Source: Nitrospirota bacterium (GTDB lineage: Bacteria > Nitrospirota > Nitrospiria > Nitrospirales > Nitrospiraceae). Taken from it: DNA of 64,000 nucleotides. Shown in pieces: positions 1 through 64,000 of this stretch (positions are counted from its first letter, which is position 1; each line of letters begins with the position of its first letter). The notes under the pieces are model-generated. The model was given only the letters and a program-made list of their open reading frames with translations. It ran no database searches and was not told the DNA's origin. Made by a program: the position numbers and the translations under genes. Location of the stretch: NCBI GenBank assembly GCA_004296885.1, contig SCVN01000007.1:62001-126000 (forward strand). Direction: 5' to 3'.

Positions 1-2438
1 TGACCCCTTCATCGGCATCCGGCGCACCCCTCGACGAACTGCTCAAGAAGCGTCCGTCGCCGGAGCTACAAATTGCCGGGCCGGCGCAGCAGCCGCTTCC
101 CAAGACCCATAGCATCCTTGAGAAGGGCATGATGGAGTACCGCCCCTTCGGGGCGGATGCCACGGGCGAGAAGATTCGCGACGTGAGCGGCATGACGATC
201 CGCGCCAACATCGAGTATCTCGAGGAATCCATCAGCCTGAAAGCGGGGCCGGCTGCAGGCATGCAGGCGGTCGAGAATCTCTGCTCCCTGTTGAACGAAC
301 GGATTCGGGACCCCGCCTACCACGTCGCTCCGGCCTTGCTCAGGAACATGTGGCACAGCTATTCGTACGAGTTCCGCTGCTTCCTGGGCGAGTTCTGCTG
401 CATCATCGCCGGCGATCCGCAATTCGCATTCAAGATGGCCCAGGCCAAATTTCTCTCGCCGATCATCCAGACCCTGGGCCGCCCCTTCTCGGTCTCGCAG
501 ATCTACCGAATGTTTCCGCATTTCGGGGAAAAGTTCGTGAAGGGCTCCATGTACATGGAGGCGGAATCAGTGACCGATCGCCACGCGCTGCTCAGAATGA
601 AATTCACCGACGCGGTGGACGGCCAGTTCGGACCCTATCGGAAGGCCTGCGCGGCCCTGGTCTGCGCCGCCTCGAAGGGTGCATTGACGGCCATTCCCGA
701 GCGCATTCATCATGGCCGGCCGGCCGCGATCACAGACCTGTCGTGCATGGCCGAGGGAGATGAGTGGTGTGAGTGGGACATTACCTGGGACCCCGAGCCA
801 TCCCGGCAACCCCTGTGGGTTGCGGTCGGCTTCCTGGCCAGCATGGCCTGCTGGTTCTTCCTACGCCACCAACATCCGACGCTCACCACCATCCAGGCCT
901 TGTTGTTGGCGTCCGCGCCCGCCCTCCTATCGGTGCTGATTGTGCGCTGGTGGGCACGCCATACCCGAAGCCAGATGCGGGAGCAGTTGGTGGACGAACA
1001 GCTCCGCTCCGTCGAGGCCCGGCATGAAGAGCTTCGCGAGGCCTATCTGGAGCAGGAACAGACCACGGTCGAATTACGCCGCAAAGTCGGGCAACTGACC
1101 ATTCTCCATCGGGCCGGGCTCCTCTTTAGCTCCACCCTAGACCGGGACCTGCTGTTCGATTCCGTGCTCCGCGCCCTCAATGAGGACTTGCACTACGATC
1201 GGGCCATGATCTCCCTGTACGATCGCGACCGCCGGGTGGCTCATAAAATCAGGATCATGGGAGTCTCCGAGGCTTGCACAGCTTTTGCGGAGAACCTGGC
1301 AATCCCCGTCACAGACCCGCACCTGCTGGAAGGCGCCGTCCTGCTGGAAGGCCGACCGATCCTGGTCCGGAATCTTCAGGAAGTCTGGCACTGCCTGCAT
1401 CCGCTCCATCAGCAGCTGGCGACCATGACGGGAGCAAAGTCCTTTATCTCCGTCCCGTTGAAGGTCAAAAGCCAGGTCATGGGCGCGCTGACGGTGGACC
1501 GAACCGAGGTCAACGGCCTGGGGCAGGCCGACCTTGACCTGATGGTGACGGTTACAAATCAGGTCGCCATCGCGCTCGACAATGCGGACGCCTACGCCCA
1601 AATTGAAGCCTTGAATGTCGGGCTGGAAGCCAAGGTGCGCGAACGTACCCGGGAGTTGGAGCGGCTGAACCAGGACCTGGCTGCCGCGAACCAGAAGCTG
1701 CGCGAATTGGACCATCTCAAGTCGGCATTCGTCTCGATTGTCTCACATGAACTGCGCACCCCCATGACGTCCATCAAAGGCTACGTGGAGAATCTGCTGG
1801 ACGGCATCAGCGGCCCCCTGAACAATCGGCAGGCCCAGTCGCTCGAACGGGTCAAATGCAACGCCGATCGGCTGACGCGCATGACCAACGAGCTCCTGGA
1901 TCTCTCCCGAATCGAAGCCGGGTTGATTGACCTGCGCCTGGCGCCGATCACGATTCCTGAGTTGGTGGCCGACGTCATGGACAGCGCCCAAGCTTTTGCC
2001 CAGCCTAAATCCATCACGCTCCGCCAACGATACGCGGCGGCGCCGCCCCCCATCACGGCCGACCGGGACAAGTTGCATCAAGTCCTCACCAACCTGATCC
2101 ACAATGCGATCAAATTCACGCCGCAGCACGGCCTTGTCCTCGTCGAGGCCACCACGTTGGAGGGACAAGTTGAGATCTGCGTCTCGGACAGTGGCTGCGG
2201 GATACCCGAACAGGAGCTAAATCGGGTATTCGAGAAGTTTTACCGTGGGCCCTCCGCGCCCATCGAGACGAGAGGCGCAGGCCTGGGGCTCTCGATCACC
2301 AAGAGCCTGGTGGAGTTACACGGAGGCCGCATTTGGGTGACCAGCAGCAGGGGCCAAGGGAGCCGATTCTGTTTCACTCTCCCGATCGAGACTCCCATTA
2401 AACCGAACGAATCCAGCCCCACGTATCGTCTCGGATAA
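1..2438 (+). CDS. Membrane sensor histidine kinase (N-terminal sensor, GAF, HisKA, HATPase), start cut by window edge
   Basis: Autophosphorylating histidine kinase of a two-component system. The frame is open to the left edge. The window begins with TG followed in frame by ACC CCT TCA, so the first base of an NTG start codon probably lies just outside; an internal ATG at 129 would give 769 residues. Counting from that ATG: residues 15-220 form a cytosolic sensor ending in a GDEWCEW motif that resembles V4R-type small-molecule-binding domains (weak, by eye). Two membrane segments lie near 230-275, a GAF domain near 330-470, a coiled coil near 490-530, the H-box SHELRTPM with the phosphorylated His near 540, and a complete HATPase_c with N, G1 and G2 boxes (GCGIPEQ, GAGLGLS). 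The next gene encodes a receiver-like protein but with key residues lost, so it is not an obvious partner. The kinase call is firm; the ligand is unknown. Confidence 0.9.
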   Translation, partial: TPSSASGAPLDELLKKRPSPELQIAGPAQQPLPKTHSILEKGMMEYRPFGADATGEKIRDVSGMTIRANIEYLEESISLKAGPAAGMQAVENLCSLLNERIRDPAYHVAPALLRNMWHSYSYEFRCFLGEFCCIIAGDPQFAFKMAQAKFLSPIIQTLGRPFSVSQIYRMFPHFGEKFVKGSMYMEAESVTDRHALLRMKFTDAVDGQFGPYRKACAALVCAASKGALTAIPERIHHGRPAAITDLSCMAEGDEWCEWDITWDPEPSRQPLWVAVGFLASMACWFFLRHQHPTLTTIQALLLASAPALLSVLIVRWWARHTRSQMREQLVDEQLRSVEARHEELREAYLEQEQTTVELRRKVGQLTILHRAGLLFSSTLDRDLLFDSVLRALNEDLHYDRAMISLYDRDRRVAHKIRIMGVSEACTAFAENLAIPVTDPHLLEGAVLLEGRPILVRNLQEVWHCLHPLHQQLATMTGAKSFISVPLKVKSQVMGALTVDRTEVNGLGQADLDLMVTVTNQVAIALDNADAYAQIEALNVGLEAKVRERTRELERLNQDLAAANQKLRELDHLKSAFVSIVSHELRTPMTSIKGYVENLLDGISGPLNNRQAQSLERVKCNADRLTRMTNELLDLSRIEAGLIDLRLAPITIPELVADVMDSAQAFAQPKSITLRQRYAAAPPPITADRDKLHQVLTNLIHNAIKFTPQHGLVLVEATTLEGQVEICVSDSGCGIPEQELNRVFEKFYRGPSAPIETRGAGLGLSITKSLVELHGGRIWVTSSRGQGSRFCFTLPIETPIKPNESSPTYRLG

Positions 2439-2657
2439 GCTCTGTACTCGATCTGATACTGACGAACACCAGTCCTATTACCTGGCGATTCCACACCGTA
2501 CTGACTTGCGACTGTACATTCGCGCCTGCCAAGCTTCGCCACAGGGTACACCAATACTCGCTGCATGGCACGCTCATTGCTCCCCTGAACCAGCAACCAA
2601 CCCTGTAGATTGCGAGAATGATCGGCAGCGCGCCAACAAAGATGCCGTAACGGACAT

Positions 2658-3548
2658 ATGAGGAGCAACGTGACCCGGATCATGACGAACAGTGACGACC
2701 TTCGATTGGGCCCCATCTCGATCCTACTCGTCCATCCCAATCCGCTCATACAGGAGCGGTTCGGTCAGGTGCTCCGGGAAGAAGGATTCCGTGTCCGTGT
2801 CGTAGGATCCGGCGGTGATGCCATCGCCATCGTGAGACGGCACAAGATCGACGCCGCCCTTCTCGATATCAACGGCTCCTCCGATCGAATCCCGACGATC
2901 CTCACCGCCATGCAGATGGAGGCTCCGCACTTACCGGTGGTCCTCCTGGCCGGGAACGCAAACAAGGATACGATCGCAACCGCCCTCGACCTTGGCGCCC
3001 TGGCGTTTGCTTCTGAACCCTACGACCTCGAGGTGCTGAAGGCCCTTCTACGTCGAGCGCTGGCCGTGAAGGCAGGGGAAACTGTCATCGCCCGGAAAGA
3101 GCAGCGGCTACGGGAACGAGACGAGCGCCTCCGCTTCCTCGTAGAGTCAACACCCGACGCCATCGTCACGGCCGACCATCGGGGCCACATCATCACCTGG
3201 AACCAAGGCGCGCACCGGTTGTTCTTGTACACCGAACCGGAAGTCCAGGGCCGGCCGTTGACGGTGCTGATGCCGGTTCGCTACCACGCAGCGCACCAGC
3301 AAGGCCTCGAACGGTTCCGATTTACCGCTGTCTCACTTATCGCCGGCGCGACCGTCGAATTCCACGGTTTGCGAAAGGACGGCAGCGAATTCCCCCTAGA
3401 GCTGTCGCTGTCGTCCTGGAAGACAGCGGACGGCATCGCCTACGGCGGCATCATGCGCGATATCAGCCGGCGGCGACACATGCGGGAACGACCGGAAGAG
3501 GTGGAGAGGAAGCCTCATGGCACAGTGCAAGATACCTGTCCGGGATAA
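2658..3548 (+). CDS. Degenerate receiver-PAS protein
   Basis: A 296-residue protein with an N-terminal receiver fold (about residues 15-140) and one PAS domain (about 160-280, starting RLRFLVESTPDAI). The phospho-acceptor Asp is kept in ALLDINGS. The acidic pair normally found after beta-1 is replaced by HPNP, and the conserved Lys before Pro is replaced in ASEPYD, so normal phosphorylation chemistry is doubtful. After PAS the protein stops within about 20 residues, without a kinase, cyclase or DNA-binding output. It looks like the front half of a receiver-PAS-kinase protein, or a stand-alone signalling adaptor. It lies 219 bp after the upstream kinase gene and converges on lolA with 49 bp between the stops. 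Function is inferred only from domains. Confidence 0.75.
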   Translation: MRSNVTRIMTNSDDLRLGPISILLVHPNPLIQERFGQVLREEGFRVRVVGSGGDAIAIVRRHKIDAALLDINGSSDRIPTILTAMQMEAPHLPVVLLAGNANKDTIATALDLGALAFASEPYDLEVLKALLRRALAVKAGETVIARKEQRLRERDERLRFLVESTPDAIVTADHRGHIITWNQGAHRLFLYTEPEVQGRPLTVLMPVRYHAAHQQGLERFRFTAVSLIAGATVEFHGLRKDGSEFPLELSLSSWKTADGIAYGGIMRDISRRRHMRERPEEVERKPHGTVQDTCPG

Positions 3549-3597
3549 AAAAGGCCAACGATGAAACGGAATGCCGGACGATCAGTTGAGACAGTCG

Positions 3598-4317
3598 TTA
3601 GGGCGGGCTCAGGGACGGCGCTTTGACGACTTCGACTCCCGGCGGAACGGCGAACTCGAACAGATCCGCCTTCAGCCCGGCGTTGGGCTTCAGATTGGCG
3701 AATTCGAAGGTGGAGACATTCCCGCTGATCTCGTGGATGGACACCCGTTTGATAAAATAGGTCTTGGGCTGGACTTCCAGCACGATCCGCACCACCGTGC
3801 GAACGGCTTCGTTGCCATCGGGCTTCGGCAGCAGACTGATTAACGGCAATCCCCCCTCGCCTCGACCGCCGGCCCGGCTCTGGTCCAGGACATATTGCTC
3901 CTCCAGCTTGGCGGCGCCTTGCAACAATTGCAACGGAGCCTGGGAGGCGGCCATCTGCGTCAACTTGCCGATTAAAACTTGCTTGTGCTCCGGCACGTAC
4001 ATCTTGACGTCGTTCTGATTCACATAAATCTCTTCCACGTTGGGATCGGCATAGTCCCATCGCAACCGGCCCGGTTTTTTGATATACATCCGCCCGCTGG
4101 ACAAGATCGGCGTAGCAAACCCCTCGATCTTGGTCGTCTGTTTGAAGTCCGCCGACAGGTCGCGGGTCTGCTCATACCGCGCTTGCAGCTTCTTCACCAC
4201 CTCTCGCACGTCCTCCGCCCCGAGGGCCGGCATGGCCGCAAACGCAAACGGCAAAATCAAAAACGCAAAAAAGGTGGCCGCCAATTTTGCATTTTGCATT
4301 TTGCATTTGGACTTCAT
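3598..4317 (-). CDS. lolA: Outer-membrane lipoprotein carrier protein LolA
   Basis: Periplasmic chaperone that accepts lipoproteins from the LolCDE transporter and delivers them to the outer membrane. The 239-residue product has a signal peptide (hydrophobic stretch around residues 14-27, likely cut after ALGA). The mature part has LolA-type motifs: an early KLQARYEQ..DLSADFKQ stretch, then GRMYIKKPGRLRWDY, then a block around IYVNQNDVKMYVPEHKQ. Its start overlaps the ftsK stop by 4 bp (ATGA), so the two genes are likely co-transcribed. The first codons are made from three copies of a 7-bp repeat (4284-4308), and a second in-frame ATG lies six codons in, so the exact start is uncertain. Confidence 0.88.
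   Translation of the reverse strand: MKSKCKMQNAKLAATFFAFLILPFAFAAMPALGAEDVREVVKKLQARYEQTRDLSADFKQTTKIEGFATPILSSGRMYIKKPGRLRWDYADPNVEEIYVNQNDVKMYVPEHKQVLIGKLTQMAASQAPLQLLQGAAKLEEQYVLDQSRAGGRGEGGLPLISLLPKPDGNEAVRTVVRIVLEVQPKTYFIKRVSIHEISGNVSTFEFANLKPNAGLKADLFEFAVPPGVEVVKAPSLSPP
4284..4308. repeat. Heptanucleotide tandem array (ATTTTGC x3) inside the lolA start
   Basis: Three perfect copies of ATTTTGC plus a partial fourth. Read on the minus strand they encode part of the LolA leader. A unit length of 7 is not a multiple of 3, so gain or loss of one unit would shift the frame of the upstream start; the in-frame second ATG is itself formed by the array. Confidence 0.9.
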
Positions 4318-6749
4318 TCTTGCTCCTCCCCCACCGGCCCCTTACGCACCAGGACTTCGCGCCGGCCGTCCCGGCCTGCGGCGCCGACGATCCCTTCTTC
4401 CTGCATCTGTTCGATCATGCGGGCGGCGCGGGGATACCCGACACGCAAGCGCCGCTGGATCAGCGAGGCGGAGGCCTGGCCGGAGGAGATCACCAGATCC
4501 TTCGCCTGCTCGTACACCTCGTCCTTCGCCTCTTCTTCCTTGGCCTCTTCCTGTTTGAGCGACTGCAGCTCTTCGCTGTAGGCCGGAGCCGCTTGCTTCT
4601 TGATGAACTCGACCACTTGCCGCACGTCGTCGTCCGGCACGAACGAGCCGTGCAACCGGTTCAGGGTCCCGGTGCCGGCCGCGAACAGCATGTCGCCGCG
4701 TCCCAGCAGGGACTCGGCCCCGTTGGCGTCGAGGATCGTGCGCGAGTCGGTCTTGGAGGACACCTTGAACGCGATGCGGGCGGGAAAGTTCGCCTTGATC
4801 AGGCCGGTCAGCACATCCACCGAGGGCCGCTGCGTGGCCAGCACCAAGTGGATGCCGGAAGCCCTGGCCATCTGGGCCAGGCGCGCAATCTTCTCTTCCA
4901 CCTCCTTGGGCGCGACCATCATCAAATCCGCCAGCTCGTCGATCATCACCACGATATACGGCAACGGCGCCGGAGGCGTTGTGGGCTCGGCGGAGGAGCC
5001 CAGCGGCTGAATTGATTCCGGCACCGCACTTTCCCCGGCGGCAAGCCGTGCGTCCTCGGACAGGAATTCGACCGGCGGCTCGGGTGACTCCGAATCTTTC
5101 TTGTCGGATGGCTCCGGCACGACGCCTTGCTGCTCCGCCACCATCCGATTGTAGGAATCGATATTGCGGACGTTGGCCTCGGCCAGCAGCTTGTAGCGGC
5201 GCTCCATCTCCTGCACCACCCAGCTCAACCCGCGCGCCGCGGACTTCGCATCCGTGATGACCGGCCGCAGCAGATGGGGCACGCCGTCGTAGGATTTCAA
5301 CTCCAGCATCTTGGGATCGATCAACAGCAGCTTCACTTCGTCCGGCCTGGCCGAGAACAGCAGGCTCAGGAGAATCGTATTGAGGCCGACGCTTTTCCCC
5401 GCGCCGGTCGCCCCGGCCACCAGCAAGTGCGGCATGGACTTGAGATCGGCCGCGGCCGGCTTCCCGAAAATGTCCTTCCCCAGGGCCAGGGCCAGCTTGC
5501 TCTTGGCCTGGACTTTCACGAAGGCCTCGCTGATCATGACCTCTTTCAATGAGACGGTTTCGCGGTAGCGATTCGGCACTTCAATCCCGACCACGGACTT
5601 GCCCGGCAGCGGCGCCACAATACGGAGGCTCTCCGCTTTCAAGGCCAGGGCCAAGTCATCGGCCAGGTTGACGATGCGGGCGACTTTAACCCCCGGCGCC
5701 GGCTCGAACTCGTACATAACCACGACCGGGCCTGGATGTACTTCCGTGACTTTCCCCTCAATGCCGAAACTTTGCAGGGCGCGCGTCAAGACTTCCGACT
5801 GGGCCTTGAGTTCTTCGTCGCTCATCCGGTCCAGCGTGCCGGACGGATCGGTCAGCAACTCTCTCGGGTCCGGCAGCACGTACCCGGTCGAGACGAGGTT
5901 CGCGGCCACGAGCGGCCGCTCCTCCTCGTCTTCCTTCTCGGGAAGCGGGACGGCCTTCGGCTTCTTGGCCGGCTTTTCCTTGTGCAGGGCGACCACCAAA
6001 GGCGGCTCCGCCGCCGGGACGTCCACCGGCTCGATCTCGGCCGGACGATTGATCTTGACCGGCTTCGGCTTGGCCTTCTTGACCTTCTCCGGCTGCTCTT
6101 CTTTTTCGGTCCGTTCCGGTATCAGAGCCAGGATCGTCTCTTTCAGCTTCGCCCACCAGCCGGGCACGCGCTGCCAAAGATCGGCCAGGGACATGGGCGC
6201 GGCCAGAAGCAACGAGACCAGGAGTCCGGCCAGCACGATGATATGGGCGCCGGTGCTGGCGAAGTAGAGCCGCAGGCCGTCCGCAAGCAGGTGTCCCACT
6301 CGCCCGCCTCCCAGTCCCGGATAGACCCATCCGCTCAGGATGGTCGGAACGGCCGGCATCTCCAGGTGGAACAGGCCGCTCAGGAACAGCAAGGCGGCCA
6401 GGGACCCGACGGCGCTGCGGATGGTCACGGTGAGCAGGCCGGCCACGAAGCAGCGACCCGCCAACATACCCAACAAAAACGGCAAGAGGTACGCCCCCCC
6501 TCCCGCAAACCAGAACAAGCCGCTGGCCAGCGTGGCGCCGACCGTGCCGATCATGTTCCGAGTCGAAGAAGAGGCGGACCCTGAGGACGAAAAGAGAAGC
6601 GGATCGGTTTCGGCGAACGAGAGGAGACTGAGCAACGTCAGCAGGCTGAAGGTGATCAGAAGGACGCCGACCACCTCATGTTTGAGCTGTGAGGGTTCAC
6701 GAGAAGCCGGGCGAGCGTCACCGCGCTTCGCCGTGGTGGGTGCACCCAT
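4314..6749 (-). CDS. ftsK: DNA translocase FtsK/SpoIIIE
   Basis: Hexameric ATP-driven DNA pump that clears chromosome termini through the division septum and activates dif recombination. The 811-residue product has about four membrane helices in residues 25-190, a charged linker (about 195-290), the alpha/beta motor with Walker A GATGAGKS near 446 and Walker B VVMIDELADLM near 603, and a C-terminal winged-helix gamma domain (about 745-805) of the type that reads polar KOPS sequences. Length is near that of short-linker FtsK/SpoIIIE proteins. An acidic, Pro/Ser/Glu-rich insertion of about 60 residues sits between Walker A and B. It overlaps lolA by 4 bp; rsmA ends 32 bp upstream. Confidence 0.95.
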   Translation of the reverse strand: MGAPTTAKRGDARPASREPSQLKHEVVGVLLITFSLLTLLSLLSFAETDPLLFSSSGSASSSTRNMIGTVGATLASGLFWFAGGGAYLLPFLLGMLAGRCFVAGLLTVTIRSAVGSLAALLFLSGLFHLEMPAVPTILSGWVYPGLGGGRVGHLLADGLRLYFASTGAHIIVLAGLLVSLLLAAPMSLADLWQRVPGWWAKLKETILALIPERTEKEEQPEKVKKAKPKPVKINRPAEIEPVDVPAAEPPLVVALHKEKPAKKPKAVPLPEKEDEEERPLVAANLVSTGYVLPDPRELLTDPSGTLDRMSDEELKAQSEVLTRALQSFGIEGKVTEVHPGPVVVMYEFEPAPGVKVARIVNLADDLALALKAESLRIVAPLPGKSVVGIEVPNRYRETVSLKEVMISEAFVKVQAKSKLALALGKDIFGKPAAADLKSMPHLLVAGATGAGKSVGLNTILLSLLFSARPDEVKLLLIDPKMLELKSYDGVPHLLRPVITDAKSAARGLSWVVQEMERRYKLLAEANVRNIDSYNRMVAEQQGVVPEPSDKKDSESPEPPVEFLSEDARLAAGESAVPESIQPLGSSAEPTTPPAPLPYIVVMIDELADLMMVAPKEVEEKIARLAQMARASGIHLVLATQRPSVDVLTGLIKANFPARIAFKVSSKTDSRTILDANGAESLLGRGDMLFAAGTGTLNRLHGSFVPDDDVRQVVEFIKKQAAPAYSEELQSLKQEEAKEEEAKDEVYEQAKDLVISSGQASASLIQRRLRVGYPRAARMIEQMQEEGIVGAAGRDGRREVLVRKGPVGEEQE

Positions 6750-6781
6750 GGGCGGGATGGTAACATAAAACGAAGACGCTG

Positions 6782-6802
6782 TCAGCCATCAGCTTTCAGC
6801 TC
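6782..6802. repeat. Heptanucleotide array at the rsmA 3' end
   Basis: Three degenerate 7-bp units (TCAGCCA, TCAGCTT, TCAGCTC). On the minus strand they encode the last residues and stop codon of RsmA (ELKADG*), so the array forms the C-terminus of the protein. Confidence 0.7.
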
Positions 6803-7609
6803 CTCACCAGGCACCGCCCTGCCCAAGACTTCAGCAAGAACCGCGAATTCGTGCAGCGTCAGCGTTTCGGCTCGGCGTCTGGGGTCGATTCCCACCTGCA
6901 CCAAAGCCTGCATGATCCGGTCCTGGGCCAGGCCTTCGTCCCGGAGGGAATTGGCAAGCGTCTTCCGCCGATGGGCGAACGAGGCACGGACCGTGCGCAC
7001 GAACGAGGCTTCATCCTGCACGACCAGCGCCGGCTGTCGCCGCAACGCCAGGGAGACCACGGAGGATCCAACATCGGGGCGAGGCCGGAAGCAGTTGGCC
7101 GACACCGTGAATGCCAGCTTCGCCGCAGCTGCATATTGCGTCAGGACCGACAGGATGCCGTAGTCCTCCGTCCCCGGTTGCGCCACGAGGCGGCGCGCCA
7201 CCTCGGTCTGGAGCATCAGGACCATCCGATCGATCTTCTGTCTCGCTTCCAGGAGCTTGAAGAGGAGCGGCGTGGACACGTAATAGGGAAGATTGGCCAC
7301 AACAACCGTCCCCTCCGGGAGTGCCTCGTAGGGAAACTCCAGCGCATCCCCCACGCGCAGGTCCAGGTTCGGACAATCCCTGGTCGCCTCCCGCAGGTAT
7401 ACGCCCAGTTGCACGTCCAGTTCGACCGCCACCACCTGCTTGGCCTCCGCGCACAGGGCGCGGGTCAGGATGCCCCGCCCGGGGCCGATCTCGAAAACCG
7501 TCTCGTCCGGCCGCAACTCGGCCAGCGCCACGATCTTCCGGACGATATTGGGATCCACGAGAAAGTGCTGGCCGAGGCGTTTGCGGGCAGGCGGGAGGGC
7601 TGGGGTCAT
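6782..7609 (-). CDS. rsmA: 16S rRNA dimethyladenosine transferase RsmA (KsgA)
   Basis: SAM-dependent enzyme that dimethylates two adjacent adenines (A1518 and A1519 in E. coli numbering) near the 3' end of 16S rRNA during late 30S assembly. The 275-residue product begins with the family signature KRLGQHFLVD. It has the SAM-binding loop EIGPGRG near residue 41, the acidic ribose-binding residue in VVAVELD, the catalytic NLPYY motif near 107, and the C-terminal RPRPDVGSSVV block. Length is normal for the family. It sits in the minus-strand run 15 bp after the small gene next to pdxA; pdxA-rsmA neighbourhood is common in bacteria, which supports both calls. Confidence 0.96.
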   Translation of the reverse strand: MTPALPPARKRLGQHFLVDPNIVRKIVALAELRPDETVFEIGPGRGILTRALCAEAKQVVAVELDVQLGVYLREATRDCPNLDLRVGDALEFPYEALPEGTVVVANLPYYVSTPLLFKLLEARQKIDRMVLMLQTEVARRLVAQPGTEDYGILSVLTQYAAAAKLAFTVSANCFRPRPDVGSSVVSLALRRQPALVVQDEASFVRTVRASFAHRRKTLANSLRDEGLAQDRIMQALVQVGIDPRRRAETLTLHEFAVLAEVLGRAVPGEELKADG

Positions 7610-7624
7610 ACCGAACCGGTTCTG

Positions 7625-7948
7625 TTAGGGAACATGGTTCGTCGAACCATCCTTCTTCACTTTTTCGGCCAACGCCACCAGGTAATCGCGATAGAGTTCG
7701 ACGTCATCGCCCAGCTCTTCCAGTAGATCGTTCGAAAACGAAGGACCCGGCTTGGTGTCGGCAAATCGCTGCGCTTCCTGCTGTCCCAGATGCTGGGCGA
7801 TCACCGGGATCGTTTTGATTTTCCATTTCACCAACCGTTCCCCCGCCGCGACGGTATTGAGGCTCGTCTGAGCCTCTTCGAGAATCGTGTCCAGCGCCTG
7901 GATCTGCTGGTGAATCATGTCGAGTGCCTGCCGAACGGGGTCCGTCAT
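7625..7948 (-). CDS. Small conserved-looking protein between pdxA and rsmA
   Basis: I do not recognise this 107-residue protein. It is soluble, mostly helical and acidic/amphipathic (MTDPVRQALDMIHQQIQALD at the start), with no cysteine motif, signal peptide or membrane segment. The start overlaps the pdxA stop by 4 bp (ATGA) and its stop is 15 bp from the rsmA start, so it is probably translated as part of the same operon. The coupling and coding-like composition support a real gene; no function can be assigned from sequence alone. Confidence 0.7.
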   Translation of the reverse strand: MTDPVRQALDMIHQQIQALDTILEEAQTSLNTVAAGERLVKWKIKTIPVIAQHLGQQEAQRFADTKPGPSFSNDLLEELGDDVELYRDYLVALAEKVKKDGSTNHVP

Positions 7949-8982
7949 CTGGCGCGTCCCTTCTTGATTCGGTTGCCGGCCAGCCTGGCCGCCAGTTTGA
8001 TGGCCTCGATCAAGCTGCCCGGATCGGCCAAGCCCTTCCCGGCGATATCGAAGGCCGTGCCATGATCCACCGAGGTACGGATGATCGGCAGCCCGATCGT
8101 GAGGTTCACGCAGGTGCCGAACGCGACCAGCTTGAGCGGGATGAGTCCCTGGTCGTGGTACATGGCCACGATCCCGTCGTAGGTTCCCCGCACCGCCTTG
8201 CCGAATAGCGTATCGGCCGGTAAGGGATCACTGGCCTGGATGCCGATTGTCCGCGCACGACGCGAGGCCGGCAGAATAACCTTGCGCTCCTCATCTCCGA
8301 AGAGCCCGCCCTCGCCCGCGTGGGGATTGAGCGCCGCCACGCCGATCCTGGGTCTGGCCACGCCAAAATAGTCCCGCAACGCCCGGTCGGCCAGACGGAT
8401 GGCTTTCCCGATCCGCACTTGCGTCAATTGATCGGGCAAATCGCGCAGCGCCACGTGCGTGGTTACGAACATGATCTTGAGCGGACCTCCCAGGATCATC
8501 ATCCCGACTTCTTCGCTGTGCGTCAGATCCGCCAGAAGCTCCGTATGGCCCGGATAGTTGAAGCCGGCCTTGTTGATGGCTTCTTTGTTGATGGGCCCGG
8601 TGACGATGGCATCCACGACGCCGTCCTCCGCCAGCCTGACCGCCATCTTGATGAATGCCACCGAGGCCGCCCCGGTCTGCCGCCCCACCGTTCCGATTTT
8701 GAAGGGACCCAAGGGCTTCTCCAGGGGGTCCAGGATCGGAATCTCGCCCCGCCGCCCCAAGGGCGTCTCTTGGTCCATCACCTCCCGCACCAGCAGGGGA
8801 AGCCGCAAGGACCGGACCGTCCGCTCCAGCACGTCCCGGGAGCCGATGACCAATGGACGGCAGAGGCGAAGGACCTCGGGCTTGGCTAACGCTTTCACGA
8901 TCACCTCGGGCCCGATGCCGGCCGGATCGCCCATCGTCAGCGCGAGGAAGGGCCGCCTGTCAATCGTTCGGCGAAGACTCAT
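7945..8982 (-). CDS. pdxA: 4-hydroxythreonine-4-phosphate dehydrogenase PdxA
   Basis: NAD-dependent oxidation of 4-phosphohydroxy-L-threonine in the DXP-dependent route to pyridoxal 5'-phosphate. The product has 345 residues when started at the ATG at 8982 (SLRRTIDRRPFLALTMGDP). A longer in-frame extension to 9069 would run through the palindromic repeat element and is rejected. Family motifs are present: TMGDPAGIGPE, the metal-site GHTELLADLT, HAGEGGLFGDEE, and MYHDQGLIPLK. The gene is followed by a small gene overlapping by 4 bp and then rsmA. PLP made here would serve GlyA encoded elsewhere in the window. Confidence 0.95.
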   Translation of the reverse strand: MSLRRTIDRRPFLALTMGDPAGIGPEVIVKALAKPEVLRLCRPLVIGSRDVLERTVRSLRLPLLVREVMDQETPLGRRGEIPILDPLEKPLGPFKIGTVGRQTGAASVAFIKMAVRLAEDGVVDAIVTGPINKEAINKAGFNYPGHTELLADLTHSEEVGMMILGGPLKIMFVTTHVALRDLPDQLTQVRIGKAIRLADRALRDYFGVARPRIGVAALNPHAGEGGLFGDEERKVILPASRRARTIGIQASDPLPADTLFGKAVRGTYDGIVAMYHDQGLIPLKLVAFGTCVNLTIGLPIIRTSVDHGTAFDIAGKGLADPGSLIEAIKLAARLAGNRIKKGRAR

Positions 8983-8996
8983 AGAATCCCACCATA

Positions 8997-9098
8997 TAGC
9001 AGAATGCTCAAAATGGTACTTTGCCTCCAGTTCTGCCGTATGTTGAGGGGGTCGAGCGACCGAGAACAAAGTTGGGGGACATTTTCAGCATTCTGCTA
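8997..9098. repeat. Palindromic intergenic element, copy 1
   Basis: A 102-bp element bounded by 19-bp inverted arms (8997-9015 and 9080-9098) that match at all but one position; the arm reads TAGCAGAATGCTSAAAATG. The interior 9053-9080 contains GAGCGACCGAGAACAAAG followed by TTGGGGGAC. The same interior and arms recur at 59978-60062. The element lies between the pdxA start and the cation-transporter stop, and its terminal TAG is the stop codon of the transporter gene (9096-9098). No coding sequence is credible inside it. It looks like a small non-autonomous mobile or REP/MITE-like element. Confidence 0.88.
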
Positions 9099-10013
9099 GC
9101 CACAGTTCTCCGGCTCCACATGCACAATCACCTCCGCGACCCCGTCAAACCGTTCCTTGATCGCCTCTTCGACTCGGTGCGCCAGATCATGGGAGTCTCC
9201 CACGGTCATCACGGCCGGAACGTGGACGGAGAGGTCCACGAAGATGTGATGCGGCAGTCCCCTGGTCCTGATCTTATGACAATCCAGCACGCCGGCGTTC
9301 CGTAAGACTACGGCCCGGACCTGCTCCGGGTCCAGCCGCGCCTGATCGGTCAACGACTGGGAGGTTTCAGCCAGCACCGACAGTGCCGTCTTCGCAATAA
9401 TCGCCGCAATCACCACGGCCACGATCGGGTCCATGGCGGGATACCCCAACTTGACCGCCACCAGGCCGGCGAGGACCGAGCAGGACGTCAACAGATCGCT
9501 CCCGGTGTGATGAGAGTCCGCCACCAGAATCTCGCTGCGCAGCGCCTGGCCCTTGCCCCGCTCCCAGCGCATGACGCCGTAGTTGATCGCCATCGTCGCC
9601 AGCATGATCGCGAAGCTGGCGCGCGTCACCTGAGGCTGGACCGAACCCTGCCAATGGGCATAGCTGGTCCAGAGGAGATAGACACAGGTGCCCAACAACA
9701 TGGCCCCGATGGAAGCCGCCGCCAGGGTTTCATACTTCTTGTGCCCATACGGATGGACTTCATCCGGCGGAGCCGCAGCGAGCCAGAGCCCGGTCAGCCC
9801 CACAATATTCGACACCCCGTCGAAGAGCGAATGAAACCCGTCGGCCTGCATGCCGAGCGAGGCCGTGACCACCCCATAGAGCAGCTTGGCCAAGGCCACC
9901 AGCAGATTGAGGCCTAAGACCGCCCACAGCACCCACCGCACTTCCCGGGTGCGCAGGTCCGGCGCTCCCGCAGACAGACTATGGCCCGGATGCCCGCTCC
10001 CCTCAGCGCCCAT
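9096..10013 (-). CDS. Cation diffusion facilitator family transporter
   Basis: Inner-membrane proton-coupled efflux of divalent metals such as Zn, Fe or Mn. The 305-residue product has six predicted membrane helices. The metal-site motifs are in TM2 (ADGFHSLFDG) and TM5 (ADSHHTGSDLL), followed by the DPIVAVVIAAIIAKT helix and a C-terminal cytoplasmic domain (about 215-305) with the usual GLPHHIFVDLSVHVP fold motif. The HxxxD pair in TM2 and the HxxxD-like pair in TM5 do not fix the metal. The start lies 11 bp inside the end of the upstream exchanger gene, implying translational coupling. The stop codon TAG is supplied by the palindromic repeat element. Confidence 0.92.
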   Translation of the reverse strand: MGAEGSGHPGHSLSAGAPDLRTREVRWVLWAVLGLNLLVALAKLLYGVVTASLGMQADGFHSLFDGVSNIVGLTGLWLAAAPPDEVHPYGHKKYETLAAASIGAMLLGTCVYLLWTSYAHWQGSVQPQVTRASFAIMLATMAINYGVMRWERGKGQALRSEILVADSHHTGSDLLTSCSVLAGLVAVKLGYPAMDPIVAVVIAAIIAKTALSVLAETSQSLTDQARLDPEQVRAVVLRNAGVLDCHKIRTRGLPHHIFVDLSVHVPAVMTVGDSHDLAHRVEEAIKERFDGVAEVIVHVEPENCG

Positions 10014-11001
10014 AGAGAAAGACCATAAACCCCAGATAGAGGAGCGCCCCGCTCCCGAGCAGCCAGGGCCTCCAACGCCCGCCCCAAAACAATTGCACCA
10101 AGCTCATCCCGACCGCGACCATCGCCAGCCCCATCGTGATCAACGCGGAGGAGGCCAGCGACCAATCGGTGCCGATCAACCCCAACGACACAGGGAAGGT
10201 TCCTTGAAAGACCATCGCGCCCGTCACGTTGCCGACCGCCAAGGTGTCCTTCTTCTGGTAGAGCCAGAGAAAGCTGTTGGACATTTCCGGCAGCTCGGTG
10301 GCCAGCGGCGCAATCAACAGGGCCAGCAATAAGGGAGAAACGTCCAGGGTGGCCGCCATCGCCTTGGCCGCCGTGACGAACAGATGCGCGCCGCCGATCA
10401 GGCCGGCCATGCCGACTGCCGCCTGAGCGGCAATAGCCCCATAAGAAGGAACGGCAGACCGGCGGGCGAAGAAGAGGGGTCCCAGTGCCTCCCCACCTTC
10501 CTGATCTCCGCTGAACTTGATTTTCATATAGAGGAGATACAGGGTCACCAAGAAACCGGCCGCGACATAATGCAGGAGGCGCGAGGGCACAAATGCGCAG
10601 CCGACCGCAATGCCATACGCCATCAGAAAGAAGAGCAAGTCGGTCCGGACCTCCCCGTAATGCAACTTGAACTGGGGCTGGCGCTTCCCCAGGCCGGCGT
10701 AGAGTACCAACAACCCGGCCAGAATCGGCAAGACCAAGGTGCTGAGCATGAACGGAGCGCCCAGGATCGCGCCAAGCCCGACTTCCGTCCGCTCCTGTCC
10801 CGTGCCGAAAAAGATCGCGATCACCGGAATGGACGTTTCCGGCAAGGTGGTGCCGACGGCAGCGAAGATGCTCCCGATCGCCCCTTCCGGCACCTTGAGG
10901 CGCTTGCCGAGCCACTCGATGCCGTTCGTAAAGAGCGCGCAGCCGCCCAGCGTGACCGCCACGGAAACCAAAAACAGCAGGACATACAGCAGGACGGTCA
11001 C
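10003..11001 (-). CDS. Sodium/calcium exchanger-like (CaCA family) membrane protein
   Basis: A probable cation/Ca2+ (or Na+) antiporter of the inner membrane. With a GTG start at 11001 (preceded by GGAAG) it has 332 residues and about ten hydrophobic segments arranged as two halves. Each half carries an alpha-repeat-like motif: AVGTTLPETSIPVIAI in the first and IAPLATELPEMSNSFLW in the second; the acidic residues in these motifs bind the cation in this family. A longer upstream extension would overlap larC and reads through an AAATGAT tandem array; I reject it because its first 66 residues are low-complexity and non-membrane. It is coupled to the downstream metal exporter, suggesting a divalent-cation homeostasis pair. 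Confidence 0.87.
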   Translation of the reverse strand: MTVLLYVLLFLVSVAVTLGGCALFTNGIEWLGKRLKVPEGAIGSIFAAVGTTLPETSIPVIAIFFGTGQERTEVGLGAILGAPFMLSTLVLPILAGLLVLYAGLGKRQPQFKLHYGEVRTDLLFFLMAYGIAVGCAFVPSRLLHYVAAGFLVTLYLLYMKIKFSGDQEGGEALGPLFFARRSAVPSYGAIAAQAAVGMAGLIGGAHLFVTAAKAMAATLDVSPLLLALLIAPLATELPEMSNSFLWLYQKKDTLAVGNVTGAMVFQGTFPVSLGLIGTDWSLASSALITMGLAMVAVGMSLVQLFWGGRWRPWLLGSGALLYLGFMVFLYGR

Positions 11002-11018
11002 GGAAGCTTCCGCGTGCG

Positions 11019-11043
11019 AAATGATAAATGATAAATGATAAAT
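11019..11043. repeat. Heptanucleotide tandem array (AAATGAT x3) upstream of the exchanger
   Basis: Three perfect copies of AAATGAT plus AAAT. It lies in the 64-bp gap between the larC stop and the exchanger start, about 20 bp upstream of the GTG start, in an otherwise GC-rich region. Confidence 0.92.
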
Positions 11044-11065
11044 TTCCCTTGTGGCATCCCGTCCA

Positions 11066-12265
11066 TCACTTGTGGCTCCGTACTTTTGCTTTGCGCGTGC
11101 GGTACGCGAGCCGCGCGTCGTCCATGACCTCGCGCACCGGCCTTCCGGTCCGCTCCGCAATCCGCCGGCAGTCCCGATACTCGGGCGCCGCTTTTTCACG
11201 GCCCGCTCCGGCCTGAGCCACCTTGACCCGCACGACGCCCCCCGCCGTGCGAACCTTCTGGATGCGCCGGGACAAAACCAACCGGCCGACGTCCTGCATC
11301 CTGATGCCCAGCGTGGTCGTGTCCCGCAAGACCACCCCCGCCACCGCTTGGACCTGATCGCGCGACGCCAGAGCGGTCAACGTAATCCCGGGACGCCCGC
11401 GCTTCATGATCACGGGGGTCAGGGTCACATCCAGGGCCCCGGCCGCAAAGAGCCGTTCCATCACGGTCTCATAGGCTTGGGGGTTCAGATCGTCCAGGTT
11501 CGTCTCGATCTGGACGATCGTCTCGGAACAACCCCAGGCGGACGACCGGTCCTCGCCCAGAAAAACACGCAGCACGTTCGGCCACCCGGGCGGATCGGCC
11601 GTACCGGCGCCGTACCCGACGGAGGTGGGCAGCATGGGAGGCAAGGGACAGAAGTCTTGTACAAGGGCCAGCAGCAGCGCGACCCCCGTCGGTGTCGCCA
11701 ATTCGCGCGCGGGGCCGGCGCTGTACACCGGCACCGACCGGGCCAAGGCCGCGACCGCAGGACCGGGGACCGGCAGAGCGCCATGCGCGCTCGTAATCGT
11801 TCCCGCCCCCACGTTGATCGGCGAGGCCGTCACGCGCGTCACGCCGAGGAGATGGCACCCCAGCACCGTCCCCACCACGTCGACGAGCGAATCCACCACC
11901 CCGACCTCGTGAAAGTGGACCTTCGCGGGCGGCACCCGATGCGCCAGACCTTCCGCACGCGCGAGCCGGTCGAACACGTCCAGGCTGCGCTCTTTCACCG
12001 GCGCCGGCAGCCGGCTGGATGTAATGGTGCGCCGGATCTGGCTCAACGACAGCGGAGCGGCAACGCCCCGCCGGATCACGACGTCCACCTTCGTGGCATG
12101 CAGGCTGCCCCGCATCACCGGCTTCGCCTTCAAGGCATATTCGCCGGCGCGCACGAACTTGAGGCCGCGCGCCAAGTCCTTGAGCGGCAACCCCGCGTCC
12201 ACCAACGCGCCCAGCAGCATGTCGCCGCTGACCCCCGAAAAACAATCGCAATGCAGATGCCTCAC
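11066..12265 (-). CDS. larC: Nickel-pincer cofactor biosynthesis protein LarC
   Basis: CTP-dependent nickel insertase (pyridinium-3,5-bisthiocarboxylic acid mononucleotide nickel chelatase) that makes the nickel-pincer nucleotide used by lactate racemase LarA and related enzymes. The 399-residue length and the N-terminal signature HCDCFSGVSGDMLLGAL match the family, as do KVHFHEVGVVDSLVDVVG and the later QIETNLDDLNPQ motif, then a C-terminal domain with CRRIAERTGRPVREV. Unlike some lactobacilli there is no split into two frames. larB lies about 0.8 kb away on the same strand; larA and larE are not in this window. Confidence 0.93.
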   Translation of the reverse strand: MRHLHCDCFSGVSGDMLLGALVDAGLPLKDLARGLKFVRAGEYALKAKPVMRGSLHATKVDVVIRRGVAAPLSLSQIRRTITSSRLPAPVKERSLDVFDRLARAEGLAHRVPPAKVHFHEVGVVDSLVDVVGTVLGCHLLGVTRVTASPINVGAGTITSAHGALPVPGPAVAALARSVPVYSAGPARELATPTGVALLLALVQDFCPLPPMLPTSVGYGAGTADPPGWPNVLRVFLGEDRSSAWGCSETIVQIETNLDDLNPQAYETVMERLFAAGALDVTLTPVIMKRGRPGITLTALASRDQVQAVAGVVLRDTTTLGIRMQDVGRLVLSRRIQKVRTAGGVVRVKVAQAGAGREKAAPEYRDCRRIAERTGRPVREVMDDARLAYRTRKAKVRSHK

Positions 12266-12448
12266 GTTGCTCTCCGTCTCCTCGAAAACCGTGACACCCC
12301 GGCCATCTTAGCGTATGGCTCGAACGGTCGGCAATCGCCGCCGCCCGGCTTCCGGTTGACAGCCCCGCCCCCCTATGCTATCCACAAGCGGCTTGCACAA
12401 TACCTTGCCCGGCTCCGGCAACCCTGACGAGGCACCTCGCTCTGAACC

Positions 12449-13018
12449 ATGGCATCACTTCCCCACCGACAGGCCCGACCGGTTTGCCCGCAGACCGCCT
12501 CCGTCATTCCGCCGGCCTTGCTCCTCTGCTGCCTCTCGCTCCTGCTGCTGATTCCTTCCGGCTCGGCGGAGGCCAAGCGCAAGGTTCCCTACCGGCCGCA
12601 ACCGGACCTGCGGATCCTCGCGATCACTCCCTCGCCCATCTCCTATTCGTTCCAAAACGGCCCGCTGAACATCGCCATCGGGATCGAGTTGCCCAAAGAC
12701 CTGGACGACGCAACTATCCTGGAAGTGTCCTCGCTCATTAGTTCCCCTTCGAAACGATCCATGCGGTTCCTGTCAAACCGGCAGCCGGTCGGCGCCGCGG
12801 CCCTGTCCCAGCCCAACCAAGCCCCCTCGTCGGAATCCCAACCCAAGCCCCAGCTGACCGTCACGCTGACCTGGGACGGAACAGACCAAAATCAGAACAT
12901 CGTGGAGCAGGGAACGTACAGTTACGAAGTGCGCGCGAAACTCCTGGCCGTCGGCGAGAAGGGCCCACGCACGCGGATGGTCTCCTGGCCCAAGCGGGGC
13001 ACCTTGGAAGTGAAATAA
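12449..13018 (+). CDS. Exported protein with FlgD-type Ig-like fold
   Basis: The 189-residue product has a signal peptide (hydrophobic run about residues 24-44, LLLCCLSLLLLIPS, likely cut near SGSAEA). The C-terminal third ends in TLTWDGTDQNQNIVEQGTYSYEVRAKLLA. That pattern is typical of FlgD/T9SS-like Ig domains, which show WDG.D..G..V..GTY.Y. It is transcribed opposite to its larC and larB neighbours. No flagellar genes are nearby, so a hook-cap role is not implied; a structural or envelope role is more likely. The domain call is by motif only. Confidence 0.7.
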   Translation: MASLPHRQARPVCPQTASVIPPALLLCCLSLLLLIPSGSAEAKRKVPYRPQPDLRILAITPSPISYSFQNGPLNIAIGIELPKDLDDATILEVSSLISSPSKRSMRFLSNRQPVGAAALSQPNQAPSSESQPKPQLTVTLTWDGTDQNQNIVEQGTYSYEVRAKLLAVGEKGPRTRMVSWPKRGTLEVK

Positions 13019-13030
13019 AGCGAGTCGGAA

Positions 13031-13103
13031 AGTCTATCCAGTCGTCAAGTCCGTCAAGTTCTAAGACTTTCAAACTTTTCGGCCTGATCGACTTTCAAAC
13101 TTT
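13031..13103. repeat. Degenerate heptad array with 14-bp direct repeat at the larB 3' end
   Basis: GACTTTCAAACTTT occurs perfectly at 13065-13078 and 13090-13103. It is preceded by related GTCAAGTCCGTCAAGTT units. The array fills the gap between two convergent genes and covers the larB stop codon (13095-13097). No U-rich hairpin terminator is evident. Confidence 0.75.
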
Positions 13104-13850
13104 CTCCCCCAGCATATTGATACGGTGGGCCAGGCACCCGGCCCCGAACCCGTTATCAATGTTCATGACGCCAACCCCGGCGGCGCAGGAATTCAGCATC
13201 GTCAGCAAGGCCGCCAGCCCGCCGAAGCTCGCGCCATAACCCCGGCTGGTCGGCACCGCCACCACCGGACAATCGACCAATCCGCCGATCACGCTGGGCA
13301 ACACCCCATCCATCCCGGCCGCCACGACAAGCACGCGCGCCCGCTGCAACCGATGGGTCCGACTGAGCAGCCGGTGGATCCCCGCCACACCGACATCGTA
13401 GAGGACCTCGACCAGGCTGCCCATGACTTCCGCCGTGATCCTCGCCTCCTCGGCGACCGGAATATCGGCGGTGCCCGCGGTCACGATCAGGACATCGCCT
13501 TTGCCGGCCGGCGTCCGCGGCTGAACCACCACGGTGCGCGCCAACTCGGAATAGACCGCGCGGCGGTCGAGCCGGACCAGCGCCTTGGCGACCTCGGGCT
13601 CGGCGCGGGTGGCCAAGAGCGGCCCGCCTTTTTTCAGGAGGCTCCGTGCAATCGCCACGACTTGGGCCTTGGTCTTTCCCTCGCAGAGGATCACCTCCGG
13701 AAAGCCCTGTCGGATCGAGCGGTGATGATCCAGAGAGGCAAAGCCGAGTTCTTCGAACGGGAGGCTCCGCAAACGCGCAGCCGCACGCGGCACATCGAGC
13801 TTGCCGGCCCGCAGATCCTTCAATAATTGTGTCAGCCGTTTGTGGTCCAT
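13095..13850 (-). CDS. larB: Nickel-pincer cofactor biosynthesis protein LarB
   Basis: Carboxylase/hydrolase that converts nicotinic acid adenine dinucleotide to pyridinium-3,5-dicarboxylate mononucleotide, the first step of the nickel-pincer cofactor. The 251-residue product has the PurE-like fold motifs VTAGTADIPVAEEA and VAAGMDGVLPSVIGGL. The C-terminal block LNSCAAGVGVMNIDNGFGAG contains the family Cys. The N-terminal helical domain (RLTQLLKDLRAGKL) is also typical. The gene starts 13 bp from the gpsA stop, so it may be co-transcribed with gpsA. Together with larC it indicates capacity to make most of the cofactor. Confidence 0.93.
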   Translation of the reverse strand: MDHKRLTQLLKDLRAGKLDVPRAAARLRSLPFEELGFASLDHHRSIRQGFPEVILCEGKTKAQVVAIARSLLKKGGPLLATRAEPEVAKALVRLDRRAVYSELARTVVVQPRTPAGKGDVLIVTAGTADIPVAEEARITAEVMGSLVEVLYDVGVAGIHRLLSRTHRLQRARVLVVAAGMDGVLPSVIGGLVDCPVVAVPTSRGYGASFGGLAALLTMLNSCAAGVGVMNIDNGFGAGCLAHRINMLGEKV

Positions 13851-13863
13851 GGCATCGGCTCCG

Positions 13864-14937
13864 TTACGAACGCTCGCCGTCCGTCGGCGAGGCCTCCATC
13901 TCCCCTCGGGCGGCCCGTTCCATGAGGTCCGTCACAGCCCGTGCGCAAGACTTGTTCTCAAACAGGACCGCACAGACTTCGCGGACGATGGGCATATCCA
14001 CGCCATGCCGTTCGGCCAACCCCAGAGCGGCGTGCGACGTCCTGACCCCCTCGGCCACCGCCTGCATGTCCTTGAGAATGTCATCGAGCCGCTCGCCGCG
14101 ACCGAGCCTCATGCCCACCTGATGGTTGCGGCTCAGGGCTCCCGTGCACGTCAGGACCAGGTCCCCGATCCCCGACAGTCCATAAAATGTCCTGGGGTCG
14201 GCCCCCATGGCTGATCCAAGTCGGTTCATCTCCGCCAAGCCCCTGGTAATCAGGGCGGCCCGCGCATTATGCCCCAAGCCCAGCCCGTCGACGATGCCGG
14301 CCGCGAGCGCAATGACGTTCTTGAGGGCCCCGCCGAGTTGGACGCCCAAGACATCCCGACTTGCATAGACCCGGAACAGAGGCGTCATCAGCGAGGCTTG
14401 AAGGAACCGGCATACCTGGTCGTCGTTGCAAGCCAGGGTCACGGCCGTCGGGTGATCGCGGCAGACCTCCGCCGCAAAGCTGGGGCCCGACAGCACGGCC
14501 AGCATCGGATGCATCCCGGCGGACAAGACGTCTTGCATGATCCGCGTCATCACGTTCAGGGTCCCTTCCTCAATGCCCTTCGTCGCGCTGACCACCGGAA
14601 GCGGGAGAGAGAGGAGCGGCCCCATCTGCTGCAAAACAGATCGGGCCGCGTGGGACGGCACGGCAAAGAGCAGCCAGTCCTGATCCCGCACCGCGTCGGC
14701 CAACCGGCTCGTCGCCGATAGAGCGGGCGGCAGCGCGACGCCGGGTAGGAACCGCCGATTTTCCCGCTGCCGGTTGATCGACTCCACCACATCCGGCTCG
14801 TACGCCCACAACATGACCGGCAACCCTTTGTTGGCCAAGTGCCTGGCCAGGGCCGTGCCCCAGGCGCCGGCTCCGATCACCCCGACGCGTTGAGCCGACG
14901 GTCCGTCGGCTTGCGTCCTGTCTTGCGTTTCTTTCAC
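13864..14937 (-). CDS. gpsA: Glycerol-3-phosphate dehydrogenase [NAD(P)+] GpsA
   Basis: Reduces dihydroxyacetone phosphate to sn-glycerol 3-phosphate, the backbone for phospholipids. The 357-residue product has the Rossmann motif VGVIGAGAWGTALARHL near residues 17-33, VVSATKGIEEGT, the SGPSFAAEV motif, the catalytic Lys in LGGALKNVIALAAGI, and GLSGIGDLVLTCTG. The N-terminal 16 residues (KETQDRTQADGPSAQR) are an unconserved leader, so a slightly later start is possible, although no alternative Met is close. Length is otherwise normal. It lies between a hybrid kinase and larB. Confidence 0.96.
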   Translation of the reverse strand: MKETQDRTQADGPSAQRVGVIGAGAWGTALARHLANKGLPVMLWAYEPDVVESINRQRENRRFLPGVALPPALSATSRLADAVRDQDWLLFAVPSHAARSVLQQMGPLLSLPLPVVSATKGIEEGTLNVMTRIMQDVLSAGMHPMLAVLSGPSFAAEVCRDHPTAVTLACNDDQVCRFLQASLMTPLFRVYASRDVLGVQLGGALKNVIALAAGIVDGLGLGHNARAALITRGLAEMNRLGSAMGADPRTFYGLSGIGDLVLTCTGALSRNHQVGMRLGRGERLDDILKDMQAVAEGVRTSHAALGLAERHGVDMPIVREVCAVLFENKSCARAVTDLMERAARGEMEASPTDGERS

Positions 14938-15014
14938 GGCTGCTCCCCTACCTGCGTCTCATCGGAATGCCGCCAGAACACAGCTGTGCACCGGACCTCA
15001 CAGGGCCTGCGCAC

Positions 15015-17681
15015 TCACGGCCCGCCCGCTTCCGCAGAGCGCTCCGCCGGACGATCCAGGACTTCGCGCACCTTGCGGGCCAACCGTTCCGGAGTGAACG
15101 GCTTTGGGAGCATGGTCGTCTGGGGATCGGCCACGCCATGACTTTCCACCGTTTCATCCGGGTAGCCGGAGATATACAACACCTTCATCTCCGGCCGCGC
15201 AGGACTCAAGAGGCGGGCCAATTCGGCGCCGTTCATCTCCGGCATGACGACATCGGTCACCAAGAGATGGATGGGCCCCTGGTGATTGGACGCCAACCCG
15301 AGGGCTGCGGAACCGGATGATGCATCCAGCACCGTATAGCCTTGCTGTTCAAGCACCCGCCAGAGCAACATCCGCAGGCCGGCTTCATCCTCCACCAGCA
15401 GCAGCGTTTCGGTGCCTCGCGGAAGCTTCTGTGAGCCCGGGGGCGGCGCGGTCGCCGACGCAGGAGCCTCCGCGCACGGAAGGTACACCTTGAACGTAGT
15501 ACCCTGCCCAGGGGCGCTGACAATCTCAACGAAGCCCCCGTTCTGCTTCACGATCCCGTAGACCGTCGAGAGCCCCAATCCCGTCGCCTCTCCTTTGGGT
15601 TTGGTCGTAAAAAATGGTTCGAAGCAATGGGCTTGGACATAGTCGTCCATGCCGACGCCCTGGTCGGTGACCACCAGCATGACATAGGCGCCGGGCTTGC
15701 TCTGGATATGCCGTTGCACGAAGGCTTCGTCCACCGTCACGCCGCGGGTCTCGATCGTCACGGTGCCGCCGTCCGGCATCGCCTCGCGCGCATTCAGGCA
15801 GAGGTTCAACAACACTTGCTCGACCTGCGAAGTATCCACCAGGACCAGTCCAAGATCTGGCGTCAACGAGGTGACCAGTCGGTTCCGATTTCCCAGCACA
15901 CGCCCCAGCGCCGGAATCTGGGCGGTAATCAGGTCGTTCAAGTTCAACCGCTGAAGTTGTCGCGGCTGTTTTCGACTGAAGGTCAAGAGATGCTGGGCCA
16001 GGGCGGAGGCCTGCCCGGCCGCCTTGGAGATCTCGTCCACCGCGTGGAACGACGGCGCCTGTGGATCGAGGTCCTTGAGCAAGAGCTCGCTGTGCCCGAG
16101 AATGATCGTGAGGAGATTGTTGAAATCGTGGGCGACATCCCCCGCGAGGCGCCCGACCGCCTCCATCCGTTGCAGTTGGCGGACCTGCTCCTCGCTCTGG
16201 TCCAACGCCGTTTCCGCCTTCTTGCGCTCGGCAGCCTCGCGCTGCAGCGTCTCGACCATCTGGCTCAACTCGGCCGTACGCTCGCTGACTCGCGCCTCTA
16301 GCGCTTGTTGCGTCCCGCGCAGCAGCTCCTCGGCCCGGACCTGCTCCGTAATATCCACGGCAAACACGATCACCCCGATGACGGCTCCCTGGTCGTCGCG
16401 ATGGGGAATCTTGTCGGTCCGCACCCAACGCTTTTCTCCCGACGCCGTATGGTAGGGCTCAATGATGCCGACCTTGGGCCGCCCGGACTGAATCACCGCC
16501 AAGTCATCCTGATGATACCGGCCCGATTCGTCCGGCCACAATTCCTGGGCCAGTTTTCCTTCCACCTCCTCGACCGGCTTCCCGATGGAGGCCGCCGCAG
16601 CCTTGTTCGTGCGTAGGATCCGATTGTTCCGGTCCTTGTAGAACACCATGGCCGGAACCGAGTCGAAGATGATCTGCTGCTCCCGATACGCTTGCGCCGC
16701 CTCCATGGTCGACCCGACCGGTTCGGTGTCCGTTGACCGATTCCGTTGCGTGACCGTCCAGGCCACGCCGCCCACGGTCAGAAGAACGCTCAACCCCAGA
16801 CCGAGCAAGGCAAGGCCCTGCTCCGGCAACACAGACCGGGCTTCTGTCTCATAGGCAGCCAAGCGCCAGTTGAGCCCCGAAGCGGCCAGGAACCCCATGG
16901 CCGGGACTGTCGCGCTCGGAGTCTGTCCCGCCTGCGGCAATTCAGCTGGACCGGCAATCGGTTGTCCGTCCTTATTCGCAAGCACCAGCGAATACGCATG
17001 CCCGCTTGGATCGGGTCGCCCATGTTGCGTTAGAATCGCCTGCACAGGCTGCAACGCCAGGCGAACCGACAGCACCCCCGTGACGGTCCCCAGGTCGTCC
17101 TTGATGGGCACGGACATCCTGAGCACCGGCGGACCAGCGCCGAACACCGCTTGCGTCAGCGGATCAACCTGAAATCCCTCGACTGCGACCGGTTTGACCG
17201 CCCGCAAGGCGTCCTGGAACCAGGATTCCTGGGCGACGATTTGCCCGATCACCGCCCCTGATGCGATGGGACGCCCCGCACCGTCAACTTGGTTCACGGC
17301 CAGGATCTGCCCCTGGGCGTCCGCCACCAGGGCCAGGCGGTAGGCCGGCTGCTTGGCCATGACGAGGCGGTCCACCGCCGGAGACACGAAGGCGGGATCA
17401 AGCCCCTTGACCGCCGACATGTCCGCCAGCATCAGCAAGTCCCCGCGACGCTCCAGCAAGAGCGCCTCAATGGCGCCCATCGCTTCCCCCGCCTTGGCCT
17501 GGGCCTGGCTCAGGGAAACCTGCCCGACAACAGACGAAGCAGACCAGACGATCCAGCCTCCAAAGGCCAGGACCGGCAGGCAGGAGAGACAGGTCAGGAA
17601 GATCGCGGGAAGGATCGGCCGATGCCGAGAGGAGCGGGAAGAACCGCTGGGCCGGCTGTGTTGCTGGGATAACCTAGTCAA
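15015..17681 (-). CDS. Hybrid sensor histidine kinase (periplasmic sensor, PAS, HisKA, HATPase, receiver)
   Basis: An 888-residue membrane kinase. Residues 25-50 form the first membrane helix. A periplasmic sensor of about 230 residues follows (dCache-like by length and the IGQIVAQESWFQDAL region), then a second helix near 290-310. A PAS domain (about 330-450) starts FDSVPAMVFYKDRNN, and a coiled coil leads to the H-box VAHDFNNLL with the His near 520. The HATPase_c domain ends near 735, and a C-terminal receiver has its phospho-Asp in LLVTDVVMPEMNG near 812. This His-to-Asp layout resembles NtrB-like DFNN kinases with their own receiver; no DNA-binding partner is adjacent. Signal unknown. 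Confidence 0.92.
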   Translation of the reverse strand: MTRLSQQHSRPSGSSRSSRHRPILPAIFLTCLSCLPVLAFGGWIVWSASSVVGQVSLSQAQAKAGEAMGAIEALLLERRGDLLMLADMSAVKGLDPAFVSPAVDRLVMAKQPAYRLALVADAQGQILAVNQVDGAGRPIASGAVIGQIVAQESWFQDALRAVKPVAVEGFQVDPLTQAVFGAGPPVLRMSVPIKDDLGTVTGVLSVRLALQPVQAILTQHGRPDPSGHAYSLVLANKDGQPIAGPAELPQAGQTPSATVPAMGFLAASGLNWRLAAYETEARSVLPEQGLALLGLGLSVLLTVGGVAWTVTQRNRSTDTEPVGSTMEAAQAYREQQIIFDSVPAMVFYKDRNNRILRTNKAAAASIGKPVEEVEGKLAQELWPDESGRYHQDDLAVIQSGRPKVGIIEPYHTASGEKRWVRTDKIPHRDDQGAVIGVIVFAVDITEQVRAEELLRGTQQALEARVSERTAELSQMVETLQREAAERKKAETALDQSEEQVRQLQRMEAVGRLAGDVAHDFNNLLTIILGHSELLLKDLDPQAPSFHAVDEISKAAGQASALAQHLLTFSRKQPRQLQRLNLNDLITAQIPALGRVLGNRNRLVTSLTPDLGLVLVDTSQVEQVLLNLCLNAREAMPDGGTVTIETRGVTVDEAFVQRHIQSKPGAYVMLVVTDQGVGMDDYVQAHCFEPFFTTKPKGEATGLGLSTVYGIVKQNGGFVEIVSAPGQGTTFKVYLPCAEAPASATAPPPGSQKLPRGTETLLLVEDEAGLRMLLWRVLEQQGYTVLDASSGSAALGLASNHQGPIHLLVTDVVMPEMNGAELARLLSPARPEMKVLYISGYPDETVESHGVADPQTTMLPKPFTPERLARKVREVLDRPAERSAEAGGP

Positions 17682-17895
17682 AGTGCGCTGGTCCCTCCAG
17701 GCGAACGGCGACGCTCAGGCCCACCAAGAGGATCGCTTCTACCCTCTCTTCACCGCCGATGGTTCGACCCGAGACAATGTCCTGCCAGAACCGTCTTTAC
17801 TGCGCTTATCCCGACGCTTATGATGCGGTACTCTAGCTGATTGACCCTGGAGGTGCAACCGTGCCCCTAGGACCTGGGCGCATCGTGAGGCCCCT

Positions 17896-18255
17896 GTGAA
17901 CTGCCGCGCCTGCGGACAAGCACTCCCCCCGGCCAGCCGGTTCTGTATCGGCTGCGGCAAGCCAGTGGCCGACCCATTCCTCTCCCCTGACCAGACGGCC
18001 CGGGCTAGGCTGGAGGCGGAAGATATGAATCTGCCGGTACTCTATGCCATGGCCGCCCTGCTATTCCTGGCGGGACTGTTCCCTCCCTGGGAAAGCCAGC
18101 CCGGACATCCGCCGGAGTTCCTCGGTTTTCATTTCATCCTGAGCGGGAAAGAAGTCACCGGCGGAATCGTCAGTCGGCTTCTTCTGACCATCGAGCTCGT
18201 CACGATCGCCGTCGCAGGGCTCTATGTATCGTGGCTGTTGCGCAAGAAATCGTGA
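17896..18255 (+). CDS. Zinc-ribbon membrane protein
   Basis: A 119-residue product starting at GTG. The N-terminus has a zinc ribbon, CRACGQALPPASRFCIGCG, with four cysteines spaced as CxxC-x11-CxxC. Two hydrophobic segments follow (about residues 50-68, VLYAMAALLFLAGL, and 95-115, LLLTIELVTIAVAGLYVSWL) and a basic C-terminus RKKS. Such small ribbon-plus-membrane proteins are widespread and of unknown role. Start choice rests on the ribbon beginning directly after GTG. It is divergent from the kinase gene (gap about 215 bp) and convergent with the arginine dihydrolase-like gene. Confidence 0.75.
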   Translation: MNCRACGQALPPASRFCIGCGKPVADPFLSPDQTARARLEAEDMNLPVLYAMAALLFLAGLFPPWESQPGHPPEFLGFHFILSGKEVTGGIVSRLLLTIELVTIAVAGLYVSWLLRKKS

Positions 18256-18298
18256 GGCGTACGGGGCAAGGCGTGAGATGATTTTTTCGCCTGACGCC

Positions 18299-19105
18299 TC
18301 ACATGCAGTCCAGTGCCAACGTCAGACACTTGGCGGAGCCGCCCGCCTTCATGAACTCATCGAGTGGAACCGCGTAGGGCTCGTAGCCGCGGGCCGCGAG
18401 CAGCGCCATTGTCTCGGCACACCCATCGGGCAGCACCACCTGTTGCTCGACGCAGACCGCGTTGCAGGCAAAGCGAAGCGCCTCCGACTCGGGCACCGCC
18501 ACACACAGATCCTGACCGATCCGATCCGCAATGACCTTCTGGGCATAGAGGTCGAACGCGGGGGGATAGTAGAGCAATTCCCCCCCGCTGAGCGGACAGA
18601 AGCAGGTATCGAGGTGATAGAACCGCCGGTCCACCAGTTCGACCGGAATGATTTCCCGTCCGAAGATCTCGCTCAAGCGACTGTAGGCCCGGATGTCGCT
18701 GCGCTGGCGATACCCGCCGAACCAGGTGTCGGGAAAGCCCAGGAGATCGCCCGCTCCTTCGAAATAGAGGCCTTCATCCAACTGCGTCACCTCATATCCA
18801 TGGTTCCGAAACCACCGGTCGAAGAACAGCTCCTCCCGCCGGCGCTCCGGATGCCGGAACCGGCTCGGCACGGCCTTCCGGCCCAGCACGGATCCGGCAT
18901 TCGCGGTGAACACCATGTCCGGCAGACCTGGCACCGGCTCCATCCGCTCCAGTGTAGCGCCGATCTTGTCGGCAAGCACCTCCATCAAACCCCGCCATTG
19001 GAGCCGCGCACGATCGGGCTGGACGCGGTTGGAGAGGCGCATCCAGGGATTGATCTCGTAGTCGATGGAAAAATAATCCGGCGGACAGACGAGAAAGCGG
19101 CTCAT
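18299..19105 (-). CDS. Arginine dihydrolase / dimethylargininase-like amidinotransferase-fold enzyme
   Basis: A 268-residue enzyme of the guanidino-group-modifying superfamily. Visible residues: CPPDYFSIDYEINPWM at the N-terminus, FTANAGSVLG near 70, the catalytic His region HLDTCFCPL near 165, and the nucleophile Cys in GGSAKCLTLAL near 260. INPWM with FTANAG and C-terminal KCLTL fits the cyanobacterial arginine dihydrolase domain (ArgZ/AgrE: arginine to ornithine, CO2 and two NH3) better than ordinary arginine deiminase, which is longer. The ATG at 19105 overlaps the stop of the upstream gene by 4 bp, and that upstream gene encodes the second domain of ArgZ/AgrE. Dihydrolase versus deiminase versus DDAH activity is inference. 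Confidence 0.8.
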   Translation of the reverse strand: MSRFLVCPPDYFSIDYEINPWMRLSNRVQPDRARLQWRGLMEVLADKIGATLERMEPVPGLPDMVFTANAGSVLGRKAVPSRFRHPERRREELFFDRWFRNHGYEVTQLDEGLYFEGAGDLLGFPDTWFGGYRQRSDIRAYSRLSEIFGREIIPVELVDRRFYHLDTCFCPLSGGELLYYPPAFDLYAQKVIADRIGQDLCVAVPESEALRFACNAVCVEQQVVLPDGCAETMALLAARGYEPYAVPLDEFMKAGGSAKCLTLALDCM

Positions 19106-20358
19106 CCCTTCCATCCCAGTTCCCGCGCCAGTTCCCGCAGGAACGAGGCCGCGTCCATGACGAGCCCGACCGCCTGAAAGCTGCCCCGGTCGGCCAGCTT
19201 GGTGGGCACGGAAGGGTTTACGTCCACGCAGACGGTGGGCACCGTGGCCGGCAGCAGATTCCCCGTCGCGACAGCATGCAGCGTGGACGCCACCAGCAGC
19301 GCCAGCCTCACCCCCGGCAAGGCGGCCCGCATGGCCGCCTGGGCCTGGACCGAGTCCGTGATCACGCCCGGCAGCGGCCCGTCGTCCCGGATGGATCCGG
19401 CCAGGACCATGCGGACATCGTGACGGACCGAGGCCGCCATGATGCCGCCGGTGATGACTCCCGACGCCACCGCCTGCTCGATGCTGCCGATCGCCCGGAT
19501 GCGATTGATCGTGCGCAGATGGTGCTCGTGACCATGCGACACGGCCCGACCGGCCGAGAGGCCGTAACCGAGCGACGTCCCATAGAGGTGCGCCTCCATG
19601 TCGTGCGCCGCCAGCGCGTTCCCTCCGAAGAGCACGTGGATGAACTCGGATTCGATGAGCCAGGTCAAGGCATCGCGCCCGCCAGCATGGACAATGGCCG
19701 GGCCTCCCACCAGCAACACCAGGCAGTCTTGACGGCCTCCGCTGCGCGCCTCTCTGTAGCCCTCGCGCAGAACCGTCATCCGGCCGGCGATATCGGCGAT
19801 GATATGCCGGTGTGGCCGCTCGGACGACACCTGGGCTTGCATGAAGCTGAAGACGTCGCGCTCCTTGGGCCGCTCCAGCGGCAGGACCCGGACACCCTCC
19901 CGCCCGATGACGATCCGGTCTCCTTGTCGAACCTGCCCCATGGGAACCGCCTGGGCCGTTGCGGTGTCGGCCCCTACGCGTATCGCCACATCCATTTCAA
20001 TGCCCTCAACGTCGATCCATTGCCCGCCGAGCCTGACCTGGGTCGGCAAATGGGTCGTGGCGTAAAACGTGGGGGGAAGGATGCCGTCCGCCGGCGCAGG
20101 CTCGGTGCCACAGTCGGACTCCCGCTCGACCCGCGCGCCGTGCGGCTGGATGGCCTGCAGGATGTCCGCAAGCTGTTGGCCGGACGGAGCCCGGATGAGA
20201 ATTCGGGCCTGTGAAGGTTGGTCGCGCTGGCTTCCGATCTGCACGTCGAGCAGCTCGAAGGCGCCGCCCAACATGAGAATCGCGTCAAGAACCTTGGCCA
20301 GGATGAGGGAGTCGATGATATGGCCCTGGAGGAGGACCGTTTCCTGCGCGTTCGTCAT
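19102..20358 (-). CDS. Ornithine cyclodeaminase, archaeal/cyanobacterial LOR-SDH type (TIGR00300-like)
   Basis: A 418-residue protein matching the LOR/SDH-domain family that includes the archaeal-type ornithine cyclodeaminase and the C-terminal half of cyanobacterial AgrE/ArgZ, which turns ornithine into proline and ammonia. It starts with the small N-terminal domain (LLQGHIIDSLILAKVLD). The nucleotide-binding core follows with VLLVGGPAIVHAGGRDALTWLI, LFGGNALAAHDMEAHLYGTSLG and the conserved HGHEHHLRTINRIRAIGSIEQAV, then ATVPTVCVDVNPSVPTKLADRG. It is unrelated to the mu-crystallin-type OCD. A Shine-Dalgarno-like GGAGG precedes the ATG, and on the minus strand a TATGATAAT sequence about 35-45 bp upstream could be a -10 box. 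It is translationally coupled to the arginine dihydrolase-like gene. Confidence 0.82.
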   Translation of the reverse strand: MTNAQETVLLQGHIIDSLILAKVLDAILMLGGAFELLDVQIGSQRDQPSQARILIRAPSGQQLADILQAIQPHGARVERESDCGTEPAPADGILPPTFYATTHLPTQVRLGGQWIDVEGIEMDVAIRVGADTATAQAVPMGQVRQGDRIVIGREGVRVLPLERPKERDVFSFMQAQVSSERPHRHIIADIAGRMTVLREGYREARSGGRQDCLVLLVGGPAIVHAGGRDALTWLIESEFIHVLFGGNALAAHDMEAHLYGTSLGYGLSAGRAVSHGHEHHLRTINRIRAIGSIEQAVASGVITGGIMAASVRHDVRMVLAGSIRDDGPLPGVITDSVQAQAAMRAALPGVRLALLVASTLHAVATGNLLPATVPTVCVDVNPSVPTKLADRGSFQAVGLVMDAASFLRELARELGWKG

Positions 20359-20778
20359 GGCTCGGCTGCCTCCACAGCTCTACGCTATTATCATACCACC
20401 GGGCCGGTTCCTTTGCCGTCCGCGCCAAATCAGTTCGCCCCGCTTGCCTAAGGCGGCATTCAGACCACGGATGACGAACGGCGCGCGCATTCGACGGCGG
20501 CATGATGCGTTGGGGAAGGGGTGGGTTCTCACAGTCCGACGGTTGGCCGCTCGCCTCATCGGACCATCAGAAGAACGACTCGCGGCAGCCCAGTCGCCTG
20601 CGACGTGCAACTGGCCGCCATGCCGCGCGCCTCAGCGCGCAGCCGTTCCATCCGTGGCCGGAGAAAAGAAAAAAAGAGTTCAGGGACAGGCCGCCGATGG
20701 ATCTGTCCCTGTGAGTTCTGGAGAGGGAGCCCGATTTGGATGAAAACCCAAGGACCAAGGGTTCAAGTGGCCAAGGGC
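20359..20778. other. Non-coding stretch between the ornithine cyclodeaminase and caspase-like genes
   Basis: About 420 bp without a convincing gene. It holds a probable promoter and ribosome-binding region for the minus-strand gene at 20358, a minus-strand intrinsic terminator at 20665-20711, and degenerate heptads (CCCAAGG, ACCAAGG, GTTCAAG) at 20747-20767 just past the caspase gene's stop. Short open frames in 20500-20743 are Arg/Pro-rich and unlike real proteins. Confidence 0.6.
20665..20711 (-). terminator. Intrinsic terminator after the caspase-like gene
   Basis: On the minus strand CAGGGACAG (20711-20703), a 13-nt loop and CTGTCCCTG (20689-20681) form a perfect 9-bp stem. A T-rich run follows (AACTCTTTTTTTCTTTTC), ending near 20663. 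It lies 68 bp downstream of the stop at 20779. Confidence 0.85.
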
Positions 20779-22488
20779 TCAGGGAGTCTTCGCGCATCGG
20801 AACCCGACGTCGTTGCTCCGGTCCGTCTGGCTGTAGAGGTACCGGGCCGCGGATAGCAGGTTGCCCGCATCGATTTTCCACGACCCGCCACGGAGCACCT
20901 TGTACTTGTCACTGTCGTCGTAGTCCGAACTCGTCAACTCATACACATTCCCGGCCATGTGGTAGAGCCCATAGGGACTCTTGCCCATCTTGTAGCTCTC
21001 CACCGACGCCAGCGTGGCATAGCCGTTCCAGGAGGCTATGCCGTCCGGGTCGTATTTCGCATACCGGCCGCTCGGCTCCTCATTCCCCCAGGGATACGTG
21101 CGTCCATCCGTCCCCCGCGCCGCCTTCTCCCATTCCTGCTCGGTCGGCAGCCGCTTGCCGTAGTGGCGGCAATAGGCGTCGGCATCATTCCAATCCACCC
21201 CGATGACCGGCCGGTCCCCATCGCTCACCTGGCTGGCTTCATTCCACTTTTCCGGTGCCGCTCGGCTCGTGGCTTGCATGAAGGCCGCGTAGCGCTTGGT
21301 CGTCACTTCGTACTTGTCCATGTAGAAGGCCGGGAGTGACAGCCGCTGGTTGTTCTCGCCGTACAGAAAGCCGCCGACCGGCACCAGCACCATCGGCGCC
21401 CCGTCCTTGCCCGTGATCTCGCGGCCGGTTTGGCGAGGCGCTTCGTAGGCCGGGGCCTTCGCCACGTCCATCGGTTTGGGGACCTCTGCCGGCCTGGTCA
21501 TCTGCGCCTTGAGCGCCTCCAGCTCCGCCCGCATGTGCACCATCTCGTCGGAGGAGCCGACGGCACTTCCAGTCGGTGCGGACGTGGGACTGCTGCCCTT
21601 GCCCCGCGCCGACGTGAAGAACACGAACTGGCCCTTCTCACCCGACAGTTCCGCCATCTGCGGCGTCTGGGTATGGCCCTGCTGCTGGGCCTCTCCAAAA
21701 ACGCGCGATTCCAGATAGGTGTACAGTTCCTGCGAGGTGATCACGCCGTTGTCGTCCTGATCGGCCAGGCCCTCGTTGAGCCCCTTGAGCAGGAAATAGG
21801 TGAAGACGCTGTGGCCCCATTGCGCCGACTCGATCACCTCCTGATCGGCCGCGCCGGCCGTGATGACATGTCTCCCCCGCTCCCGCGTGATCTGCTTCAA
21901 ATAGGCTTCAGTCACGGCCGGCGGCGCGCCCCTGGTCAGCGTCCCCGCGATTCCGCCGAAGCAGACATCCAACAGAAACAGGACGTGTTTGGCGGGCAAG
22001 GCGTCCGCCAACTCTCTGACGGTCCCCATGCTGACCCCGGTCGCGGCCAGCTCATCCTGCTCCACATCCACGGGCAGCAGATAGCCCATAGCCTTGCCGC
22101 CTTTCACTTTCTCATCCTGGCCATGGCCCGCATAAAAGATGAGGACGCGATCCTGTTCCCCGACCTTGCGAGGCAGCTTCGTCCGCAGCTCGCTCTCGAT
22201 GGCCCGGCGGGTCGCCCGCTCGTTGTAGAGTTCCGTGACCTCGTAGCCCCGCTGCTTCAGGGTCTGCGCGACGGCTTTCGCGTCCGCCACGGCATACCGG
22301 AGGGAGCCGATTTTCTGATAGTTGTCGATGCCGATGACGACGGCGTAGGCCTTGCCGCTCTGCTCGGCGACGTAGGCCTCGGGGCTCTTGCCATCGACGC
22401 GGATGCCCCGTTTCTCGGCGAAGGCGGGAGCCAAGCCGATCAAGGAACATGCGGCCAGGAGCAAGCTGAAACAGATGAGGCGGCGCAT
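20779..22488 (-). CDS. Exported caspase-like peptidase with EF-hand loop fused to a formylglycine-generating-enzyme-like domain
   Basis: A 569-residue product starting at the ATG before RRLICFSLLLAACSLIGL. This leader is a signal peptide; LLAACSL could also act as a lipobox. The peptidase C14 (caspase/orthocaspase) domain spans about 40-290, with His in YAGHGQDEK near 122 and Cys in LLDVCFGG near 174. A canonical EF-hand loop follows, DQDDNGVITSQE near 245. After a Ser/Thr-rich linker and short coiled coil, residues 356-566 form a sulfatase-modifying (FGE/SUMF1-like) domain: VPVGGFLYG, YEVTTKRYAAFM, RLPTEQEWEKAARG, YPWGNEEP, AGNVYELT, VLRGGSW, GFRCAKTP. Such fusions occur as secreted or signalling proteins. 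Substrate unknown. Calcium control is inferred from the EF-hand. Confidence 0.88.
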   Translation of the reverse strand: MRRLICFSLLLAACSLIGLAPAFAEKRGIRVDGKSPEAYVAEQSGKAYAVVIGIDNYQKIGSLRYAVADAKAVAQTLKQRGYEVTELYNERATRRAIESELRTKLPRKVGEQDRVLIFYAGHGQDEKVKGGKAMGYLLPVDVEQDELAATGVSMGTVRELADALPAKHVLFLLDVCFGGIAGTLTRGAPPAVTEAYLKQITRERGRHVITAGAADQEVIESAQWGHSVFTYFLLKGLNEGLADQDDNGVITSQELYTYLESRVFGEAQQQGHTQTPQMAELSGEKGQFVFFTSARGKGSSPTSAPTGSAVGSSDEMVHMRAELEALKAQMTRPAEVPKPMDVAKAPAYEAPRQTGREITGKDGAPMVLVPVGGFLYGENNQRLSLPAFYMDKYEVTTKRYAAFMQATSRAAPEKWNEASQVSDGDRPVIGVDWNDADAYCRHYGKRLPTEQEWEKAARGTDGRTYPWGNEEPSGRYAKYDPDGIASWNGYATLASVESYKMGKSPYGLYHMAGNVYELTSSDYDDSDKYKVLRGGSWKIDAGNLLSAARYLYSQTDRSNDVGFRCAKTP

Positions 22489-22579
22489 GAAGCACCTCCG
22501 GGCAGTGTACCGAGCCATGCTAGGCCAAAACACTCAGTCGGTCAATACGCCATCCGGCTTATGTGAAATCCCGAGGCTG

Positions 22580-23635
22580 CTAGACGCCGGCGCCGGGGCT
22601 GCCGGTTTTCATCACTTCGCGCAGCACGCTCGTGGCATAGGAGCCGGGAGGCAGGACAAAGGACAGCGTCACGGCGTCTTTCTCCAGCGACCAGGTCAAG
22701 CCTTCCAATGGAACCCGCAAGGGCCGCCGCTCGCCGCGAAAGCCGCAGGCCGCCGCCGCCGCACTGAGCGCCTCCCGGGTCGTCCCCTGTTCCGCCACGA
22801 CAGCCCGCTCGATCTCTCCCGGCACCCCGGAGGCCCAGGGGGCTCGCGAGCCGAACAGAGGACCGGTCGGGCTGATCGCAAAGGCCTCCGCGCGCGGCTG
22901 CTCCACGCTTTCATCCTCCACCAGGAAACAGGCGCCGTTCTCATGTTTCATGGCCCAGTCTCCGGTGAACACCCGGTCGAGGCGGTCGATCCGACGGGCC
23001 ACAATCTGGTTGAAGAGAAACGATTGGTAGGCATGCAGATACCAGAGCCGCTTGGGTTTGGGCATTTTCGCGCGCCGCGCCGGATCCACGAGCAGCGCGG
23101 CTCCCGTCGAGTAATTGAGTCCGTCCCGCCCCTGCCGTTGCGGCCCGAAATAGTTGGGCAGGCCGCGTGTGCCCAGTTGGTCGAGAATCGCCGGCACGGA
23201 TTCGGCCGCGCAGGGACGCACCCCGCGGATGACCAGCCGGAAGCCGTTGCCTGCATGGTGTCCGGTCCGAAGACGGTTCCGGTGGCGCCCCAGGATCGTG
23301 ATCGAGAGGAGATGCTCATCGGAAGGCAGTTGGGCGATCCGCTCCGGCGTAACGCCCTGCACGGACACCATCTGGGTCGTCACGGCTCGGGCATCCTTGA
23401 GACCGGCCACGCCGATGCAGCGGGCCTTCACGCCCAAGCGGGATGAAAACCAGTCCACCATCTGGGGCGTGGCCAACCCCCGCTTGGTGACGGACAGATA
23501 CAGATGCTCGCCCTGGCCGCAGGGCAAGTAGAGCGGACGTTCCTCGACCCGGAAGTCCTCCGGCGTCGTCCGGATCGTCCCTCCGATGCCCGGCACCGTT
23601 GCGGTGAGAAAGGGGAGGGACTGTTCAGGGACCAT
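22580..23635 (-). CDS. truD: tRNA pseudouridine(13) synthase TruD
   Basis: Isomerises uridine 13 of tRNA-Glu (and some mRNA sites) to pseudouridine. The 351-residue length is normal. Family motifs are present: TPEDFRVEE near the N-terminus, the catalytic Asp in GVAGLKDARAVTTQ near residue 80, GNGFRLVIRG, GLPNYFGPQRQGRDG, and the insertion-domain motif LWYLHAYQSFLFNQIVARR. The C-terminal half returns to the catalytic fold with FVLPPGSYATSVLREV. The gene is divergent from the EF-hand protein gene and separated from the caspase-like gene by about 90 bp. Confidence 0.95.
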   Translation of the reverse strand: MVPEQSLPFLTATVPGIGGTIRTTPEDFRVEERPLYLPCGQGEHLYLSVTKRGLATPQMVDWFSSRLGVKARCIGVAGLKDARAVTTQMVSVQGVTPERIAQLPSDEHLLSITILGRHRNRLRTGHHAGNGFRLVIRGVRPCAAESVPAILDQLGTRGLPNYFGPQRQGRDGLNYSTGAALLVDPARRAKMPKPKRLWYLHAYQSFLFNQIVARRIDRLDRVFTGDWAMKHENGACFLVEDESVEQPRAEAFAISPTGPLFGSRAPWASGVPGEIERAVVAEQGTTREALSAAAAACGFRGERRPLRVPLEGLTWSLEKDAVTLSFVLPPGSYATSVLREVMKTGSPGAGV

Positions 23636-23744
23636 AGTTGTTCCTCAATCCTCGTCGCGCAAGCCTTACGCGCACAGGCAGAAGCGGCCAGCCCGTGGTA
23701 TACTCAAAACACAACGCACATCAGGAGTCTCCGCTGTTACCACA

Positions 23745-24395
23745 ATGACGCCTCGGATCACGCTCAAGGTTTCTGCCATACTAGCATTCTTCTGCGGCGC
23801 GATGGGCTTATCAGCCCCGTCCCATGCCGCGCGCCTCGCGGCTGACCCGGACAATGTGTTCGCTTCCTTTACCGCCCATATCCGACAGCAGATTCAGACC
23901 GACAAGGCAGGCTTTGCCCAGGCTCAAACGTGCACCGAATGGTTCTACCGCCAGCAACACAAAAAGCCGGCGCAGCCGCCGGTGCTTGGCGTTTCCTTCC
24001 GTCCCGCTCGTTCCACGGACCGAAGTTCTGCTCAGACTTCAGACTGCCCATCCAGGTACCCGGGCGGACTGGATGCCGCGAGAGAAGATTTCAGCCGGAC
24101 CCAATCCGCCCTGTCGTTCAGCCTCACCTTCTACGAATTTGCGCTGGTGGGTGACGGAAATGACGACGGGCGATACAGCCAACGCGAGTTGCAAGACATC
24201 CTGGAGTCGTTCGGCCTCTCGTTCCGACCCGGAGACGCCTCGGAGGCCCAGGTGGCCGTCCTCAATGCAAAATTCGATGCTGTCCGGAAGACCGGCGGGC
24301 TGGAGGTCCTCATGTCCAGCATGGGCCTCCTGTACGACAAGGGCTACCGGTTTACCGCCCCGGATCGGGCCGACTTGAATAGGGTTTCTGGATGA
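23745..24395 (+). CDS. Exported single-EF-hand protein
   Basis: A 216-residue product starting at the ATG before TPRITLKVSAILAFFCGAMG. It has a signal peptide, probably cut after SHA near residue 28. I do not recognise the family. The C-terminal third contains GDGNDDGRYSQREL: a D-x-N-x-D-G-x-Y-x-x-x-E EF-hand loop embedded in helices. The central part is Arg/Ser/Pro-rich and may be disordered. The stop overlaps the start of the metallophosphoesterase gene by 4 bp, so both are likely co-translated. An earlier in-frame start would extend through a region with no signal peptide at its N-terminus, so it is rejected. Calcium binding is inferred from the loop. Confidence 0.72.
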   Translation: MTPRITLKVSAILAFFCGAMGLSAPSHAARLAADPDNVFASFTAHIRQQIQTDKAGFAQAQTCTEWFYRQQHKKPAQPPVLGVSFRPARSTDRSSAQTSDCPSRYPGGLDAAREDFSRTQSALSFSLTFYEFALVGDGNDDGRYSQRELQDILESFGLSFRPGDASEAQVAVLNAKFDAVRKTGGLEVLMSSMGLLYDKGYRFTAPDRADLNRVSG

Positions 24396-25222
24396 TCAAG
24401 CTTCCGCTACGCTGGCCCAGACGGCTCCAACTCGCGCTGGCCCACCGGGCCTCCCTTCCCTTTCATTGGTTCTTCAACCTGTTTCCTGCCGCTGAGGTGG
24501 GCCACGCCAAGGCGGAGATCACCAACCTTGAATACCGTCATGCCCCTCTGGCCGGCCGCAGAGCGGTGCAGATCAGCGACTTGCATTTGGACCGGTACCA
24601 TCCTCGCCATGACAGAGTGCTCGACACGATCGCCGGCTTGAGGCCGGACTGGATCTTCGTGACCGGCGACCTCCTGACCGTCGCGGACGGGCTCCCTCAC
24701 CTGTTGCGGTTCCTGACCGGTCTCCGCAGCGTGGCTCCCGTATTCCTCACCTTGGGTAACCACGATCATTACAGCGGTGTTCCCGTGGATCAGTTCAGCG
24801 AACTGGCGGACCGGCACAAGCTGCACCTGCTGGTCAACCAGATCATGTTCGTCCCGACGGAGGGAGGCGAGCTGGGGATCGTCGGCCTGGACGATCCTTC
24901 GCTGCACCGGGCCGATCTCGCCTGCATCCCGCCACGGACCGAAGGCCGGTTCACCGTCCTGCTGGCGCATGCCCCCAATGTGCTCGATCACCTGGATCAC
25001 CGGCATGCGGTCGACCTGGTGCTCTGCGGCCACAGCCATGGGGGCCAATGGCGCTTCCCGCTGGTGCACCCTTTTTGGCTGCCCTACGGGTGCAACCGCA
25101 GATCGGCGGGGCACCATCACCGGAATGGACATACGCTCTACATCAATCGTGGGATGGGCTGGTCCATGCTCCCGATTCGGCTGAATTGCGCGCCTGAAAT
25201 CGTGGTCATCGACTGGCGGTAA
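24392..25222 (+). CDS. Calcineurin-like metallophosphoesterase
   Basis: A 276-residue dinuclear-metal phosphoesterase. The five metal-binding blocks are intact: QISDLHLDRYH near residue 65, VTGDLLT near 90, LTLGNHDHYSG near 122, LLAHAP near 190, and LVLCGHSHGGQ near 210. This layout matches the YkuE/YpbG-type subgroup, some of which act on UDP-2,3-diacylglucosamine-like or other phosphoesters; the substrate cannot be told from sequence. YkuE-like proteins often carry an N-terminal membrane or Tat signal, but here the N-terminus (KLPLRWPRRLQLALAHR) is basic and lacks a clear membrane helix. It overlaps the EF-hand protein gene by 4 bp. Confidence 0.9.
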   Translation: MIKLPLRWPRRLQLALAHRASLPFHWFFNLFPAAEVGHAKAEITNLEYRHAPLAGRRAVQISDLHLDRYHPRHDRVLDTIAGLRPDWIFVTGDLLTVADGLPHLLRFLTGLRSVAPVFLTLGNHDHYSGVPVDQFSELADRHKLHLLVNQIMFVPTEGGELGIVGLDDPSLHRADLACIPPRTEGRFTVLLAHAPNVLDHLDHRHAVDLVLCGHSHGGQWRFPLVHPFWLPYGCNRRSAGHHHRNGHTLYINRGMGWSMLPIRLNCAPEIVVIDWR

Positions 25223-25266
25223 GCCGATCGTCTCTTTTCACCGCTCACCCTCACGGGGGAGCCAGG

Positions 25267-25938
25267 CTACGCCAACCGCTCCAGCGCTTCCCGCGCCCGG
25301 CTCCGCACCGTTTGATCCCAATCCTCCTGCATCACGTAAGTCAGCTTCTGTTTTGCCTCGGCCGCCCGCATCCGCCCCAAGGCCAGCGCCGCGCTGGCCC
25401 GCACGTAGGCATGGTCGTCCTCCAGCGCCAGCAGTAACAGGGGGATGGCCTCCTTGGCCCGCAATGCGCCCAGGTGACTGGCGGCCATCCCCCGCACACG
25501 GTGCTGCTTGTCACCCAAGGCCGTCTTGAGGGTGTGCATCAACAGTTCGGTCATCGGCGCCGCGACCGGCTCCAGCCCCTCCGGTCGATACCCGTTCAAC
25601 TCGACGAGGGCAAAGGCCAGATCGAGTCGTTGCTGAGTCGTGGTGGCTTGCCGGAACAAGCCGATCAACCGGTCCCGCTCCCGGCTGGTCTGTCGGCGGC
25701 GGCGAATTTTCCTGACTCCCACCCACACGAGCACCACGCCGGCGAGCCCCAGCAACGTCAGCGGCAGGGCTTGCTCGAGGACCCGGTCCTGGACCTCGGG
25801 CGGCGTCCGCTTCCAGGCCCAGACCGCCGCAACGACCAGGCCGATTAGGGTGAGCACCGCGGTCACGTTCGCCTGCCCCCGCTGATTCCGTACGCGCATC
25901 ATCGGCGCATCATAGGGGGTCGTTGAGGACGCCGTCAA
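25267..25938 (-). CDS. Membrane-anchored HEAT-repeat protein
   Basis: A 223-residue product with two membrane helices (about residues 25-42, VTAVLTLIGLVVAAVWAW, and 57-73, LPLTLLGLAGVVLVWVG), then a basic turn RKIRRRRQ and a cytoplasmic helical domain. The C-terminal 90 residues hold three HEAT/PBS-lyase-like repeats (DKQHRVRGMAASHLGALR; DDHAYVRASAALALGRMR; DQTVRSRAREALERL), which usually mediate protein contacts. Alternative starts at Met13 or Met14 are equally likely. It is divergent from marR, and the 50-bp gap holds the marR promoter. Function unknown. Confidence 0.78.
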   Translation of the reverse strand: MTASSTTPYDAPMMRVRNQRGQANVTAVLTLIGLVVAAVWAWKRTPPEVQDRVLEQALPLTLLGLAGVVLVWVGVRKIRRRRQTSRERDRLIGLFRQATTTQQRLDLAFALVELNGYRPEGLEPVAAPMTELLMHTLKTALGDKQHRVRGMAASHLGALRAKEAIPLLLLALEDDHAYVRASAALALGRMRAAEAKQKLTYVMQEDWDQTVRSRAREALERLA

Positions 25939-25960
25939 CGGCCTGTCCGACGCTTTCCCC

Positions 25961-25990
25961 TTGACAATGATCCTAACTAGGACTACATAT
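25961..25990 (+). promoter_or_regulatory. Sigma-70 promoter with inverted-repeat operator at marR
   Basis: TTGACA (25961-25966), a 17-bp spacer, then TACATA (25984-25989). The spacer contains the inverted repeat TCCTA-AC-TAGGA (25971-25982), a likely autoregulatory operator site for the MarR protein. The -10 box touches the annotated ATG, so transcription would start inside the first codons; see the marR entry. Confidence 0.65.
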
Positions 25991-26465
25991 GAAACCCGTG
26001 GCTGAACTGCCTGACCTCCAAGACGATCCCTACCTGAAAGTCGTGCGACCGCTGGTCGAGGCGTACCTGGCCTTCTGGCGCGAAGACAATCGCCATATCC
26101 GGTCCCTTCGCTTGACCCCGTCCCAGTTCGACGTCATTGTCACCTTGGGCGACACGGATGGGCTGACCTGCTCCGAGTTGTCCGTCCGCACCCTGGTCAC
26201 CAAGGGCACACTGACCGGCGTGCTGGACCGGCTGGAAGCCAAGGGCCTCATCCTGCGCGATGCCGTGACCGGGGACCGGCGGTGTACCAAGATCAAGCTG
26301 ACGGGCAAAGGCGAGGCATTGTTCCGCAAGACCTTTGCGGCCCACATCTCCTTCTTGCGGCCTCGCTTCGAGCGGGCGGTGACGCAAAAAGAAGCGGACC
26401 AACTCCGCACCTTGCTGCTCCGTGTCCGCGACAGCTTCCTGGATCCGGTGAAACCACCAGTGTGA
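25989..26465 (+). CDS. MarR-family transcriptional regulator
   Basis: A 158-residue winged-helix regulator. The recognition-helix region is SELSVRTLVTKGTLTGVLDRLEAKGLI (residues about 60-87), followed by the wing RDAVTGDRRCTKIKLTGKG, both typical of MarR. The N- and C-terminal helices would form the dimer interface. The promoter upstream overlaps the ATG at 25989, so either that promoter is not used or translation starts at the in-frame GTG at 25998 (nearly leaderless). A cytochrome c gene begins 26 bp after the stop with a strong Shine-Dalgarno, which suggests that the regulator controls both. The effector could be an oxidant or phenolic, as for many MarR proteins, but nothing in the sequence shows this. 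Confidence 0.88.
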   Translation: MKPVAELPDLQDDPYLKVVRPLVEAYLAFWREDNRHIRSLRLTPSQFDVIVTLGDTDGLTCSELSVRTLVTKGTLTGVLDRLEAKGLILRDAVTGDRRCTKIKLTGKGEALFRKTFAAHISFLRPRFERAVTQKEADQLRTLLLRVRDSFLDPVKPPV

Positions 26466-26491
26466 CGTTGCTCAAAGAGGAGGTGCCACCC

Positions 26492-27013
26492 ATGTCATTA
26501 CCCAGCCTGCGCATTCGTCTCGCCCTCGCTGCAGCACTTGCATCCGCATCGTACGGTGTCCATGTCGCCGAGCCGTCGACGCCCCCGCACAAACCGAGCA
26601 AGCAGGCCGAGACAGCGACACTGGAGCGGGGGCGCTACCTCGTCAAACTCGGCGGGTGCAACGACTGCCACACGCCGGGCTACGCCCAGTCCGGAGGCGC
26701 GGTGGATGAGAAGCAATGGCTGGCGGGCGACAAGCTCGGCTGGCGCGGGCCCTGGGGCACCACCTACGCCACCAACCTCAGGCTCTACATGCAGACCATG
26801 ACCGAAGACCAGTGGGTGCAGGCGGCCCGCACCCTGCAAACACGTCCCCCCATGCCCTGGTTCACGATCCGCACGATCCATGAACGCGACTTGCGCGCCA
26901 TGTACCGGTTCATCAAGCATCTTGGACCGGCCGGTGAACAGGCGCCCTCGGCTCTCCCGCCGGATCAGGAGCCGCCGCAGCCATACGTCCAGTTTCCGCA
27001 TCCTCCCAAATGA
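26492..27013 (+). CDS. Exported monoheme c-type cytochrome
   Basis: A 173-residue periplasmic cytochrome. The ATG at 26492 is preceded by AGAGGAGGTG, a strong ribosome-binding site, and begins a signal peptide (SLPSLRIRLALAAALASAS). One heme motif, CNDCH, occurs in RGRYLVKLGGCNDCHTPGYAQ. Downstream Met candidates for the sixth ligand lie in LRLYMQTMTEDQWV and in TRPPMPWF. The C-terminus is Pro-rich. The pattern of Thr-Pro after the heme and W..AARTLQTRPPMPW resembles cytochromes paired with dehydrogenases. It lies directly downstream of marR in the same transcription unit. Electron partner unknown. Confidence 0.87.
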   Translation: MSLPSLRIRLALAAALASASYGVHVAEPSTPPHKPSKQAETATLERGRYLVKLGGCNDCHTPGYAQSGGAVDEKQWLAGDKLGWRGPWGTTYATNLRLYMQTMTEDQWVQAARTLQTRPPMPWFTIRTIHERDLRAMYRFIKHLGPAGEQAPSALPPDQEPPQPYVQFPHPPK

Positions 27014-27068
27014 TTCGCCGGGAGCACCCCTTGCGATGGGTTCATGGCCAGGGCTGCCCTCTCGCGTG

Positions 27069-27821
27069 ATGCGCCTGACCATCCTCGGCTCCGGCACCAA
27101 CGTCCATCCCGCCCGCGCCGCTTCCGGATACCTGGTCCGGACGGACCGGATCTTCCTGATGGACTTCGGCCCCCGCACCCTCATGAACCTCATCAAGACC
27201 GGCGTGGACCGGCATCGGATCACCCACATCCTGTTTTCGCATTTCCATGCCGATCACTTCGCAGATTTTATTCCCTTTTTCTTCGATGCGGTCTACTATG
27301 CCAAGCATGTCGGCAGACGCGAGGACCTGACGATCATCGGCCCGCGCGGCACGAAGCGGCTGTTCGGCGTCATGCTGCACACCTTCCCCGGGTTCGGGAC
27401 CGCTCCATTCCGCATCACGATCCGCGAAGTGGCCGACCGGAGCTTTCGCATCGGCAAAACGCGGATCACCGCGCGCACGGTGGCGCACAGTCCTCGGCTG
27501 CACTGTCTGGGGTATCGGGTGCGCTACGGCAAGAAGACGCTGGTCTACTCGGGCGATGCGATGTATTGCGACGGTTTGCTCGCGCTCTGCCGCAAGGCGG
27601 ATGCGGCCGTCTTGGACTGTTCATTCCCCGAGAACCGCCCGGGCCCCGGCCACATGCACGCGGGGGACTGTGGCAGGGTGGCGCAGGAAGCCGGCGTCAG
27701 GCGCCTGATCCTGTCGCACTTTTATCCGATCGCTGAACGCTACGACGTCGCGCGGCAGGCCGGACGCCGGTTCGACGGCCGGATTACGGTGGGCCGCGAC
27801 TTAATGACGGTGCGCCTGTGA
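27069..27821 (+). CDS. MBL-fold metallohydrolase, RNase Z-like
   Basis: A 250-residue metallo-beta-lactamase-fold protein, started at the ATG before RLTILGSGTNVHPAR. This is the first beta strand of the fold, so earlier starts are unlikely. The metal-binding motif is FSHFHADHFAD (HxHxDH) near residue 57. Further ligands are likely His in VAHSPRLHCLGYRV, Asp in YSGDAMY, and His in ILSHFYP. The arrangement resembles RNase Z/BN-type and related phosphodiesterases, but the flexible exosite arm is short, so tRNA 3'-end processing is not certain. It lies 55 bp downstream of the cytochrome gene on the same strand. Confidence 0.87.
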   Translation: MRLTILGSGTNVHPARAASGYLVRTDRIFLMDFGPRTLMNLIKTGVDRHRITHILFSHFHADHFADFIPFFFDAVYYAKHVGRREDLTIIGPRGTKRLFGVMLHTFPGFGTAPFRITIREVADRSFRIGKTRITARTVAHSPRLHCLGYRVRYGKKTLVYSGDAMYCDGLLALCRKADAAVLDCSFPENRPGPGHMHAGDCGRVAQEAGVRRLILSHFYPIAERYDVARQAGRRFDGRITVGRDLMTVRL

Positions 27822-27873
27822 AGCAAAATCGGTGGGGCGGCCGTGCCGCCGGCTCTCACACGTAGGACGGGCG

Positions 27874-28761
27874 CTAGGACCCGCAGCCCTCTTCCTGATC
27901 CGATCCTTCCGACCCCTTGGATCTGCCGTCCAGCACCTCGATGAAGCGGGTCAGCCGCGTCTCTTTCACCGTCTCATCCAATTTGTGGTAGATGGCAATG
28001 AGGTTCTTGAGGGTTCGGACCAGAATGGCCCTGGACGGACTCTTGGCCAGATACCGCTCTTCGAATCCATACCCGGCCTGCATCAAGAACCGCGCGCAGT
28101 CCTTCTCGGTCAGCAGCGCGCCTCCGTTAAAGCAGTCCACAAACACCTTATACCGCTCCGACTCGTGCTTGACCAGGAAATGCCCCGGCATGCCCACCCC
28201 CGCCAAGGGAAGGCCCAAGCGCTGTCCGATGAGCAGATAGACGAGGGACAGGCTGATCGGAATCCCCGTCCGCCGATCGAGTACCCGGTTCAAATAACTG
28301 TTGTCCGTTTCATAATAGTTCCTGGTATTGCCGCGGAAGCCCTGCTCGGCGAACAGGTACCGGCCGAGTGTTTTCACCGCCTCTTCGCCGGAGACCCGCA
28401 AGCCCATCCGCTCGCGCACCTCGGCCGCCAGGGCGTCGAGCTGGGCACGGTAGGTCGGCACGTCCAGGTTGGGGTAGGCGTACCGGGCGATGAGAAACGC
28501 GCCGGCTTCCAGATCCACGCCGTCGTCGGACGCGGAGACGAGCGCATGGAGTTCATCCTCCAGCCGCTTCCCCCGAATCTCATCGAGCACCCCCTCGATG
28601 CGCTTGGCCATTTCCGGCTGTTCGATCTCGGCCTCTTGAAGCAGGGGCACGGCCGTGTCGCCGATCTCGATGAGTTTGCCGGTGATCGTCTTGACGATCC
28701 GGTCGTTCTCGTCGGACAGGAGCCGGATCAGCGCTTTAATCTGGTTCTCGCCGGTCGGCAT
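27874..28761 (-). CDS. SirB1-family (transglutaminase-like) protein
   Basis: A 295-residue protein of the SirB1/transglutaminase-core-2 family, a conserved bacterial family of unclear biochemical role. Residues 1-85 are helical and include HEAT-like segments (IKALIRLLSDENDRIVKTI). The conserved core is DLEAGAFLIARYAYPNLD, LFAEQGFRGNTRNYYETDNSYLNRVLDRRTGIPISLSLVY in separate parts, and GVGMPGHFLVKH. The last part supplies the His, while the catalytic Cys position of true transglutaminases is not obvious. The ATG at 28761 was chosen because the upstream extension is Cys/Arg-rich and intrudes on the ABC permease end. The gene lies downstream of the ABC transporter genes. Confidence 0.85.
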   Translation of the reverse strand: MPTGENQIKALIRLLSDENDRIVKTITGKLIEIGDTAVPLLQEAEIEQPEMAKRIEGVLDEIRGKRLEDELHALVSASDDGVDLEAGAFLIARYAYPNLDVPTYRAQLDALAAEVRERMGLRVSGEEAVKTLGRYLFAEQGFRGNTRNYYETDNSYLNRVLDRRTGIPISLSLVYLLIGQRLGLPLAGVGMPGHFLVKHESERYKVFVDCFNGGALLTEKDCARFLMQAGYGFEERYLAKSPSRAILVRTLKNLIAIYHKLDETVKETRLTRFIEVLDGRSKGSEGSDQEEGCGS

Positions 28762-28847
28762 CGTGCGTCGCTCGCCTCTCGTCTTTCGATATTCGTCGGC
28801 CGTCTGACGTGTCACGAGACACGTTTCACCCGGCACAGGTTCTTCCG

Positions 28848-29627
28848 TCACCCGATCGCACGGCGAAACGCCTTCGCACTCCCGTACAGGCACAGGGCGT
28901 CGAAGGCCACCATGATCAGCAGCACAATGCCCAGAGGTCGCAGGGCATCCGCCCACCCGGTCAGAATCAACGGTCGGATCGCGTCGATAGCCCAGGTCAT
29001 TGGATTGAGCACCGCCAACATGGCCATGAACTTGGGCATGGCGGACAGCGGGACCAAAGCCGAGCTGAGAAAAATCATGGGCAGGGAGAGGAAGCCCAGC
29101 ACAGAGAAGAAATCCCCGTGGCTTTTGACCGAGAAGGCCATGGCCATGGAAATGGCCGTCAGCCCCACGCCGAACAGCATCCCGATGAGCAGGATCACCG
29201 CCACACCGAAGAAGCCGGTCGCCGGCGTGACGCCGAATAGGAAGGCCACGCCCAGAATCACCAGGACTTGCAACGAGGTCACCGTCGTCACGAAGAGAAA
29301 CCGGCTCAGAATCACGGAGGTCCGGTGGATGGGCGTGGACATCAGCCGCTCCAGAAACCCGTTTTCCTTGTCGAACAGCAGGTCCACTCCGCCCGCCAGC
29401 CCGTTGTTGAGCACGGTCATCACCACCACGCCCGCCGTGAGGAAGCTGATGTAATTGGGCGCCTGCACCACCTGCACGTCGGCGGCGCGCTGAAAGAGGT
29501 TGCCGAAAAAAATCAACCAGAACAGCATCGGCTGGATCAGCGTGAACAACATGCTGAACTTCTCGCGGCTCAGCCGGCGGACCCAGCGCATCGTGAGCGC
29601 GGCAATCTCCTGTCGGTATTCGTTCAT
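28848..29627 (-). CDS. ABC-2 type transporter permease
   Basis: A 259-residue membrane protein with six predicted helices in the ABC-2 layout. The N-terminal helix-forming RREKFSMLFTLIQPMLFWLIFF is followed by a periplasmic loop (FQRAADVQVVQAPNYISFLTAG). The family region DLLFDKENGFLERLMSTPI acts as coupling helix, and the C-terminal helices include MIFLSSALVPLSAMPKFMAMLAVLNPMTWAID in parts. The start at 29627 lies 4 bp after the ATPase gene stop. Together with that ATPase it forms a two-gene exporter of the drug, antibiotic or polysaccharide type (DrrAB-like). Substrate cannot be told. Confidence 0.92.
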   Translation of the reverse strand: MNEYRQEIAALTMRWVRRLSREKFSMLFTLIQPMLFWLIFFGNLFQRAADVQVVQAPNYISFLTAGVVVMTVLNNGLAGGVDLLFDKENGFLERLMSTPIHRTSVILSRFLFVTTVTSLQVLVILGVAFLFGVTPATGFFGVAVILLIGMLFGVGLTAISMAMAFSVKSHGDFFSVLGFLSLPMIFLSSALVPLSAMPKFMAMLAVLNPMTWAIDAIRPLILTGWADALRPLGIVLLIMVAFDALCLYGSAKAFRRAIG

Positions 29628-29631
29628 AAAG

Positions 29632-30615
29632 CTAGACCTCTTCCTCGGCTGCGGGGAATTCCTCGCGGATGGCATGGCCCGTGTGGGCCACGAACACATC
29701 GTCCAGCCTGGGCCGGTGGTACTCGATGAATTCCACCGGACACGCCAGCCGGTTGGCCGTCTCCAGGATCGCCGGCAAGGCCTTCTCGGGAGATTCCACC
29801 CGAATGTCCAGCCCCGTCGGCTTGGCGCTGATTGCTCGAATGGAGGGAAGCCCTTTGAGCGCAGCGGCCAACGGCTCCACCCGTGCCAACGCCGCCGAGC
29901 CGACGGTCACGGACACGATGTCCCCGCCCAAGCCCGATTTCAACTCTGTCGGTGACCCCAGCGCCTTGATATGCCCCCCGTCGATGATGGCCAGCCGATC
30001 GCACAGCTGGTCCGCCTCGTCAAGATAGTTGGTCGTCATCACGACGGTGATGCCCCGTTTCCGCAGTTGCCGGACATAGTCCCAGATACGGAGACGGCTC
30101 TGGACGTCCAGCCCCAACGTCGGTTCGTCCAAGAAGAGGATCTTGGGATTCGGCAACAGGCCGCAGGCGATGTCCAGCTTCCGCTTCATCCCGCCCGAGT
30201 AGGTCTTGGCCGGCTGATCCGCCTTGCCTTCCAAATCCACCAGCTTGAGCAGTTCCGCAATGCGGCGGAGGCTTTCCTCCTTCGACAGATGGTACAAGTC
30301 GCCCAGCAGCAGCAGATGCTCGCGCCCGGTCAGGAATCGATCGATGGCCCGCTCTTGGGGCACATAGCCGATCAGCCGGCGGACGCGATCCGCATCCCGA
30401 ACGACATCATACCCCAGCACCGTCGCCTGGCCGGAGGTCGGGCGCAGCAGCGTGATGAGAATTCGCAGGGTCGTGCTTTTGCCTGCCCCATTGGGCCCCA
30501 GGAGGGCGAAAATTTCTCCCGTCCGGATCTGGAACGAGAGATCCTGGATGGCGACGACGCCGTCATACTTCTTGCCCAACTTGGACACATCAATGGCGAC
30601 CGACTGCTCCATCAT
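29632..30615 (-). CDS. ABC transporter ATP-binding protein (DrrA-like)
   Basis: A 327-residue ATPase. Walker A GPNGAGKST near residue 41, Q-loop in GYVPQERAID, signature YSGGMKRKLDIA near 140, Walker B KILFLDEPTLGLD near 158, and switch His replaced by Asn in VVMTTNYLDEADQL. The canonical switch residue there is His (MTTHYLDEA), so the TTN is notable although it is common in DrrA-like proteins. The C-terminal 90 residues are the DUF4162-type extension. The ATG at 30615 overlaps the stop of the upstream Lon-domain gene by 4 bp. The permease gene follows after 4 bp, forming one operon. Confidence 0.93.
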   Translation of the reverse strand: MMEQSVAIDVSKLGKKYDGVVAIQDLSFQIRTGEIFALLGPNGAGKSTTLRILITLLRPTSGQATVLGYDVVRDADRVRRLIGYVPQERAIDRFLTGREHLLLLGDLYHLSKEESLRRIAELLKLVDLEGKADQPAKTYSGGMKRKLDIACGLLPNPKILFLDEPTLGLDVQSRLRIWDYVRQLRKRGITVVMTTNYLDEADQLCDRLAIIDGGHIKALGSPTELKSGLGGDIVSVTVGSAALARVEPLAAALKGLPSIRAISAKPTGLDIRVESPEKALPAILETANRLACPVEFIEYHRPRLDDVFVAHTGHAIREEFPAAEEEV

Positions 30616-31286
30616 CCCCAACCTTTCACGCCGCCGCGCTCCTGTAGTTTGAACTCCAGCAGATCGTTGAGACGGCGGGCCCGCTGATGCAGACTATCTG
30701 CCTCCATCAGAAACTGTTTTTCGAGCGGGGTCAGATCGAGGTAGCTGGCCAGACTGTTGACCAGCGCCTCATCGTCCACCGCTTGACGCAACAACCCTTC
30801 CCACTGATGCCCGTCGTCGCTCGAGCTCAGGTAGGTATCCAGGAGCCGAACCAGCGCCGCCCTGGTGGCCGGTTCCAGGCTCACCGCACCGTCGTTCGGT
30901 ATGAGCCGGACCCTGGCCCGCCGATAGCTTTTCTCATAAAACTGTTCGCAGATCTCAAACCGGGACAAGCCTTGCAACAGAATGTTGAACCGGCCGTCGG
31001 GCAACGGCTGCACACTCACCAGCCGCCCGACACAGCCCATGTCAAAAACCGGTGGATTCCCGTAGTAATCTTCTTCCCAGCCTTCCTTCAGAAGCGCCAT
31101 CCCGACGCACTGCCCCCCGGCCACCGCGTCGGTGACCATCTCGCGGTAACGAGGCTCAAAGATGTGCAGCGGCAGGTACGTTTTGGGGAAAAACACGACG
31201 TTGGGAAGAGGGAAGACCGGGATGTGTTCCGGCACATGAAACTCCGCATCCTCGCCGGAGGGGCCGCGCCCCGGATCGATTGGCAT
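30612..31286 (-). CDS. Lon-substrate-binding-domain protein (LonN-like)
   Basis: A 224-residue protein made only of the Lon protease N-terminal domain. It starts around IPVFPLPNVVFFPKTYLPLHIFEPRYREM, continues with GCVGRLVSVQPLPDGRFNILLQGLSRFEI, and ends in a helical bundle (LDLTPLEKQFLMEADSLHQRARRLNDLLEF). No ATPase or Ser-Lys protease part is present. Stand-alone proteins of this kind are common and may capture peptides or act as adaptors. The leader DPGRGPSGEDAEF is unconserved. The gene is the first of a coupled set with the ABC ATPase and permease; whether it is functionally related to export is unknown. Confidence 0.9.
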   Translation of the reverse strand: MPIDPGRGPSGEDAEFHVPEHIPVFPLPNVVFFPKTYLPLHIFEPRYREMVTDAVAGGQCVGMALLKEGWEEDYYGNPPVFDMGCVGRLVSVQPLPDGRFNILLQGLSRFEICEQFYEKSYRRARVRLIPNDGAVSLEPATRAALVRLLDTYLSSSDDGHQWEGLLRQAVDDEALVNSLASYLDLTPLEKQFLMEADSLHQRARRLNDLLEFKLQERGGVKGWG

Positions 31287-31425
31287 GCCTCACGATAGCC
31301 GAAGGCTGTTTGCAAAGTCAACAGCGCACCGGCACGCGACACGCTCCCCGAGATGCAGAAAACCCTCTTCAATACTGGAGATTTGCGCGGTCTTCCGGCG
31401 CATGTTATAAGCCTGGCGTACGCCG

Positions 31426-32658
31426 ATGGCCCCGATCACCGGGCCTCGTCGGCTTGTGCCCGACCAGGGCGAGGTGCGTTTGTCACATTCCATCCCCCTA
31501 GTCCGCCGAGATCGTGCCGGTTGGTGTCTGCTCCTCGCCTGCCTCTTGGCCGGCATCCTGCTGGCCATCCCTGCATCGGGCCCTGCGACGGTCCCCGCTG
31601 AACCGCCCTCGCCGGGGGTTTACCGCCACCCTGAGCCCGGATACGTCTATCGCTTTCCGCGCGACCATGGGTCCCATGAGGAGTTTCGGACGGAATGGTG
31701 GTACTACACCGGCCATCTGTCCACCAAGAGTGGGCGGCGGTTCGGCTATCAACTGACGTTTTTCCGGCGAGGGGTCACGCAGGAGGCGGCCCGGAAGAAT
31801 CCGTCCCGTTGGGCGATCCGCCATCTCTACTTGGCCCACGTGGCCCTGACCGATCTGGATCGCTCCCGGTTCTCCTATGCCGAAAAACTGAGCCGGGCCG
31901 GCCTCGGCAAGGCGGGGGCCGACCCTGGCCAACTCCACGTCTGGATCGACCGTTGGAAGGCCGAAGCGTCTCCCGCCGAACCGCATCACCATCACCTCCA
32001 GGCCACCGGAGACGATTTTGCACTGGACCTGACGGTTGCGTCCGAGAAACAACCTGTTGTCCACGGCCAAGGCGGTGTCAGCCGCAAAGGGGCCGCGCCT
32101 GAACAGGCCTCTCATTATTACTCGCTGACTCGCTTGTCGACGTCAGGCACCATCACCGTCGCGGGGGCAGTCCTGCCGGTCACCGGATTGAGTTGGATGG
32201 ACCACGAGTTTGGCTCCGGCGACCTTGGCGCAAACCAGGTCGGCTGGGATTGGTTCGGCATCCAGTTGGACAACCGGACGGACGTGATGCTCTACCGGCT
32301 GCGCCTGGCGGACGGCACGATCGATCCCGCCTCCAGCGGAAGCCTGATCCTCCCGGACGGACGGGTGCAAGCGCTGGCGGCATCGGACGTCCGCGTTGAA
32401 GTCTTGGAGTTCTGGACGAGCCGGCTCAGCGGCGCCCACTATCCGGCTCGATGGAGGATTGCGATTCCATCGGCGGACCTGATGCTGGAGGTGACCCCGG
32501 AGCTCACCAACCAGGAACTGCTCACCACCCGCAGCACCCAGGTGACCTACTGGGAAGGGGCCGCCCGGATCACCGGCACTCAGCGAGGCATGCCACTGGC
32601 AGGGGCAGGCTACGTAGAGCTGACCGGCTACGCCGAGCGCTTTCGGCCACGCCTCTGA
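31426..32658 (+). CDS. Exported lipocalin-like protein, AttH/CrtC family
   Basis: A product of up to 410 residues with a signal segment (WCLLLACLLAGILLAIPASG). The mature protein begins with the family signature FPRDHGSHEEFRTEWWYYTG and continues GRRFGYQLTFFRRGV. The second lipocalin-like half carries GLSWMDHEFGSG and GWDWFGIQLDNRTDVMLYRLR. These match the AttH/carotenoid 1,2-hydratase (CrtC) fold family. No carotenoid genes are nearby, so hydratase activity is not implied; AttH-like proteins often accompany MacB-type exporters, and none lies adjacent. The true start is unclear: the first ATG is at 31426, but GTG at 31474 after GGGCGAGG gives a more usual signal peptide. Confidence 0.85.
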   Translation: MAPITGPRRLVPDQGEVRLSHSIPLVRRDRAGWCLLLACLLAGILLAIPASGPATVPAEPPSPGVYRHPEPGYVYRFPRDHGSHEEFRTEWWYYTGHLSTKSGRRFGYQLTFFRRGVTQEAARKNPSRWAIRHLYLAHVALTDLDRSRFSYAEKLSRAGLGKAGADPGQLHVWIDRWKAEASPAEPHHHHLQATGDDFALDLTVASEKQPVVHGQGGVSRKGAAPEQASHYYSLTRLSTSGTITVAGAVLPVTGLSWMDHEFGSGDLGANQVGWDWFGIQLDNRTDVMLYRLRLADGTIDPASSGSLILPDGRVQALAASDVRVEVLEFWTSRLSGAHYPARWRIAIPSADLMLEVTPELTNQELLTTRSTQVTYWEGAARITGTQRGMPLAGAGYVELTGYAERFRPRL

Positions 32659-32758
32659 AGTTCTCTTGCACGGACCCCGTGCTCACCATCGTCGGGAGGG
32701 GTCGCCGCCCGGCTCCCGCCCTTGACTCGTTTACCGGCCGTATGGCACGGTCGCAGGC

Positions 32759-33847
32759 ATGCCGATCCTATCAGCTCCCGCATGGCCGCCACCCACCACG
32801 CGCGCGAAATTCCGTCTGATCGCCGGGCTGCTGATCCTGCTGGCCACGGGGTGGCCAGCCGCCTGCAGCAAGCAAAGCGACGCCATCGTTTCGATCGCAC
32901 TGCACCCCACCAACGCCGACATCCTCTATGTGGCCACCAATGAGTCGGTGTATAAAACTCGCGACGGCGGCGCCTCCTGGGACCGAATGGCCACGGACTT
33001 GAGCTCTTACCGGGTCCTTTCACTCGCGCTGGACCCGGCGCATCCGGCCTCGGTCTACGCCGGGACGATGGGAGACGCCGTTTACAAAAGCCCTGACGGG
33101 GGACAGCGTTGGATTGCGCATAATGCGGGGCTGAAGGAGCATGTGTCCGTGGTGAACCGATTCGTTTTCGATACGCGTGACACCGAAACCGTCTATGCCG
33201 CCACGACGGTGGGAGTCTTTCGCAGCACGGACGGCGGGCGCCTCTGGGACGAGCGGATGGCCGGCATGAAGGAGGTTCATATCGTGTTCACGCTCACGAT
33301 GGACCCCACCAGACCCAATATCTTCTACGCCGGCACATCCGGCGGTGCCTACCGGAGCCTTGACGGCACGTCCTCCTGGCAGAAGGTGAACAACGGACTG
33401 ATCCCCCCTGAAATTTTGGATGCCTCCCTCTCCCTCGGCGTCAGCACGATCGCCATCGATCCGAAAACGCCCGACACGGTCTATGCAGGAACCAACAATG
33501 GTCTTTTTATGAGCACCGATCGGGCCGATGCCTGGACCCGCATCGGACAGTCCCTGACCGACCAGTACATCAGCAGCCTCGTGATTGACCCGGGCAATCC
33601 GTCGGTCTTGTATGCAGGAGGCCGATCCGGCATCCACAAGAGCCTGGACAGAGGCCGGACCTGGCAGGCGATGAACGAAGGACTGGAGACGCTCAATGTC
33701 CGAACCATCGTGATGAGTCCGCAAGACTCGCAGACCCTTTACCTGGGGACGAACGGGAGCGGACTGTACCGGAGCCGCGATGGAGCCCGTAGTTGGACCC
33801 GCGTGCACATCGCGGACAAAACAGCGTCCCCTCCTGCAGGGGCCTGA
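32759..33847 (+). CDS. Exported BNR/sortilin-type beta-propeller protein
   Basis: A 362-residue protein with an N-terminal membrane/export signal (LIAGLLILLATGWPAAC), possibly a lipoprotein with Cys near residue 36. The rest is six or seven repeats of about 45 residues. Each has a consensus of an IAIDP.TPDTVYAGT strand followed by G.Y.S.DGG.SW, as in VYKTRDGGASWDRM and IHKSLDRGRTWQAM. This matches Vps10/sortilin or YCF48-like propellers (Asp-box repeats), usually protein- or glycan-binding. The stop lies 19 bp before the phosphatase gene, so the two may be co-transcribed. Ligand unknown. Confidence 0.85.
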   Translation: MPILSAPAWPPPTTRAKFRLIAGLLILLATGWPAACSKQSDAIVSIALHPTNADILYVATNESVYKTRDGGASWDRMATDLSSYRVLSLALDPAHPASVYAGTMGDAVYKSPDGGQRWIAHNAGLKEHVSVVNRFVFDTRDTETVYAATTVGVFRSTDGGRLWDERMAGMKEVHIVFTLTMDPTRPNIFYAGTSGGAYRSLDGTSSWQKVNNGLIPPEILDASLSLGVSTIAIDPKTPDTVYAGTNNGLFMSTDRADAWTRIGQSLTDQYISSLVIDPGNPSVLYAGGRSGIHKSLDRGRTWQAMNEGLETLNVRTIVMSPQDSQTLYLGTNGSGLYRSRDGARSWTRVHIADKTASPPAGA

Positions 33848-33866
33848 CAGGCTCCGGACAATCATT

Positions 33867-34472
33867 ATGCCGACGATATTTCTGGTTCGACACGGAGAGA
33901 CCGACTGGAACCGGAGCGGGCAAATCATGGGCGAGCAGCCCGTGCCCTTGAATGAGCAGGGCTTGGCACAAGCACAACGATTGGCAAGCTTGTTGATGAA
34001 CCGCCCGATCCGCGCAATCCACTCAAGCCCGGTTGCACGAGCGCGGCAAACCGCGGAGATCCTCACCTCGGCGATAAACGTCCCCGTGACGATCGACCGA
34101 GGGCTGACCGAGATCGGCGTGGGCCGGTGGGAAGGACTCTACTGGAAGGATCTTGCCGATCAGATCATCCGGCAGGACTTGTACCGCAAGCCCCACGAAG
34201 CCCGTCCACCCGGCGGCGAAACCTTGCGCGAGGTCCAGGAGCGCGCCGTGGCCGTGGTGGAACGGGCCTGCGCAATACAATCGGAAGGCCCGCTCCTTTT
34301 TGTGTCCCATGCCGACGTCTTGCGCGCGATCCTGGCCCATTATCTCAAGCTGGACCTGGCCACCATACGACAGGTGCGCATCAGCCATGCAGCACTCACA
34401 GCGATTGAGGTTCATGGAGGCCTGACAGACCTTGTGTGCCTGAACTATCCTCCCGATCCGTCAATTCTATAA
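33867..34472 (+). CDS. Histidine phosphatase (phosphoglycerate-mutase-like) family protein
   Basis: A 201-residue cofactor-independent-of-metal phosphatase. The catalytic phospho-His is in FLVRHGETDWN (residues 5-15). Arg in SSPVARARQTAEIL, Glu in TEIGVGRWEGLYW, and the second His in LLFVSHADVLRAIL complete the active site. The length fits GpmB/CobC-type phosphatases. Possible substrates are phosphosugars, alpha-ribazole phosphate or small metabolites; no cobalamin genes are nearby to support CobC. The ATG at 33867 puts RHG at the usual distance from the N-terminus; an upstream extension is not conserved-looking. Confidence 0.92.
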   Translation: MPTIFLVRHGETDWNRSGQIMGEQPVPLNEQGLAQAQRLASLLMNRPIRAIHSSPVARARQTAEILTSAINVPVTIDRGLTEIGVGRWEGLYWKDLADQIIRQDLYRKPHEARPPGGETLREVQERAVAVVERACAIQSEGPLLFVSHADVLRAILAHYLKLDLATIRQVRISHAALTAIEVHGGLTDLVCLNYPPDPSIL

Positions 34473-34486
34473 CCTCTCGTTCGGGG

Positions 34487-34975
34487 TCAGTAGCCGCCCT
34501 TGCCTTCGGTGCGATCCTCCCCATGGCGATAGCGGTTCTGATAGCGGCTCATCCCCTCGGACAAGGTCTTCCACTCCGACGCCGTCAGCATGTCCTTCAG
34601 CTTGAACCGCAAGCCGAGAATTTTCGTGGCCGAGCGCATCCGGCTGTTGTTTGCCTCGTCCAAAATTTTCGTGAACTCCTCCGGGACCGCCTCGTAATTC
34701 GCATTCGCTTCGTACAGCTTCTGATGGAAACGGCGCTGTTGCTGGTAGGATTGCTTGATCTCTTCAATCATGTCTCCGACCACCGCCTTCGCACGTTTGG
34801 CCTTGTCCATATCCTGGACCGACTGGTCAACGAGCGCATCCATCTCCTGTTGCGCTTTCTCGCCCATCGTATCCATGCCGCGGCCGTACCCGCCCGTTCC
34901 ATGATAGCCACCGCACCCGGCCAAAGGCAGCCAGACCAACAGACTCATTGCAAGCCACAATCTGGTACCGTTCAT
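34487..34975 (-). CDS. Predicted lipoprotein, helical (Spy/CpxP-like in character)
   Basis: A 162-residue protein with a clear lipobox: the leader TRLWLAMSLLVWLPLAGC is followed by a Gly/Tyr-rich linker GGYHGTGGYGRG. The rest is a long helical region (about residues 35-150) rich in Lys, Glu, Gln and Met, with VVGDMIEEIKQSYQQQRRFHQKLYEANANYE split over two helices and a late LKDMLTASEWKTLSEGM segment. The latter resembles the LT..Q motif of periplasmic helical chaperones such as Spy or metal resistors, but this is only a resemblance. It converges on the phosphatase gene with 14 bp between stops. Confidence 0.72.
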   Translation of the reverse strand: MNGTRLWLAMSLLVWLPLAGCGGYHGTGGYGRGMDTMGEKAQQEMDALVDQSVQDMDKAKRAKAVVGDMIEEIKQSYQQQRRFHQKLYEANANYEAVPEEFTKILDEANNSRMRSATKILGLRFKLKDMLTASEWKTLSEGMSRYQNRYRHGEDRTEGKGGY

Positions 34976-35331
34976 TGGGAACCTCCTCGCGTAAGAATCG
35001 TCCTAGGTATTGCTTCTTGAGACCTGCCCGCCCGCAGGCACCTGCCTTGCCAAAGACTGTATGGGTTTCGTAGTCCCACGCACAGTAGCACAGACCCTAT
35101 CTCTTTACGAGTGATGCAGGGGCAAAACCACCGGCTAGAATGCTTTGCATAAGGCAATCGGCCCATTGGGCTGCTTTGAATTACCCAGATGCCAAAACGT
35201 GAAGTCTAGAAAATCAACCATTTGGACGATAAAAGCGAAAAACTCAGTGCTTGTTCTAGTTGTGAATGTCCGTAAATAACACGTGTACCGTATCGCAGTA
35301 TGTTTCCGTTCATATACCATTCACTTTCTTA
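34976..35331. other. Long AT-richer intergenic region upstream of the HARE-HTH unit
   Basis: About 356 bp, clearly more AT-rich than its surroundings, between the divergent lipoprotein and HARE-HTH genes. Short open frames here (for example minus strand 34972-35320) have no ribosome-binding site and atypical composition; I see no gene. A sigma-70 promoter closes it on the right (35332-35360). Confidence 0.6.
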
Positions 35332-35360
35332 TTGACAAGTCTCTCATGCTTTGCTATAAA
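35332..35360 (+). promoter_or_regulatory. Near-consensus sigma-70 promoter with operator-like symmetry
   Basis: TTGACA (35332-35337), exactly 17 bp, then TATAAA (35355-35360). The -10 box is inside the inverted repeat TTGC-TATAAA-GCAA, with extended symmetry GCTT..AAGC, a plausible repressor site. Transcription would start near 35367, about 20 nt upstream of the GTG start at 35389, which has AAGGAG at 35375-35380. Confidence 0.82.
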
Positions 35361-35388
35361 GCAAGCATGCTCGCAAGGAGTCTTGCTT

Positions 35389-35895
35389 GTGGAAGAACTA
35401 AAAGACATTCTGGTCGGCCTTGAACAGCGCATCAATGCCTATAAGACCCGCCTGCAGGAATTGGAGAAAAAGCGGGGCCGGCTTGAGGAAGAGATCGCCA
35501 CGATCAAGAAATACCTCGAACTCGCCGAAACTCTCTATCGCGTGGAAGCCGACAAGGCCAAGCTCGCCAGCCTTTCAAGCCAAATCATCACCGACGAAAA
35601 AGGCCCTCGTCTGCTCCCGATGGATGTCACCGATCAATCGCGTGAGATCCTCTTGGGACGGAGCAAGTATGTCGCCATGAGTGTGCCCGAGGCCGTGTAT
35701 CAAATCTTACGTGAAGCGCGGCGATCGATGCATGCGAAGGAACTGGTCCAGCGGTTGATTGAAGGGGGTATGCAGATCAAGGGAAAAACACCTCTGACCT
35801 CCGTGGCAACCTCGCTCAAGCGGGACCGGCGGTTTAAGAAAGTAGGGCCCAATACGTTTGACATCCTCGAAGAAGCGTTGACGAAGGCGGTGTAA
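35389..35895 (+). CDS. Coiled-coil HARE-HTH domain protein
   Basis: A 168-residue protein. GTG at 35389 is preceded by AAGGAG with an 8-nt gap, and the promoter above would place the mRNA start only about 20 nt upstream, so longer versions are unlikely. Residues 1-65 form a charged coiled coil (RINAYKTRLQELEKKRGRLE). Residues about 98-160 are a winged helix of the HARE-HTH type: SVPEAVYQILREARRSMHAK, ELVQRLIEGGMQIKGKTP, SLKRDRRFKKVGPNTFDI. In other proteins this domain is found with chromatin factors, RNA polymerase delta, and restriction or DNA-modification enzymes, and is thought to read DNA state. It is followed by a 12-codon lysine-rich frame and a hairpin. Probably a small DNA-associated regulator; target unknown. 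Confidence 0.82.
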   Translation: MEELKDILVGLEQRINAYKTRLQELEKKRGRLEEEIATIKKYLELAETLYRVEADKAKLASLSSQIITDEKGPRLLPMDVTDQSREILLGRSKYVAMSVPEAVYQILREARRSMHAKELVQRLIEGGMQIKGKTPLTSVATSLKRDRRFKKVGPNTFDILEEALTKAV

Positions 35896-35944
35896 ACGCT
35901 TCCACCAGATTCCGCCAAGCAGTCGATGAAAGGAGGTGAGCGCT

Positions 35945-35983
35945 TTGGCAACGAAGAAGGCAGCGAAGAAGAAGAAGAAGTAA
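35945..35983 (+). CDS. Predicted 12-residue lysine-rich peptide (MATKKAAKKKKK)
   Basis: A very short frame starting TTG and ending TAA. It is preceded by AAAGGAGGTGA (35929-35939), an 11-nt perfect complement to the 3' end of 16S rRNA, with 5 nt between it and TTG. The product would be 12 residues, seven of them Lys, and resembles the basic tails of histone-H1-like proteins. It lies 49 bp downstream of the HARE-HTH stop and just before a 14-bp hairpin, so it seems to be the last cistron of that unit. Alternatively the strong ribosome-binding site could act as a ribosome stand-by or regulatory site. Expression is unproven. Confidence 0.55.
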   Translation: MATKKAAKKKKK

Positions 35984-35998
35984 CCCCTCCACGGTTAC

Positions 35999-36032
35999 GG
36001 CGCCGGGAGCAAGGCCACTTGTTCCCGGCGCC
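35999..36032 (+). terminator. Long hairpin ending the HARE-HTH unit
   Basis: GGCGCCGGGAGCAA (35999-36012), loop GGCCAC, then TTGTTCCCGGCGCC (36019-36032): a 14-bp stem with one G-U pair. The sequence after it is C/T-rich but lacks a solid U run, so it may be a terminator aided by Rho or a 3'-end stabilising hairpin. It may also serve the convergent lpxC gene. Confidence 0.72.
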
Positions 36033-36131
36033 CCTTCAGAGAGCATTCCTCTCCTCCCCTACGGAAAATTCAAACAAAGAGCTACCAGGGCCATCCCCGG
36101 TCCACTGAGCAATGCTGTAGTTGTAAGGCGG

Positions 36132-37070
36132 CTAGGCTGCGGGAGCGGCTTGCAAAGCTGCAACAGGCATGTGAGCGGGACGCGAATAGACGTGCTGCGT
36201 AGCGACCGGCACTTCCTGAGCATCGATCAGCACCCAGCTGTCCGGCTGCGACAAGATAGTTTGAACCAATTTAGTATGAAGCGCGTGCCCTGATCGGTCG
36301 GCGGTCAGATGGCCGATAACCGGAACTCCGAGCAAGGCCATGTCTCCGATCAAGTCCAGCACCTTATGTCGCACAAACTCGTCGGCGAAACGGAGGCCGG
36401 ATTCGTTCACAATGCCATCTTCCGACAACACCACCGTATTCTCCAGCGAGCCGCCTTTTGCAAGGCCTCTCGCCCAAAGCGCCTCCACTTCCTTCAGGAA
36501 CGCGAAGGTGCGCGCATCGGCGATGTCTTGCTCGAACGAGGCCACGGTGCAGTCATACTCATACGTCTGCCGCCGGATCATCGGATGATTGTATTCGACG
36601 GAACAGGTAATCCTAGGCGTTGATGCCGGAGTGATGGCAATCCGCCGCCCGCCTTCAGCAATCTCAATCGGCCGCAATATCTTCAGGTAGGGCTGTCGAC
36701 GCTCTTGCTGGGTGATGCCCGCAGAACGGATCAACTGGACAAACGCACCGGCGCTGCCATCCATTGCCGGTACTTCTCCCCCGTCCAGCTCCACATAGAT
36801 ATTGTCGATCTCGAGGCCAACTAACGCCGCCAGCAGGTGTTCGACCGTTTTGATCAAGGTCCCGTTCGCACTGAGGGCCGTGCAGAGTTCGGTGGACATC
36901 AAATTGCGGATAGAGGCCCCAAATGATACGGTACCGCCGATCTGATGGCGGATAAATAAGATGCCCGTATCGGGAGGAGCGGGACGCAACGTCAACGACA
37001 CCGGATGGCCCGTATGGAGCCCGACACCGGAGCAAGAAACCGTACGGCTAATAGTATGCTGCTGACGCAT
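36132..37070 (-). CDS. lpxC: UDP-3-O-acyl-N-acetylglucosamine deacetylase LpxC
   Basis: Zinc enzyme of the first committed step of lipid A synthesis. The 312-residue product (ATG at 37070, with GAGGA upstream) begins with TISRTVSCSGVGLHTGHPV, the family start. Zinc ligands and catalytic residues are visible: His in KTVEHLLAAL near 78, His and Asp in RHKVLDLIGDMALLG near 235-245, and the general acid His in HLTADRSGHALH near 262. Length is typical. A TTG four codons earlier is possible but less likely. It shows that the host makes lipopolysaccharide. It is divergent from the molybdopterin oxidoreductase gene. Confidence 0.96.
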   Translation of the reverse strand: MRQQHTISRTVSCSGVGLHTGHPVSLTLRPAPPDTGILFIRHQIGGTVSFGASIRNLMSTELCTALSANGTLIKTVEHLLAALVGLEIDNIYVELDGGEVPAMDGSAGAFVQLIRSAGITQQERRQPYLKILRPIEIAEGGRRIAITPASTPRITCSVEYNHPMIRRQTYEYDCTVASFEQDIADARTFAFLKEVEALWARGLAKGGSLENTVVLSEDGIVNESGLRFADEFVRHKVLDLIGDMALLGVPVIGHLTADRSGHALHTKLVQTILSQPDSWVLIDAQEVPVATQHVYSRPAHMPVAALQAAPAA

Positions 37071-37082
37071 CAGTGTCCTCAA

Positions 37083-37363
37083 ATCCCGCTTTGATTAAAG
37101 CAATGTGGATGCCAAAAAATCATCTCCCATTTTACGAATCAAACTGTTGAAATTATTGGAAATATATTTCCATGCCGACCGCTATCTGTTGTAAAAACAA
37201 AACATGTGTGACTTTTTCACCGTAGGTAAAAGAACATCGCAGCATCCCGCCCATTCCTCATTATCGGCGCCCAGAACCCAATTATTTTGCGATCACTCTT
37301 CATTGCGGGTAAAAACTTGAACATGCTACAGTGCCGCATCACTACCGGATGAAAATATTTTTC
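37083..37363. promoter_or_regulatory. AT-rich divergent promoter region between lpxC and the molybdopterin oxidoreductase
   Basis: About 280 bp, strikingly AT-rich for this genome (for example TTGAAATTATTGGAAATATA near 37144). Several -10-like boxes exist on both strands but none has a well-spaced consensus -35, so exact promoters are not called. No gene is seen. Confidence 0.5.
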
Positions 37364-38020
37364 ATGCAAGAACCGAATGAAAAGCTTATTGCCAAGAAGG
37401 AAGAATGGGCCAAGGTTAAGCGTGGACTCGTCGAGGACGGTGTGGTGCAAGACCATCGGGCCAGGGGCAATCGGCTCCCGCCAGGTCAGCACCTCAGCAA
37501 GGGCTGGCCGGTGTTGGACCTAGGCATCCACCCCGATCTGCCGCTAGATAAATGGACGCTGACCGTCAGCGGACTTATTGAGCATCCCTTCACCTGGACC
37601 TGGGAGCAATTTCTGGCTCAGCCGCAGGTTGAACTTATCACCGACTTTCATTGCGTCACGACCTGGAGCACTTTCGACAACATCTGGCAAGGCGTCCTGT
37701 TCCGTCACATCATGCAAGTAGCCACGCTCAAGCCAGAAGCCAAGTTCGTCTACTTCACCGGTTATGATAACTATTCCACCAACCTGCCGCTGGACGCCTG
37801 CGACGACGATGATGTGCTCCTGATTCACAGCTGGAACGGCAACTCGCTCCCCAAAGAGCACGGCGGGCCGGTGCGAATGCATATCCCAAAACGCTACGCC
37901 TGGAAGGGCTCAAAGTGGGTGAAGGAAATTATCTTTCTGGAAAACGACAAACCGGGGTATTGGGAAGTGCGCGGCTACTCGAATACGGCGTTCCCCTGGG
38001 ACGAAGACCGGTACGCATGA
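37364..38020 (+). CDS. Molybdopterin-dependent oxidoreductase, YuiH/sulfite-oxidase-like
   Basis: A 218-residue protein consisting only of the sulfite-oxidase molybdopterin-binding domain. The molybdenum-ligand Cys is in ITDFHCVTTWSTFDN near residue 100. The N-terminal motif RLPPGQHLSKGWPVLDLGI, the GYDNYSTNLPLDAC region, and the C-terminal RMHIPKRYAWKGSKWVKEI and YWEVRGYSNTAFPWDEDRY complete the family pattern. There is no signal peptide, heme domain or C-terminal dimerisation domain, so it is a cytosolic protein of the YuiH type rather than sulfite oxidase itself. Starts at 37331 (GTG) or 37349 (ATG) are possible; 37364 gives the usual short leader. Physiological substrate unknown. Confidence 0.88.
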   Translation: MQEPNEKLIAKKEEWAKVKRGLVEDGVVQDHRARGNRLPPGQHLSKGWPVLDLGIHPDLPLDKWTLTVSGLIEHPFTWTWEQFLAQPQVELITDFHCVTTWSTFDNIWQGVLFRHIMQVATLKPEAKFVYFTGYDNYSTNLPLDACDDDDVLLIHSWNGNSLPKEHGGPVRMHIPKRYAWKGSKWVKEIIFLENDKPGYWEVRGYSNTAFPWDEDRYA

Positions 38021-38093
38021 AGAACTGACGATTGATTCATTACATCAATATTGTTCGATTGAACCGATCGTCAATGAACCGATGGGGCCATTC

Positions 38094-38765
38094 TTACGGC
38101 CTGGGCTCCAGCTCGATCAATCCCTTCCGAATCGCCAGAATCGCCGCCTGCGTCCGGTCGTAGACCTGCAGCTTATGAAAAATATTCCGCACATGGTTTT
38201 TGACGGTCTTTTCGCTTAGATCAAGATTGTTGGCGATTTCCTTGTTCGTCTTCCCGTCTGCCACGAGCCGCAGCACGGTGATCTCCCGTTCCGTCAAATC
38301 ATGCTCTACCCAGCCCGGCTTCTTGCCCTTGCGTTGAGCCAACAAGGAAAACTCCGCGAGAATCTTGCTGGCCACCGAGGGATGGATGAGCGATTCGCCT
38401 CGATAGACGGCCCGAATCGCCGCCACGATCTGCGCCGAATCCGTGTCTTTGAGCAAGTATCCGGTCGCACCCGCCCGGACCAGATCGAAGATATATTGCT
38501 GTTCTTCATACATCGTCAGCGCAATGATGCCGATATGCGGAAATTCCCGTTTAATGATCCGCGTCGCCTCGACCCCGCCCATCCGGGGCATACTGACATC
38601 CATCAGGATCACGTCCGGCACGAGCGAGCGGGCTTTCTCAACGGCCTCCTGGCCATCCTGCGCCTCCCCGACTACTTCGATATTTTCCTTGGTCTTCAGG
38701 ATGGCGGAGAGTCCCTCCCGAACCACGCGGTGATCGTCCGAGATGAGAACCTTAATACGCTCCAT
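38094..38765 (-). CDS. NarL/FixJ-family response regulator
   Basis: A 223-residue DNA-binding regulator. The receiver has the acidic pair in VLISDDHRVVREG, the phospho-Asp in PDVILMDVSMPRMGG near 55, and Lys in GYLLKDTD. The C-terminal LuxR-type helix-turn-helix is in LTEREITVLRLVADGKTNKE and ANNLDLSEKTVKNHVRNI. A 30-residue linker rich in Lys separates the two. The start lies 14 bp inside the end of the Rossmann-domain kinase gene, so the two proteins are surely partners. The divergent/convergent molybdopterin oxidoreductase gene is a possible but unproven target. Confidence 0.95.
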   Translation of the reverse strand: MERIKVLISDDHRVVREGLSAILKTKENIEVVGEAQDGQEAVEKARSLVPDVILMDVSMPRMGGVEATRIIKREFPHIGIIALTMYEEQQYIFDLVRAGATGYLLKDTDSAQIVAAIRAVYRGESLIHPSVASKILAEFSLLAQRKGKKPGWVEHDLTEREITVLRLVADGKTNKEIANNLDLSEKTVKNHVRNIFHKLQVYDRTQAAILAIRKGLIELEPRP

Positions 38766-39876
38766 GTGACTCGGCCTCCTTCTGGGTCAGCGGCACGGCG
38801 ATCTGAATTCTCGTCCCCTTGCCTTTTTTGGATTCGATGCTGGCCTTCCCACCCACCAGTCGTGCCCGTTCGACAATTCCACGGAGACCGAAATGGTCCC
38901 ACTTTTCAGGGTCCTGCGACACCGCGTCCATGTCGAAGCCGATGCCGGCGTCAGTGATCGTGGCGGTGAGTGCCTCGCGGCCGATTTCGAGCCGAACCGA
39001 CACGCGATCCGCCTTGGCATGCTTTTGTACATTGCTCAGCGCTTCTTGCAAGATACGGAACAGGAAGATCTTGGTCTTGGGGAATAAGGTGGTTTCGTCC
39101 CCGGCGACCGAAAATTCCGTCTTGATGTGGTATTGGGTTTCATACGACTGCAAATAATTCGTCAGGGCCGGGATCAGCTCCATTTTGTCATAGTGCAGGG
39201 GCCGAAGGTTGAAGATAACCTGGCGGGCCTCCTGGATGGCCATTTTCAATTGTGTCTTGGTTTCACGAAGCATCGTTTGCGCCGCCCGGGGGTCCTTCCG
39301 GAGAATCTCCTGGCAAAGATCCAGCTTGAAGTTCACCCCGGCCAGGTTTTGGACCAGGCCGTCATGGATTTCGCAGGCGATGCGGGTCCGCTCCTCCGTG
39401 ACCGCCGCTCCTGACTCCTTGACGTAGAGCCGGTAAAGAGACTGGTACTTGTTGAGGGTCTTTTCGATCTCCGCGGTGGCGCGAATCCGGGCTTCGATCA
39501 ACTGCCACATGAACTTGGCGCTGGCGCCGCCGATCACCGCGACGCCCATGCGGTGGAAGTCCTGCAGCACACGTCCCACTTCCGCGCTCCCGCTCACGTC
39601 GATGATCAGATCCACCCGCTCCATCGCGAGCAGTTCCCGGTAATCGCGCGTGATCGGAATGTTCAGCCGGCGCGCCAGCGCCACCCCGTCGGCCTTGGGG
39701 TTCACCTCGGCGATGCCCACGACTTGCACCAGCGGATCGGTGGCAAAGATTTCCATCAGTGCCGTGCCGCCGCGGCCGGCCCCGATGATGGCAACATGTG
39801 TCGCGGGCGCCCCCCGCTTCTTGAGCGGGCGCCGCCGCGCACGTTTGGGTTTCACGCTGTGCCGAACAGCAGGCAT
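38752..39876 (-). CDS. Sensor histidine kinase (HisKA_3) with N-terminal NAD(P)-binding-like Rossmann domain
   Basis: A 374-residue cytosolic kinase. Residues 1-23 are a basic leader. Residues 25-130 form a Rossmann-like domain: HVAIIGAGRGGTALMEIFA (glycine-rich loop), VVGIAEVNPKADG with the second-strand acidic residue, VDLIIDVSGSAEVGR, and GVAVIGGASAKFMW. A coiled coil leads to the HisKA_3 H-box ACEIHDGLVQNLAGV near 170, then the NarX/DegS-type HATPase with ILQEALSNVQKHAKAD and HFGLRGIVERARLVGGK. No membrane segment or PAS/GAF domain is present, so the dinucleotide-like domain is the only visible sensor. ATG at 39876 was chosen because a longer frame to 40242 is antisense to nrdR. Partner regulator overlaps by 14 bp. 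Confidence 0.88.
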   Translation of the reverse strand: MPAVRHSVKPKRARRRPLKKRGAPATHVAIIGAGRGGTALMEIFATDPLVQVVGIAEVNPKADGVALARRLNIPITRDYRELLAMERVDLIIDVSGSAEVGRVLQDFHRMGVAVIGGASAKFMWQLIEARIRATAEIEKTLNKYQSLYRLYVKESGAAVTEERTRIACEIHDGLVQNLAGVNFKLDLCQEILRKDPRAAQTMLRETKTQLKMAIQEARQVIFNLRPLHYDKMELIPALTNYLQSYETQYHIKTEFSVAGDETTLFPKTKIFLFRILQEALSNVQKHAKADRVSVRLEIGREALTATITDAGIGFDMDAVSQDPEKWDHFGLRGIVERARLVGGKASIESKKGKGTRIQIAVPLTQKEAESHGAY

Positions 39877-39995
39877 CGGGGGCCTCGCCAGGATGCTCGG
39901 AGGGACGTCACCGAACCGCACACAATCGTACCGTGAACGGGAAGCGAAGGGAAGGCGCGCAAGGAAAGAAAAGAGTGGCGGGGAAACAGGCCGTA

Positions 39996-40460
39996 CTATT
40001 TCTCCCGCCGCTCGCGGGCCAGCGCTTTCAGTTCGTCCATGAACTGATCGATGTCCTTGAACTCGCGGTAGACCGAGGCAAACCGGACGTAGGCCACTTG
40101 ATCCAGTTGGTGCAATTCCCGCATCACTTCCTCCCCGACGACGGTGCTGGGAAGCTCCGTTTCCCCCATTTCCTGAATGCGCTTCTCGATCCGATCCGCC
40201 ACCGCTTCGATCGTCGCAGTGCTGATCGGGCGCTTCTCGCAAGCCTTCTTCAACCCCGCCAGAATTTTCCCCCGATCGAACGGCTCGCGCCGCCCGTCCT
40301 TCTTCACCACGACGGGCAGGCTTTCTTCGACCCGTTCATAGGTCGTGTAGCGACGTTTGCAGGCCAGGCATTCGCGGCGGCGGCGGATGACTTCGCCCTC
40401 GCGGGCCATCCGCGAATCCACCACCTTGTCTTCAATGTCATCGCAGAAGGGACACTTCAC
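39996..40460 (-). CDS. nrdR: Transcriptional repressor NrdR
   Basis: ATP/dATP-sensing repressor of ribonucleotide reductase genes. The 154-residue product starts at GTG 40460 with the zinc ribbon [15 protein letters not shown] and [15 protein letters not shown] (four Cys). It continues with an ATP-cone domain ([20 protein letters not shown] to about residue 140) and ends [13 protein letters not shown]. The length is exactly that of the family. A longer frame running antisense through glyA is an artefact. It lies 14 bp after the glyA stop, so the two are co-transcribed; glyA-nrdR adjacency is common. Confidence 0.96.
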
Positions 40461-40474
40461 CAGGCTGGTCCTTC

Positions 40475-41755
40475 TCAGGCCGAGGGGGCCTCGTAGGGGT
40501 AAAAGAACGGGAACCGATTGCAGAGGGCCTTGGCCTGTTTCCGAATTTCCCGCTGCAACCGCTTGTCCTTGGGCTTCTGAAGCACTTGGTCGATCAGCGA
40601 CACGACCTCGGCCATCTCCGCTTCCCGCATCCCGCGCGTCGCGACGATCGGGGTCCCCAATCGGATCCCGCTGGCGACGGCCGGCGGCTTTTCGTCGTAC
40701 GGCACCGCGTTCTTGTTCACGATGATACCGGCGTTGTCCAACGCCGTCTCCGCTTCCTTGCCCGTAACCTCCTTGTTGCTGAGATTGACCAGCATCAAGT
40801 GGGTATCGGTTCCGCCCGAGACGACCTTGTAGCCGCGCGACAGCAGCCCCGAGGCCAGCGCTCGGGCATCGGCCAGAACCTGCTGTTGATAGGCCTTGAA
40901 GGACGGCGCGAGGGCTTCGTGAAAGGCCACGGCCTTGGCCGCGATCACATGCATCAACGGCCCCCCCTGCATGCCGGGGAAGACCACCTTGTCTACGGCC
41001 TTGGCGTGCTCCGCCTTGCACATGACCACCCCACCGCGCGGACCCCGAAGGGTTTTGTGAGTCGTCGTGGTGACAAAATCGGCATAAGGCACGGGGTTGG
41101 GATGGAGCCCGGCGGCAACGAGGCCGGCAATGTGGGCCATGTCGACCATCAGATAGGCCCCGACCGACTTGGCGATCGCCTGAAACCGCGGAAAGTCCAG
41201 CGTCCGCGCATAGGCGCTCGCCCCCGCGACCACCATCTTCGGCCGACACTGCTCGGCGATGCGTTGCACCGCGTCATAGTCGATCTGCTCGGTCTGCCGG
41301 TCCACCCCATAAAAGTACGACTGGAAGAGCTGGCCCGAGAAATTCACCTTGCTCCCGTGGGTCAGGTGCCCGCCCTGCGCCAGATCCATGCCCAAAATCA
41401 CGTCCCCCGGCTTGAGCACCGAGAGATAGGCGGCCATGTTGGCCTGCGAGCCGGAATGGGGCTGGACATTGACGTGCTCGGCGCCGAAGATCTGCTTCGC
41501 ACGCTCAATCGCAAGCGATTCCACCGTATCCACGTGCTGGCAGCCGCCGTAATAGCGGCGGCCGGGGTAGCCCTCGGCATACTTGTTCGTCATGAGGGAG
41601 CCTTGCGCCGCCAACACGGCGGGGCTGGCGAAATTCTCCGACGCGATCAGCAAGAGCTTGTCCCGCTGACGCTTCTCTTCCTTGCGAATCGCCTCATACA
41701 CGGCGGGATCGCCCGCCTTCAAGGCCTTCAACGAACCTACGGCCTGACTACTCAT
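40475..41755 (-). CDS. glyA: Serine hydroxymethyltransferase GlyA
   Basis: PLP enzyme that interconverts serine and glycine with tetrahydrofolate, feeding one-carbon units. The 426-residue product contains [55 protein letters not shown], the [22 protein letters not shown] block in separate parts, and the PLP-Lys in [14 protein letters not shown] near 242. The length is standard. It lies between rplI and nrdR. A highly expressed housekeeping gene. Confidence 0.97.
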
Positions 41756-41846
41756 GAGACCCCCTCATCGCTCCCCTCATCAACTCGCCCGCCCGTTCCG
41801 TTCAACAGCCCGGTCATGACGTTCCGGCTCGTGCCGCGCAGCCGGA

Positions 41847-42326
41847 TCAGGCTTCGGTCTCCACGACCGCCTCCTGCTCCTGCGCCTTCCTCACCACATG
41901 GACCGCCACCGTCGCCGTCACATCACGATGCAACTTCACCGATACCGCCACCGTCCCCAGTTCCTTGATCGGCTGCGCCAATTGGATCTTCCGGCGGTCC
42001 ACCGTAAAGCCATGCTCGACCAGCCCCTCTGCGATATCCTTGGTCGTGACCGATCCGAAAAGCTTGTCATCCTTGCCTACCTGGGCCGTGATGGTCAGCG
42101 AGACCGCGGACATCTTCTTGGCCAAGGTCTCGATCTCCTGCTTCTCCTTCTTGGCCTTTTCCGCCATGGTGCGCTTGGCATGCTCCAGCTCCTTGACGTT
42201 GCGGATATTGGCTTCCAAAGCCTTGCGGCGCGGGAGCAGATAGTTCCGTGCGAAGCCATCCGATACGTCCAGCAGGTCGCCCAGATGGCCGACCCCTTCC
42301 ACGTTCTCTTTCAAAATCACTTTCAT
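41847..42326 (-). CDS. rplI: 50S ribosomal protein L9
   Basis: The 159-residue product starts with MKVILKENVEGVGHLGDL, the N-terminal rRNA-binding domain, continues with the family signature YLLPRRKALEANIRNVKEL, then the long connecting helix and the C-terminal domain (KDIAEGLVEHGFTVDRRKI, GTVAVSVKLHRDVTATV). A short Gln/Glu/Val-rich tail follows. ATG at 42326 is the conserved start. Normally rplI follows rpsF, rpsR or dnaB-cluster genes; here the upstream side is an AT-rich accessory region, so its usual partners are elsewhere. Confidence 0.97.
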   Translation of the reverse strand: MKVILKENVEGVGHLGDLLDVSDGFARNYLLPRRKALEANIRNVKELEHAKRTMAEKAKKEKQEIETLAKKMSAVSLTITAQVGKDDKLFGSVTTKDIAEGLVEHGFTVDRRKIQLAQPIKELGTVAVSVKLHRDVTATVAVHVVRKAQEQEAVVETEA

Positions 42327-42562
42327 AGTGCTAACCCCTTTGTTAGAAAGGGAAAAGCATACTGGCCGGGCCGGCAAAAGTCAATTCGGAATCGGGCGAC
42401 TTGGCGACTTAATTTTCAGGTAGGGAACTGGTGCAACCGATATCATAGAGAGACATGCTGGCAAGTCGTGACCGTGTTGACAACGTTCATGCACTACCGT
42501 ACATTGCAACACACAATGCCACGGTGTATCATATTTCATCACTTCTTCCTACGGTACGGACG

Positions 42563-42790
42563 ATGAAGAAGAATACCGCCGCATTAAATAGTGCTGCGAA
42601 ACGCATCGTAGATGCTCTGGAAGGACATCTCTCTGGCCTGCCTCCCGAGGAGAGGATGGCGCGTACCCTTAAAGCCTACAAGCGTGTCCAAGAGGCTATG
42701 ACCGTCTCCCGCCGCGATGGAACTCATCCCACGCCTGCAAAGCCTGAATATAAGCCTCAGACCCGGGTTGCAGCTCGTAGTCATCGGTAA
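42563..42790 (+). CDS. Small hypothetical protein
   Basis: A 75-residue basic product (start KKNTAALNSAAKRIVDALEG; later LSGLPPEERMARTLKAYKRV). Composition and helical periodicity look protein-like, with no signal, cysteine motif or known family. Its last 95 bp overlap a convergent frame on the other strand (42696-42965); both may be real, but not certainly. It sits in the AT-richer accessory region upstream of rplI. Confidence 0.45.
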   Translation: MKKNTAALNSAAKRIVDALEGHLSGLPPEERMARTLKAYKRVQEAMTVSRRDGTHPTPAKPEYKPQTRVAARSHR

Positions 42791-42965
42791 GAACTTTCAA
42801 GAAGAGTCCTTTATCCCCTAGCCGCATTAAATCCTTCACCAGAGCAAGCCGTAACGCCCTTTCTTTGACCGCATCCTCATCCGGCAGCCTTCTTTTTGTG
42901 CCACGTGCTGTCTCCTCTCGAACAACTCGCTGGAGATCATCGTCCTTATCTTTGCTTTTACTCAT
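42696..42965 (-). CDS. Small hypothetical protein
   Basis: An 89-residue highly charged product (start SKSKDKDDDLQRVVREETAR; later LALVKDLMRLGDKGLFLKVL). It looks like a small soluble helical protein; the N-terminal 30 residues are probably disordered. It lies 70 bp downstream of the DUF5343 gene on the same strand, so may form an operon with it. The 3' part overlaps the convergent 75-residue frame. No function can be given. Confidence 0.5.
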   Translation of the reverse strand: MSKSKDKDDDLQRVVREETARGTKRRLPDEDAVKERALRLALVKDLMRLGDKGLFLKVLTDDYELQPGSEAYIQALQAWDEFHRGGRRS

Positions 42966-43035
42966 CTATCCCTCGCCAGATAGGCCAGACCGCAAGCTTT
43001 TCGCGCTGACTCTCCCAACGCGCCCCTCATCATCT

Positions 43036-43737
43036 TTACTTTCCCGTCCTTCTCTTCACGTAAATCCGAATCATCTGACCAATCATCTCGCAGTCGTCCT
43101 CCTCCACATTAGCGGGAAGGATCAGCGTAGCCATTCCCTTATCCGGGATGGGAAACGAAAACTTCACGGCTCCCTGGCCCGGTGTCACTATCGCTTGCTC
43201 GTCCTCATTCTCGTTCGCCGCCTCCGCCGCTGCCTTCTCCTTCTTCGCCTTAGCCTTGCTCCGATCTGGACGGGCACGCGGCTTATTGAGGATTAATGGC
43301 GACAGGGTCACGCCCGCCTCCGTCATGGCCGATTCAAAAAATCGAACGGTCTTGTCCAAGACTTCGCCCTGTGGTCCCCACTCTCGGAAGCGTTCGACAA
43401 GCATGCCAGGGGTGGCACTCTCCAACTTCAAATCCTTGACGATGGGTTTGTACGCTGGGACCATGACCTCGCGCATTGCTTCCTTCCACTCAGGCGTTTC
43501 ATAGGCATTCACCAGTTTCGTCAGTAATACTGTGGTCGCGCTGTTTTCATCAATCAACTTGAGGTAGCGTAAAGCGGTGATTAGTTGCGAGGCCGTGCTG
43601 CCTGCGTAATTGGTTAGCACGCTCCCGTCAATGCGATCAGGGACAGTTGTCTCTTTTAGTTTCTGGACGAATCCTTTAAGGGTAACGAGGGAAATGTACG
43701 GTGGGAGAGGGTTTTTAACGTTCTCAGATTGTGCCAT
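43036..43737 (-). CDS. DUF5343 family protein
   Basis: A 233-residue protein with the DUF5343 layout. The N-terminal winged-helix-like part is PLPPYISLVTLKGFVQKLKE, then VPDRIDGSVLTNYAGSTASQ, LITALRYLKLIDE, and the central block REWGPQGEVLDKTVRFFESA. A charged Lys/Ala-rich linker (SKAKAKKEKAAAEAANENED) precedes a C-terminal beta domain ending in EMIGQMIRIYVKRR. The family is found mostly in accessory regions and is uncharacterised; its helix-turn-helix-like front suggests DNA or protein binding. It lies in the AT-richer accessory stretch. Confidence 0.75.
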   Translation of the reverse strand: MAQSENVKNPLPPYISLVTLKGFVQKLKETTVPDRIDGSVLTNYAGSTASQLITALRYLKLIDENSATTVLLTKLVNAYETPEWKEAMREVMVPAYKPIVKDLKLESATPGMLVERFREWGPQGEVLDKTVRFFESAMTEAGVTLSPLILNKPRARPDRSKAKAKKEKAAAEAANENEDEQAIVTPGQGAVKFSFPIPDKGMATLILPANVEEDDCEMIGQMIRIYVKRRTGK

Positions 43738-43818
43738 GTCGACCTCCTTCTGTTATGCTTAAAAAGAATATGCTTTCTGAAACGGAATGTCAATAACTTG
43801 GAAGGATTTTTTACTAGC

Positions 43819-44085
43819 ATGAATGTATTAAATAAATCAATGCCTTGCATTAAAAAGTCTTTTTATGTTAGACAGTCTATAGTCTTTATAGATTTTTTAA
43901 ATGAGGATGGCGCAGCGGTCAAGCCAAGTCCAGACAGACGCGAACGGCCTCTCGTTGTTTCCAGGCTGCAGCTGTTTAGAAGCGATCTCGGTCTGTTTGA
44001 AAGATTGCGGGTGGCCTATGAGAAGAGTGATGCAAAGAGATTACGGAAACTGTGGGCTGAGGCGATACCGTGGGAGCCTAGATAG
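43819..44085 (+). CDS. Small hypothetical protein (possible gene remnant)
   Basis: An 88-residue frame starting NVLNKSMPCIKKSFYVRQSI and ending ERLRVAYEKSDAKRLRKLWA. The first half is AT-rich and hydrophobic, the second half GC-richer and charged. I see no known family or convincing ribosome-binding site. It may be a decayed gene, or its 3' half may belong to something older. Reported with low confidence. Confidence 0.3.
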   Translation: MNVLNKSMPCIKKSFYVRQSIVFIDFLNEDGAAVKPSPDRRERPLVVSRLQLFRSDLGLFERLRVAYEKSDAKRLRKLWAEAIPWEPR

Positions 44086-44283
44086 ACAATTTAGATGGGG
44101 GAGGAGAGGCTGTGCATCATGCACAGGTCATCGAGCGACGATTACATAATGTAATTCAAATGTACTACCACTCCGCCGATTCCTGCCCTTGCATTTCGGA
44201 TGGCGAGCGACTACTGTTGACGCATCGTGCAGAGTCATTTTCGAAAACGCCGCCGCACAATCTGACACCCCCACGTGACGCTG

Positions 44284-44318
44284 CAAGTGAAGCCGGCAAG
44301 TGAAACTCCAAGTGAAGC
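44284..44318. repeat. Three direct repeats over the start of the helicase-like gene
   Basis: CAAGTGAARC occurs at 44284, 44297 and 44309 (periods 13 and 12). The second and third copies place GTG codons in the same frame (44300 and 44312), giving two alternative starts and a duplicated VKLQVKLI leader. Confidence 0.8.
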
Positions 44319-45769
44319 TGATTGACCTGATCCAGCACTATGCCCGAGCCCTGGCCGTAGCGCGCGACACGGCCGTCACGCGCGGGCTGGATGCGCCGAT
44401 TCACGCGGATGGCGGGAGAAAAATGGCGACGGCCGGCACCCTGCATCTGTACGGGTTCCACGTGCCGGCCTCGGCGCCCTTGGCCGAAGATGTCCCGGTG
44501 ACGATCATTCCGCCGGGAGACCAGGAGCCTACCGAAGGATTCGTCGTCGGCCACGACGACCGCACCGCGCTCATCCAAACCTTCGACGCATTCGGCCAGA
44601 CCGTTGAGTCGGCCAGCATCATTCCGGATACCACGGCATTCTTCGACACCGCCTCGAAACGCCTCGCGGACATGGCGGTCAAGTCGGATGCCTATACGTT
44701 AGGCCCGGCAGAGAGACTCACGCCCTGGCTCTCCCCCGAAGCTTCCCACGCCGAACTGTTGGCACGCGGCCCCGTGACAACCGCGGCCTTCGGCACCCTC
44801 TGGGAGGAAGATCCGGCCGCCAGACGGGTCAAGCTGGCGACCCTGGCGATCGAATTGGCACGGAGCAACAAGCGCACCCTGCTGATCAGCCCGAGCCATC
44901 GCCACTCCGACGATATCCTGGGCGTCATCGCCCGAGCGATGAAAGCCGCCGGCTTGACGTTCAAGAGTCTGCTCTGCCGGTACGAGATGCCGCTGCAGCC
45001 AGAGGCCAGCGGCATGGCCCTCCCCGAACTGGGCTTTGAGGCCCAGATGCATCACTTCTATGCCCGGTCACGCGCCGACAAGGCCGCACTGCGGCGCAAG
45101 TACGAGCGGTTCCGTGAGCTCACGCCGCTCCTGGCCTACAAGGCCCAAAAGCAACGGGACCTCGACGAGGTCAAGCTCCTGGAGTGGAGGCTCTTGACCC
45201 AACTCAGCGATTTGCAGCGCAAGATCAAAGAAATCGCCACGACACTGGCCGAGTATGAGTCGCTGCCGATTTGGAAGCGGCTGGCCATGCAGACAGGGGG
45301 CAAGAATGTCGCCTCCCTGGGCGAATACAAACGCATCTATGAAGAACAGGTTCAGGGCCTGTTGCGCGAGTTGGAGATCGCCAAGCACCGGATCGACGAG
45401 CTCAGCCCCGAAGCCGCCATCCCCAAGGACCTGCGCCCCGAATACGACGAACTGAGGGACGACATCAAGAAACTGGGCGGCACCAAGCAGATCCGGGAAA
45501 TGCTCGCCGCCGAGGAAGACACCAACCGCCAGGCCTTCCTGCAAAACAAACGGATCGTGGCCACCACGGCGGCTCGGGTCATCTCCGACCCTCTGTTCGG
45601 AAAGGTGCGCTTCGACGTGCTGATCGCGGACGAGGCGCCGTTGATCCCGGCCGCCTTGTTGTTGGCGGCCGCCGGCCTCGTGCGGGAACGGATCGTCCTC
45701 AGCGGAGACCCGCGGGATATCGCGGCGGCGAGCATGTGGGCGATGAACGCGGCGGCAAGAGAACGTTGA
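44300..45769 (+). CDS. Helicase-like (SF1, DNA2/Upf1 type) protein without visible P-loop
   Basis: A 489-residue protein. The segment RTLLISPSHRHSDDILGVI resembles SF1 motif Ia. Near the C-terminus KRIVATTAARVISDPLFGK, then FDVLIADEAPLIPAALLL (motif II, DEAP) and RIVLSGDPRDIAA (motif III) match DNA2/NAM7-type helicases. Walker A is not visible: where GPPGTGKT is expected the protein reads ARGPVTTAAFGTLWEE. It also ends just after motif III, so motifs IV-VI are missing. A 170-residue central coiled-coil region (LEWRLLTQLSDLQRKIKEI) is large. It may be a cut-down helicase, an inactive structural homologue, or a pseudogene. The N-terminal 130 residues are unassigned. Confidence 0.65.
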   Translation: MKLQVKLIDLIQHYARALAVARDTAVTRGLDAPIHADGGRKMATAGTLHLYGFHVPASAPLAEDVPVTIIPPGDQEPTEGFVVGHDDRTALIQTFDAFGQTVESASIIPDTTAFFDTASKRLADMAVKSDAYTLGPAERLTPWLSPEASHAELLARGPVTTAAFGTLWEEDPAARRVKLATLAIELARSNKRTLLISPSHRHSDDILGVIARAMKAAGLTFKSLLCRYEMPLQPEASGMALPELGFEAQMHHFYARSRADKAALRRKYERFRELTPLLAYKAQKQRDLDEVKLLEWRLLTQLSDLQRKIKEIATTLAEYESLPIWKRLAMQTGGKNVASLGEYKRIYEEQVQGLLRELEIAKHRIDELSPEAAIPKDLRPEYDELRDDIKKLGGTKQIREMLAAEEDTNRQAFLQNKRIVATTAARVISDPLFGKVRFDVLIADEAPLIPAALLLAAAGLVRERIVLSGDPRDIAAASMWAMNAAARER

Positions 45770-45826
45770 GCGGTGTCAGTGGCAATGAAGCAAAGAGTCG
45801 ATGGAGGCACTCCTACCAAAGATTTA

Positions 45827-45844
45827 CCGGAGGAGCTTCTCCGG
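45827..45844. repeat. 18-nt palindrome downstream of the helicase-like gene
   Basis: CCGGAGGAGCTTCTCCGG is self-complementary over its full length apart from one G-T wobble. It lies about 60 bp after the stop at 45769. There is no T-run after it, so it is not a clear terminator. Confidence 0.5.
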
Positions 45845-45978
45845 AGGCAACCGTTAGATCAAGCTTAAAAGAGCCGCCGGCTCAACCGAAGGTTGGTGCG
45901 AAGAATCTCAGCCTACTGGAGGCAAAGTAACTATCCGCCCACACATGATCGAAGCGGGTGGTTCACGCAAGCGAGGTA

Positions 45979-46065
45979 TGGTGCCGAAGGCGGGATTTGA
46001 ACCCGCACACCCGTTAGGGCGCTAGACCCTGAATCTAGTGCGTCTGCCAGTTTCGCCACTTCGGC
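45979..46065 (-). tRNA. tRNA-Leu (anticodon CAG)
   Basis: An 87-nt class II tRNA. Acceptor arms GCCGAAG and CTTCGGC, discriminator A and a genomically encoded CCA (45981-45979). Anticodon stem CTAGA/TCTAG with loop TTCAGGG gives anticodon CAG (46031-46029), decoding CUG. A long variable arm GCGCCCTAACGGGTGT and T-loop GGTTCAAATCC are as expected for tRNA-Leu. CUG is a major Leu codon in this GC-rich genome. Its 3' end faces the AT-richer accessory stretch on the left. Confidence 0.97.
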
Positions 46066-46130
46066 ACAGGGCTGCATTATCACTGAATTAGGCACAAGCC
46101 GTCAAGCAACGGAGTGGGGCCTTCTGGGAT

Positions 46131-47531
46131 TCAGGCCGGTCTGGCCGGCGGAATCTGATACCGTTTCATTTTGAGATAGAGGGTCTTGTAATCCACCTGC
46201 AAGCGCCGTGCGGCTTCGGCTTTGTTCCAACCGGCTTCTTCCAGCGCCTTGAGAATGGAGGCCCGCTCCACCTCCCCCGACGTCCTCCGGCGGAGTTGCG
46301 AGAGCGATTCCCTCGGCTTCATCGCAGGCTTCGGAATCTCCGCCGGCTCATCGGACTGGGTCCGTATCTGTTGCGGCAGATGCGCAGGCTCGATCAGATG
46401 ATCAGCCAGAATCACCGCCGAACGAACGGCATTGTCCAGTTCCCGCACGTTCCCCGGCCACCGATAAGCTTCCAGCGTGGCCATCGCGTCGGCGCTCAGA
46501 CCGCGGATCGATTTCTGATAGGCCCGGTTGGCCTTCATCAGCATGTAGTGGGCCAGGAGCGGGATGTCTTCTTTCCGCTCACGCAGCGGAGGCACCGTCA
46601 ACATCACCGTGTTCAAGCGGTGATAGAGATCCAGGCGAAAGCTGCCTTCGTCCACGCGCTGCTGGAGACAGGAATTGGTCGCCGATAGGACTCGGACGTT
46701 CACGGACACCTGCTGGTTGCTCCCCAACCGTTCCACCATGCTGGTCTGCAGCACCCGCAGCAGCTTGGGTTGGCTGTGGAGTGGGATATTGCCGATCTCA
46801 TCCAGCAGGAGGGTGCCCCCTTCCGCCAGTTCCAGCTTCCCCGGCTTGGTCTGCGTGGCACCGGAAAAGGCCCCGCGCGCATAGCCGAAGACCTCCGCCT
46901 CCACCAACGTGTCGGGGAGCGCGCCGCAATCAAGCGGGACGAAGGGCCCCTTGCGCCGCGCACTCAGCGCATGGATGGCCCGCGCCACTAATTCCTTTCC
47001 GGTTCCGCTCTCGCCGAGGATCAAGACCGGCACGTCGAAGGGTGCCACCCGCTTGATCTGGTCCCGCAGCGCTTGCATCGGGGCGCTGGCCCCGACCAGG
47101 TCCCGCAAGGACACCGGCAGGAGCGCCCCTCCGGACAACTCTTCCATCTCCGCGCTCAGGTACTGCAGCCGCAAGCAGTTGCGGACGGCGATCGCCAGAC
47201 GGGACAAGGCCAGTGGCTTGGTCAGATAGTCGAACGCGCCGGCCAGGACGGCGGCTTCGGCATCCTGGCTGGTGCCATAGCCGGACAGCACGATGACGCG
47301 ATAGTCTCCCAGTTCAGGCAGGAGCTGCTCTTTCAACAAGTCGAGGCCGTTGGCGTCTGGCAGGCGAATGTCGAGGAGGAGGAGATCGGGCGGCTGTTGG
47401 CGGATCGCGGCAAGCGCCGCGGCGGCGCTGCCGGCGACGAACGGGGCATAGCCCTCCCCCCGGAGAAACTGCTCCAGCATGTGCTGGACGCTCGGATCGT
47501 CGTCGACAATGAGAATGCGCTCGTCAGCCAT
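46131..47531 (-). CDS. NtrC-family sigma-54-dependent response regulator
   Basis: A 466-residue enhancer-binding protein. The receiver (residues 1-120) has IVDDDPSV, phospho-Asp in LLLLDIRLPDA near 52 and Lys in DYLTKPL. The AAA+ domain has Walker A LGESGTGKE near 173, the sigma-54 contact loop GAFSGAT near 220 (Thr of GAFTGA replaced by Ser), Walker B GGTLLLDEIGN and the arginine-finger region. The C-terminal Fis-type helix-turn-helix is ALEEAGWNKAEAARRLQVDY. ATG at 47531 begins ADERILIVDDD; a short upstream extension is not family-like. The cognate kinase is not adjacent. Target promoters unknown. Confidence 0.94.
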   Translation of the reverse strand: MADERILIVDDDPSVQHMLEQFLRGEGYAPFVAGSAAAALAAIRQQPPDLLLLDIRLPDANGLDLLKEQLLPELGDYRVIVLSGYGTSQDAEAAVLAGAFDYLTKPLALSRLAIAVRNCLRLQYLSAEMEELSGGALLPVSLRDLVGASAPMQALRDQIKRVAPFDVPVLILGESGTGKELVARAIHALSARRKGPFVPLDCGALPDTLVEAEVFGYARGAFSGATQTKPGKLELAEGGTLLLDEIGNIPLHSQPKLLRVLQTSMVERLGSNQQVSVNVRVLSATNSCLQQRVDEGSFRLDLYHRLNTVMLTVPPLRERKEDIPLLAHYMLMKANRAYQKSIRGLSADAMATLEAYRWPGNVRELDNAVRSAVILADHLIEPAHLPQQIRTQSDEPAEIPKPAMKPRESLSQLRRRTSGEVERASILKALEEAGWNKAEAARRLQVDYKTLYLKMKRYQIPPARPA

Positions 47532-47650
47532 CACGCCCGTGCCGCACGGCAACGCTCGGGGCCAATCCTCGACGTGCCTGCGGTATCTGATCTTTACCAG
47601 AACCCCGCCGAAATTGCGAGGCGCGACGGCCCGCGCAGGGTCCAGGCTGC

Positions 47651-47971
47651 TTACCGGTCCTTCTGACGGTCGTGCTTCTCCTTCGCGATGTGACGGCTGG
47701 ACCGGTTGAGGTCTTGCTGCAGCTTCCTCCGCTCGGTCGCATCCAGCTTCCCATCGGCTTTCATCGCGGACTCCTCCTCACGGATGCGCGCCTGTTCATG
47801 CTCCAACCGCGTCGCCTCTTTCGGCGTCATCTGACCGCTCTGAATGCCCTGCTGAATCCTCTGCTGTTGGCGCTGTTCCCGTCGGTCGATGCCGGGCGAT
47901 TGTGTCTGCGCAAGGGCCGGCAGGGCCACGGATGTCACAAGCAAGCCCAGCATGAAGAGACGCATGCCCAT
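47651..47971 (-). CDS. Small exported helical protein
   Basis: A 106-residue product with a signal peptide (MRLFMLGLLVTSVALPALA, cut after ALA near residue 21). The mature part is a Gln/Arg/Glu-rich helical protein: DRREQRQQQRIQQGIQSGQM, TPKEATRLEHEQARIREEE, ADGKLDATERRKLQQDLNRS. The ADGKLDATE segment resembles a half EF-hand loop, but the first acidic ligands are missing. Short exported proteins of this pattern are common in proteobacteria and Nitrospirota and have no known function. The preceding AGGAG just upstream supports the start. Confidence 0.78.
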   Translation of the reverse strand: MGMRLFMLGLLVTSVALPALAQTQSPGIDRREQRQQQRIQQGIQSGQMTPKEATRLEHEQARIREEESAMKADGKLDATERRKLQQDLNRSSRHIAKEKHDRQKDR

Positions 47972-48153
47972 GGTGAACTCCTTTCGTGAGTATGATAAAC
48001 GGCTGCCCCACCCGATGGAGCAACGCTACCGCCTCGGCTCGTAATGATCAAGCACCACCGGGGTTTTGTCCAGTGGCACATGCCTGGTGACACCTGTCCC
48101 TGCTTCCCGCTATACTGCCCGTCCAGCAACCGGACTTCGACGTGGGGGATCGC

Positions 48154-48726
48154 ATGCTGACGCACGACTTGGCCAAGGCCTTTGTGACCACGCAAGCCTT
48201 CAAATGGGACCCGGCCGGCGGGTTTACGTTGGCTTCCGGCGCCACCAGTCCTTTCTACGTGGACTGCCGCGTGGTCATGGCCCATCCGGGCCCACGCCAG
48301 CTTGTCTCCCAAGCGGCTTACGAAGCCCTCCGCGCGGTGGACTGCGACTGCATCGGCGGGCTGGAGATCGGGGCCATCGCCATCGCCACGGCCATTTCCG
48401 CCTACGCCTACGGCGCTTCGCCGCGCCGGAACTGGCGCACCTTCGTCGTCCGCAAGCAGCCCAAAGACCATGGGCTCGGCAAGCTGATCGAAGGAGCCAT
48501 GCAACCAGGCGACCGCGCCGTGATCGTGGACGATGTACTGACCAGCGGAGGGTCGCTCCTCAAGGCGGTGGCGGCGGCGCGGGCAGCCGGACTCACCGTT
48601 GACCATGCCTTAGTGATCGTGGATCGAAAGGAACAGGAAGGACGGGCGAAGGTCGAAGCCCAGGGCGTCACGCTCCTGAGCCTCCTGACGATCGACGACC
48701 TGCTGGCCGCGCAGCAGAAGTTGTAG
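48154..48726 (+). CDS. pyrE: Orotate phosphoribosyltransferase PyrE
   Basis: Adds phosphoribosyl from PRPP to orotate in UMP synthesis. The 190-residue product has the N-terminal helix LTHDLAKAFVTTQAFKW, the orotate site FTLASGATSPFYVDCR, VGGLEIGAIAIATAISA-like loop (GGLEIGAIAIA), the mobile loop RKQPKDHGLG with catalytic Lys, and the PRPP-binding motif AVIVDDVLTSGGS near 130. Length is typical of short bacterial PyrE. The ATG at 48154 follows GTGGGGGATC, which gives a G-rich ribosome-binding site; a GTG at 48142 is possible. Other pyr genes are not adjacent. Confidence 0.93.
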   Translation: MLTHDLAKAFVTTQAFKWDPAGGFTLASGATSPFYVDCRVVMAHPGPRQLVSQAAYEALRAVDCDCIGGLEIGAIAIATAISAYAYGASPRRNWRTFVVRKQPKDHGLGKLIEGAMQPGDRAVIVDDVLTSGGSLLKAVAAARAAGLTVDHALVIVDRKEQEGRAKVEAQGVTLLSLLTIDDLLAAQQKL

Positions 48727-48773
48727 GTTGCGAGTCGGAAGTCCAGCTCAAAACTCATACCTGCCGCCAGCGA

Positions 48774-49094
48774 CTATTTGCATCTGAACTGGATGCCCCA
48801 CCGCCGTTCGGCGATCGCTTCCTGAGTCCCGGCCAGTTCCTGGATCCGAACCCGTCCCTTCGCCTCCGCTTCTTTCACGACCGTATAGCCAGCGGGGCAC
48901 CGCTGCTCGATGATCTCGAACGCGTCTTTCCGGAACTTCGAATACATGTAGCCGCTCTCCCCTTTGAACGGATACACGACAATCCCTCCTGTCTCCGTCT
49001 CCTTCATCAGCTTGGCCCCTTCCGAACAGCCCATCGCCGCCGCCATCCAGGCCAGCAGCATCAGCGCTCGAAAGGGCCTTGACCATCGTTTCAT
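48774..49094 (-). CDS. Small predicted lipoprotein
   Basis: A 106-residue protein. Leader KRWSRPFRALMLLAWMAAAMGC gives a lipobox with Cys near residue 23 (read from the ATG at 49094). The mature part (ETETGGIVVYPFKGESGYMY, SKFRKDAFEIIEQRCPAGYT, VVKEAEAKGRVRIQELAG) contains a second Cys and ends WGIQFRCK with a third. The pattern of IVVYPFKGE..Y.Y...R.DA...I...C is found in small outer-membrane-associated proteins, but no function is known. It is divergent from the rhodanese gene. Confidence 0.75.
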   Translation of the reverse strand: MKRWSRPFRALMLLAWMAAAMGCSEGAKLMKETETGGIVVYPFKGESGYMYSKFRKDAFEIIEQRCPAGYTVVKEAEAKGRVRIQELAGTQEAIAERRWGIQFRCK

Positions 49095-49175
49095 AGGGAC
49101 TTTATGATGTCGCATTATGCTCTCGACTATAGGGCCCGGCCGGCCGGACCAGGCCCCGGCAGGAGGAGGCACGTC

Positions 49176-49613
49176 ATGATGCACCGACGATTGGCTTTCC
49201 GAATCGGCACCTGGCTTGGGTTGGTCTTGCTGTGTCTGGTCGGAAGCGAACCGGTCGGCGCACACCATTCCTACCTGCTCACCGTTCAACAACTTAAAGC
49301 CGGCCTGTCCAAGGCCGCGACCCCCTCGTCCAAAGGGTTCTTTCTGATCGACGTCCGATCCCCGGAAGAGCATGGCACCGGAGTCATTCCCGGCACGGAC
49401 CTGAACATCGAATACACCGAGATCAAGGCCCGCCATCGGGAGATCGGCGCGACGCCGGACGATCATATCGTCGTCTACTGCCAGAGCGGACACCGCAGCA
49501 ACATCGCAGCAGAGACATTGGCCGACCTCGGCTATACCCACGTCTACAACGTTGCCGGCAGCATGAACGCCTGGGTAGACGCCGGCTATCAGGTCGCGCA
49601 ACCGGGACGCTGA
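49176..49613 (+). CDS. Exported rhodanese-like protein
   Basis: A 145-residue single-domain rhodanese with a signal peptide (RIGTWLGLVLLCLVGSEPVGA). ATG 49176 is preceded by AGGAGGAGG. Rhodanese motifs: FFLIDVRSPEEHGTGVIPG, then the active-site loop VYCQSGHRSN with the Cys, and YNVAGSMNAWVDAGY at the end. The six-residue loop CQSGHR is of the sulfurtransferase size, so thiosulfate- or polysulfide-type sulfur transfer in the periplasm is possible. The stop is close to an inverted heptad array shared with the convergent glycosidase gene. Confidence 0.92.
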   Translation: MMHRRLAFRIGTWLGLVLLCLVGSEPVGAHHSYLLTVQQLKAGLSKAATPSSKGFFLIDVRSPEEHGTGVIPGTDLNIEYTEIKARHREIGATPDDHIVVYCQSGHRSNIAAETLADLGYTHVYNVAGSMNAWVDAGYQVAQPGR

Positions 49614-49630
49614 CTCACTATAAATAGATA

Positions 49631-49715
49631 GTGAAAGGTGAACGGTGAATGACGGGCTCCTGACCGGGGCCTCTGATCCGGCTTCACTCACCACTTCACT
49701 GTTCACGATTCACTA
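49631..49715. repeat. Inverted pair of heptanucleotide arrays between convergent genes
   Basis: Left array 49631-49651: GTGAAAG, GTGAACG, GTGAATG. Right array 49695-49715: TTCACTG, TTCACGA, TTCACTA, the reverse complement of the same GTGAA pattern. Together with flanking AAATAG/CTATTT they can fold into a long imperfect hairpin. The right array contains the stop codon of the glycosidase gene. Confidence 0.85.
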
Positions 49716-50594
49716 TTTGCGCGGAACCAGCCCGATCACGGCCGGCAACGGAATATGCTCTCCCTTGCCTCCTTCGACCAATGCCTCCCAGGACCTTGGG
49801 CCGCTGCGCGGCTCAGCCCCCGCCAGCAGTTCTTCTCCGATCAACAGGTCCGAGGACGATCCTCCATCCATAGCCATGGCTTGGCGCACCGCTGGATAGT
49901 CCGACCGCAAACAATCGGCCAAGGCCCAGAGTCCGGCCGGTTCGACTGTTTTCATCACCAAGATTTGGCCGGCGCCATCCTCCCCCACCACCGTCTGATA
50001 GGCGCGCTTGCCGCTTTGGCGAACCCGGATCTTGCCCGTTCGGTCCAGCAACATAAGGGACTGGGCCGCCTCCAGATAGGCCGGCTGCGTCTCGGAAAAC
50101 GGGTCCACCGTCAAGTCCAGCACGCGTGCTTTTCTAAGTCCCGGGTCAAGCGGTTCCGCCACAAACAGTCCTAGCCACTGAGGATGCCGCTTGCTTCCCA
50201 GCGACCGTCCGTCCTTGAACAACAAACCCAGGTAGGCAAAGTTTTCGCGGAAGAGTCCGGCATTGAACAGCACGGAAGCCCTGGTGCGACGGTGCCACTC
50301 TTGGATCGTCAACGGCTCGGCCAATTGTTCCTGTCGAAAGTGGTAGGTCGAAAACCGAACTTTGGCCGGATCCGCGCGGACCACATAGACGGGCGGCACA
50401 TCGTCCTGGCACCGGGGGCCCGGCGTCCAGACCGCCGCCTCGACGCCATCCAGCACCTGATCCCACACCAAGTCCTGCGCCAGGGCCGATCCCGACAGTC
50501 CGGCCCACAAGCCCACCAGCATCAGCATGGAGAAAGCCGGGCCCAAGGCCGACCGATGACCACCGCCAGCGCCTCTTTCAGATTCACATGGCAT
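49713..50594 (-). CDS. Phosphodiester glycosidase (NAGPA) family exported protein
   Basis: A protein of up to 293 residues with a signal peptide (FSMLMLVGLWAGLSGSALA). The NAGPA-type fold is suggested by the block VLFNAGLFRENFAYLGLLFK and the C-terminal signature MAMDGGSSSDLLIG (family pattern N-x-D-G-G-x-S). The human homologue uncovers mannose 6-phosphate on lysosomal enzymes; bacterial members are exopolysaccharide- or spore-associated and poorly known. Met23 (50528) is an alternative start giving a shorter, cleaner signal peptide. The last three bases are part of a heptad array. Confidence 0.87.
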   Translation of the reverse strand: MPCESERGAGGGHRSALGPAFSMLMLVGLWAGLSGSALAQDLVWDQVLDGVEAAVWTPGPRCQDDVPPVYVVRADPAKVRFSTYHFRQEQLAEPLTIQEWHRRTRASVLFNAGLFRENFAYLGLLFKDGRSLGSKRHPQWLGLFVAEPLDPGLRKARVLDLTVDPFSETQPAYLEAAQSLMLLDRTGKIRVRQSGKRAYQTVVGEDGAGQILVMKTVEPAGLWALADCLRSDYPAVRQAMAMDGGSSSDLLIGEELLAGAEPRSGPRSWEALVEGGKGEHIPLPAVIGLVPRK

Positions 50595-50777
50595 GCGCCA
50601 TTCCCTCCGTCACACCGATGGGGATCGAGTATAGAGAGGCCTATTGAGAGCGTCAATGTGCCACCATGATCCCGCTGCACCATCGACCCGTGAGGCTCAG
50701 GCAAAGTTGACAGAACCTGATGCCGAGGCCAAAATACGGGTTCGAGATGAGGCACAGGCCACCTTCTTTGAAGGGCC

Positions 50778-51203
50778 ATGACCACCACGAGCGGCACGCA
50801 ACCGAGAGCGCATTCTTCGGTGGCCGACTATGCCCATCGTGAGGTCAAGACGATTGAGGAGGAGGCGACGATCCAGGAAGCGGGCAAGCGCATGGCCCGG
50901 TTCAACATCGGCTCTTTGTTGGTGACGAACAACGGGACTTACGTGGGGATGCTCACCGATACTGATCTCGCCCGAGTCGCCGCGGCCCGAGGGCTCAACC
51001 CGACCACCGAACCGGTGCGGTCAATCATGAGCCGCGAGATCACCGCCATCGAAGGACACCGGTCCATGGAAGAAGCTCAGACGTTCATGAAGTCCAGAGG
51101 CATCAGGCATCTGGCCGTCCTAGCGCAAGGCACGATCGTGGGCATCGTGACACTCAGCGATGTACTCCACTATTACCAATCCATTGCACCTCTGCGCCGG
51201 TAA
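50778..51203 (+). CDS. CBS-domain-pair protein
   Basis: A 141-residue cytosolic protein made of two CBS motifs: VKTIEEEATIQEAGKRMARF to YVGMLTDTDLARVAAARGLN, and ITAIEGHRSMEEAQTFMKSR to IVGIVTLSDVLHYYQSIAPL. CBS pairs bind adenosine nucleotides (AMP, ATP, NAD or SAM) and report energy state. Stand-alone versions often regulate partner enzymes by direct contact. Family membership is firm, partner unknown. It is convergent with the second caspase-like gene (gap 19 bp). Confidence 0.93.
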   Translation: MTTTSGTQPRAHSSVADYAHREVKTIEEEATIQEAGKRMARFNIGSLLVTNNGTYVGMLTDTDLARVAAARGLNPTTEPVRSIMSREITAIEGHRSMEEAQTFMKSRGIRHLAVLAQGTIVGIVTLSDVLHYYQSIAPLRR

Positions 51204-51222
51204 GTTCCGGACAGCCCTGTGA

Positions 51223-53025
51223 TCACTTTCGCTGGATGAGCTTGACCGGCGGCTGGGCGGACAGGGCGGGCGGGATAATGAGCTGGGGCACCTGCTCGGT
51301 GTTGTACGTGCGGCGCGCAATCCGCTGGACCTGCGGCTTGAGATAATCGAAGAGCTCCTGGACATCGATCGTCCCGTCGCCGTTGGCGTCGGCCTCCCCG
51401 CCCATCCCTTGCAGCGCATAATAGGTGAAGAGTCCGTGGCCCGTTTCCTGATCGGCCAGACTCAGATTACTGCCCGATGTGGCGGCCAGGACCACCGCCT
51501 TGGAGCTGCTGGCCATGCCTTCGACCGTCAAGACCATCGGTTTCGCCCCCTTGGCAAGCACGGAACGTCCTCCGGCCCCCGAGAAACAGGAATCGAGCAT
51601 CACCACAATGTTTTTGGTCGGGAGTTTTTCCAGCGTCTGATAGAGCCGCTTGAGCGGATAGCCGGTCTGTTCGATAAAGGCCGGGTCCCCGTCATAGGGC
51701 ACAAGGTAGGCCTCTCCCGTGTCGGCCTTCGGGGCGCCGTGCCCCGAGAAATAGACGAACAGACTGGAGTTCGCGTCCACATTGTTCTTGAGCCAGGCTT
51801 CGAAGTACTTCTCCAGATCCGATTTGGTGGCCTGCTCGTTCAGACGCAGGATCACATTTTCTTCCCGATAGCCCCCTTGGCTGGTCAAGAACTGCGCCAT
51901 AGCTTTGGCGTCTTGGACGGCGAATTCGGCCCTGGGAATGCGTTCCCGATACTGCTCGATGCCGACCAGGATCGCGTACCGGTTGGCCTGCGGCGCAATC
52001 GGTTGGCCGGCCTTGCCGACGGCCTTCTCCAGCTTCTGTTTCTCCTCCTCAATCCGCTTCTTCTTCTCTTCGATCTGCTGTTGCACCGACGCCAGCTTCT
52101 GCTGTTCCTTCTTCTGTTCCTCAACCTGGCGCTCCTGCTCTTCGAGCGCCTTCAATTCCTTCTCCGCCTGGCTGAGCGAGACACTGCCCCCCACCCGGTT
52201 CTTTTTCTCCTCCTCGATCCGCTTCTTCTTCTCTTCGATCTGCTGCTGAATCGCGGCCAGTTTCTGCTGCTCCCGTTTCTGCTCCTCCTTCTGCTCCGCA
52301 ATCTGCCGCTCCTGCTCTTCGAGCGCCTTGAGGTCCTTCTCCACCTGTCTGAGCGCGGCGTTGCCCCCCGGCTTCGCCGCCAGCTTGGGGATGGCGCCTG
52401 GCTGGTAGGCCGCCAATTCCTGCTTGACGGTCTCAAAGACCTTGACCACCGCATTGTACAAACCCCGCTGCGCAAGCTCGGCCATCTTCTCCTCCGGCCC
52501 GATCGGGCTGAAGTGGTCGGTGGCCTTGGTCGGTTCGGTCTTGGCCCACAAAAGACGGCCGGTCCGCGCATCCCGCAGGTTGGCCTCCACCGTCACGGTG
52601 ATTTCATAGCTCATGATCGGAGCCAACGGCTCGCCGAAGGTCAGCGGAATGGCCGCGATAAAAATCGCGTTCATGTCGCCGCTGCTCTTCGTGTCGATCA
52701 ACTGGAGCTGGAGAATCAGATCCACGCCGAACTGGTCGAGGATGTCCTGGGGGGCAATGTAGCGGGTTTCGGGAGGCAGGAGGATCACGTCGGTGAAGTA
52801 TTGGCCTGGCGCCAAGCCCAACCTGCGCCGGTCCGGATCGGCGAAGGCTTTTTTGAGCGCCTCCCCCGTCACGTGGACGCCCAACCGGGCCGGAATCGGT
52901 TTCGACGGGAGCGCCGGTTTCGCCACTTCGGTAACGGCGAGCGTCCCGCAGGCGGTCAGCAGCAGCAACGGAGCCGCGAGCAGTCCCCACCAGTGCCCGA
53001 GTCGCGTCCCTTTGCGATGGCGCAT
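51223..53025 (-). CDS. Caspase-like lipoprotein with duplicated coiled coil and EF-hand loop
   Basis: A 600-residue protein. ATG 53025 follows GGGAGGTACGT; the leader LLAAPLLLLTACG is a lipobox. Residues 40-215 form a lipoprotein-like domain (DLILQLQLIDTKSSGDMNAI; YEITVTVEANLRDARTGRLLW). Residues 227-332 are a coiled coil made of two near-copies of KALEEQERQ..EQKK and QQIEEKKKRIEEEKK. The C14 peptidase spans 345-600: YAILVGIEQYRE, His in LFVYFSGHGAPK near 430, Cys in IVVMLDSCFSGAGGRS near 478, and a canonical EF-hand DANGDGTIDVQE near 548. It resembles bacterial orthocaspases. A coiled coil between a lipid anchor and a Ca-linked peptidase suggests an envelope-attached sensor protease; that is inference. 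Confidence 0.88.
   Translation of the reverse strand: MRHRKGTRLGHWWGLLAAPLLLLTACGTLAVTEVAKPALPSKPIPARLGVHVTGEALKKAFADPDRRRLGLAPGQYFTDVILLPPETRYIAPQDILDQFGVDLILQLQLIDTKSSGDMNAIFIAAIPLTFGEPLAPIMSYEITVTVEANLRDARTGRLLWAKTEPTKATDHFSPIGPEEKMAELAQRGLYNAVVKVFETVKQELAAYQPGAIPKLAAKPGGNAALRQVEKDLKALEEQERQIAEQKEEQKREQQKLAAIQQQIEEKKKRIEEEKKNRVGGSVSLSQAEKELKALEEQERQVEEQKKEQQKLASVQQQIEEKKKRIEEEKQKLEKAVGKAGQPIAPQANRYAILVGIEQYRERIPRAEFAVQDAKAMAQFLTSQGGYREENVILRLNEQATKSDLEKYFEAWLKNNVDANSSLFVYFSGHGAPKADTGEAYLVPYDGDPAFIEQTGYPLKRLYQTLEKLPTKNIVVMLDSCFSGAGGRSVLAKGAKPMVLTVEGMASSSKAVVLAATSGSNLSLADQETGHGLFTYYALQGMGGEADANGDGTIDVQELFDYLKPQVQRIARRTYNTEQVPQLIIPPALSAQPPVKLIQRK
52031..52342. repeat. Internal duplication encoding the coiled coil of the caspase-like lipoprotein
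   Basis: Two related segments (about 52031-52168 and 52198-52342) encode the same series: KALEEQERQ, an EQKKE/EQKREQ linker, QQQIEEKKKRIEEEK. Near-identical DNA such as CGCTTCTTCTTCTCTTCGAT occurs in both. It is an in-gene tandem duplication with a 10-residue length difference. Confidence 0.85.
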
Positions 53026-53110
53026 ACGTACCTCCCGTTTGTCCTTGCCGATGCAGGGACAGATGTATCCCAATTCACAAAAGGATTGCAAGAACGCGAG
53101 TCGAGGGAGG

Positions 53111-54610
53111 CTACCCGCCGAAGGGCAGGGCGGACGGAGGCCCCGCAGCCGCGGCGGGGGCCGCGAACTGGGAGAACATCATGCTGGCGGAGACCACCCA
53201 GTCGATAAACGGCTGGGGGTAGATGCCCAGAATCACAGTACCGGCCAGGCACACGTAGATCACCGCCTGCATAGGCGCGGAGACGGTCAGCGGCGAGGGA
53301 TCGGTCGGCTCGTTGATGTACATTTTCTTGACCACGATCAAATAGTAGTACATCGAGATCACGATGTTGATGAGCCCGACAAGGATCAAGGTGTAGAGCC
53401 CTTCGTTCATCGCCGCCACGAAGATGTAGAGCTTGCCCAGAAACCCGGCCAGCGGGGGCACGCCGGCCAGCGAGAGCAGGAACATGATCATGGCGAACGC
53501 CAGAAAGGGCGACCGCCGGTTCAACCCGCTGTAATCTTCGATCTCATCGCTGTGAATCTGGTTGCTGACCGCGATCACCACGGCAAAAGCCCCGAGGTTG
53601 GCGAACAAGTACGTCAGGAGGTAGTACAGGATCGCGTCGCTGCCCATCTTGGTGCCGGCCGCGAGCCCGATCAGCAGGTTGCCGATCTGGGCGATGCCCG
53701 AATAGGCCAGCAGCCGTTTGATGTTCTTCTGCGCGATGGCCACGATGTTGCCGTAGGTCATCGAGAGGATCGAGGCCCCCACCAGCAGCAGGACCCAGGC
53801 CGGCTTGAACGTGGCCAGCGAGACGAAGAACATCCGCAGCAGGATCGCGAAGGCGGCCCCCTTGGGCGCAATCGAGAGGAACGCCGTCACCGGCGTGGGC
53901 GCGCCATGGTAGGTGTCCGGAATCCACGAATGGAACGGCACCGCCCCGATCTTGAACCCCAGCGCGGCGAAGATCAGCAGAAAGCCGATGATGAGGCCGG
54001 GCGTGGGCTTGGCCGACGCAATGTCCGAGAAGACCAGCTTGCCCGTCTCTCCGAAGACCAGGCTGATGCCGTAGGCCAGGAGCCCCGCGACGAAGACGCC
54101 CAGGATGAAGAATTTGAGCCCGGCTTCGTTGGACGACACCTCATCCCGCAGGTAGGCCACCAGGACGTAAAACCCGAACGTCGAGAACTCCAGCGTGATG
54201 AACATCGACAGGAGATCGTTGGCCGAGGCCATGAACATCATGCCCAGGGCGGACATCAGGACGAGAAAGTAATATTCGCCCTTGAAGAACCGGAAGCGCC
54301 GGACATAGTCGATCGAGATCAGGACGACCAGGGCGGTGGCGCCCACGATGAAGATCTTGAAAAAGATCGCCAGCCGGTCCACCACGAACATGTTGTTGAA
54401 GAGGACGCCGGTCACGCCGGCACGGTCGAACCAGGCCAGGTTCAGCAGCACCGCCGCCAGCCCGCCCACGCTCAGGTAAGCCAGCCGGTCCTTGGGGAGC
54501 CGCGGCATCGCGAAGTCCACGATCAGGACCACGCAGAGCCAGACGGTCAGCAGGATCTCCGGCAACATGAGGAGGAGATCGGACCCGGACATGGAGAAGT
54601 TAAAAATCAT
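53111..54610 (-). CDS. nuoN: NADH-quinone oxidoreductase subunit N
   Basis: Antiporter-like membrane subunit of complex I. The 499-residue product begins at ATG 54610 (IFNFSMSGSDLLLMLPEILL) and has about fourteen helices. The Lys of TM7 is kept in FKIGAVPFHSWIPDTYHGAP, the TM8 Lys in LSIAPKGAAFAILLR, and the Glu in VLITLEFSTFGFYVLVAYL-type region (ITLEFSTFGF). Late Pro/Gly-rich block SLAGVPPLAGFLGKLYIF is typical. The C-terminal Ala/Pro-rich tail FAAPAAAAGPPSALPFGG is odd. It is the last gene of the nuo cluster; its start lies 4 bp after the nuoM stop. Confidence 0.95.
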   Translation of the reverse strand: MIFNFSMSGSDLLLMLPEILLTVWLCVVLIVDFAMPRLPKDRLAYLSVGGLAAVLLNLAWFDRAGVTGVLFNNMFVVDRLAIFFKIFIVGATALVVLISIDYVRRFRFFKGEYYFLVLMSALGMMFMASANDLLSMFITLEFSTFGFYVLVAYLRDEVSSNEAGLKFFILGVFVAGLLAYGISLVFGETGKLVFSDIASAKPTPGLIIGFLLIFAALGFKIGAVPFHSWIPDTYHGAPTPVTAFLSIAPKGAAFAILLRMFFVSLATFKPAWVLLLVGASILSMTYGNIVAIAQKNIKRLLAYSGIAQIGNLLIGLAAGTKMGSDAILYYLLTYLFANLGAFAVVIAVSNQIHSDEIEDYSGLNRRSPFLAFAMIMFLLSLAGVPPLAGFLGKLYIFVAAMNEGLYTLILVGLINIVISMYYYLIVVKKMYINEPTDPSPLTVSAPMQAVIYVCLAGTVILGIYPQPFIDWVVSASMMFSQFAAPAAAAGPPSALPFGG

Positions 54611-54614
54611 TGGA

Positions 54615-56291
54615 TTACCGCTTTTCCATTTCGGATTGGCCGACCCCACTCGACGCGGCGACGCGGCGAGCGGGCGACACGGCGATCTCCGCGTCCCCGT
54701 GTCCCCGCGTCCCATGCTCTCGAGTGGTCAGCGGCGTCACCTGGGTGATCCGGGACACCAGGGGATCCGTGCCGGCCCGGATGACCTTGTAAAAATGTCC
54801 GGGGAAAATGCCGAACGTGATGCTGCAGGCAATCATCAACAGCAGCGGCATCCGGTCCACCATCGTCACCGCGTCGTGGGCATGGCTATAGTGGGCGTCC
54901 ATCGGGCCATAGAAGACCCCGCGCATCATCCGGAACAGATAGGCCATGGTCAGCACGATGCCCACCACCGCGACGAATACCTGAAAGGGGTACTTGTTCC
55001 AGCTCCCGACGAGGATCATGACCTCGGCGATGAAGTTCACGGTCCCGGGCATCCCGATCGAGGCCATGCAGGCGATCAGGAAACAGCCGGCCACGAAGGG
55101 CATGCGGTTGACCAGCCCGCCGAGCGAGGGGATGTCCCGCGTATGGGTCTGGTCGTACACCCATCCGGCCATGGCGAAGAGCATGCCCGTGGCCATCGCG
55201 TGGGCGAACATGTACAGGACCGCCCCGCTCAAACTGATGTAATCCAGCGCGGCCATGCCCAGGAAGACATACCCCATGTGGCTGGAGCTGGAATAGCCGA
55301 TCACGTACTTCGTATCCTTGGCATAGAAGGCCACGAACCCGCCGTAGAGCATGCTGAACACGCAGAGCACCGCCGCGATGGGCATCAACTCGCGGGTAGT
55401 CTCCGGAAGAATCTCGAAAGCCACGCGGATGATCGAGAAGTGCCCGAGCTTCATCAACACGCCCGCATGCAGCATGCTGGTGGCGGCCGGGGCGGCCGCG
55501 TGCCCGACCGGCGACCAGGAGTGCAGCGGCCACAGCGGCGCGATCGAGGCGAAGCCGAAGAAGATCAGCAGCCAAATAAGATCCGCCAGCGGCCCGGAGA
55601 AATGCGCCTTCTCGCGCAGGGCCAGAATATCGAACGTGTGCAAGCCGGAGAATTTGTAGATCAGCAGGATGCCCAGAAGCGAGAGGATGGCGCCGGCCGA
55701 CAGGAACAGCGTCAGCTTCATCGCCGCATATTCCTTGCTGTTGGAGCCGAAATTGAACAGGAACGCCACCGAGTCCCGTTTTTTCAACCCCTCCGGATCG
55801 GTCATGGCGAGATAGCCCTTGGTGTGACTACCCCACATGCCCAGCAGCAGGTACATCGGCAGCACCGACATCTCGTAAAAGAAATAGAGGAAGAACAAGT
55901 CCAGCGACATGAACACGCCGATGGTCGCGGCGGCCAGGACCAGGAGCACGATGTAGAATTCCTTGGTCCGGTCCTTGATGTGCCAGGAGACGAAGATGCC
56001 CGCAAACAGCAGAATGGACGAAGCCAGGACCAGCGGGGTTCCAATGCCGTCCACCCCCAGGTAGAAAGCGATGCCCAGTTCCTTCGACCATTCGAAGCGC
56101 TGGATGAACTGGTACCCGCCCTTATCTGCATCGAAGGCGAAGAAGAGGTAGAAGGAGGCGAGCAATGAGACGCCGGCCGAGGCGGCGGCGATCAGGCGGA
56201 CCGCCATCGCCTTGCGGTTCGACACGAACAGCAAGGCGATGGCTCCGACGAACGGCGCAAACAGAATATAGAGCAGTGCGTACTGGCCCAT
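54615..56291 (-). CDS. nuoM: NADH-quinone oxidoreductase subunit M, divergent second copy
   Basis: A 558-residue antiporter-like subunit M. It has the Mrp-type core: LPMYLLLGMWG with Glu before it in FYEMSVLPMY, the TM8 Lys in LHAGVLMKLGHFS, GYSSSSHMGYVFLG, and SIGMPGTVNFIAEVMILVGS with the TM12-region Glu. The TM7 segment is unusual: FGFASIAPLWPLHSWSPVGHAAAP has Ile where other M/L/N subunits have the proton-path Lys, and LPDA is replaced by SPVG. A complete, conventional nuoM lies directly upstream, so this complex I has two M subunits. The C-terminal about 35 residues are encoded by degenerate 8-bp repeats and are probably a recent extension. Confidence 0.93.
   Translation of the reverse strand: MGQYALLYILFAPFVGAIALLFVSNRKAMAVRLIAAASAGVSLLASFYLFFAFDADKGGYQFIQRFEWSKELGIAFYLGVDGIGTPLVLASSILLFAGIFVSWHIKDRTKEFYIVLLVLAAATIGVFMSLDLFFLYFFYEMSVLPMYLLLGMWGSHTKGYLAMTDPEGLKKRDSVAFLFNFGSNSKEYAAMKLTLFLSAGAILSLLGILLIYKFSGLHTFDILALREKAHFSGPLADLIWLLIFFGFASIAPLWPLHSWSPVGHAAAPAATSMLHAGVLMKLGHFSIIRVAFEILPETTRELMPIAAVLCVFSMLYGGFVAFYAKDTKYVIGYSSSSHMGYVFLGMAALDYISLSGAVLYMFAHAMATGMLFAMAGWVYDQTHTRDIPSLGGLVNRMPFVAGCFLIACMASIGMPGTVNFIAEVMILVGSWNKYPFQVFVAVVGIVLTMAYLFRMMRGVFYGPMDAHYSHAHDAVTMVDRMPLLLMIACSITFGIFPGHFYKVIRAGTDPLVSRITQVTPLTTREHGTRGHGDAEIAVSPARRVAASSGVGQSEMEKR
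54651..54714. repeat. Octanucleotide tandem array inside the nuoM 3' end
   Basis: GACGCGGC-like units (CGACGCGG, CGACGCGG, CGAGCGGG, CGACACGG) at 54651-54686, then GCGTCCCC, GTGTCCCC, GCGTCCC at 54691-54714. They encode the hydrophilic tail of the divergent NuoM, which is not part of the normal fold. Confidence 0.75.
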
Positions 56292-56344
56292 GAGCGTCTT
56301 TTTTTACTTCCTTTTCACTCCGAAAGTGACGGGCGGACAAGCCC

Positions 56345-57943
56345 CTACTGCGCGCGTCCGCCGAGCATATTCTGATGTGCGCGGCGCGCGAGCACGGGGG
56401 GCTGGCCGCCCGGCGCTTCCGCCACCGCACCCTTGTCCAACCGCTCGACCAGTGCCTGCACCGAACCGTTCATCATCCTGAGGAACGGCGAAGGATACAG
56501 CCCGATCCAGAAGATCATCACCGACAAGGATACGGCGATGACCAACTCGCGCGCATTGAGATCCGTAATGGCCTGCCCCGCCGCCTGCGCCAACGGCCCC
56601 AGCATTGCCCGTTCGTAGTACCAGAGGAAATACGCCGCCCCGAAGACCACCCCGGTCACCGCGACTGCGCCGTACAGCCAGTGCGCCTGGAAGGCGCCCA
56701 ACAGGATCAGAAATTCGCCGACGAACCCGTTCGTCCCAGGCAGGCCGATCGAGGCCAGTCCGACGATCAGCAGATAGGTCGCGAGCAGCGGCACCTTCTT
56801 GGCCAGCCCGCCGAACGCCGCCAATTGCGTGCTGTGCCGCCGCTGGTAGAGAAAGCCGGCCAGGAAGAACAATCCGGCCGTGCTGAAGCCGAGGTTGATC
56901 ATCGTCAGCAGGCTGCCTTGCAAGCCCTGAAAGTTCAGCGCAAACAAGCCGGCCACCACGAAGCCCAGGTGGCTGATGCTGCTGAAGGCCAACAGCCGGC
57001 GGAAGTCCGGCTGGACCAGCGCCACGATCGCTCCGTAAATGATGGCCAGCAGCGCCAGCGTCATCATCGTGCTCGCCACCCCGGGGCTCTTCGAGGCATC
57101 CGGCAGGAGCGGGAGGCTGAAACGGATGAACCCGTACGTGCCCAGCTTGATCCCGGCCAAAAAGACCGCCATCCCGATCGGCCCTTCCAGCAACGCGTCC
57201 GGCAACCAGGTGTGGAAGGGGAACATCGGTGCCTTGAACGCCAGGCCCATGAAGATCAGCCAGAAGATCAGCACCTGTTTTTCGGCGGGAATCGGAATCG
57301 TCAGCAATTGCAAAAAGTCGAAGGAATAGGCCGGCTCGATGTGATGGACCACGGCCCAGTCATGGTAGTTGAGATCCAGCAACACGATCCCCACCAACAT
57401 GAACACGCTGCCCAGCAACGTGTAGAGCACATACTTGAGCGCCGCATACTGCCGCTCCGCCCCGCCGCCCCAGAGCTTGATCAGGAAGTAACTCGGGATC
57501 AGCATCAATTCCCAGAAGACGAAAAACAGGATCAGGTCCAGCGCCGCGAAGATGCCCATCATCGTCGTCTCGAGCGCCAGCAAGGCCACGAAATAGAGCT
57601 TGATCTGATGCCGGACCGTGTCCCAGGAGTAGAGCACCACCAGCACGGTCAAGAAAGCCGTGAGCCCGATGAACAACACGCTGATCCCGTCCAGCCCCAA
57701 GTGGTAACTGATACCCAGCGGCGGAATCCAGGCCAGGCGCTCCGAGAATTGCATCGCCGCGGACTCGGGCACGAAGCGCAGCAAGACGATGACGGTGAGC
57801 ACCAGCTCCAGGAGCGAGATCCCCAGCGCCGCATTCTTGATCAGGTCCTCTTCCTCGAGCAGCGCGAGCAGGATCGCGCCCAGGAGGGGCAAAAACAGGA
57901 TCAACGAGAGGATCGGAAATCCGAATGTGAGTTCCTGCAGCAT
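56345..57943 (-). CDS. nuoM: NADH-quinone oxidoreductase subunit M, conventional copy
   Basis: A 532-residue complex I subunit M with about fourteen helices. Hallmarks: Glu in VFWELMLIPSYFLIKLWGG, TM7 Lys in GLAFKAPMFPFHTWLPDALLEGP, TM8 Lys in LAGIKLGTYGFIRF, FSSISHLGFVVAGLFALN, and SIGLPGTNGFVGEFLILLGA. These match E. coli NuoM closely. It lies 22 bp after nuoL and 53 bp before the second, divergent nuoM. Presence of two M genes in one cluster points to the '2M' form of complex I described in Nitrospira and some other bacteria. The C-terminal tail GGQPPVLARRAHQNMLGGRA is unconserved. Confidence 0.95.
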   Translation of the reverse strand: MLQELTFGFPILSLILFLPLLGAILLALLEEEDLIKNAALGISLLELVLTVIVLLRFVPESAAMQFSERLAWIPPLGISYHLGLDGISVLFIGLTAFLTVLVVLYSWDTVRHQIKLYFVALLALETTMMGIFAALDLILFFVFWELMLIPSYFLIKLWGGGAERQYAALKYVLYTLLGSVFMLVGIVLLDLNYHDWAVVHHIEPAYSFDFLQLLTIPIPAEKQVLIFWLIFMGLAFKAPMFPFHTWLPDALLEGPIGMAVFLAGIKLGTYGFIRFSLPLLPDASKSPGVASTMMTLALLAIIYGAIVALVQPDFRRLLAFSSISHLGFVVAGLFALNFQGLQGSLLTMINLGFSTAGLFFLAGFLYQRRHSTQLAAFGGLAKKVPLLATYLLIVGLASIGLPGTNGFVGEFLILLGAFQAHWLYGAVAVTGVVFGAAYFLWYYERAMLGPLAQAAGQAITDLNARELVIAVSLSVMIFWIGLYPSPFLRMMNGSVQALVERLDKGAVAEAPGGQPPVLARRAHQNMLGGRAQ

Positions 57944-57965
57944 GAACCGTTCCGTCTCCCGCCTT

Positions 57966-59960
57966 CTATTTCAACATCCCGCCTGATCCGGTCCACCAAG
58001 CCAGGACGAGATGGACCAGGATGAACAAGCCGGCCACGATAATCGCGGCGTAGTGATGCACCTGCCCGCTTTGAATCTTCCGCCAGGAGCGCGCCAGGAG
58101 GTGGTTGGCATAGCCGATCGCGTTGAGCCCTCCGTAGATCACGTACTTCTCCAGCCAGGTGCTGCCCGCCGCACTCGACTGGGTCAGCTCCCCGACCCCG
58201 ACGACGAGCCGGTCAATGACGTGGCGGTCGAACCAATCCCAGACCAACCCCAGCTTCTTGGTCGGTTCCACGAACAGGGCATCATAGAGTTCGTCCACGT
58301 AGTACTTGTTCAGCAGCGTCCGATAGACGCCCGGAGACCGTTCCGCCCAGGCCGCCGCAGTCTCGGTGCGCAGGCTGTAGAGATAGTGGGCCAGCCCCCA
58401 GCCGGCCAAGGCGATGGCCGTGGCCGCCAGCATCAGCGTCACGACCAATCCGGACCCCGCGTCATGCCCCGAGACCTCCCCCCCGACTTGCGCCGTTACC
58501 TTGTGCAGGAAGTGGTGGAACCACCCGTCTTCCGGCGGTACCCCGGGAAATCCGCCGAGCACCGACAGGGTCGCCAGCACGACCAGCGGCCCGAGCATGA
58601 TCGGGGGCGATTCGTGGATATGTTCGGCTGTGTGATGGTCCACGCGGGAGCGGCCGTAAAAGGTCAGGTACGTCAACCGGAACATGTAAAAGGCGGTCAG
58701 AAACGCCCCGATCGCGGCCATCCCATATAAAACATAATGGCCGTGCACGAAGGCGTGGGCCATGATCTCGTCCTTGCTCCAGAACCCGGCTAACGGGAAA
58801 ATGCCGGCGATCGCCAAGGTCCCGACCAGGAACAGTCCGTGCGTCCAGGGGATTTTCGACTTCAGCCCGCCCATCTTCATGATGTCCTGTTCGCCGTGCA
58901 GGGCATGGATCACCGAGCCGGCCGACAGGAACAGGAGGGCTTTGAAGAAGGCGTGGGTCATCAGGTGAAAGACCGCCGCCGTGTAGGCCCCGATCCCGCA
59001 AGCCAGGAACATGTAGCCCAACTGGCTGACCGTGGAATAGGCCAGGACCCGCTTGATATCCGTTTGCACGAGGCCGATCGTGGCCGCGAAGAGCGCCGTC
59101 GTCCCGCCGACAATGGCCACCGTCGTCATGGCCACCGGCGCCATGTCGTAGATGACGTGGTTTCGCACGATCATGTAGACGCCGGCCGTCACCATGGTGG
59201 CCGCATGGATGAGGGCGCTGACCGGGGTGGGGCCTTCCATCGCATCCGGGAGCCACGTGTACAGGGGCAACTGGGCCGACTTGCCCACGGCCCCGATCAA
59301 CAAACACAGGGCGATCGCCGTCGCCATTTCGGTGGATAGCTGGCCAGCCTGGGCGAACACCTGCTGGTAATCCAGCGTCTTGAAGTTCTGGAACACCAGA
59401 AAGATGGCGAGCAGGAACCCCGCGTCCCCGATCCGATTGACCACGAAGGCCTTGGAGGCCGCCTTGGCCGCGGACACCTTGTCGTAGTAGTAGCCGATCA
59501 ACAGGTACGAACAGAGGCCCACGCCTTCCCAGCCGATGAAGAGGACGAGGTAGTTGTTCCCCATCACCAGCAGGAGCATGGAGACCATGAAGAGGTTCAT
59601 GTACGTGAAGAAGCGGGTAAAGCCCTCCTCGCCGTGCATGTACCCGACCGAATAGAGGTGGATGAGGAACCCGACGCCGGTCACCACCAGCAGCATGATG
59701 CATGTAAGGGGATCGATCAGGAAGGCCAGGTTGACCGTGAGGTCGCCGCCGAAGATCCATTTATAGGCGACGACTTCCCTCGCGGTGCCGGAGCCCAGCG
59801 TCTCCGCGAAGACCCCGATCGCGCAGAGGAACGAGAGGCCCACCGAGCCCCAGGCCAGCCGGTGCGCCATCTCGTGGGAATAGCGGCTGCCCAGCAGACC
59901 GTTCAGGAGCACGGCCACCAGCGGAAAAACCGGGATGAGAATGACGATCAGATCGGACAC
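57966..59960 (-). CDS. nuoL: NADH-quinone oxidoreductase subunit L
   Basis: The 664-residue distal antiporter-like subunit of complex I, slightly longer than E. coli NuoL (613). It carries Glu in LFIGWEGVGLCSYLLIG, TM7 Lys in LIGAVGKSAQLPLYTWLPDA, TM8 in LIHAATMVTAGVYMI, the Lys/His block AVFHLMTHAFFKALLFLSAG and SVIHALHGEQDIMKMGGL. The C-terminal region from about 500 onward holds the long lateral helix and a last membrane helix (AAIIVAGLFILVHLVLAWW). The gene lies 97 bp from the nuoK stop, the gap being almost wholly a palindromic repeat element. Confidence 0.96.
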   Translation of the reverse strand: MSDLIVILIPVFPLVAVLLNGLLGSRYSHEMAHRLAWGSVGLSFLCAIGVFAETLGSGTAREVVAYKWIFGGDLTVNLAFLIDPLTCIMLLVVTGVGFLIHLYSVGYMHGEEGFTRFFTYMNLFMVSMLLLVMGNNYLVLFIGWEGVGLCSYLLIGYYYDKVSAAKAASKAFVVNRIGDAGFLLAIFLVFQNFKTLDYQQVFAQAGQLSTEMATAIALCLLIGAVGKSAQLPLYTWLPDAMEGPTPVSALIHAATMVTAGVYMIVRNHVIYDMAPVAMTTVAIVGGTTALFAATIGLVQTDIKRVLAYSTVSQLGYMFLACGIGAYTAAVFHLMTHAFFKALLFLSAGSVIHALHGEQDIMKMGGLKSKIPWTHGLFLVGTLAIAGIFPLAGFWSKDEIMAHAFVHGHYVLYGMAAIGAFLTAFYMFRLTYLTFYGRSRVDHHTAEHIHESPPIMLGPLVVLATLSVLGGFPGVPPEDGWFHHFLHKVTAQVGGEVSGHDAGSGLVVTLMLAATAIALAGWGLAHYLYSLRTETAAAWAERSPGVYRTLLNKYYVDELYDALFVEPTKKLGLVWDWFDRHVIDRLVVGVGELTQSSAAGSTWLEKYVIYGGLNAIGYANHLLARSWRKIQSGQVHHYAAIIVAGLFILVHLVLAWWTGSGGMLK

Positions 59961-59977
59961 GTTACTCCGCCAGATTC

Positions 59978-60062
59978 AGGATGCTCAAAACGGCCAACCA
60001 ACGCGGCCGCAGGGGCTGAGCGACCGAGAACAAAGTTGGGGACCATTTTCAGCATCCTGCTA
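59978..60062. repeat. Palindromic intergenic element, copy 2 (between nuoK and nuoL)
   Basis: An 85-bp element with arms CAGGATGCTCAAAACGG (59978-59994) and, reverse complemented, CAGGATGCTGAAAATGG (60059-60043). The interior contains GAGCGACCGAGAACAAAG (60018-60035) and TTGGGGAC as in copy 1 at 8997-9098. Its right end CTA (60060-60062) is the TAG stop codon of nuoK. It interrupts an otherwise compact nuo cluster. Confidence 0.88.
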
Positions 60063-60362
60063 CCACTTCAAGAGATTCATTTCGTCCACGTTTGTGGACA
60101 GCTTTCCGCGGAAGACTACGATGATGATCGCCAGCCCCACGGCTGCCTCCCCGGCGGCGATCGCAATCACGAACAGGGCGACAATCTGTCCGGCCATGGA
60201 CTCCAGGTAATGGGAGAAGGCGACCAGATTGATGTTCGCCGCGTTGAGCATGATCTCGACCGACATCAACACGATGATGAAATTGCGACGGACCAACACT
60301 CCGATCAGGCCGGTGGCGAACAGGATCGCGCTGACGGCCACATAGGCGCTCAACGGGATCAT
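60060..60362 (-). CDS. nuoK: NADH-quinone oxidoreductase subunit K
   Basis: A 100-residue, three-helix complex I subunit of standard length. The start overlaps nuoJ by 4 bp (ATGA). Hallmarks: TM1 SAYVAVSAILFATGLIGVLV, TM2 with the conserved Glu in IIVLMSVEIMLNAANINLVA near residue 36, and TM3 with Glu in VIAIAAGEAAVGLAIIIVVF near 72. These two Glu residues take part in proton transfer. The stop codon TAG is the first three bases of the palindromic element. Confidence 0.97.
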   Translation of the reverse strand: MIPLSAYVAVSAILFATGLIGVLVRRNFIIVLMSVEIMLNAANINLVAFSHYLESMAGQIVALFVIAIAAGEAAVGLAIIIVVFRGKLSTNVDEMNLLKW

Positions 60363-60883
60363 GGTTCATGCTCCACATCGGCGACGGTTGGCGTTTTCGC
60401 CAGCACGATCGCCCCGATGATGGCCCCCAAGAGGAACACTCCGACGATTTCGAACGGGAGCAAATAATCGCTGAACATCTTGATGCCGACCGCGTAACTA
60501 TCTCCGTCTTTCAGCACGGCTTCGGCCGGCGCATCGCCCTTCGCCCCTGCATAGGGGGATCGGAGCAGCAGGATCAGCAGTTCCCCGCAGACCGCCGCCG
60601 CCGCGAACAGGATCACCGCATAGCGGGAGTGGAGATAGCGTTCGTCGGTCTTGAGGTTCAGCAGCATCAACACGAACAGATAGAGGACCAGAATCGCGCC
60701 CGCATAGACGATGACCTGCACGGCGAACAGAAATTCGGCATTCAGCAGGACGAACAGCCCCGCTACGTGCAACAGCAGGGTCAGCAGCGCCAGGCCGCAA
60801 TGGACCGGGTTGCGCAACGCCACGGTGAACACTCCCGCGGCAATACTCACGAGCGCGAAGTAGACGAAAAAGAACAGCGTCAT
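60359..60883 (-). CDS. nuoJ: NADH-quinone oxidoreductase subunit J
   Basis: A 174-residue, five-helix complex I membrane subunit. It shows the family region NPVHCGLALLTLLLHVAGLF, LNAEFLFAVQVIVYAGAILV (with the pi-bulge helix TM3) and LYLFVLMLLNLK. The C-terminal helix IVGVFLLGAIIGAIVLAK is also typical. It lies 13 bp after nuoI and overlaps nuoK by 4 bp, as in the usual nuoIJK order. Confidence 0.96.
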   Translation of the reverse strand: MTLFFFVYFALVSIAAGVFTVALRNPVHCGLALLTLLLHVAGLFVLLNAEFLFAVQVIVYAGAILVLYLFVLMLLNLKTDERYLHSRYAVILFAAAAVCGELLILLLRSPYAGAKGDAPAEAVLKDGDSYAVGIKMFSDYLLPFEIVGVFLLGAIIGAIVLAKTPTVADVEHEP

Positions 60884-60896
60884 GAGCCTATTGGGT

Positions 60897-61484
60897 TTAT
60901 GTCAAATGCTTCGGCGGCGGCTGTGTCGCCTTCAGCACCGACTGGGGGAAAAAGTACCGGTACTCCCGGCTTGACTGGTCGTCCTTCTCCTGATGATGGG
61001 CGACCAAATATTTTTTTGCGTCGTCGATATATCGTTCACCGATCTGATACAGCCGCGGCTTGTCGAACAGGAGGGTCCGCTTGTCGTGGGTGGAATACTC
61101 GTACATCTTGGTCATGGCCAGCGCGTTGACCGGGCAGGCCTCCACGCAGTAGCCGCAAAACACGCACTTCGTGATGTCGATGTAGAACTCGCTCGCATAC
61201 CGCTGGAGCGGGCGGTCCCGATCCTCGGTGCTGATGACTTTGATGCAATGGGACGGGCAGGCGGCTTCGCAGAGGTCACAGCCCACGCACCGTTCGCGCC
61301 CGTCGTCGTACCGCAGCAGGCCCAGCGCTCCGCGATGGGTGTCGGGAATGGTCCGCTGCTCCCGCGGGTACTGGAAAGTGATCGGCTTATAGAACATGTG
61401 CTTGAACGTGACCTTCATTGCGTCCCAGATTTCATAGAACAGGGCCGCCTCAAGAAGCTTCTTGGTCAATACTCCGACGCGCAT
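60897..61484 (-). CDS. nuoI: NADH-quinone oxidoreductase subunit I
   Basis: A 195-residue peripheral-arm subunit that carries clusters N6a and N6b. Two ferredoxin motifs are intact: ERCVGCDLCEAACPSHC (about residues 65-80) and KCVFCGYCVEACPVNALA (about 115-132). The N-terminal amphipathic part FKHMFYKPITFQYPREQRTI anchors it to the membrane arm; QYP..Q is a family motif. The C-terminus is charged. nuoG ends 77 bp upstream, with a heptad array between; the nuoH usually found there is absent. Confidence 0.96.
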   Translation of the reverse strand: MRVGVLTKKLLEAALFYEIWDAMKVTFKHMFYKPITFQYPREQRTIPDTHRGALGLLRYDDGRERCVGCDLCEAACPSHCIKVISTEDRDRPLQRYASEFYIDITKCVFCGYCVEACPVNALAMTKMYEYSTHDKRTLLFDKPRLYQIGERYIDDAKKYLVAHHQEKDDQSSREYRYFFPQSVLKATQPPPKHLT

Positions 61485-61504
61485 CTCTTTTAGCTCCAGA
61501 GCTG

Positions 61505-61561
61505 CAGCTCTCAGCTTTCAGCCCAAACGGCTAGCTGAAGGCTGACTGCCGATGGCTCGTT
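61505..61561. repeat. Inverted heptanucleotide arrays between nuoG and nuoI
   Basis: Left array CAGCTCT, CAGCTTT, CAGCCCA (61505-61525); right array GCTGAAG, GCTGACT, GCCGATG, GCTCGTT (from 61534), the inverse of the same GCTGA motif. They fill the nuoG-nuoI gap and could fold into a hairpin. Confidence 0.78.
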
Positions 61562-64000
61562 TCACACCTTCTCGATGGCCACCGCCGTCAGCTTGAACGA
61601 GGGCACGCCCGTCACCGGGTCCATCTCGACGGCCATCAGATCCTTGACCGGCGGTTCGTTGAAATGTTCGGGGAAGAAGCAGGCCCCGGGTAACAATGCC
61701 TGGTCCGCTTGCACCCCCATCTCCAGCGACCCCCGCTCCGAACTCACGCGCACCCTTGCCCCGTCGCTTAGGCTCAAACGCTCCATGTCCTGCCCGTTCA
61801 TGCGGAGCTTGCCGGTATTCGGCGCAATCTTGATCAAGCCCGAGGCCTGGGTCGAAAGTTTGCCCGAGTGGTACAGGAGTTGTCCCATTACCAGCCCGAA
61901 GGGACGGCCCTTGTCCCGCGCGGCGGCCGACGCGCCCCCTCCGTACCGACCGGCCAGGTGCGACGCATAGCCGTTGGACAAGTAGCCCTCCGGCCTCGGC
62001 GCGATCTTTTTGGGTTGGCCCAGGTTGTAGTAGCCGGGCAACAGTTTCATGATTTCGTTCTGAATGTCCTGCGGGGATTCGTAGCTCAATTCATAGCCAA
62101 GTCCATTGGCCAGCGCGGTCATGATGTGCCAGTCCGGCAGGCTCTCTCCGATCGGGTCCATGGTCTGGCGGACACGCTGGACCTTGCCTTCCTGGTTCGT
62201 CACGGTCCCGTCCTTTTCGGCGAAGGTGCAGGCCGGCAGAACGAAGTGCGCCATCTGCGCCGTGTCGGTCAGGAACGGGTCCTGGACCACCAACAGGTCC
62301 AGTTTCGCCAGAGCGTCCTTGACGCCGGACGAAGCCGGCAGCGTCGCTAGCGGGTTTTCCCCGATGACGTACAGCGCCTTGATCTGACCATTGCGGCAGC
62401 GATTGAGAATCTCCGCCAAATGCACGCCCTTGCCAATCGGCGGCAGCATGACCGGCTTGTCCTTGCCCCAGGCCTTGGCGAACTTGGCTCTCGCCGCTTC
62501 ATCATCAAACCGGGCCTGACCGGGCAGGAACTCCGGCGCTGCGCCCAAGTCCATCGCACCCTGCTCGTTGGCCTCCTCGACCACCGTGTTGATGCCGCAA
62601 CCGGGCCGGCCCAGCTTGCCGGTGATCCAGGCCAGGTCGATCAGGGTCAGCACGTCGTGATACCCGCCGGAACGGCGGACGATCCCCTCACCACAGATGA
62701 TGACGGCGCGCGGCGCTTCGGCAAAGATCGCCGCCGCTTCGTGAATCTGCGCGACCGACACCCCGGTCTGCGCGGCAATGGCATCCAGCGACAAGCCGGC
62801 GGCCGCTTGCTTGAGCGCCGCAAAGGCCTCCGGGTGCTTCCCGACCGTCTCTTCATCCACCAGATCCTGTTCGAGCACGGACTTGACCAGCCCCTGCGCA
62901 AACAGGCCCTCCGTGCCGGGCTTGACCAGCGTCGGATGGGATGCGAGCTTGGCCATGTTGGTGTTGGCCGAGTTCACCACGATCACCTGAGCGTGATAGA
63001 CGCGGATCGCTTCCTTGATCCTGATACTCGCCACCGGGTTGGTTTCGGTGATGTTCGATCCGATCACAAGGATGGCCTTGGCCTTGGTGATGTCCTCGGA
63101 GTCGTTGGTCATCCGCCCGACGCCCAGAGCCTGCCGGACCGCGTGAACGAAGTTGGCATGGCCGTAGCGCGCGCTGCTGTCCAGTTGGTTGGTCCCGATC
63201 GCGGCGCGCATGAGCTTCTGGAACAGATAGAGTTCTTCGTTGGTGCAGCGTGCCGTGATGAGGCCGCCAATGGCGTTCGGCCCATGCTGCGCCTTGATCG
63301 CCGCGAGACGATCCACGACCTGATGCATGGTCTCCAGCCAGGGCGCTTCGGCCAGCTGTCCGTCCCGTCGCGCCAGCGGCTGGCGCAGCCGGGCCTGGCT
63401 GTCGATGAACTGGAACCCGAACCGTCCGCGGACGCAGATGCCGCCGTGCCCCTTGGCTGTCTCGGCCCGGTCTCCCCACTTGTTTTTCCAGGAGAGCGGA
63501 GCGGTCACGCGGACCACTTCGGTGTCCTTGGTCTCCACATACATCTGGCAACCGTCGCCGCAGTAATTGCAGGTGGTCGTCGTTTTCTTGAGCTGCCAGG
63601 GCTTGTAGAGATACTTGGAGTACTTGTTGGTGATCGCCCCCACCGGGCAGACCGCCAGGCAGTCACCGCAGAACTCGCAGGAGAGGGCCACGTCGCCCTT
63701 GGCCACCACCTGGGTGAACCCGCCTTTTTTGGTGAACTGCAGGGCGTCGATCATCAGCACGTCCTTGCAGATGTTGATGCACTCGCCGCAGGCGATGCAG
63801 CGGTTCATGTTGAAATCCAGCACGAGGCTGCGGGTGTCCTCCGGGATCAGCTTCTGTTTGGCATTGGCCAGGTTGGTCACCTGATGCTGGAAGGCCATGT
63901 CCTGCAGTTCGCAATGCCCGTCCGCGTCGCAGACCGGACAGTCCAGCGGGTGTACGGAGAGGTGCTTCTCCACCGCTTTTTTGCGGGCCAGGAAAAGATC
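61562..64000 (-). CDS. nuoG: NADH-quinone oxidoreductase subunit G (partial; 5' end outside window)
   Basis: The largest complex I peripheral subunit; reads off the right edge of the window and lacks its N-terminal ferredoxin part. From the edge: DLFLARKKAVEKHL, then the N5/His-type motif HPLDCPVCDADGHCELQDMA, cluster motifs NRCIACGECINICKDVLM and CEFCGDCLAVCPVGAITN, and the molybdopterin-like domain start TTCNYCGDGCQMYV (CxxCxxxC with a fourth Cys later, N7-type). The rest is a formate dehydrogenase-like fold without active molybdenum chemistry. At least 812 residues lie in the window. It is the first gene of the visible cluster; nuoE, F, A-D and H are not seen here. Confidence 0.95.
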   Translation of the reverse strand, partial: DLFLARKKAVEKHLSVHPLDCPVCDADGHCELQDMAFQHQVTNLANAKQKLIPEDTRSLVLDFNMNRCIACGECINICKDVLMIDALQFTKKGGFTQVVAKGDVALSCEFCGDCLAVCPVGAITNKYSKYLYKPWQLKKTTTTCNYCGDGCQMYVETKDTEVVRVTAPLSWKNKWGDRAETAKGHGGICVRGRFGFQFIDSQARLRQPLARRDGQLAEAPWLETMHQVVDRLAAIKAQHGPNAIGGLITARCTNEELYLFQKLMRAAIGTNQLDSSARYGHANFVHAVRQALGVGRMTNDSEDITKAKAILVIGSNITETNPVASIRIKEAIRVYHAQVIVVNSANTNMAKLASHPTLVKPGTEGLFAQGLVKSVLEQDLVDEETVGKHPEAFAALKQAAAGLSLDAIAAQTGVSVAQIHEAAAIFAEAPRAVIICGEGIVRRSGGYHDVLTLIDLAWITGKLGRPGCGINTVVEEANEQGAMDLGAAPEFLPGQARFDDEAARAKFAKAWGKDKPVMLPPIGKGVHLAEILNRCRNGQIKALYVIGENPLATLPASSGVKDALAKLDLLVVQDPFLTDTAQMAHFVLPACTFAEKDGTVTNQEGKVQRVRQTMDPIGESLPDWHIMTALANGLGYELSYESPQDIQNEIMKLLPGYYNLGQPKKIAPRPEGYLSNGYASHLAGRYGGGASAAARDKGRPFGLVMGQLLYHSGKLSTQASGLIKIAPNTGKLRMNGQDMERLSLSDGARVRVSSERGSLEMGVQADQALLPGACFFPEHFNEPPVKDLMAVEMDPVTGVPSFKLTAVAIEKV

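Follow-up and report, generated by a model that had tools for sequence, protein, structure and literature searches.

The lysine-rich reading frame and its conservation

Is a 12-codon, lysine-rich reading frame with a strong Shine-Dalgarno sequence (SD) a gene, and what might so small a product do? The question is raised by a micro-ORF in the window, the whole 64-kb stretch of DNA analysed here, and the features of its locus are collected in Table 1. As described in the initial annotation, the micro-ORF lies after a HARE-HTH gene and before a hairpin, and direct reading of the sequence confirmed the SD, the 5-nt distance to the TTG and the 12-residue Lys-rich peptide. The 11-nt match of the SD to the anti-SD depends on the universal 16S rRNA end, which we take to apply to the window's genome; the 16S rRNA 3' end was searched for in the genomes of the comparison set, and none was found. 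Among ORFs of 9-60 aa on both strands of the window, the micro-ORF was the only one combining an SD with at least 35% Lys, and the element is single-copy in the window's genome.

Table 1. Features of the micro-ORF locus in window coordinates
Feature	Position	Strand	Details
sigma-70-type operon promoter	35332-35360	+	TTGACA 35332-35337, 17 nt, TATAAA 35355-35360
Likely operator	35359-35372	+	palindrome-like AAGCAAGCATGCTC, overlapping the -10 end and start region
HARE-HTH gene	35389-35895	+	GTG start 35389, TAA end 35895, 168 aa
SD of micro-ORF	35929-35939	+	AAAGGAGGTGA, read from sequence
SD-to-start spacer	35940-35944	+	GCGCT
Micro-ORF	35945-35983	+	TTG start 35945-35947, peptide MATKKAAKKKKK, TAA 35981-35983
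C-rich stretch	35984-35992	+	CCCCTCCAC, after the stop, complementary to SD core; role uncertain
Hairpin	35999-36013/36018-36032	+	15 bp, GCCA loop, terminator-like, no U-tract in window
lpxC	36132-37082		convergent neighbour of the micro-ORF element

Two other readings of the start were discarded. The first, a Glu-rich frame of 60 aa from the ATG at 35926, changes in translation when the Lys frame changes synonymously. A GTG within the SD falls out of frame in the 4 of 50 elements that have one extra spacer base (L010, L021, L022 and L026).

HARE protein matches were found by protein search in 150 of the 175 genomes of the window's family, and 49 HARE-HTH loci from 48 genomes (30 loci from searches and 19 picked for spread) were read together with their downstream DNA. 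The micro-ORF was present at every one of the 49, with 50 ORFs in total and two in tandem at L009. Each of the 50 begins with a TTG preceded by an SD; the ORF pattern demanded TTG, and with 0 of 49 loci failing it, no other start is hidden. Exactly MATKKAAKKKKK is encoded by 25 of the 50, and the others specify 11-21 residues of like composition. The peptide of Candidatus Nitrospira defluvii (FP929003.1; L060, the same genome as L038) is MATKKAAKKPAKKAAKKK. At L009 the SD-ORF unit is duplicated on the reverse strand, at about 2057-2290, with a hairpin behind each copy.

A covariance model (R1) built from SD, ORF and hairpin matched 157 of the 175 family genomes at E<=1e-20. The looser cut-off of E<=0.01 gives 169/175, a figure that overstates the HARE-linked locus; we used 157, which sets aside six genomes without a match and 12 with E worse than 1e-13 (G004, G005, G006, G039, G065, G092, G096, G130, G141, G145, G158 and G173). 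Every genome with a HARE match has the element except G039, where the HARE gene sits at a contig end. Seventeen family genomes, several of them incomplete, lack both a HARE match and a strong match at the HARE-linked locus, and seven of these (G065, G092, G096, G130, G141, G145 and G158) carry only the standalone paralogue described below. G004-G006 and G173, from two genera, lack HARE as well as any credible K-rich element; those of their weak matches that were read proved to be K/E-rich ends of other proteins or to hold no K-rich ORF. The element is therefore not universal in the family.

Outside the family, 52 genomes with a HARE match were counted and 36 were read, weak or redundant ones being left out. 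A K-rich ORF of 12-113 aa, Lys/Ala-rich and often containing Pro, was present behind HARE at all 36 loci (the ORF of L148 enters Ns and that of L156 leaves the contig), and by reading 28 of the 36 start with TTG. The HARE stop codon lies within the SD of the K-rich ORF at eight loci (L159, L161, L166 and L168-L172), which is the usual layout of translational coupling, and these deep members look coupled. The ORF again has 12 residues at L143 and L154, which belong to another family of the same order. The SD-ORF unit of L143 is tandemly duplicated, giving two 12-mers.

Coding signature and loss of the HARE-HTH gene

The identical 12-mer is encoded by 16 different DNA sequences. Pairwise comparison of same-length distinct ORFs gave 99, 79 and 626 differences at codon positions 1, 2 and 3, respectively (804 in total), counts that are descriptive, the related sequences not being independent. 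Length changes among family ORFs involved whole codons in every case, and at L117, where the TTG is mutated to TTA, an ATG is available two codons further. The 50 ORFs specify 18 distinct peptides with 61% Lys and 29% Ala; no peptide contains an acidic residue, and the final three residues are basic in all 50. Lysine is encoded by AAG 319 times and by AAA 53 times. Judged by its sequence, the micro-ORF is a genuine gene and not a chance frame, and we strongly infer that it is translated in vivo. The initial annotation had proposed conservation of the frame and its SD downstream of HARE-HTH genes in relatives as a check, and missing conservation of the frame as a refutation; the proposal passes, with the frame conserved at 49 of 49 family loci, an SD before each of their 50 ORFs, and the frame again at 36 of 36 phylum loci. 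A chance frame or assembly artefact, which a short ORF with a TTG start might bring to mind, is extremely improbable given this in-frame conservation.

The element is kept without any HARE match in eight genomes (G007, G009, G010, G049, G051, G052, G054 and G135) and with HARE as fragments only in two (G008 and G017). On an LpxC tree of 45 rows, five changes are required to explain these ten genomes; bootstrapping gave 5 to 5 as the range from 5% to 95%, and the starred branches force 5. The tree was built without five duplicate loci and without LpxC rows of fewer than 250 residues or with stops (L096, L087, L091, L086, L025, L097, L031, L020 and L102), and L140 sits on a long branch. We read the ten absences as losses because HARE is present across the phylum, and by this reconstruction HARE has been lost at least five separate times while the micro-ORF stayed. 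A toxin-antitoxin arrangement was dropped, the putative partner being lost while the peptide stays. At L032 (G018) and L033 (G122) the HARE match is truncated or split and the micro-ORF is intact; these are possibly further losses and were not included in the five.

We compared decay among the HARE-less lineages with one representative for each of the five losses (10 pairs). Identity in the former HARE stretch was 49%, with a shuffled baseline of 48%, and identity reached 78% in the SD stretch and 83% in the ORF. The first 70 bases past the stop were 60% identical and the bases beyond 49%. With the former HARE stretch at the random baseline and the ORF well above it, selection therefore acts on the micro-ORF itself.

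A standalone paralogue was also found. Fourteen of the 19 loci read (L118-L123, L131-L133, L184-L187 and L190) hold a K-rich ORF of 15-20 residues without HARE, starting with ATG in all, and five hold none. The paralogue has a promoter-like TTTACT...TATACC upstream, an SD, the K-rich ORF and a different hairpin with a similar loop; the stem sequence differs from that of the HARE-linked locus and the peptide composition is kept. A model built from 11 sequences matched 66 of the 175 family genomes at E<=1e-10, chiefly in two genera, and a search with this model did not find the paralogue in the window's genome.

These results bear on the earlier suggestion that the peptide assists the HARE-HTH protein. 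Such assistance may be one role, but not the sole one, with the peptide kept in the ten genomes in which HARE is eroded; a peptide that persists where HARE has gone does not depend on it. A dedicated HARE-HTH cofactor, detached from a single complex whose tail it would be, in the manner of the K-rich stretch in RNA polymerase delta, would fit the order of the operon and the coupling seen throughout the phylum, the presence of the element wherever HARE was found, one contig end apart, and delta as the top structural match. The at least five losses of HARE with the peptide kept and the standalone paralogue without HARE both argue against such a cofactor, which we consider unlikely.

RNA structure and the role of translation

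The hairpin behind the micro-ORF showed two-sided changes in 10 of the 14 modelled pairs (29 aligned sequences). A U-tract follows it in some relatives and is absent in the window and in others, and the stem is conserved. The hairpins of the HARE-linked and paralogue loci have differing stems and a common GGCCAC loop region. No Rfam family matched 35300-36200 up to E=1. The hairpin changes, together with the recurrent GCCA-type loop that is found also in the paralogue, the retention of the element after HARE loss and the conservation of SD and hairpin along with the ORF, would suit a conserved sRNA, or one derived from the 3' UTR, with the ORF as an incidental or secondary feature of it. However, such an RNA would not call for the third-position bias, the whole-codon length changes or the replacement start codon at L117, and between the two loci it is the stem sequence that differs and the peptide composition that is kept; we regard an sRNA as rather improbable.

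The CCNCC of the post-stop stretch is mostly conserved, and its pairing with the SD is possible. Occlusion of the SD by this CCNCC is a possibility that we do not claim: RNAalifold predicts the pairing, yet no two-sided changes were seen, and the paralogue is without the stretch.

The strong SD, the post-stop complement to it and the conserved hairpin could also mean that translation of the ORF matters and not its peptide. A strongly initiated, purine-rich short frame before the hairpin would then tune the mRNA 3' end, either protecting it or sensing lysine or ribosome supply via the AAG run, and AAG is indeed the preferred Lys codon. Several results count against this: the ORF is kept without any upstream gene to regulate, the downstream lpxC is convergent, no pair between the SD and the post-stop stretch changes on both sides, far longer versions exist outside the family, and the C-rich stretch is missing in the standalone paralogue. 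We give translation without a functional peptide a small chance of being correct.

The initial annotation had further suggested that the poly-Lys run stalls ribosomes and serves as a regulatory upstream-type frame, an idea that the locus does not bear out. A leader peptide controls a co-directional downstream gene, which is not what lies behind the micro-ORF at 59 of the 60 loci scanned, where lpxC is convergent; at the remaining locus the contig ends early. Stalling or attenuation is disfavoured because of this convergent arrangement and because the frame is present without any gene to control. The frames also range in length from 11 to 113 aa and differ in sequence, with their composition preserved.

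The probable cationic peptide and its relation to known systems

The HARE-HTH gene product matched PF05066 at 42.5 bits (Pfam cut-off 25.9), the sole PF05066 match in the genome. NCBIfam gave nothing above cut-off for it; when the HARE profile was run against PDB sequences, most of the matches were coiled coils and none was a winged helix. An AlphaFold2 model from 14 sequences (mean pLDDT 80.5, pTM 0.43) predicted a helix at residues 2-67, a disordered linker at 69-87 and a C-terminal winged helix (domain 97-157 of 168). RNA polymerase delta (2m4k) was the best match in the fold search (Z 8.6, rmsd 2.8 over 73 residues), and histone H1 globular domains (Z 7.6-7.7), forkhead domains and Rok also matched; Z values up to 8.6 are near the range that the tool calls common (~8 and less) and may reflect a common arrangement.

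The operon promoter is conserved across the upstream regions of relatives; a consensus scan overlooks it, requiring a final T in the second hexamer. Directly after TTGACA-17-TATAAA the sequence is AAGCAAGCATGC. Promoter plus operator motif matched at 54 of 63 HARE-positive loci, a set in which some genomes appear twice, L082 is without upstream DNA and L079-L081 lie outside the window's family. The operator motif was found at none of the nine HARE-less loci scanned, and a pattern search found promoter-like boxes persisting at six of these nine. Within its own genus the motif is confined to the HARE promoter, bar one 1-mismatch site in G002. HARE probably represses the shared promoter of its own operon through this palindrome-like motif across the start region.

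Length and order of the residues drift while the charge is kept, as is typical, on sequence grounds, of tails that work electrostatically. In Pseudomonas, the tail of AlgP is reported both to bind DNA and to be required for polyphosphate granule spacing (PMC9239181). Therefore, taking the charge-kept drift together with the AlgP report, our preferred reading is a polycation that targets nucleic acid or some other polyanion, most likely by electrostatics. The original idea that a tiny basic peptide neutralises DNA or RNA thus gains a conserved frame of translated type, and a nucleic-acid binder is plausible; a peptide of 12 residues should, however, bind weakly at physiological salt.

Directly observed are the conservation of the ORF, its coding signature, the gene order of the operon, the persistence of the ORF after the loss of HARE and its standalone paralogue. 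On this footing we lean towards a genuine micro-gene whose product is an H1-tail-like polycation, miniaturised and free-standing, that was ancestrally expressed together with the coiled-coil/winged-helix HARE-HTH protein and acts on a polyanion. Its fuller form is the Lys/Ala/Pro-rich, H1-tail-like protein encoded right behind the HARE-HTH gene across the phylum Nitrospirota, and the coupled cistrons of deep members would yield the DNA-binding winged-helix protein and its cationic tail as separate chains made together. The tail would then have shrunk to 11-21 residues in the window's family. Its targets may include nucleoid DNA, RNA, transcription complexes and perhaps polyphosphate.

A bolder version, which we hold only tentatively and think doubtful, is a split, miniaturised linker-histone-like system, in which the separate tail of a winged-helix protein shrank to 12 residues, became independent of its partner and spawned a standalone micro-gene. 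If true, it would be among the shortest conserved stand-alone bacterial protein families and would have a general nucleic-acid role in nitrite oxidisers. Selection acts here on a gene of 12 codons, a size that length cut-offs in annotation would skip, across a family central to nitrification. The series from 11 to 113 residues, with and without the partner, offers a natural test of how little of an H1-like tail suffices, and the lineages that repeatedly dropped HARE and retained the peptide serve as a natural experiment separating the two.

The window's HARE-HTH protein shares the HARE-HTH winged-helix fold with RNA polymerase delta (RpoE, Firmicutes), which has a lysine-rich stretch adjoining its HARE-HTH domain. 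In contrast to delta, its domain is C-terminal behind a long helix, the acidic tail is absent, and the Lys-rich part is encoded by a gene of its own. Rok of Bacillus, a silencer, was the best Foldseek match for the winged helix, a likeness seen at the level of fold. The layout is also like that of Rok, in which an oligomerising N-terminus is followed by a linker and a C-terminal winged helix; we know of no K-rich partner gene of Rok. A literature search found no publications on the poly-Lys micro-ORF element.

The long Nitrospirota forms are like bacterial H1-like proteins (the Pseudomonas AlgP and PhaF tails, and Hc2) in being basic and Lys/Ala/Pro-rich, with KAPAKK/AAKK repeats in variable number; length variation is reported for Chlamydia Hc2 (PMC2848022). 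The AlgP repeat tail has 154 aa and is fused to an N-terminal domain (PMC9239181). Whereas H1-like tails span tens to hundreds of residues, the peptides of the window's family have 11-21, are free-standing behind a HARE-HTH gene and start with TTG, and the window's 12-mer, also Lys/Ala-rich, lacks Pro and falls far short of known tails in length. Lys/Ala/Pro-rich H1-like proteins were already known; the 12-residue, partner-independent, family-wide polycation is a new version of them.

What the first reader, a model, noticed from the sequence alone, without database searches (positions are those of the whole stretch)
54615..56291. The second NuoM lacks the TM7 lysine of antiporter-like subunits
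In the usual M, L and N subunits TM7 carries a Lys central to the proton path (here GLAFKAP in the first M, GAVGKSAQ in L, GFKIGAV in N). The downstream M has GFASIAPLW, so the Lys is an Ile, and the next motif LPDA is SPVG. Other charged residues (Glu in FYEMSVLP, Lys in VLMKLG, Glu in FIAEVM) remain. The extra subunit may therefore use a different proton path or mainly serve as a spacer or coupling element.
Basis: partly seen in the sequence, partly recalled or inferred. Interest (0 to 1): 0.66.

Follow-up and report, generated by a model that had tools for sequence, protein, structure and literature searches.

The report
Extra complex I subunit lacking pump lysine
The extra proton-pump subunit in the unusual respiratory complex I of Nitrospira bacteria has replaced the lysine found in almost all its relatives with an isoleucine that never varies, so the assumption that this subunit pumps one more proton needs testing.

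Summary
In the second NuoM (M2) of this Nitrospira-type "2M" complex I, Ile250 aligns without a gap with E. coli NuoM Lys234 (LysTM7), and SPVG replaces LPDA. All 119 distinct M2 proteins read, from class Nitrospiria and down to 56% identity, have Ile (codons ATC 95, ATT 23, ATA 1). All 123 NuoM proteins in the M1/canonical set have Lys. Of 44 M2 columns whose consensus is Ile, only this one is invariant. No Lys or Arg replaces it nearby. The other axis residues stay (Glu140, Lys281, His338, Glu423), and M2 gains His275, matching NuoL's TM8 His. M2 is more conserved than M1 in 73 of 78 loci, so a degenerate spacer is unlikely.

The signature HSWSPVG(H/Y)A occurs in 156 of 396 Nitrospirota genomes. 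It also marks M2 of five-pump Manganitrophaceae-type operons, where a second subunit (MrpD2-like) has Asn at the same site.

Best reading: M2 is an ancient NuoM paralogue without the TM5/TM7 ion-pair switch that still relays protons or charge. Whether it exports its own proton is open. The published "fifth proton" inference should not be assumed. Precedent: E. coli HycC has Leu208 there. The founding 2M paper (Chadwick 2018) could not be read.

The parts
54615..56291 (-). nuoM2, second NuoM of the 2M complex I, 558 aa
   Evidence: AlphaFold model mean pLDDT 89.6, best PDB match NuoM 8qby_M, TM-score 0.92
55542..55544 (-). Ile250 codon (ATC) at the LysTM7 position (E. coli NuoM K234)
55503..55514 (-). 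SPVG (residues 260-263) in place of LPDA; Val262 at E. coli D246
   Evidence: motif survey
55467..55469 (-). His275 in TM8, at the spacing of NuoL HisTM8 (E. coli NuoL H254), absent from the other NuoM read
55449..55451 (-). Lys281, central LysTM8 (E. coli NuoM K265), retained
55872..55874 (-). Glu140, GluTM5 (E. coli NuoM E144), retained but without its Lys partner
55023..55025 (-). Glu423, GluTM12 (E. coli NuoM E407), retained
55737..55829 (-). M2-specific insertion in the TM5-TM6 loop (about residues 155-185), low model confidence
56345..57943 (-). nuoM1, keeps LysTM7; TM8 two residues shorter and TM11 His (H348) replaced by Leu
57966..59960 (-). nuoL, keeps LysTM7; about 26-residue insertion in the lateral amphipathic helix (near 58095-58175)
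53111..54610 (-). nuoN, keeps LysTM7 (start ATG at 54610, 4 bases after nuoM2)
60060..64000 (-). nuoK, nuoJ, nuoI and nuoG of the same operon (nuoG runs out of the window; nuoD, C, B, A follow; no nuoE, F or H in the operon)

Best explanation
M2 is an old, strongly constrained NuoM paralogue in which the TM5/TM7 Glu-Lys ion pair has been dismantled, while the rest of the proton-transfer axis is kept (shown from sequence). It sits in the membrane arm as a fourth antiporter-like subunit (inferred from the operon and the longer NuoL helix). Most likely it still carries protons or charge along the axis through Glu140, Lys281, His338 and Glu423, helped by the extra TM8 His275 (inferred). With no ion pair of its own, its proton-transfer barrier is not gated locally but set by its neighbours, so it works as a slaved relay that transmits coupling between the conventional subunits (inferred). 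Whether it also expels a proton of its own is undecided.
For: Ile in 119/119 M2 against Lys in 123/123 M1/canonical NuoM. It is the only invariant Ile of 44 Ile columns. GluTM5 is invariant and LysTM8, HisTM11 and GluTM12 are retained. His275 is at the NuoL HisTM8 position in 117/117. M2 is more conserved than M1 in 73/78 loci, than L in 60/78 and than N in 55/78. The model keeps the NuoM fold and the broken TM7 (helix to 248, restart at 259), with Ile250 at the break, and superposes on NuoM structures at about 1.9 A. Published work puts the Glu-Lys pair as the modulator of the barrier, about 14 A off the main path in Nqo13, with opening of the pair (mimicked by E123Q) lowering the barrier (PMC11496545). 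In NuoN the equivalent K217A kept normal proton pumping in proteoliposomes with about half the NADH oxidase activity (PMC13073174).
Against: In E. coli NuoM the K234 substitution is reported to abolish quinone reductase activity (Euro 2008, as cited in PMC5061711). In the 'domino' mechanism each subunit needs its TM7/TM5 site (PMC10212512). A subunit without the pair could leak or break the chain. No structure of a 2M complex was found, and the order of M1 and M2 in the arm is not known.
Confidence: 0.45

Rival explanations
1. M2 is a full proton pump with the positive charge moved from TM7 to TM8: His275 (NuoL-type) works beside Lys281, and Glu140 pairs with it or with a neighbouring subunit. 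The 2M complex then does move one more proton per cycle, as published.
For: The extra His275 is invariant and M2-specific within the NuoM set. H+K on TM8 is also found in HyfD and in the MrpD1-like subunits of the five-pump operons. M2-specific polar residues lie beside Glu140 (Tyr139, Ser142). Axis residues are kept.
Against: HyfD and the MrpD1-like subunits have H+K on TM8 and still keep LysTM7, so His275 is not obviously a replacement. Distances between His275 and Glu140 could not be measured.
Confidence: 0.25
2. M2 is a non-pumping spacer that lengthens the arm or holds NuoL's longer helix.
For: It lacks LysTM7 and the LPDA Asp, both kept by M1, L and N in the window. HycC, which lacks LysTM7, tolerated 18 single substitutions without effect on FHL (PMC5061711).
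Against: M2 is the most conserved antiporter-like subunit in most loci, with Glu, Lys, His and Glu of the axis retained and the Ile itself fixed. A spacer should lose buried charges first.
Confidence: 0.15
3. HycC-like function: with LysTM7 gone, M2 serves as a cytoplasmic proton entry for the axis rather than a through-channel.
For: E. coli HycC has Leu208 at this position, keeps GluTM5 and has an N-side path to its TM12 Glu (PMC9474812). The Leu is reproduced here. M2 keeps the His at E. coli position 248 (Tyr in the five-pump type), which Nitrospirales M1 has lost.
Against: The residues of the HycC N-side path (E294, H291, C430, K433) were not tested in M2. M2 groups with NuoM, not with HycC.
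Confidence: 0.1
4. Sequencing or alignment error, or a shifted lysine.
For: None found.
Against: 119 distinct proteins from many assemblies, synonymous codon variation, ungapped local alignment and no K/R nearby; motif survey 156 genomes with zero reversed-pattern control hits in the rows shown.
Confidence: 0.01

Closest known systems
2M complex I, clade 3 (Chadwick et al. 2018; Nitrospira CI_1, PMC6606698)
   Same: Tandem nuoM genes, NuoL with about 26 extra residues in the lateral helix, operon without nuoE, nuoF and nuoH
   Different: Nothing differs in architecture; the missing LysTM7 of M2 is not mentioned in the passages of open papers read here, which assume an extra proton per cycle
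Five-pump Complex_I_3 of Ca. Manganitrophaceae (PMC9040806)
   Same: Operons of this gene order (MrpD1, MrpD2, M1, M2, N) in the class carry M2 with the same Ile and SPVG signature
   Different: MrpD-type subunits replace NuoL; the MrpD2-like subunit has Asn at LysTM7, so two of five putative pumps lack the Lys
HycC of E. coli formate hydrogenlyase (PMC5061711, PMC9474812)
   Same: Hydrophobic residue (Leu208) at LysTM7 with GluTM5 and LysTM8 retained; Asp of LPDA also replaced (Gln)
   Different: Single antiporter-like subunit in a hydrogenase; groups apart from NuoM in the tree
Canonical NuoM / ND4 / Nqo13
   Same: Fold, broken TM7 and TM12, GluTM5, LysTM8, HisTM11, GluTM12
   Different: LysTM7 and the LPDA Asp absent; extra TM8 His; TM5-TM6 loop insertion

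Membership tests
NuoM family (TIGR01972 / PF00361) | Profile score above the curated cut-off and NuoM fold | tested here: met
   420 bits against cut-off 263.8; TM-score 0.92 to 8qby_M
NuoM family (TIGR01972 / PF00361) | LysTM7 in ion pair with GluTM5 (functional hallmark, not a criterion of the profile) | tested here: not met
   Ile in 119/119 M2, Glu retained
NuoM family (TIGR01972 / PF00361) | LysTM8 and GluTM12 (NuoM-type axis) | tested here: met
   K265 and E407 columns invariant in M2 apart from truncated sequences
2M complex I, clade 3 | Second NuoM gene next to the first | tested here: met
   conserved in order L, M1, M2, N
2M complex I, clade 3 | Insertion in the NuoL lateral helix | tested here: met
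   about 26 residues against the canonical NuoL of the same genome
2M complex I, clade 3 | No nuoE, nuoF or nuoH in the operon | tested here: met
   Matches for A, B, C, D, G, I-N only; nuoH and nuoF-type genes lie elsewhere
2M complex I, clade 3 | Extra proton translocated per reaction | not testable with these tools
   needs a purified complex
HycC-type subunit | Groups with HycC in the antiporter-subunit tree | tested here: not met
   M2 groups with NuoM

The most novel reading that the evidence does not exclude
The fourth antiporter-like subunit of clade-3 2M complexes does not export a proton of its own, so these complexes are not five-proton machines, and the Manganitrophaceae five-subunit version is not a six-proton machine. 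The extra subunits change gating, reach or reversibility (for reverse electron flow to ferredoxin) instead of stoichiometry.
Probability: 0.35. Interest if true: 0.8.

Novelty: new variant of a known kind. Interest (0 to 1): 0.62.

Why it matters
Energy budgets proposed for nitrite and manganese oxidisers assume that the extra NuoM pumps, which would let the complex drive electrons uphill to ferredoxin for CO2 fixation. A fixed loss of LysTM7 in exactly that subunit puts the assumption in question. It is also a natural experiment on the central dispute about complex I: whether each subunit pumps through its own gate or all protons travel along the axis to NuoL. The local-gate and domino models make different predictions for a chain with one ion-pair-less link.

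Tried and rejected
Shifted lysine: rejected, no K/R in the segment of any M2. Sequencing error: rejected. Degenerating duplicate: rejected, M2 is more conserved than M1. Recent duplication of M1: not supported, M2 branches outside E. coli NuoM plus M1, though on a long branch that may attract. Viral contigs gave no relative and plasmids only matches under 60% identity, the listed ones about 35%. Other 2M clades (e.g. Chloroflexota) could not be reached: the one genome-contig scan kept the best 80 loci, all with titles of Nitrospirota or its look-alikes, and the genome search accepts only centres with a genome handle. The Chadwick 2018 paper is not held, so I cannot say whether it noted the missing Lys. 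Coordinates of the AlphaFold model are not available, so residue distances were not measured.

Full report
What was checked. The ORF at 54615-56291 (-) is a NuoM, the second of two in tandem, between nuoM1 and nuoN. A phmmer alignment to Paracoccus NuoM and multiple alignments with E. coli NuoM place it on K234 without a gap, with equal spacing to the following Trp, TM8 Lys and Arg. SPVGH replaces LPDAH. M1, L and N of the same operon keep the Lys.

How general it is. Relatives were fetched from genome contigs (80 loci), from 175 genomes of the family (169 with a match) and from 296 genomes of the phylum (110 with a match, all in the same class). Among 119 distinct M2 proteins read, Ile is present in 119, with codons ATC 95, ATT 23 and ATA 1; one further relative (L109) lacked the motif region in its open frame. 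The M2 of other families of the class, at 56-72% identity, all have Ile. A DNA pattern for HSWSPVG(H/Y)A hits 156 of 396 phylum genomes; all hits in the table lie in the class, and the reversed control pattern gave none in the rows shown. In the M1/canonical NuoM set, 123 of 123 have Lys. In this genome the nine other antiporter-like proteins that could be aligned all have Lys at this column, including a DabB-like and two hydrogenase-type ones; an eleventh, weak family member was not aligned.

Why it is not decay. Of 530 M2 columns, 140 are invariant; of 44 columns whose consensus is Ile, only Ile250 is invariant. M2 is more similar to the window's copy than M1 is in 73 of 78 loci. These counts come from related species, so they are not independent events; the tree puts the change on the M2 stem, most simply as one event.

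What is kept and gained. Kept: Glu140 (E144), Lys281 (K265), His338 (H322), His364 (H348; Asp in the five-pump type) and Glu423 (E407). Gained and M2-specific: His275 at the NuoL HisTM8 spacing, His284, Tyr139 and Ser142 beside Glu140, and a TM5-TM6 loop insertion. M1 of Nitrospirales changed elsewhere: TM8 is two residues shorter, and H348 and H248 are Leu. The AlphaFold model (mean pLDDT 89.6) keeps the broken TM7, with Ile250 at the break, and matches NuoM structures.

Operon and system. Genes A, B, C, D, G, I, J, K, L, M1, M2, N are present; E, F and H are absent from the operon, and the genome's only nuoH-type genes lie in the canonical operon and in a hydrogenase-like cluster. NuoL has about 26 extra residues in the lateral helix. 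This is a clade-3 2M complex as described for N. moscoviensis (PMC6606698).

Second case. In the five-pump operons (order MrpD1, MrpD2, M1, M2, N), as published for Ca. [quoted passage not shown] Two of five putative pumps thus lack LysTM7.

Mechanism. In current models LysTM7 pairs with GluTM5 and this pair sets the proton-transfer barrier (PMC11496545) or holds a proton in the domino scheme (PMC10212512). NuoM K234 substitution in E. coli is reported as inactivating (cited in PMC5061711), but NuoN K217A kept pumping in liposomes (PMC13073174), and HycC naturally has Leu208 (PMC5061711, PMC9474812; reproduced). I therefore favour a slaved relay, with a relocated-charge pump as the main rival and a spacer less likely. 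All statements about function are inference.

Limits. The founding 2M paper was not available. No 2M structure turned up in the PDB sequence search (best match a Paracoccus NuoM). The position of M2 relative to M1 in the arm is unknown.

Noticed in passing
56345-57943 (-), nuoM1: M1 of Nitrospirales 2M complexes is itself unusual: TM8 is two residues shorter before the central Lys, and the TM11 His (H348) and the His of LPDAH are Leu, while the five-pump type M1 keeps the canonical residues.
   Followed up: partly
L125-L130 and L140, MrpD2-like genes: The MrpD2-like subunit of five-pump operons and of rhizobial green complex I has Asn at the LysTM7 column and Arg at E. coli K173.
   Followed up: partly
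2M operon, 53111-64000 and onwards: No nuoH in the operon although NuoH forms the quinone entry and part of the E-channel; the only canonical nuoH of the genome is in the other complex I operon, so the 2M complex may share it.
   Followed up: partly
54652-54713: The 3' end of nuoM2 holds tandem 8-base units (CCCCGTGT/CCCCGCGT) facing an inverted copy; it encodes the variable C-terminal tail of M2 and was found nowhere else in the window (0.26 matches expected by chance).
   Followed up: partly
51223-53091 (-): Gene downstream of nuoN encodes a protein with glutamine/glutamate-rich coiled-coil repeats and a caspase-like motif (VVMLDSCFSGAGGRS with an upstream HG).
   Followed up: no
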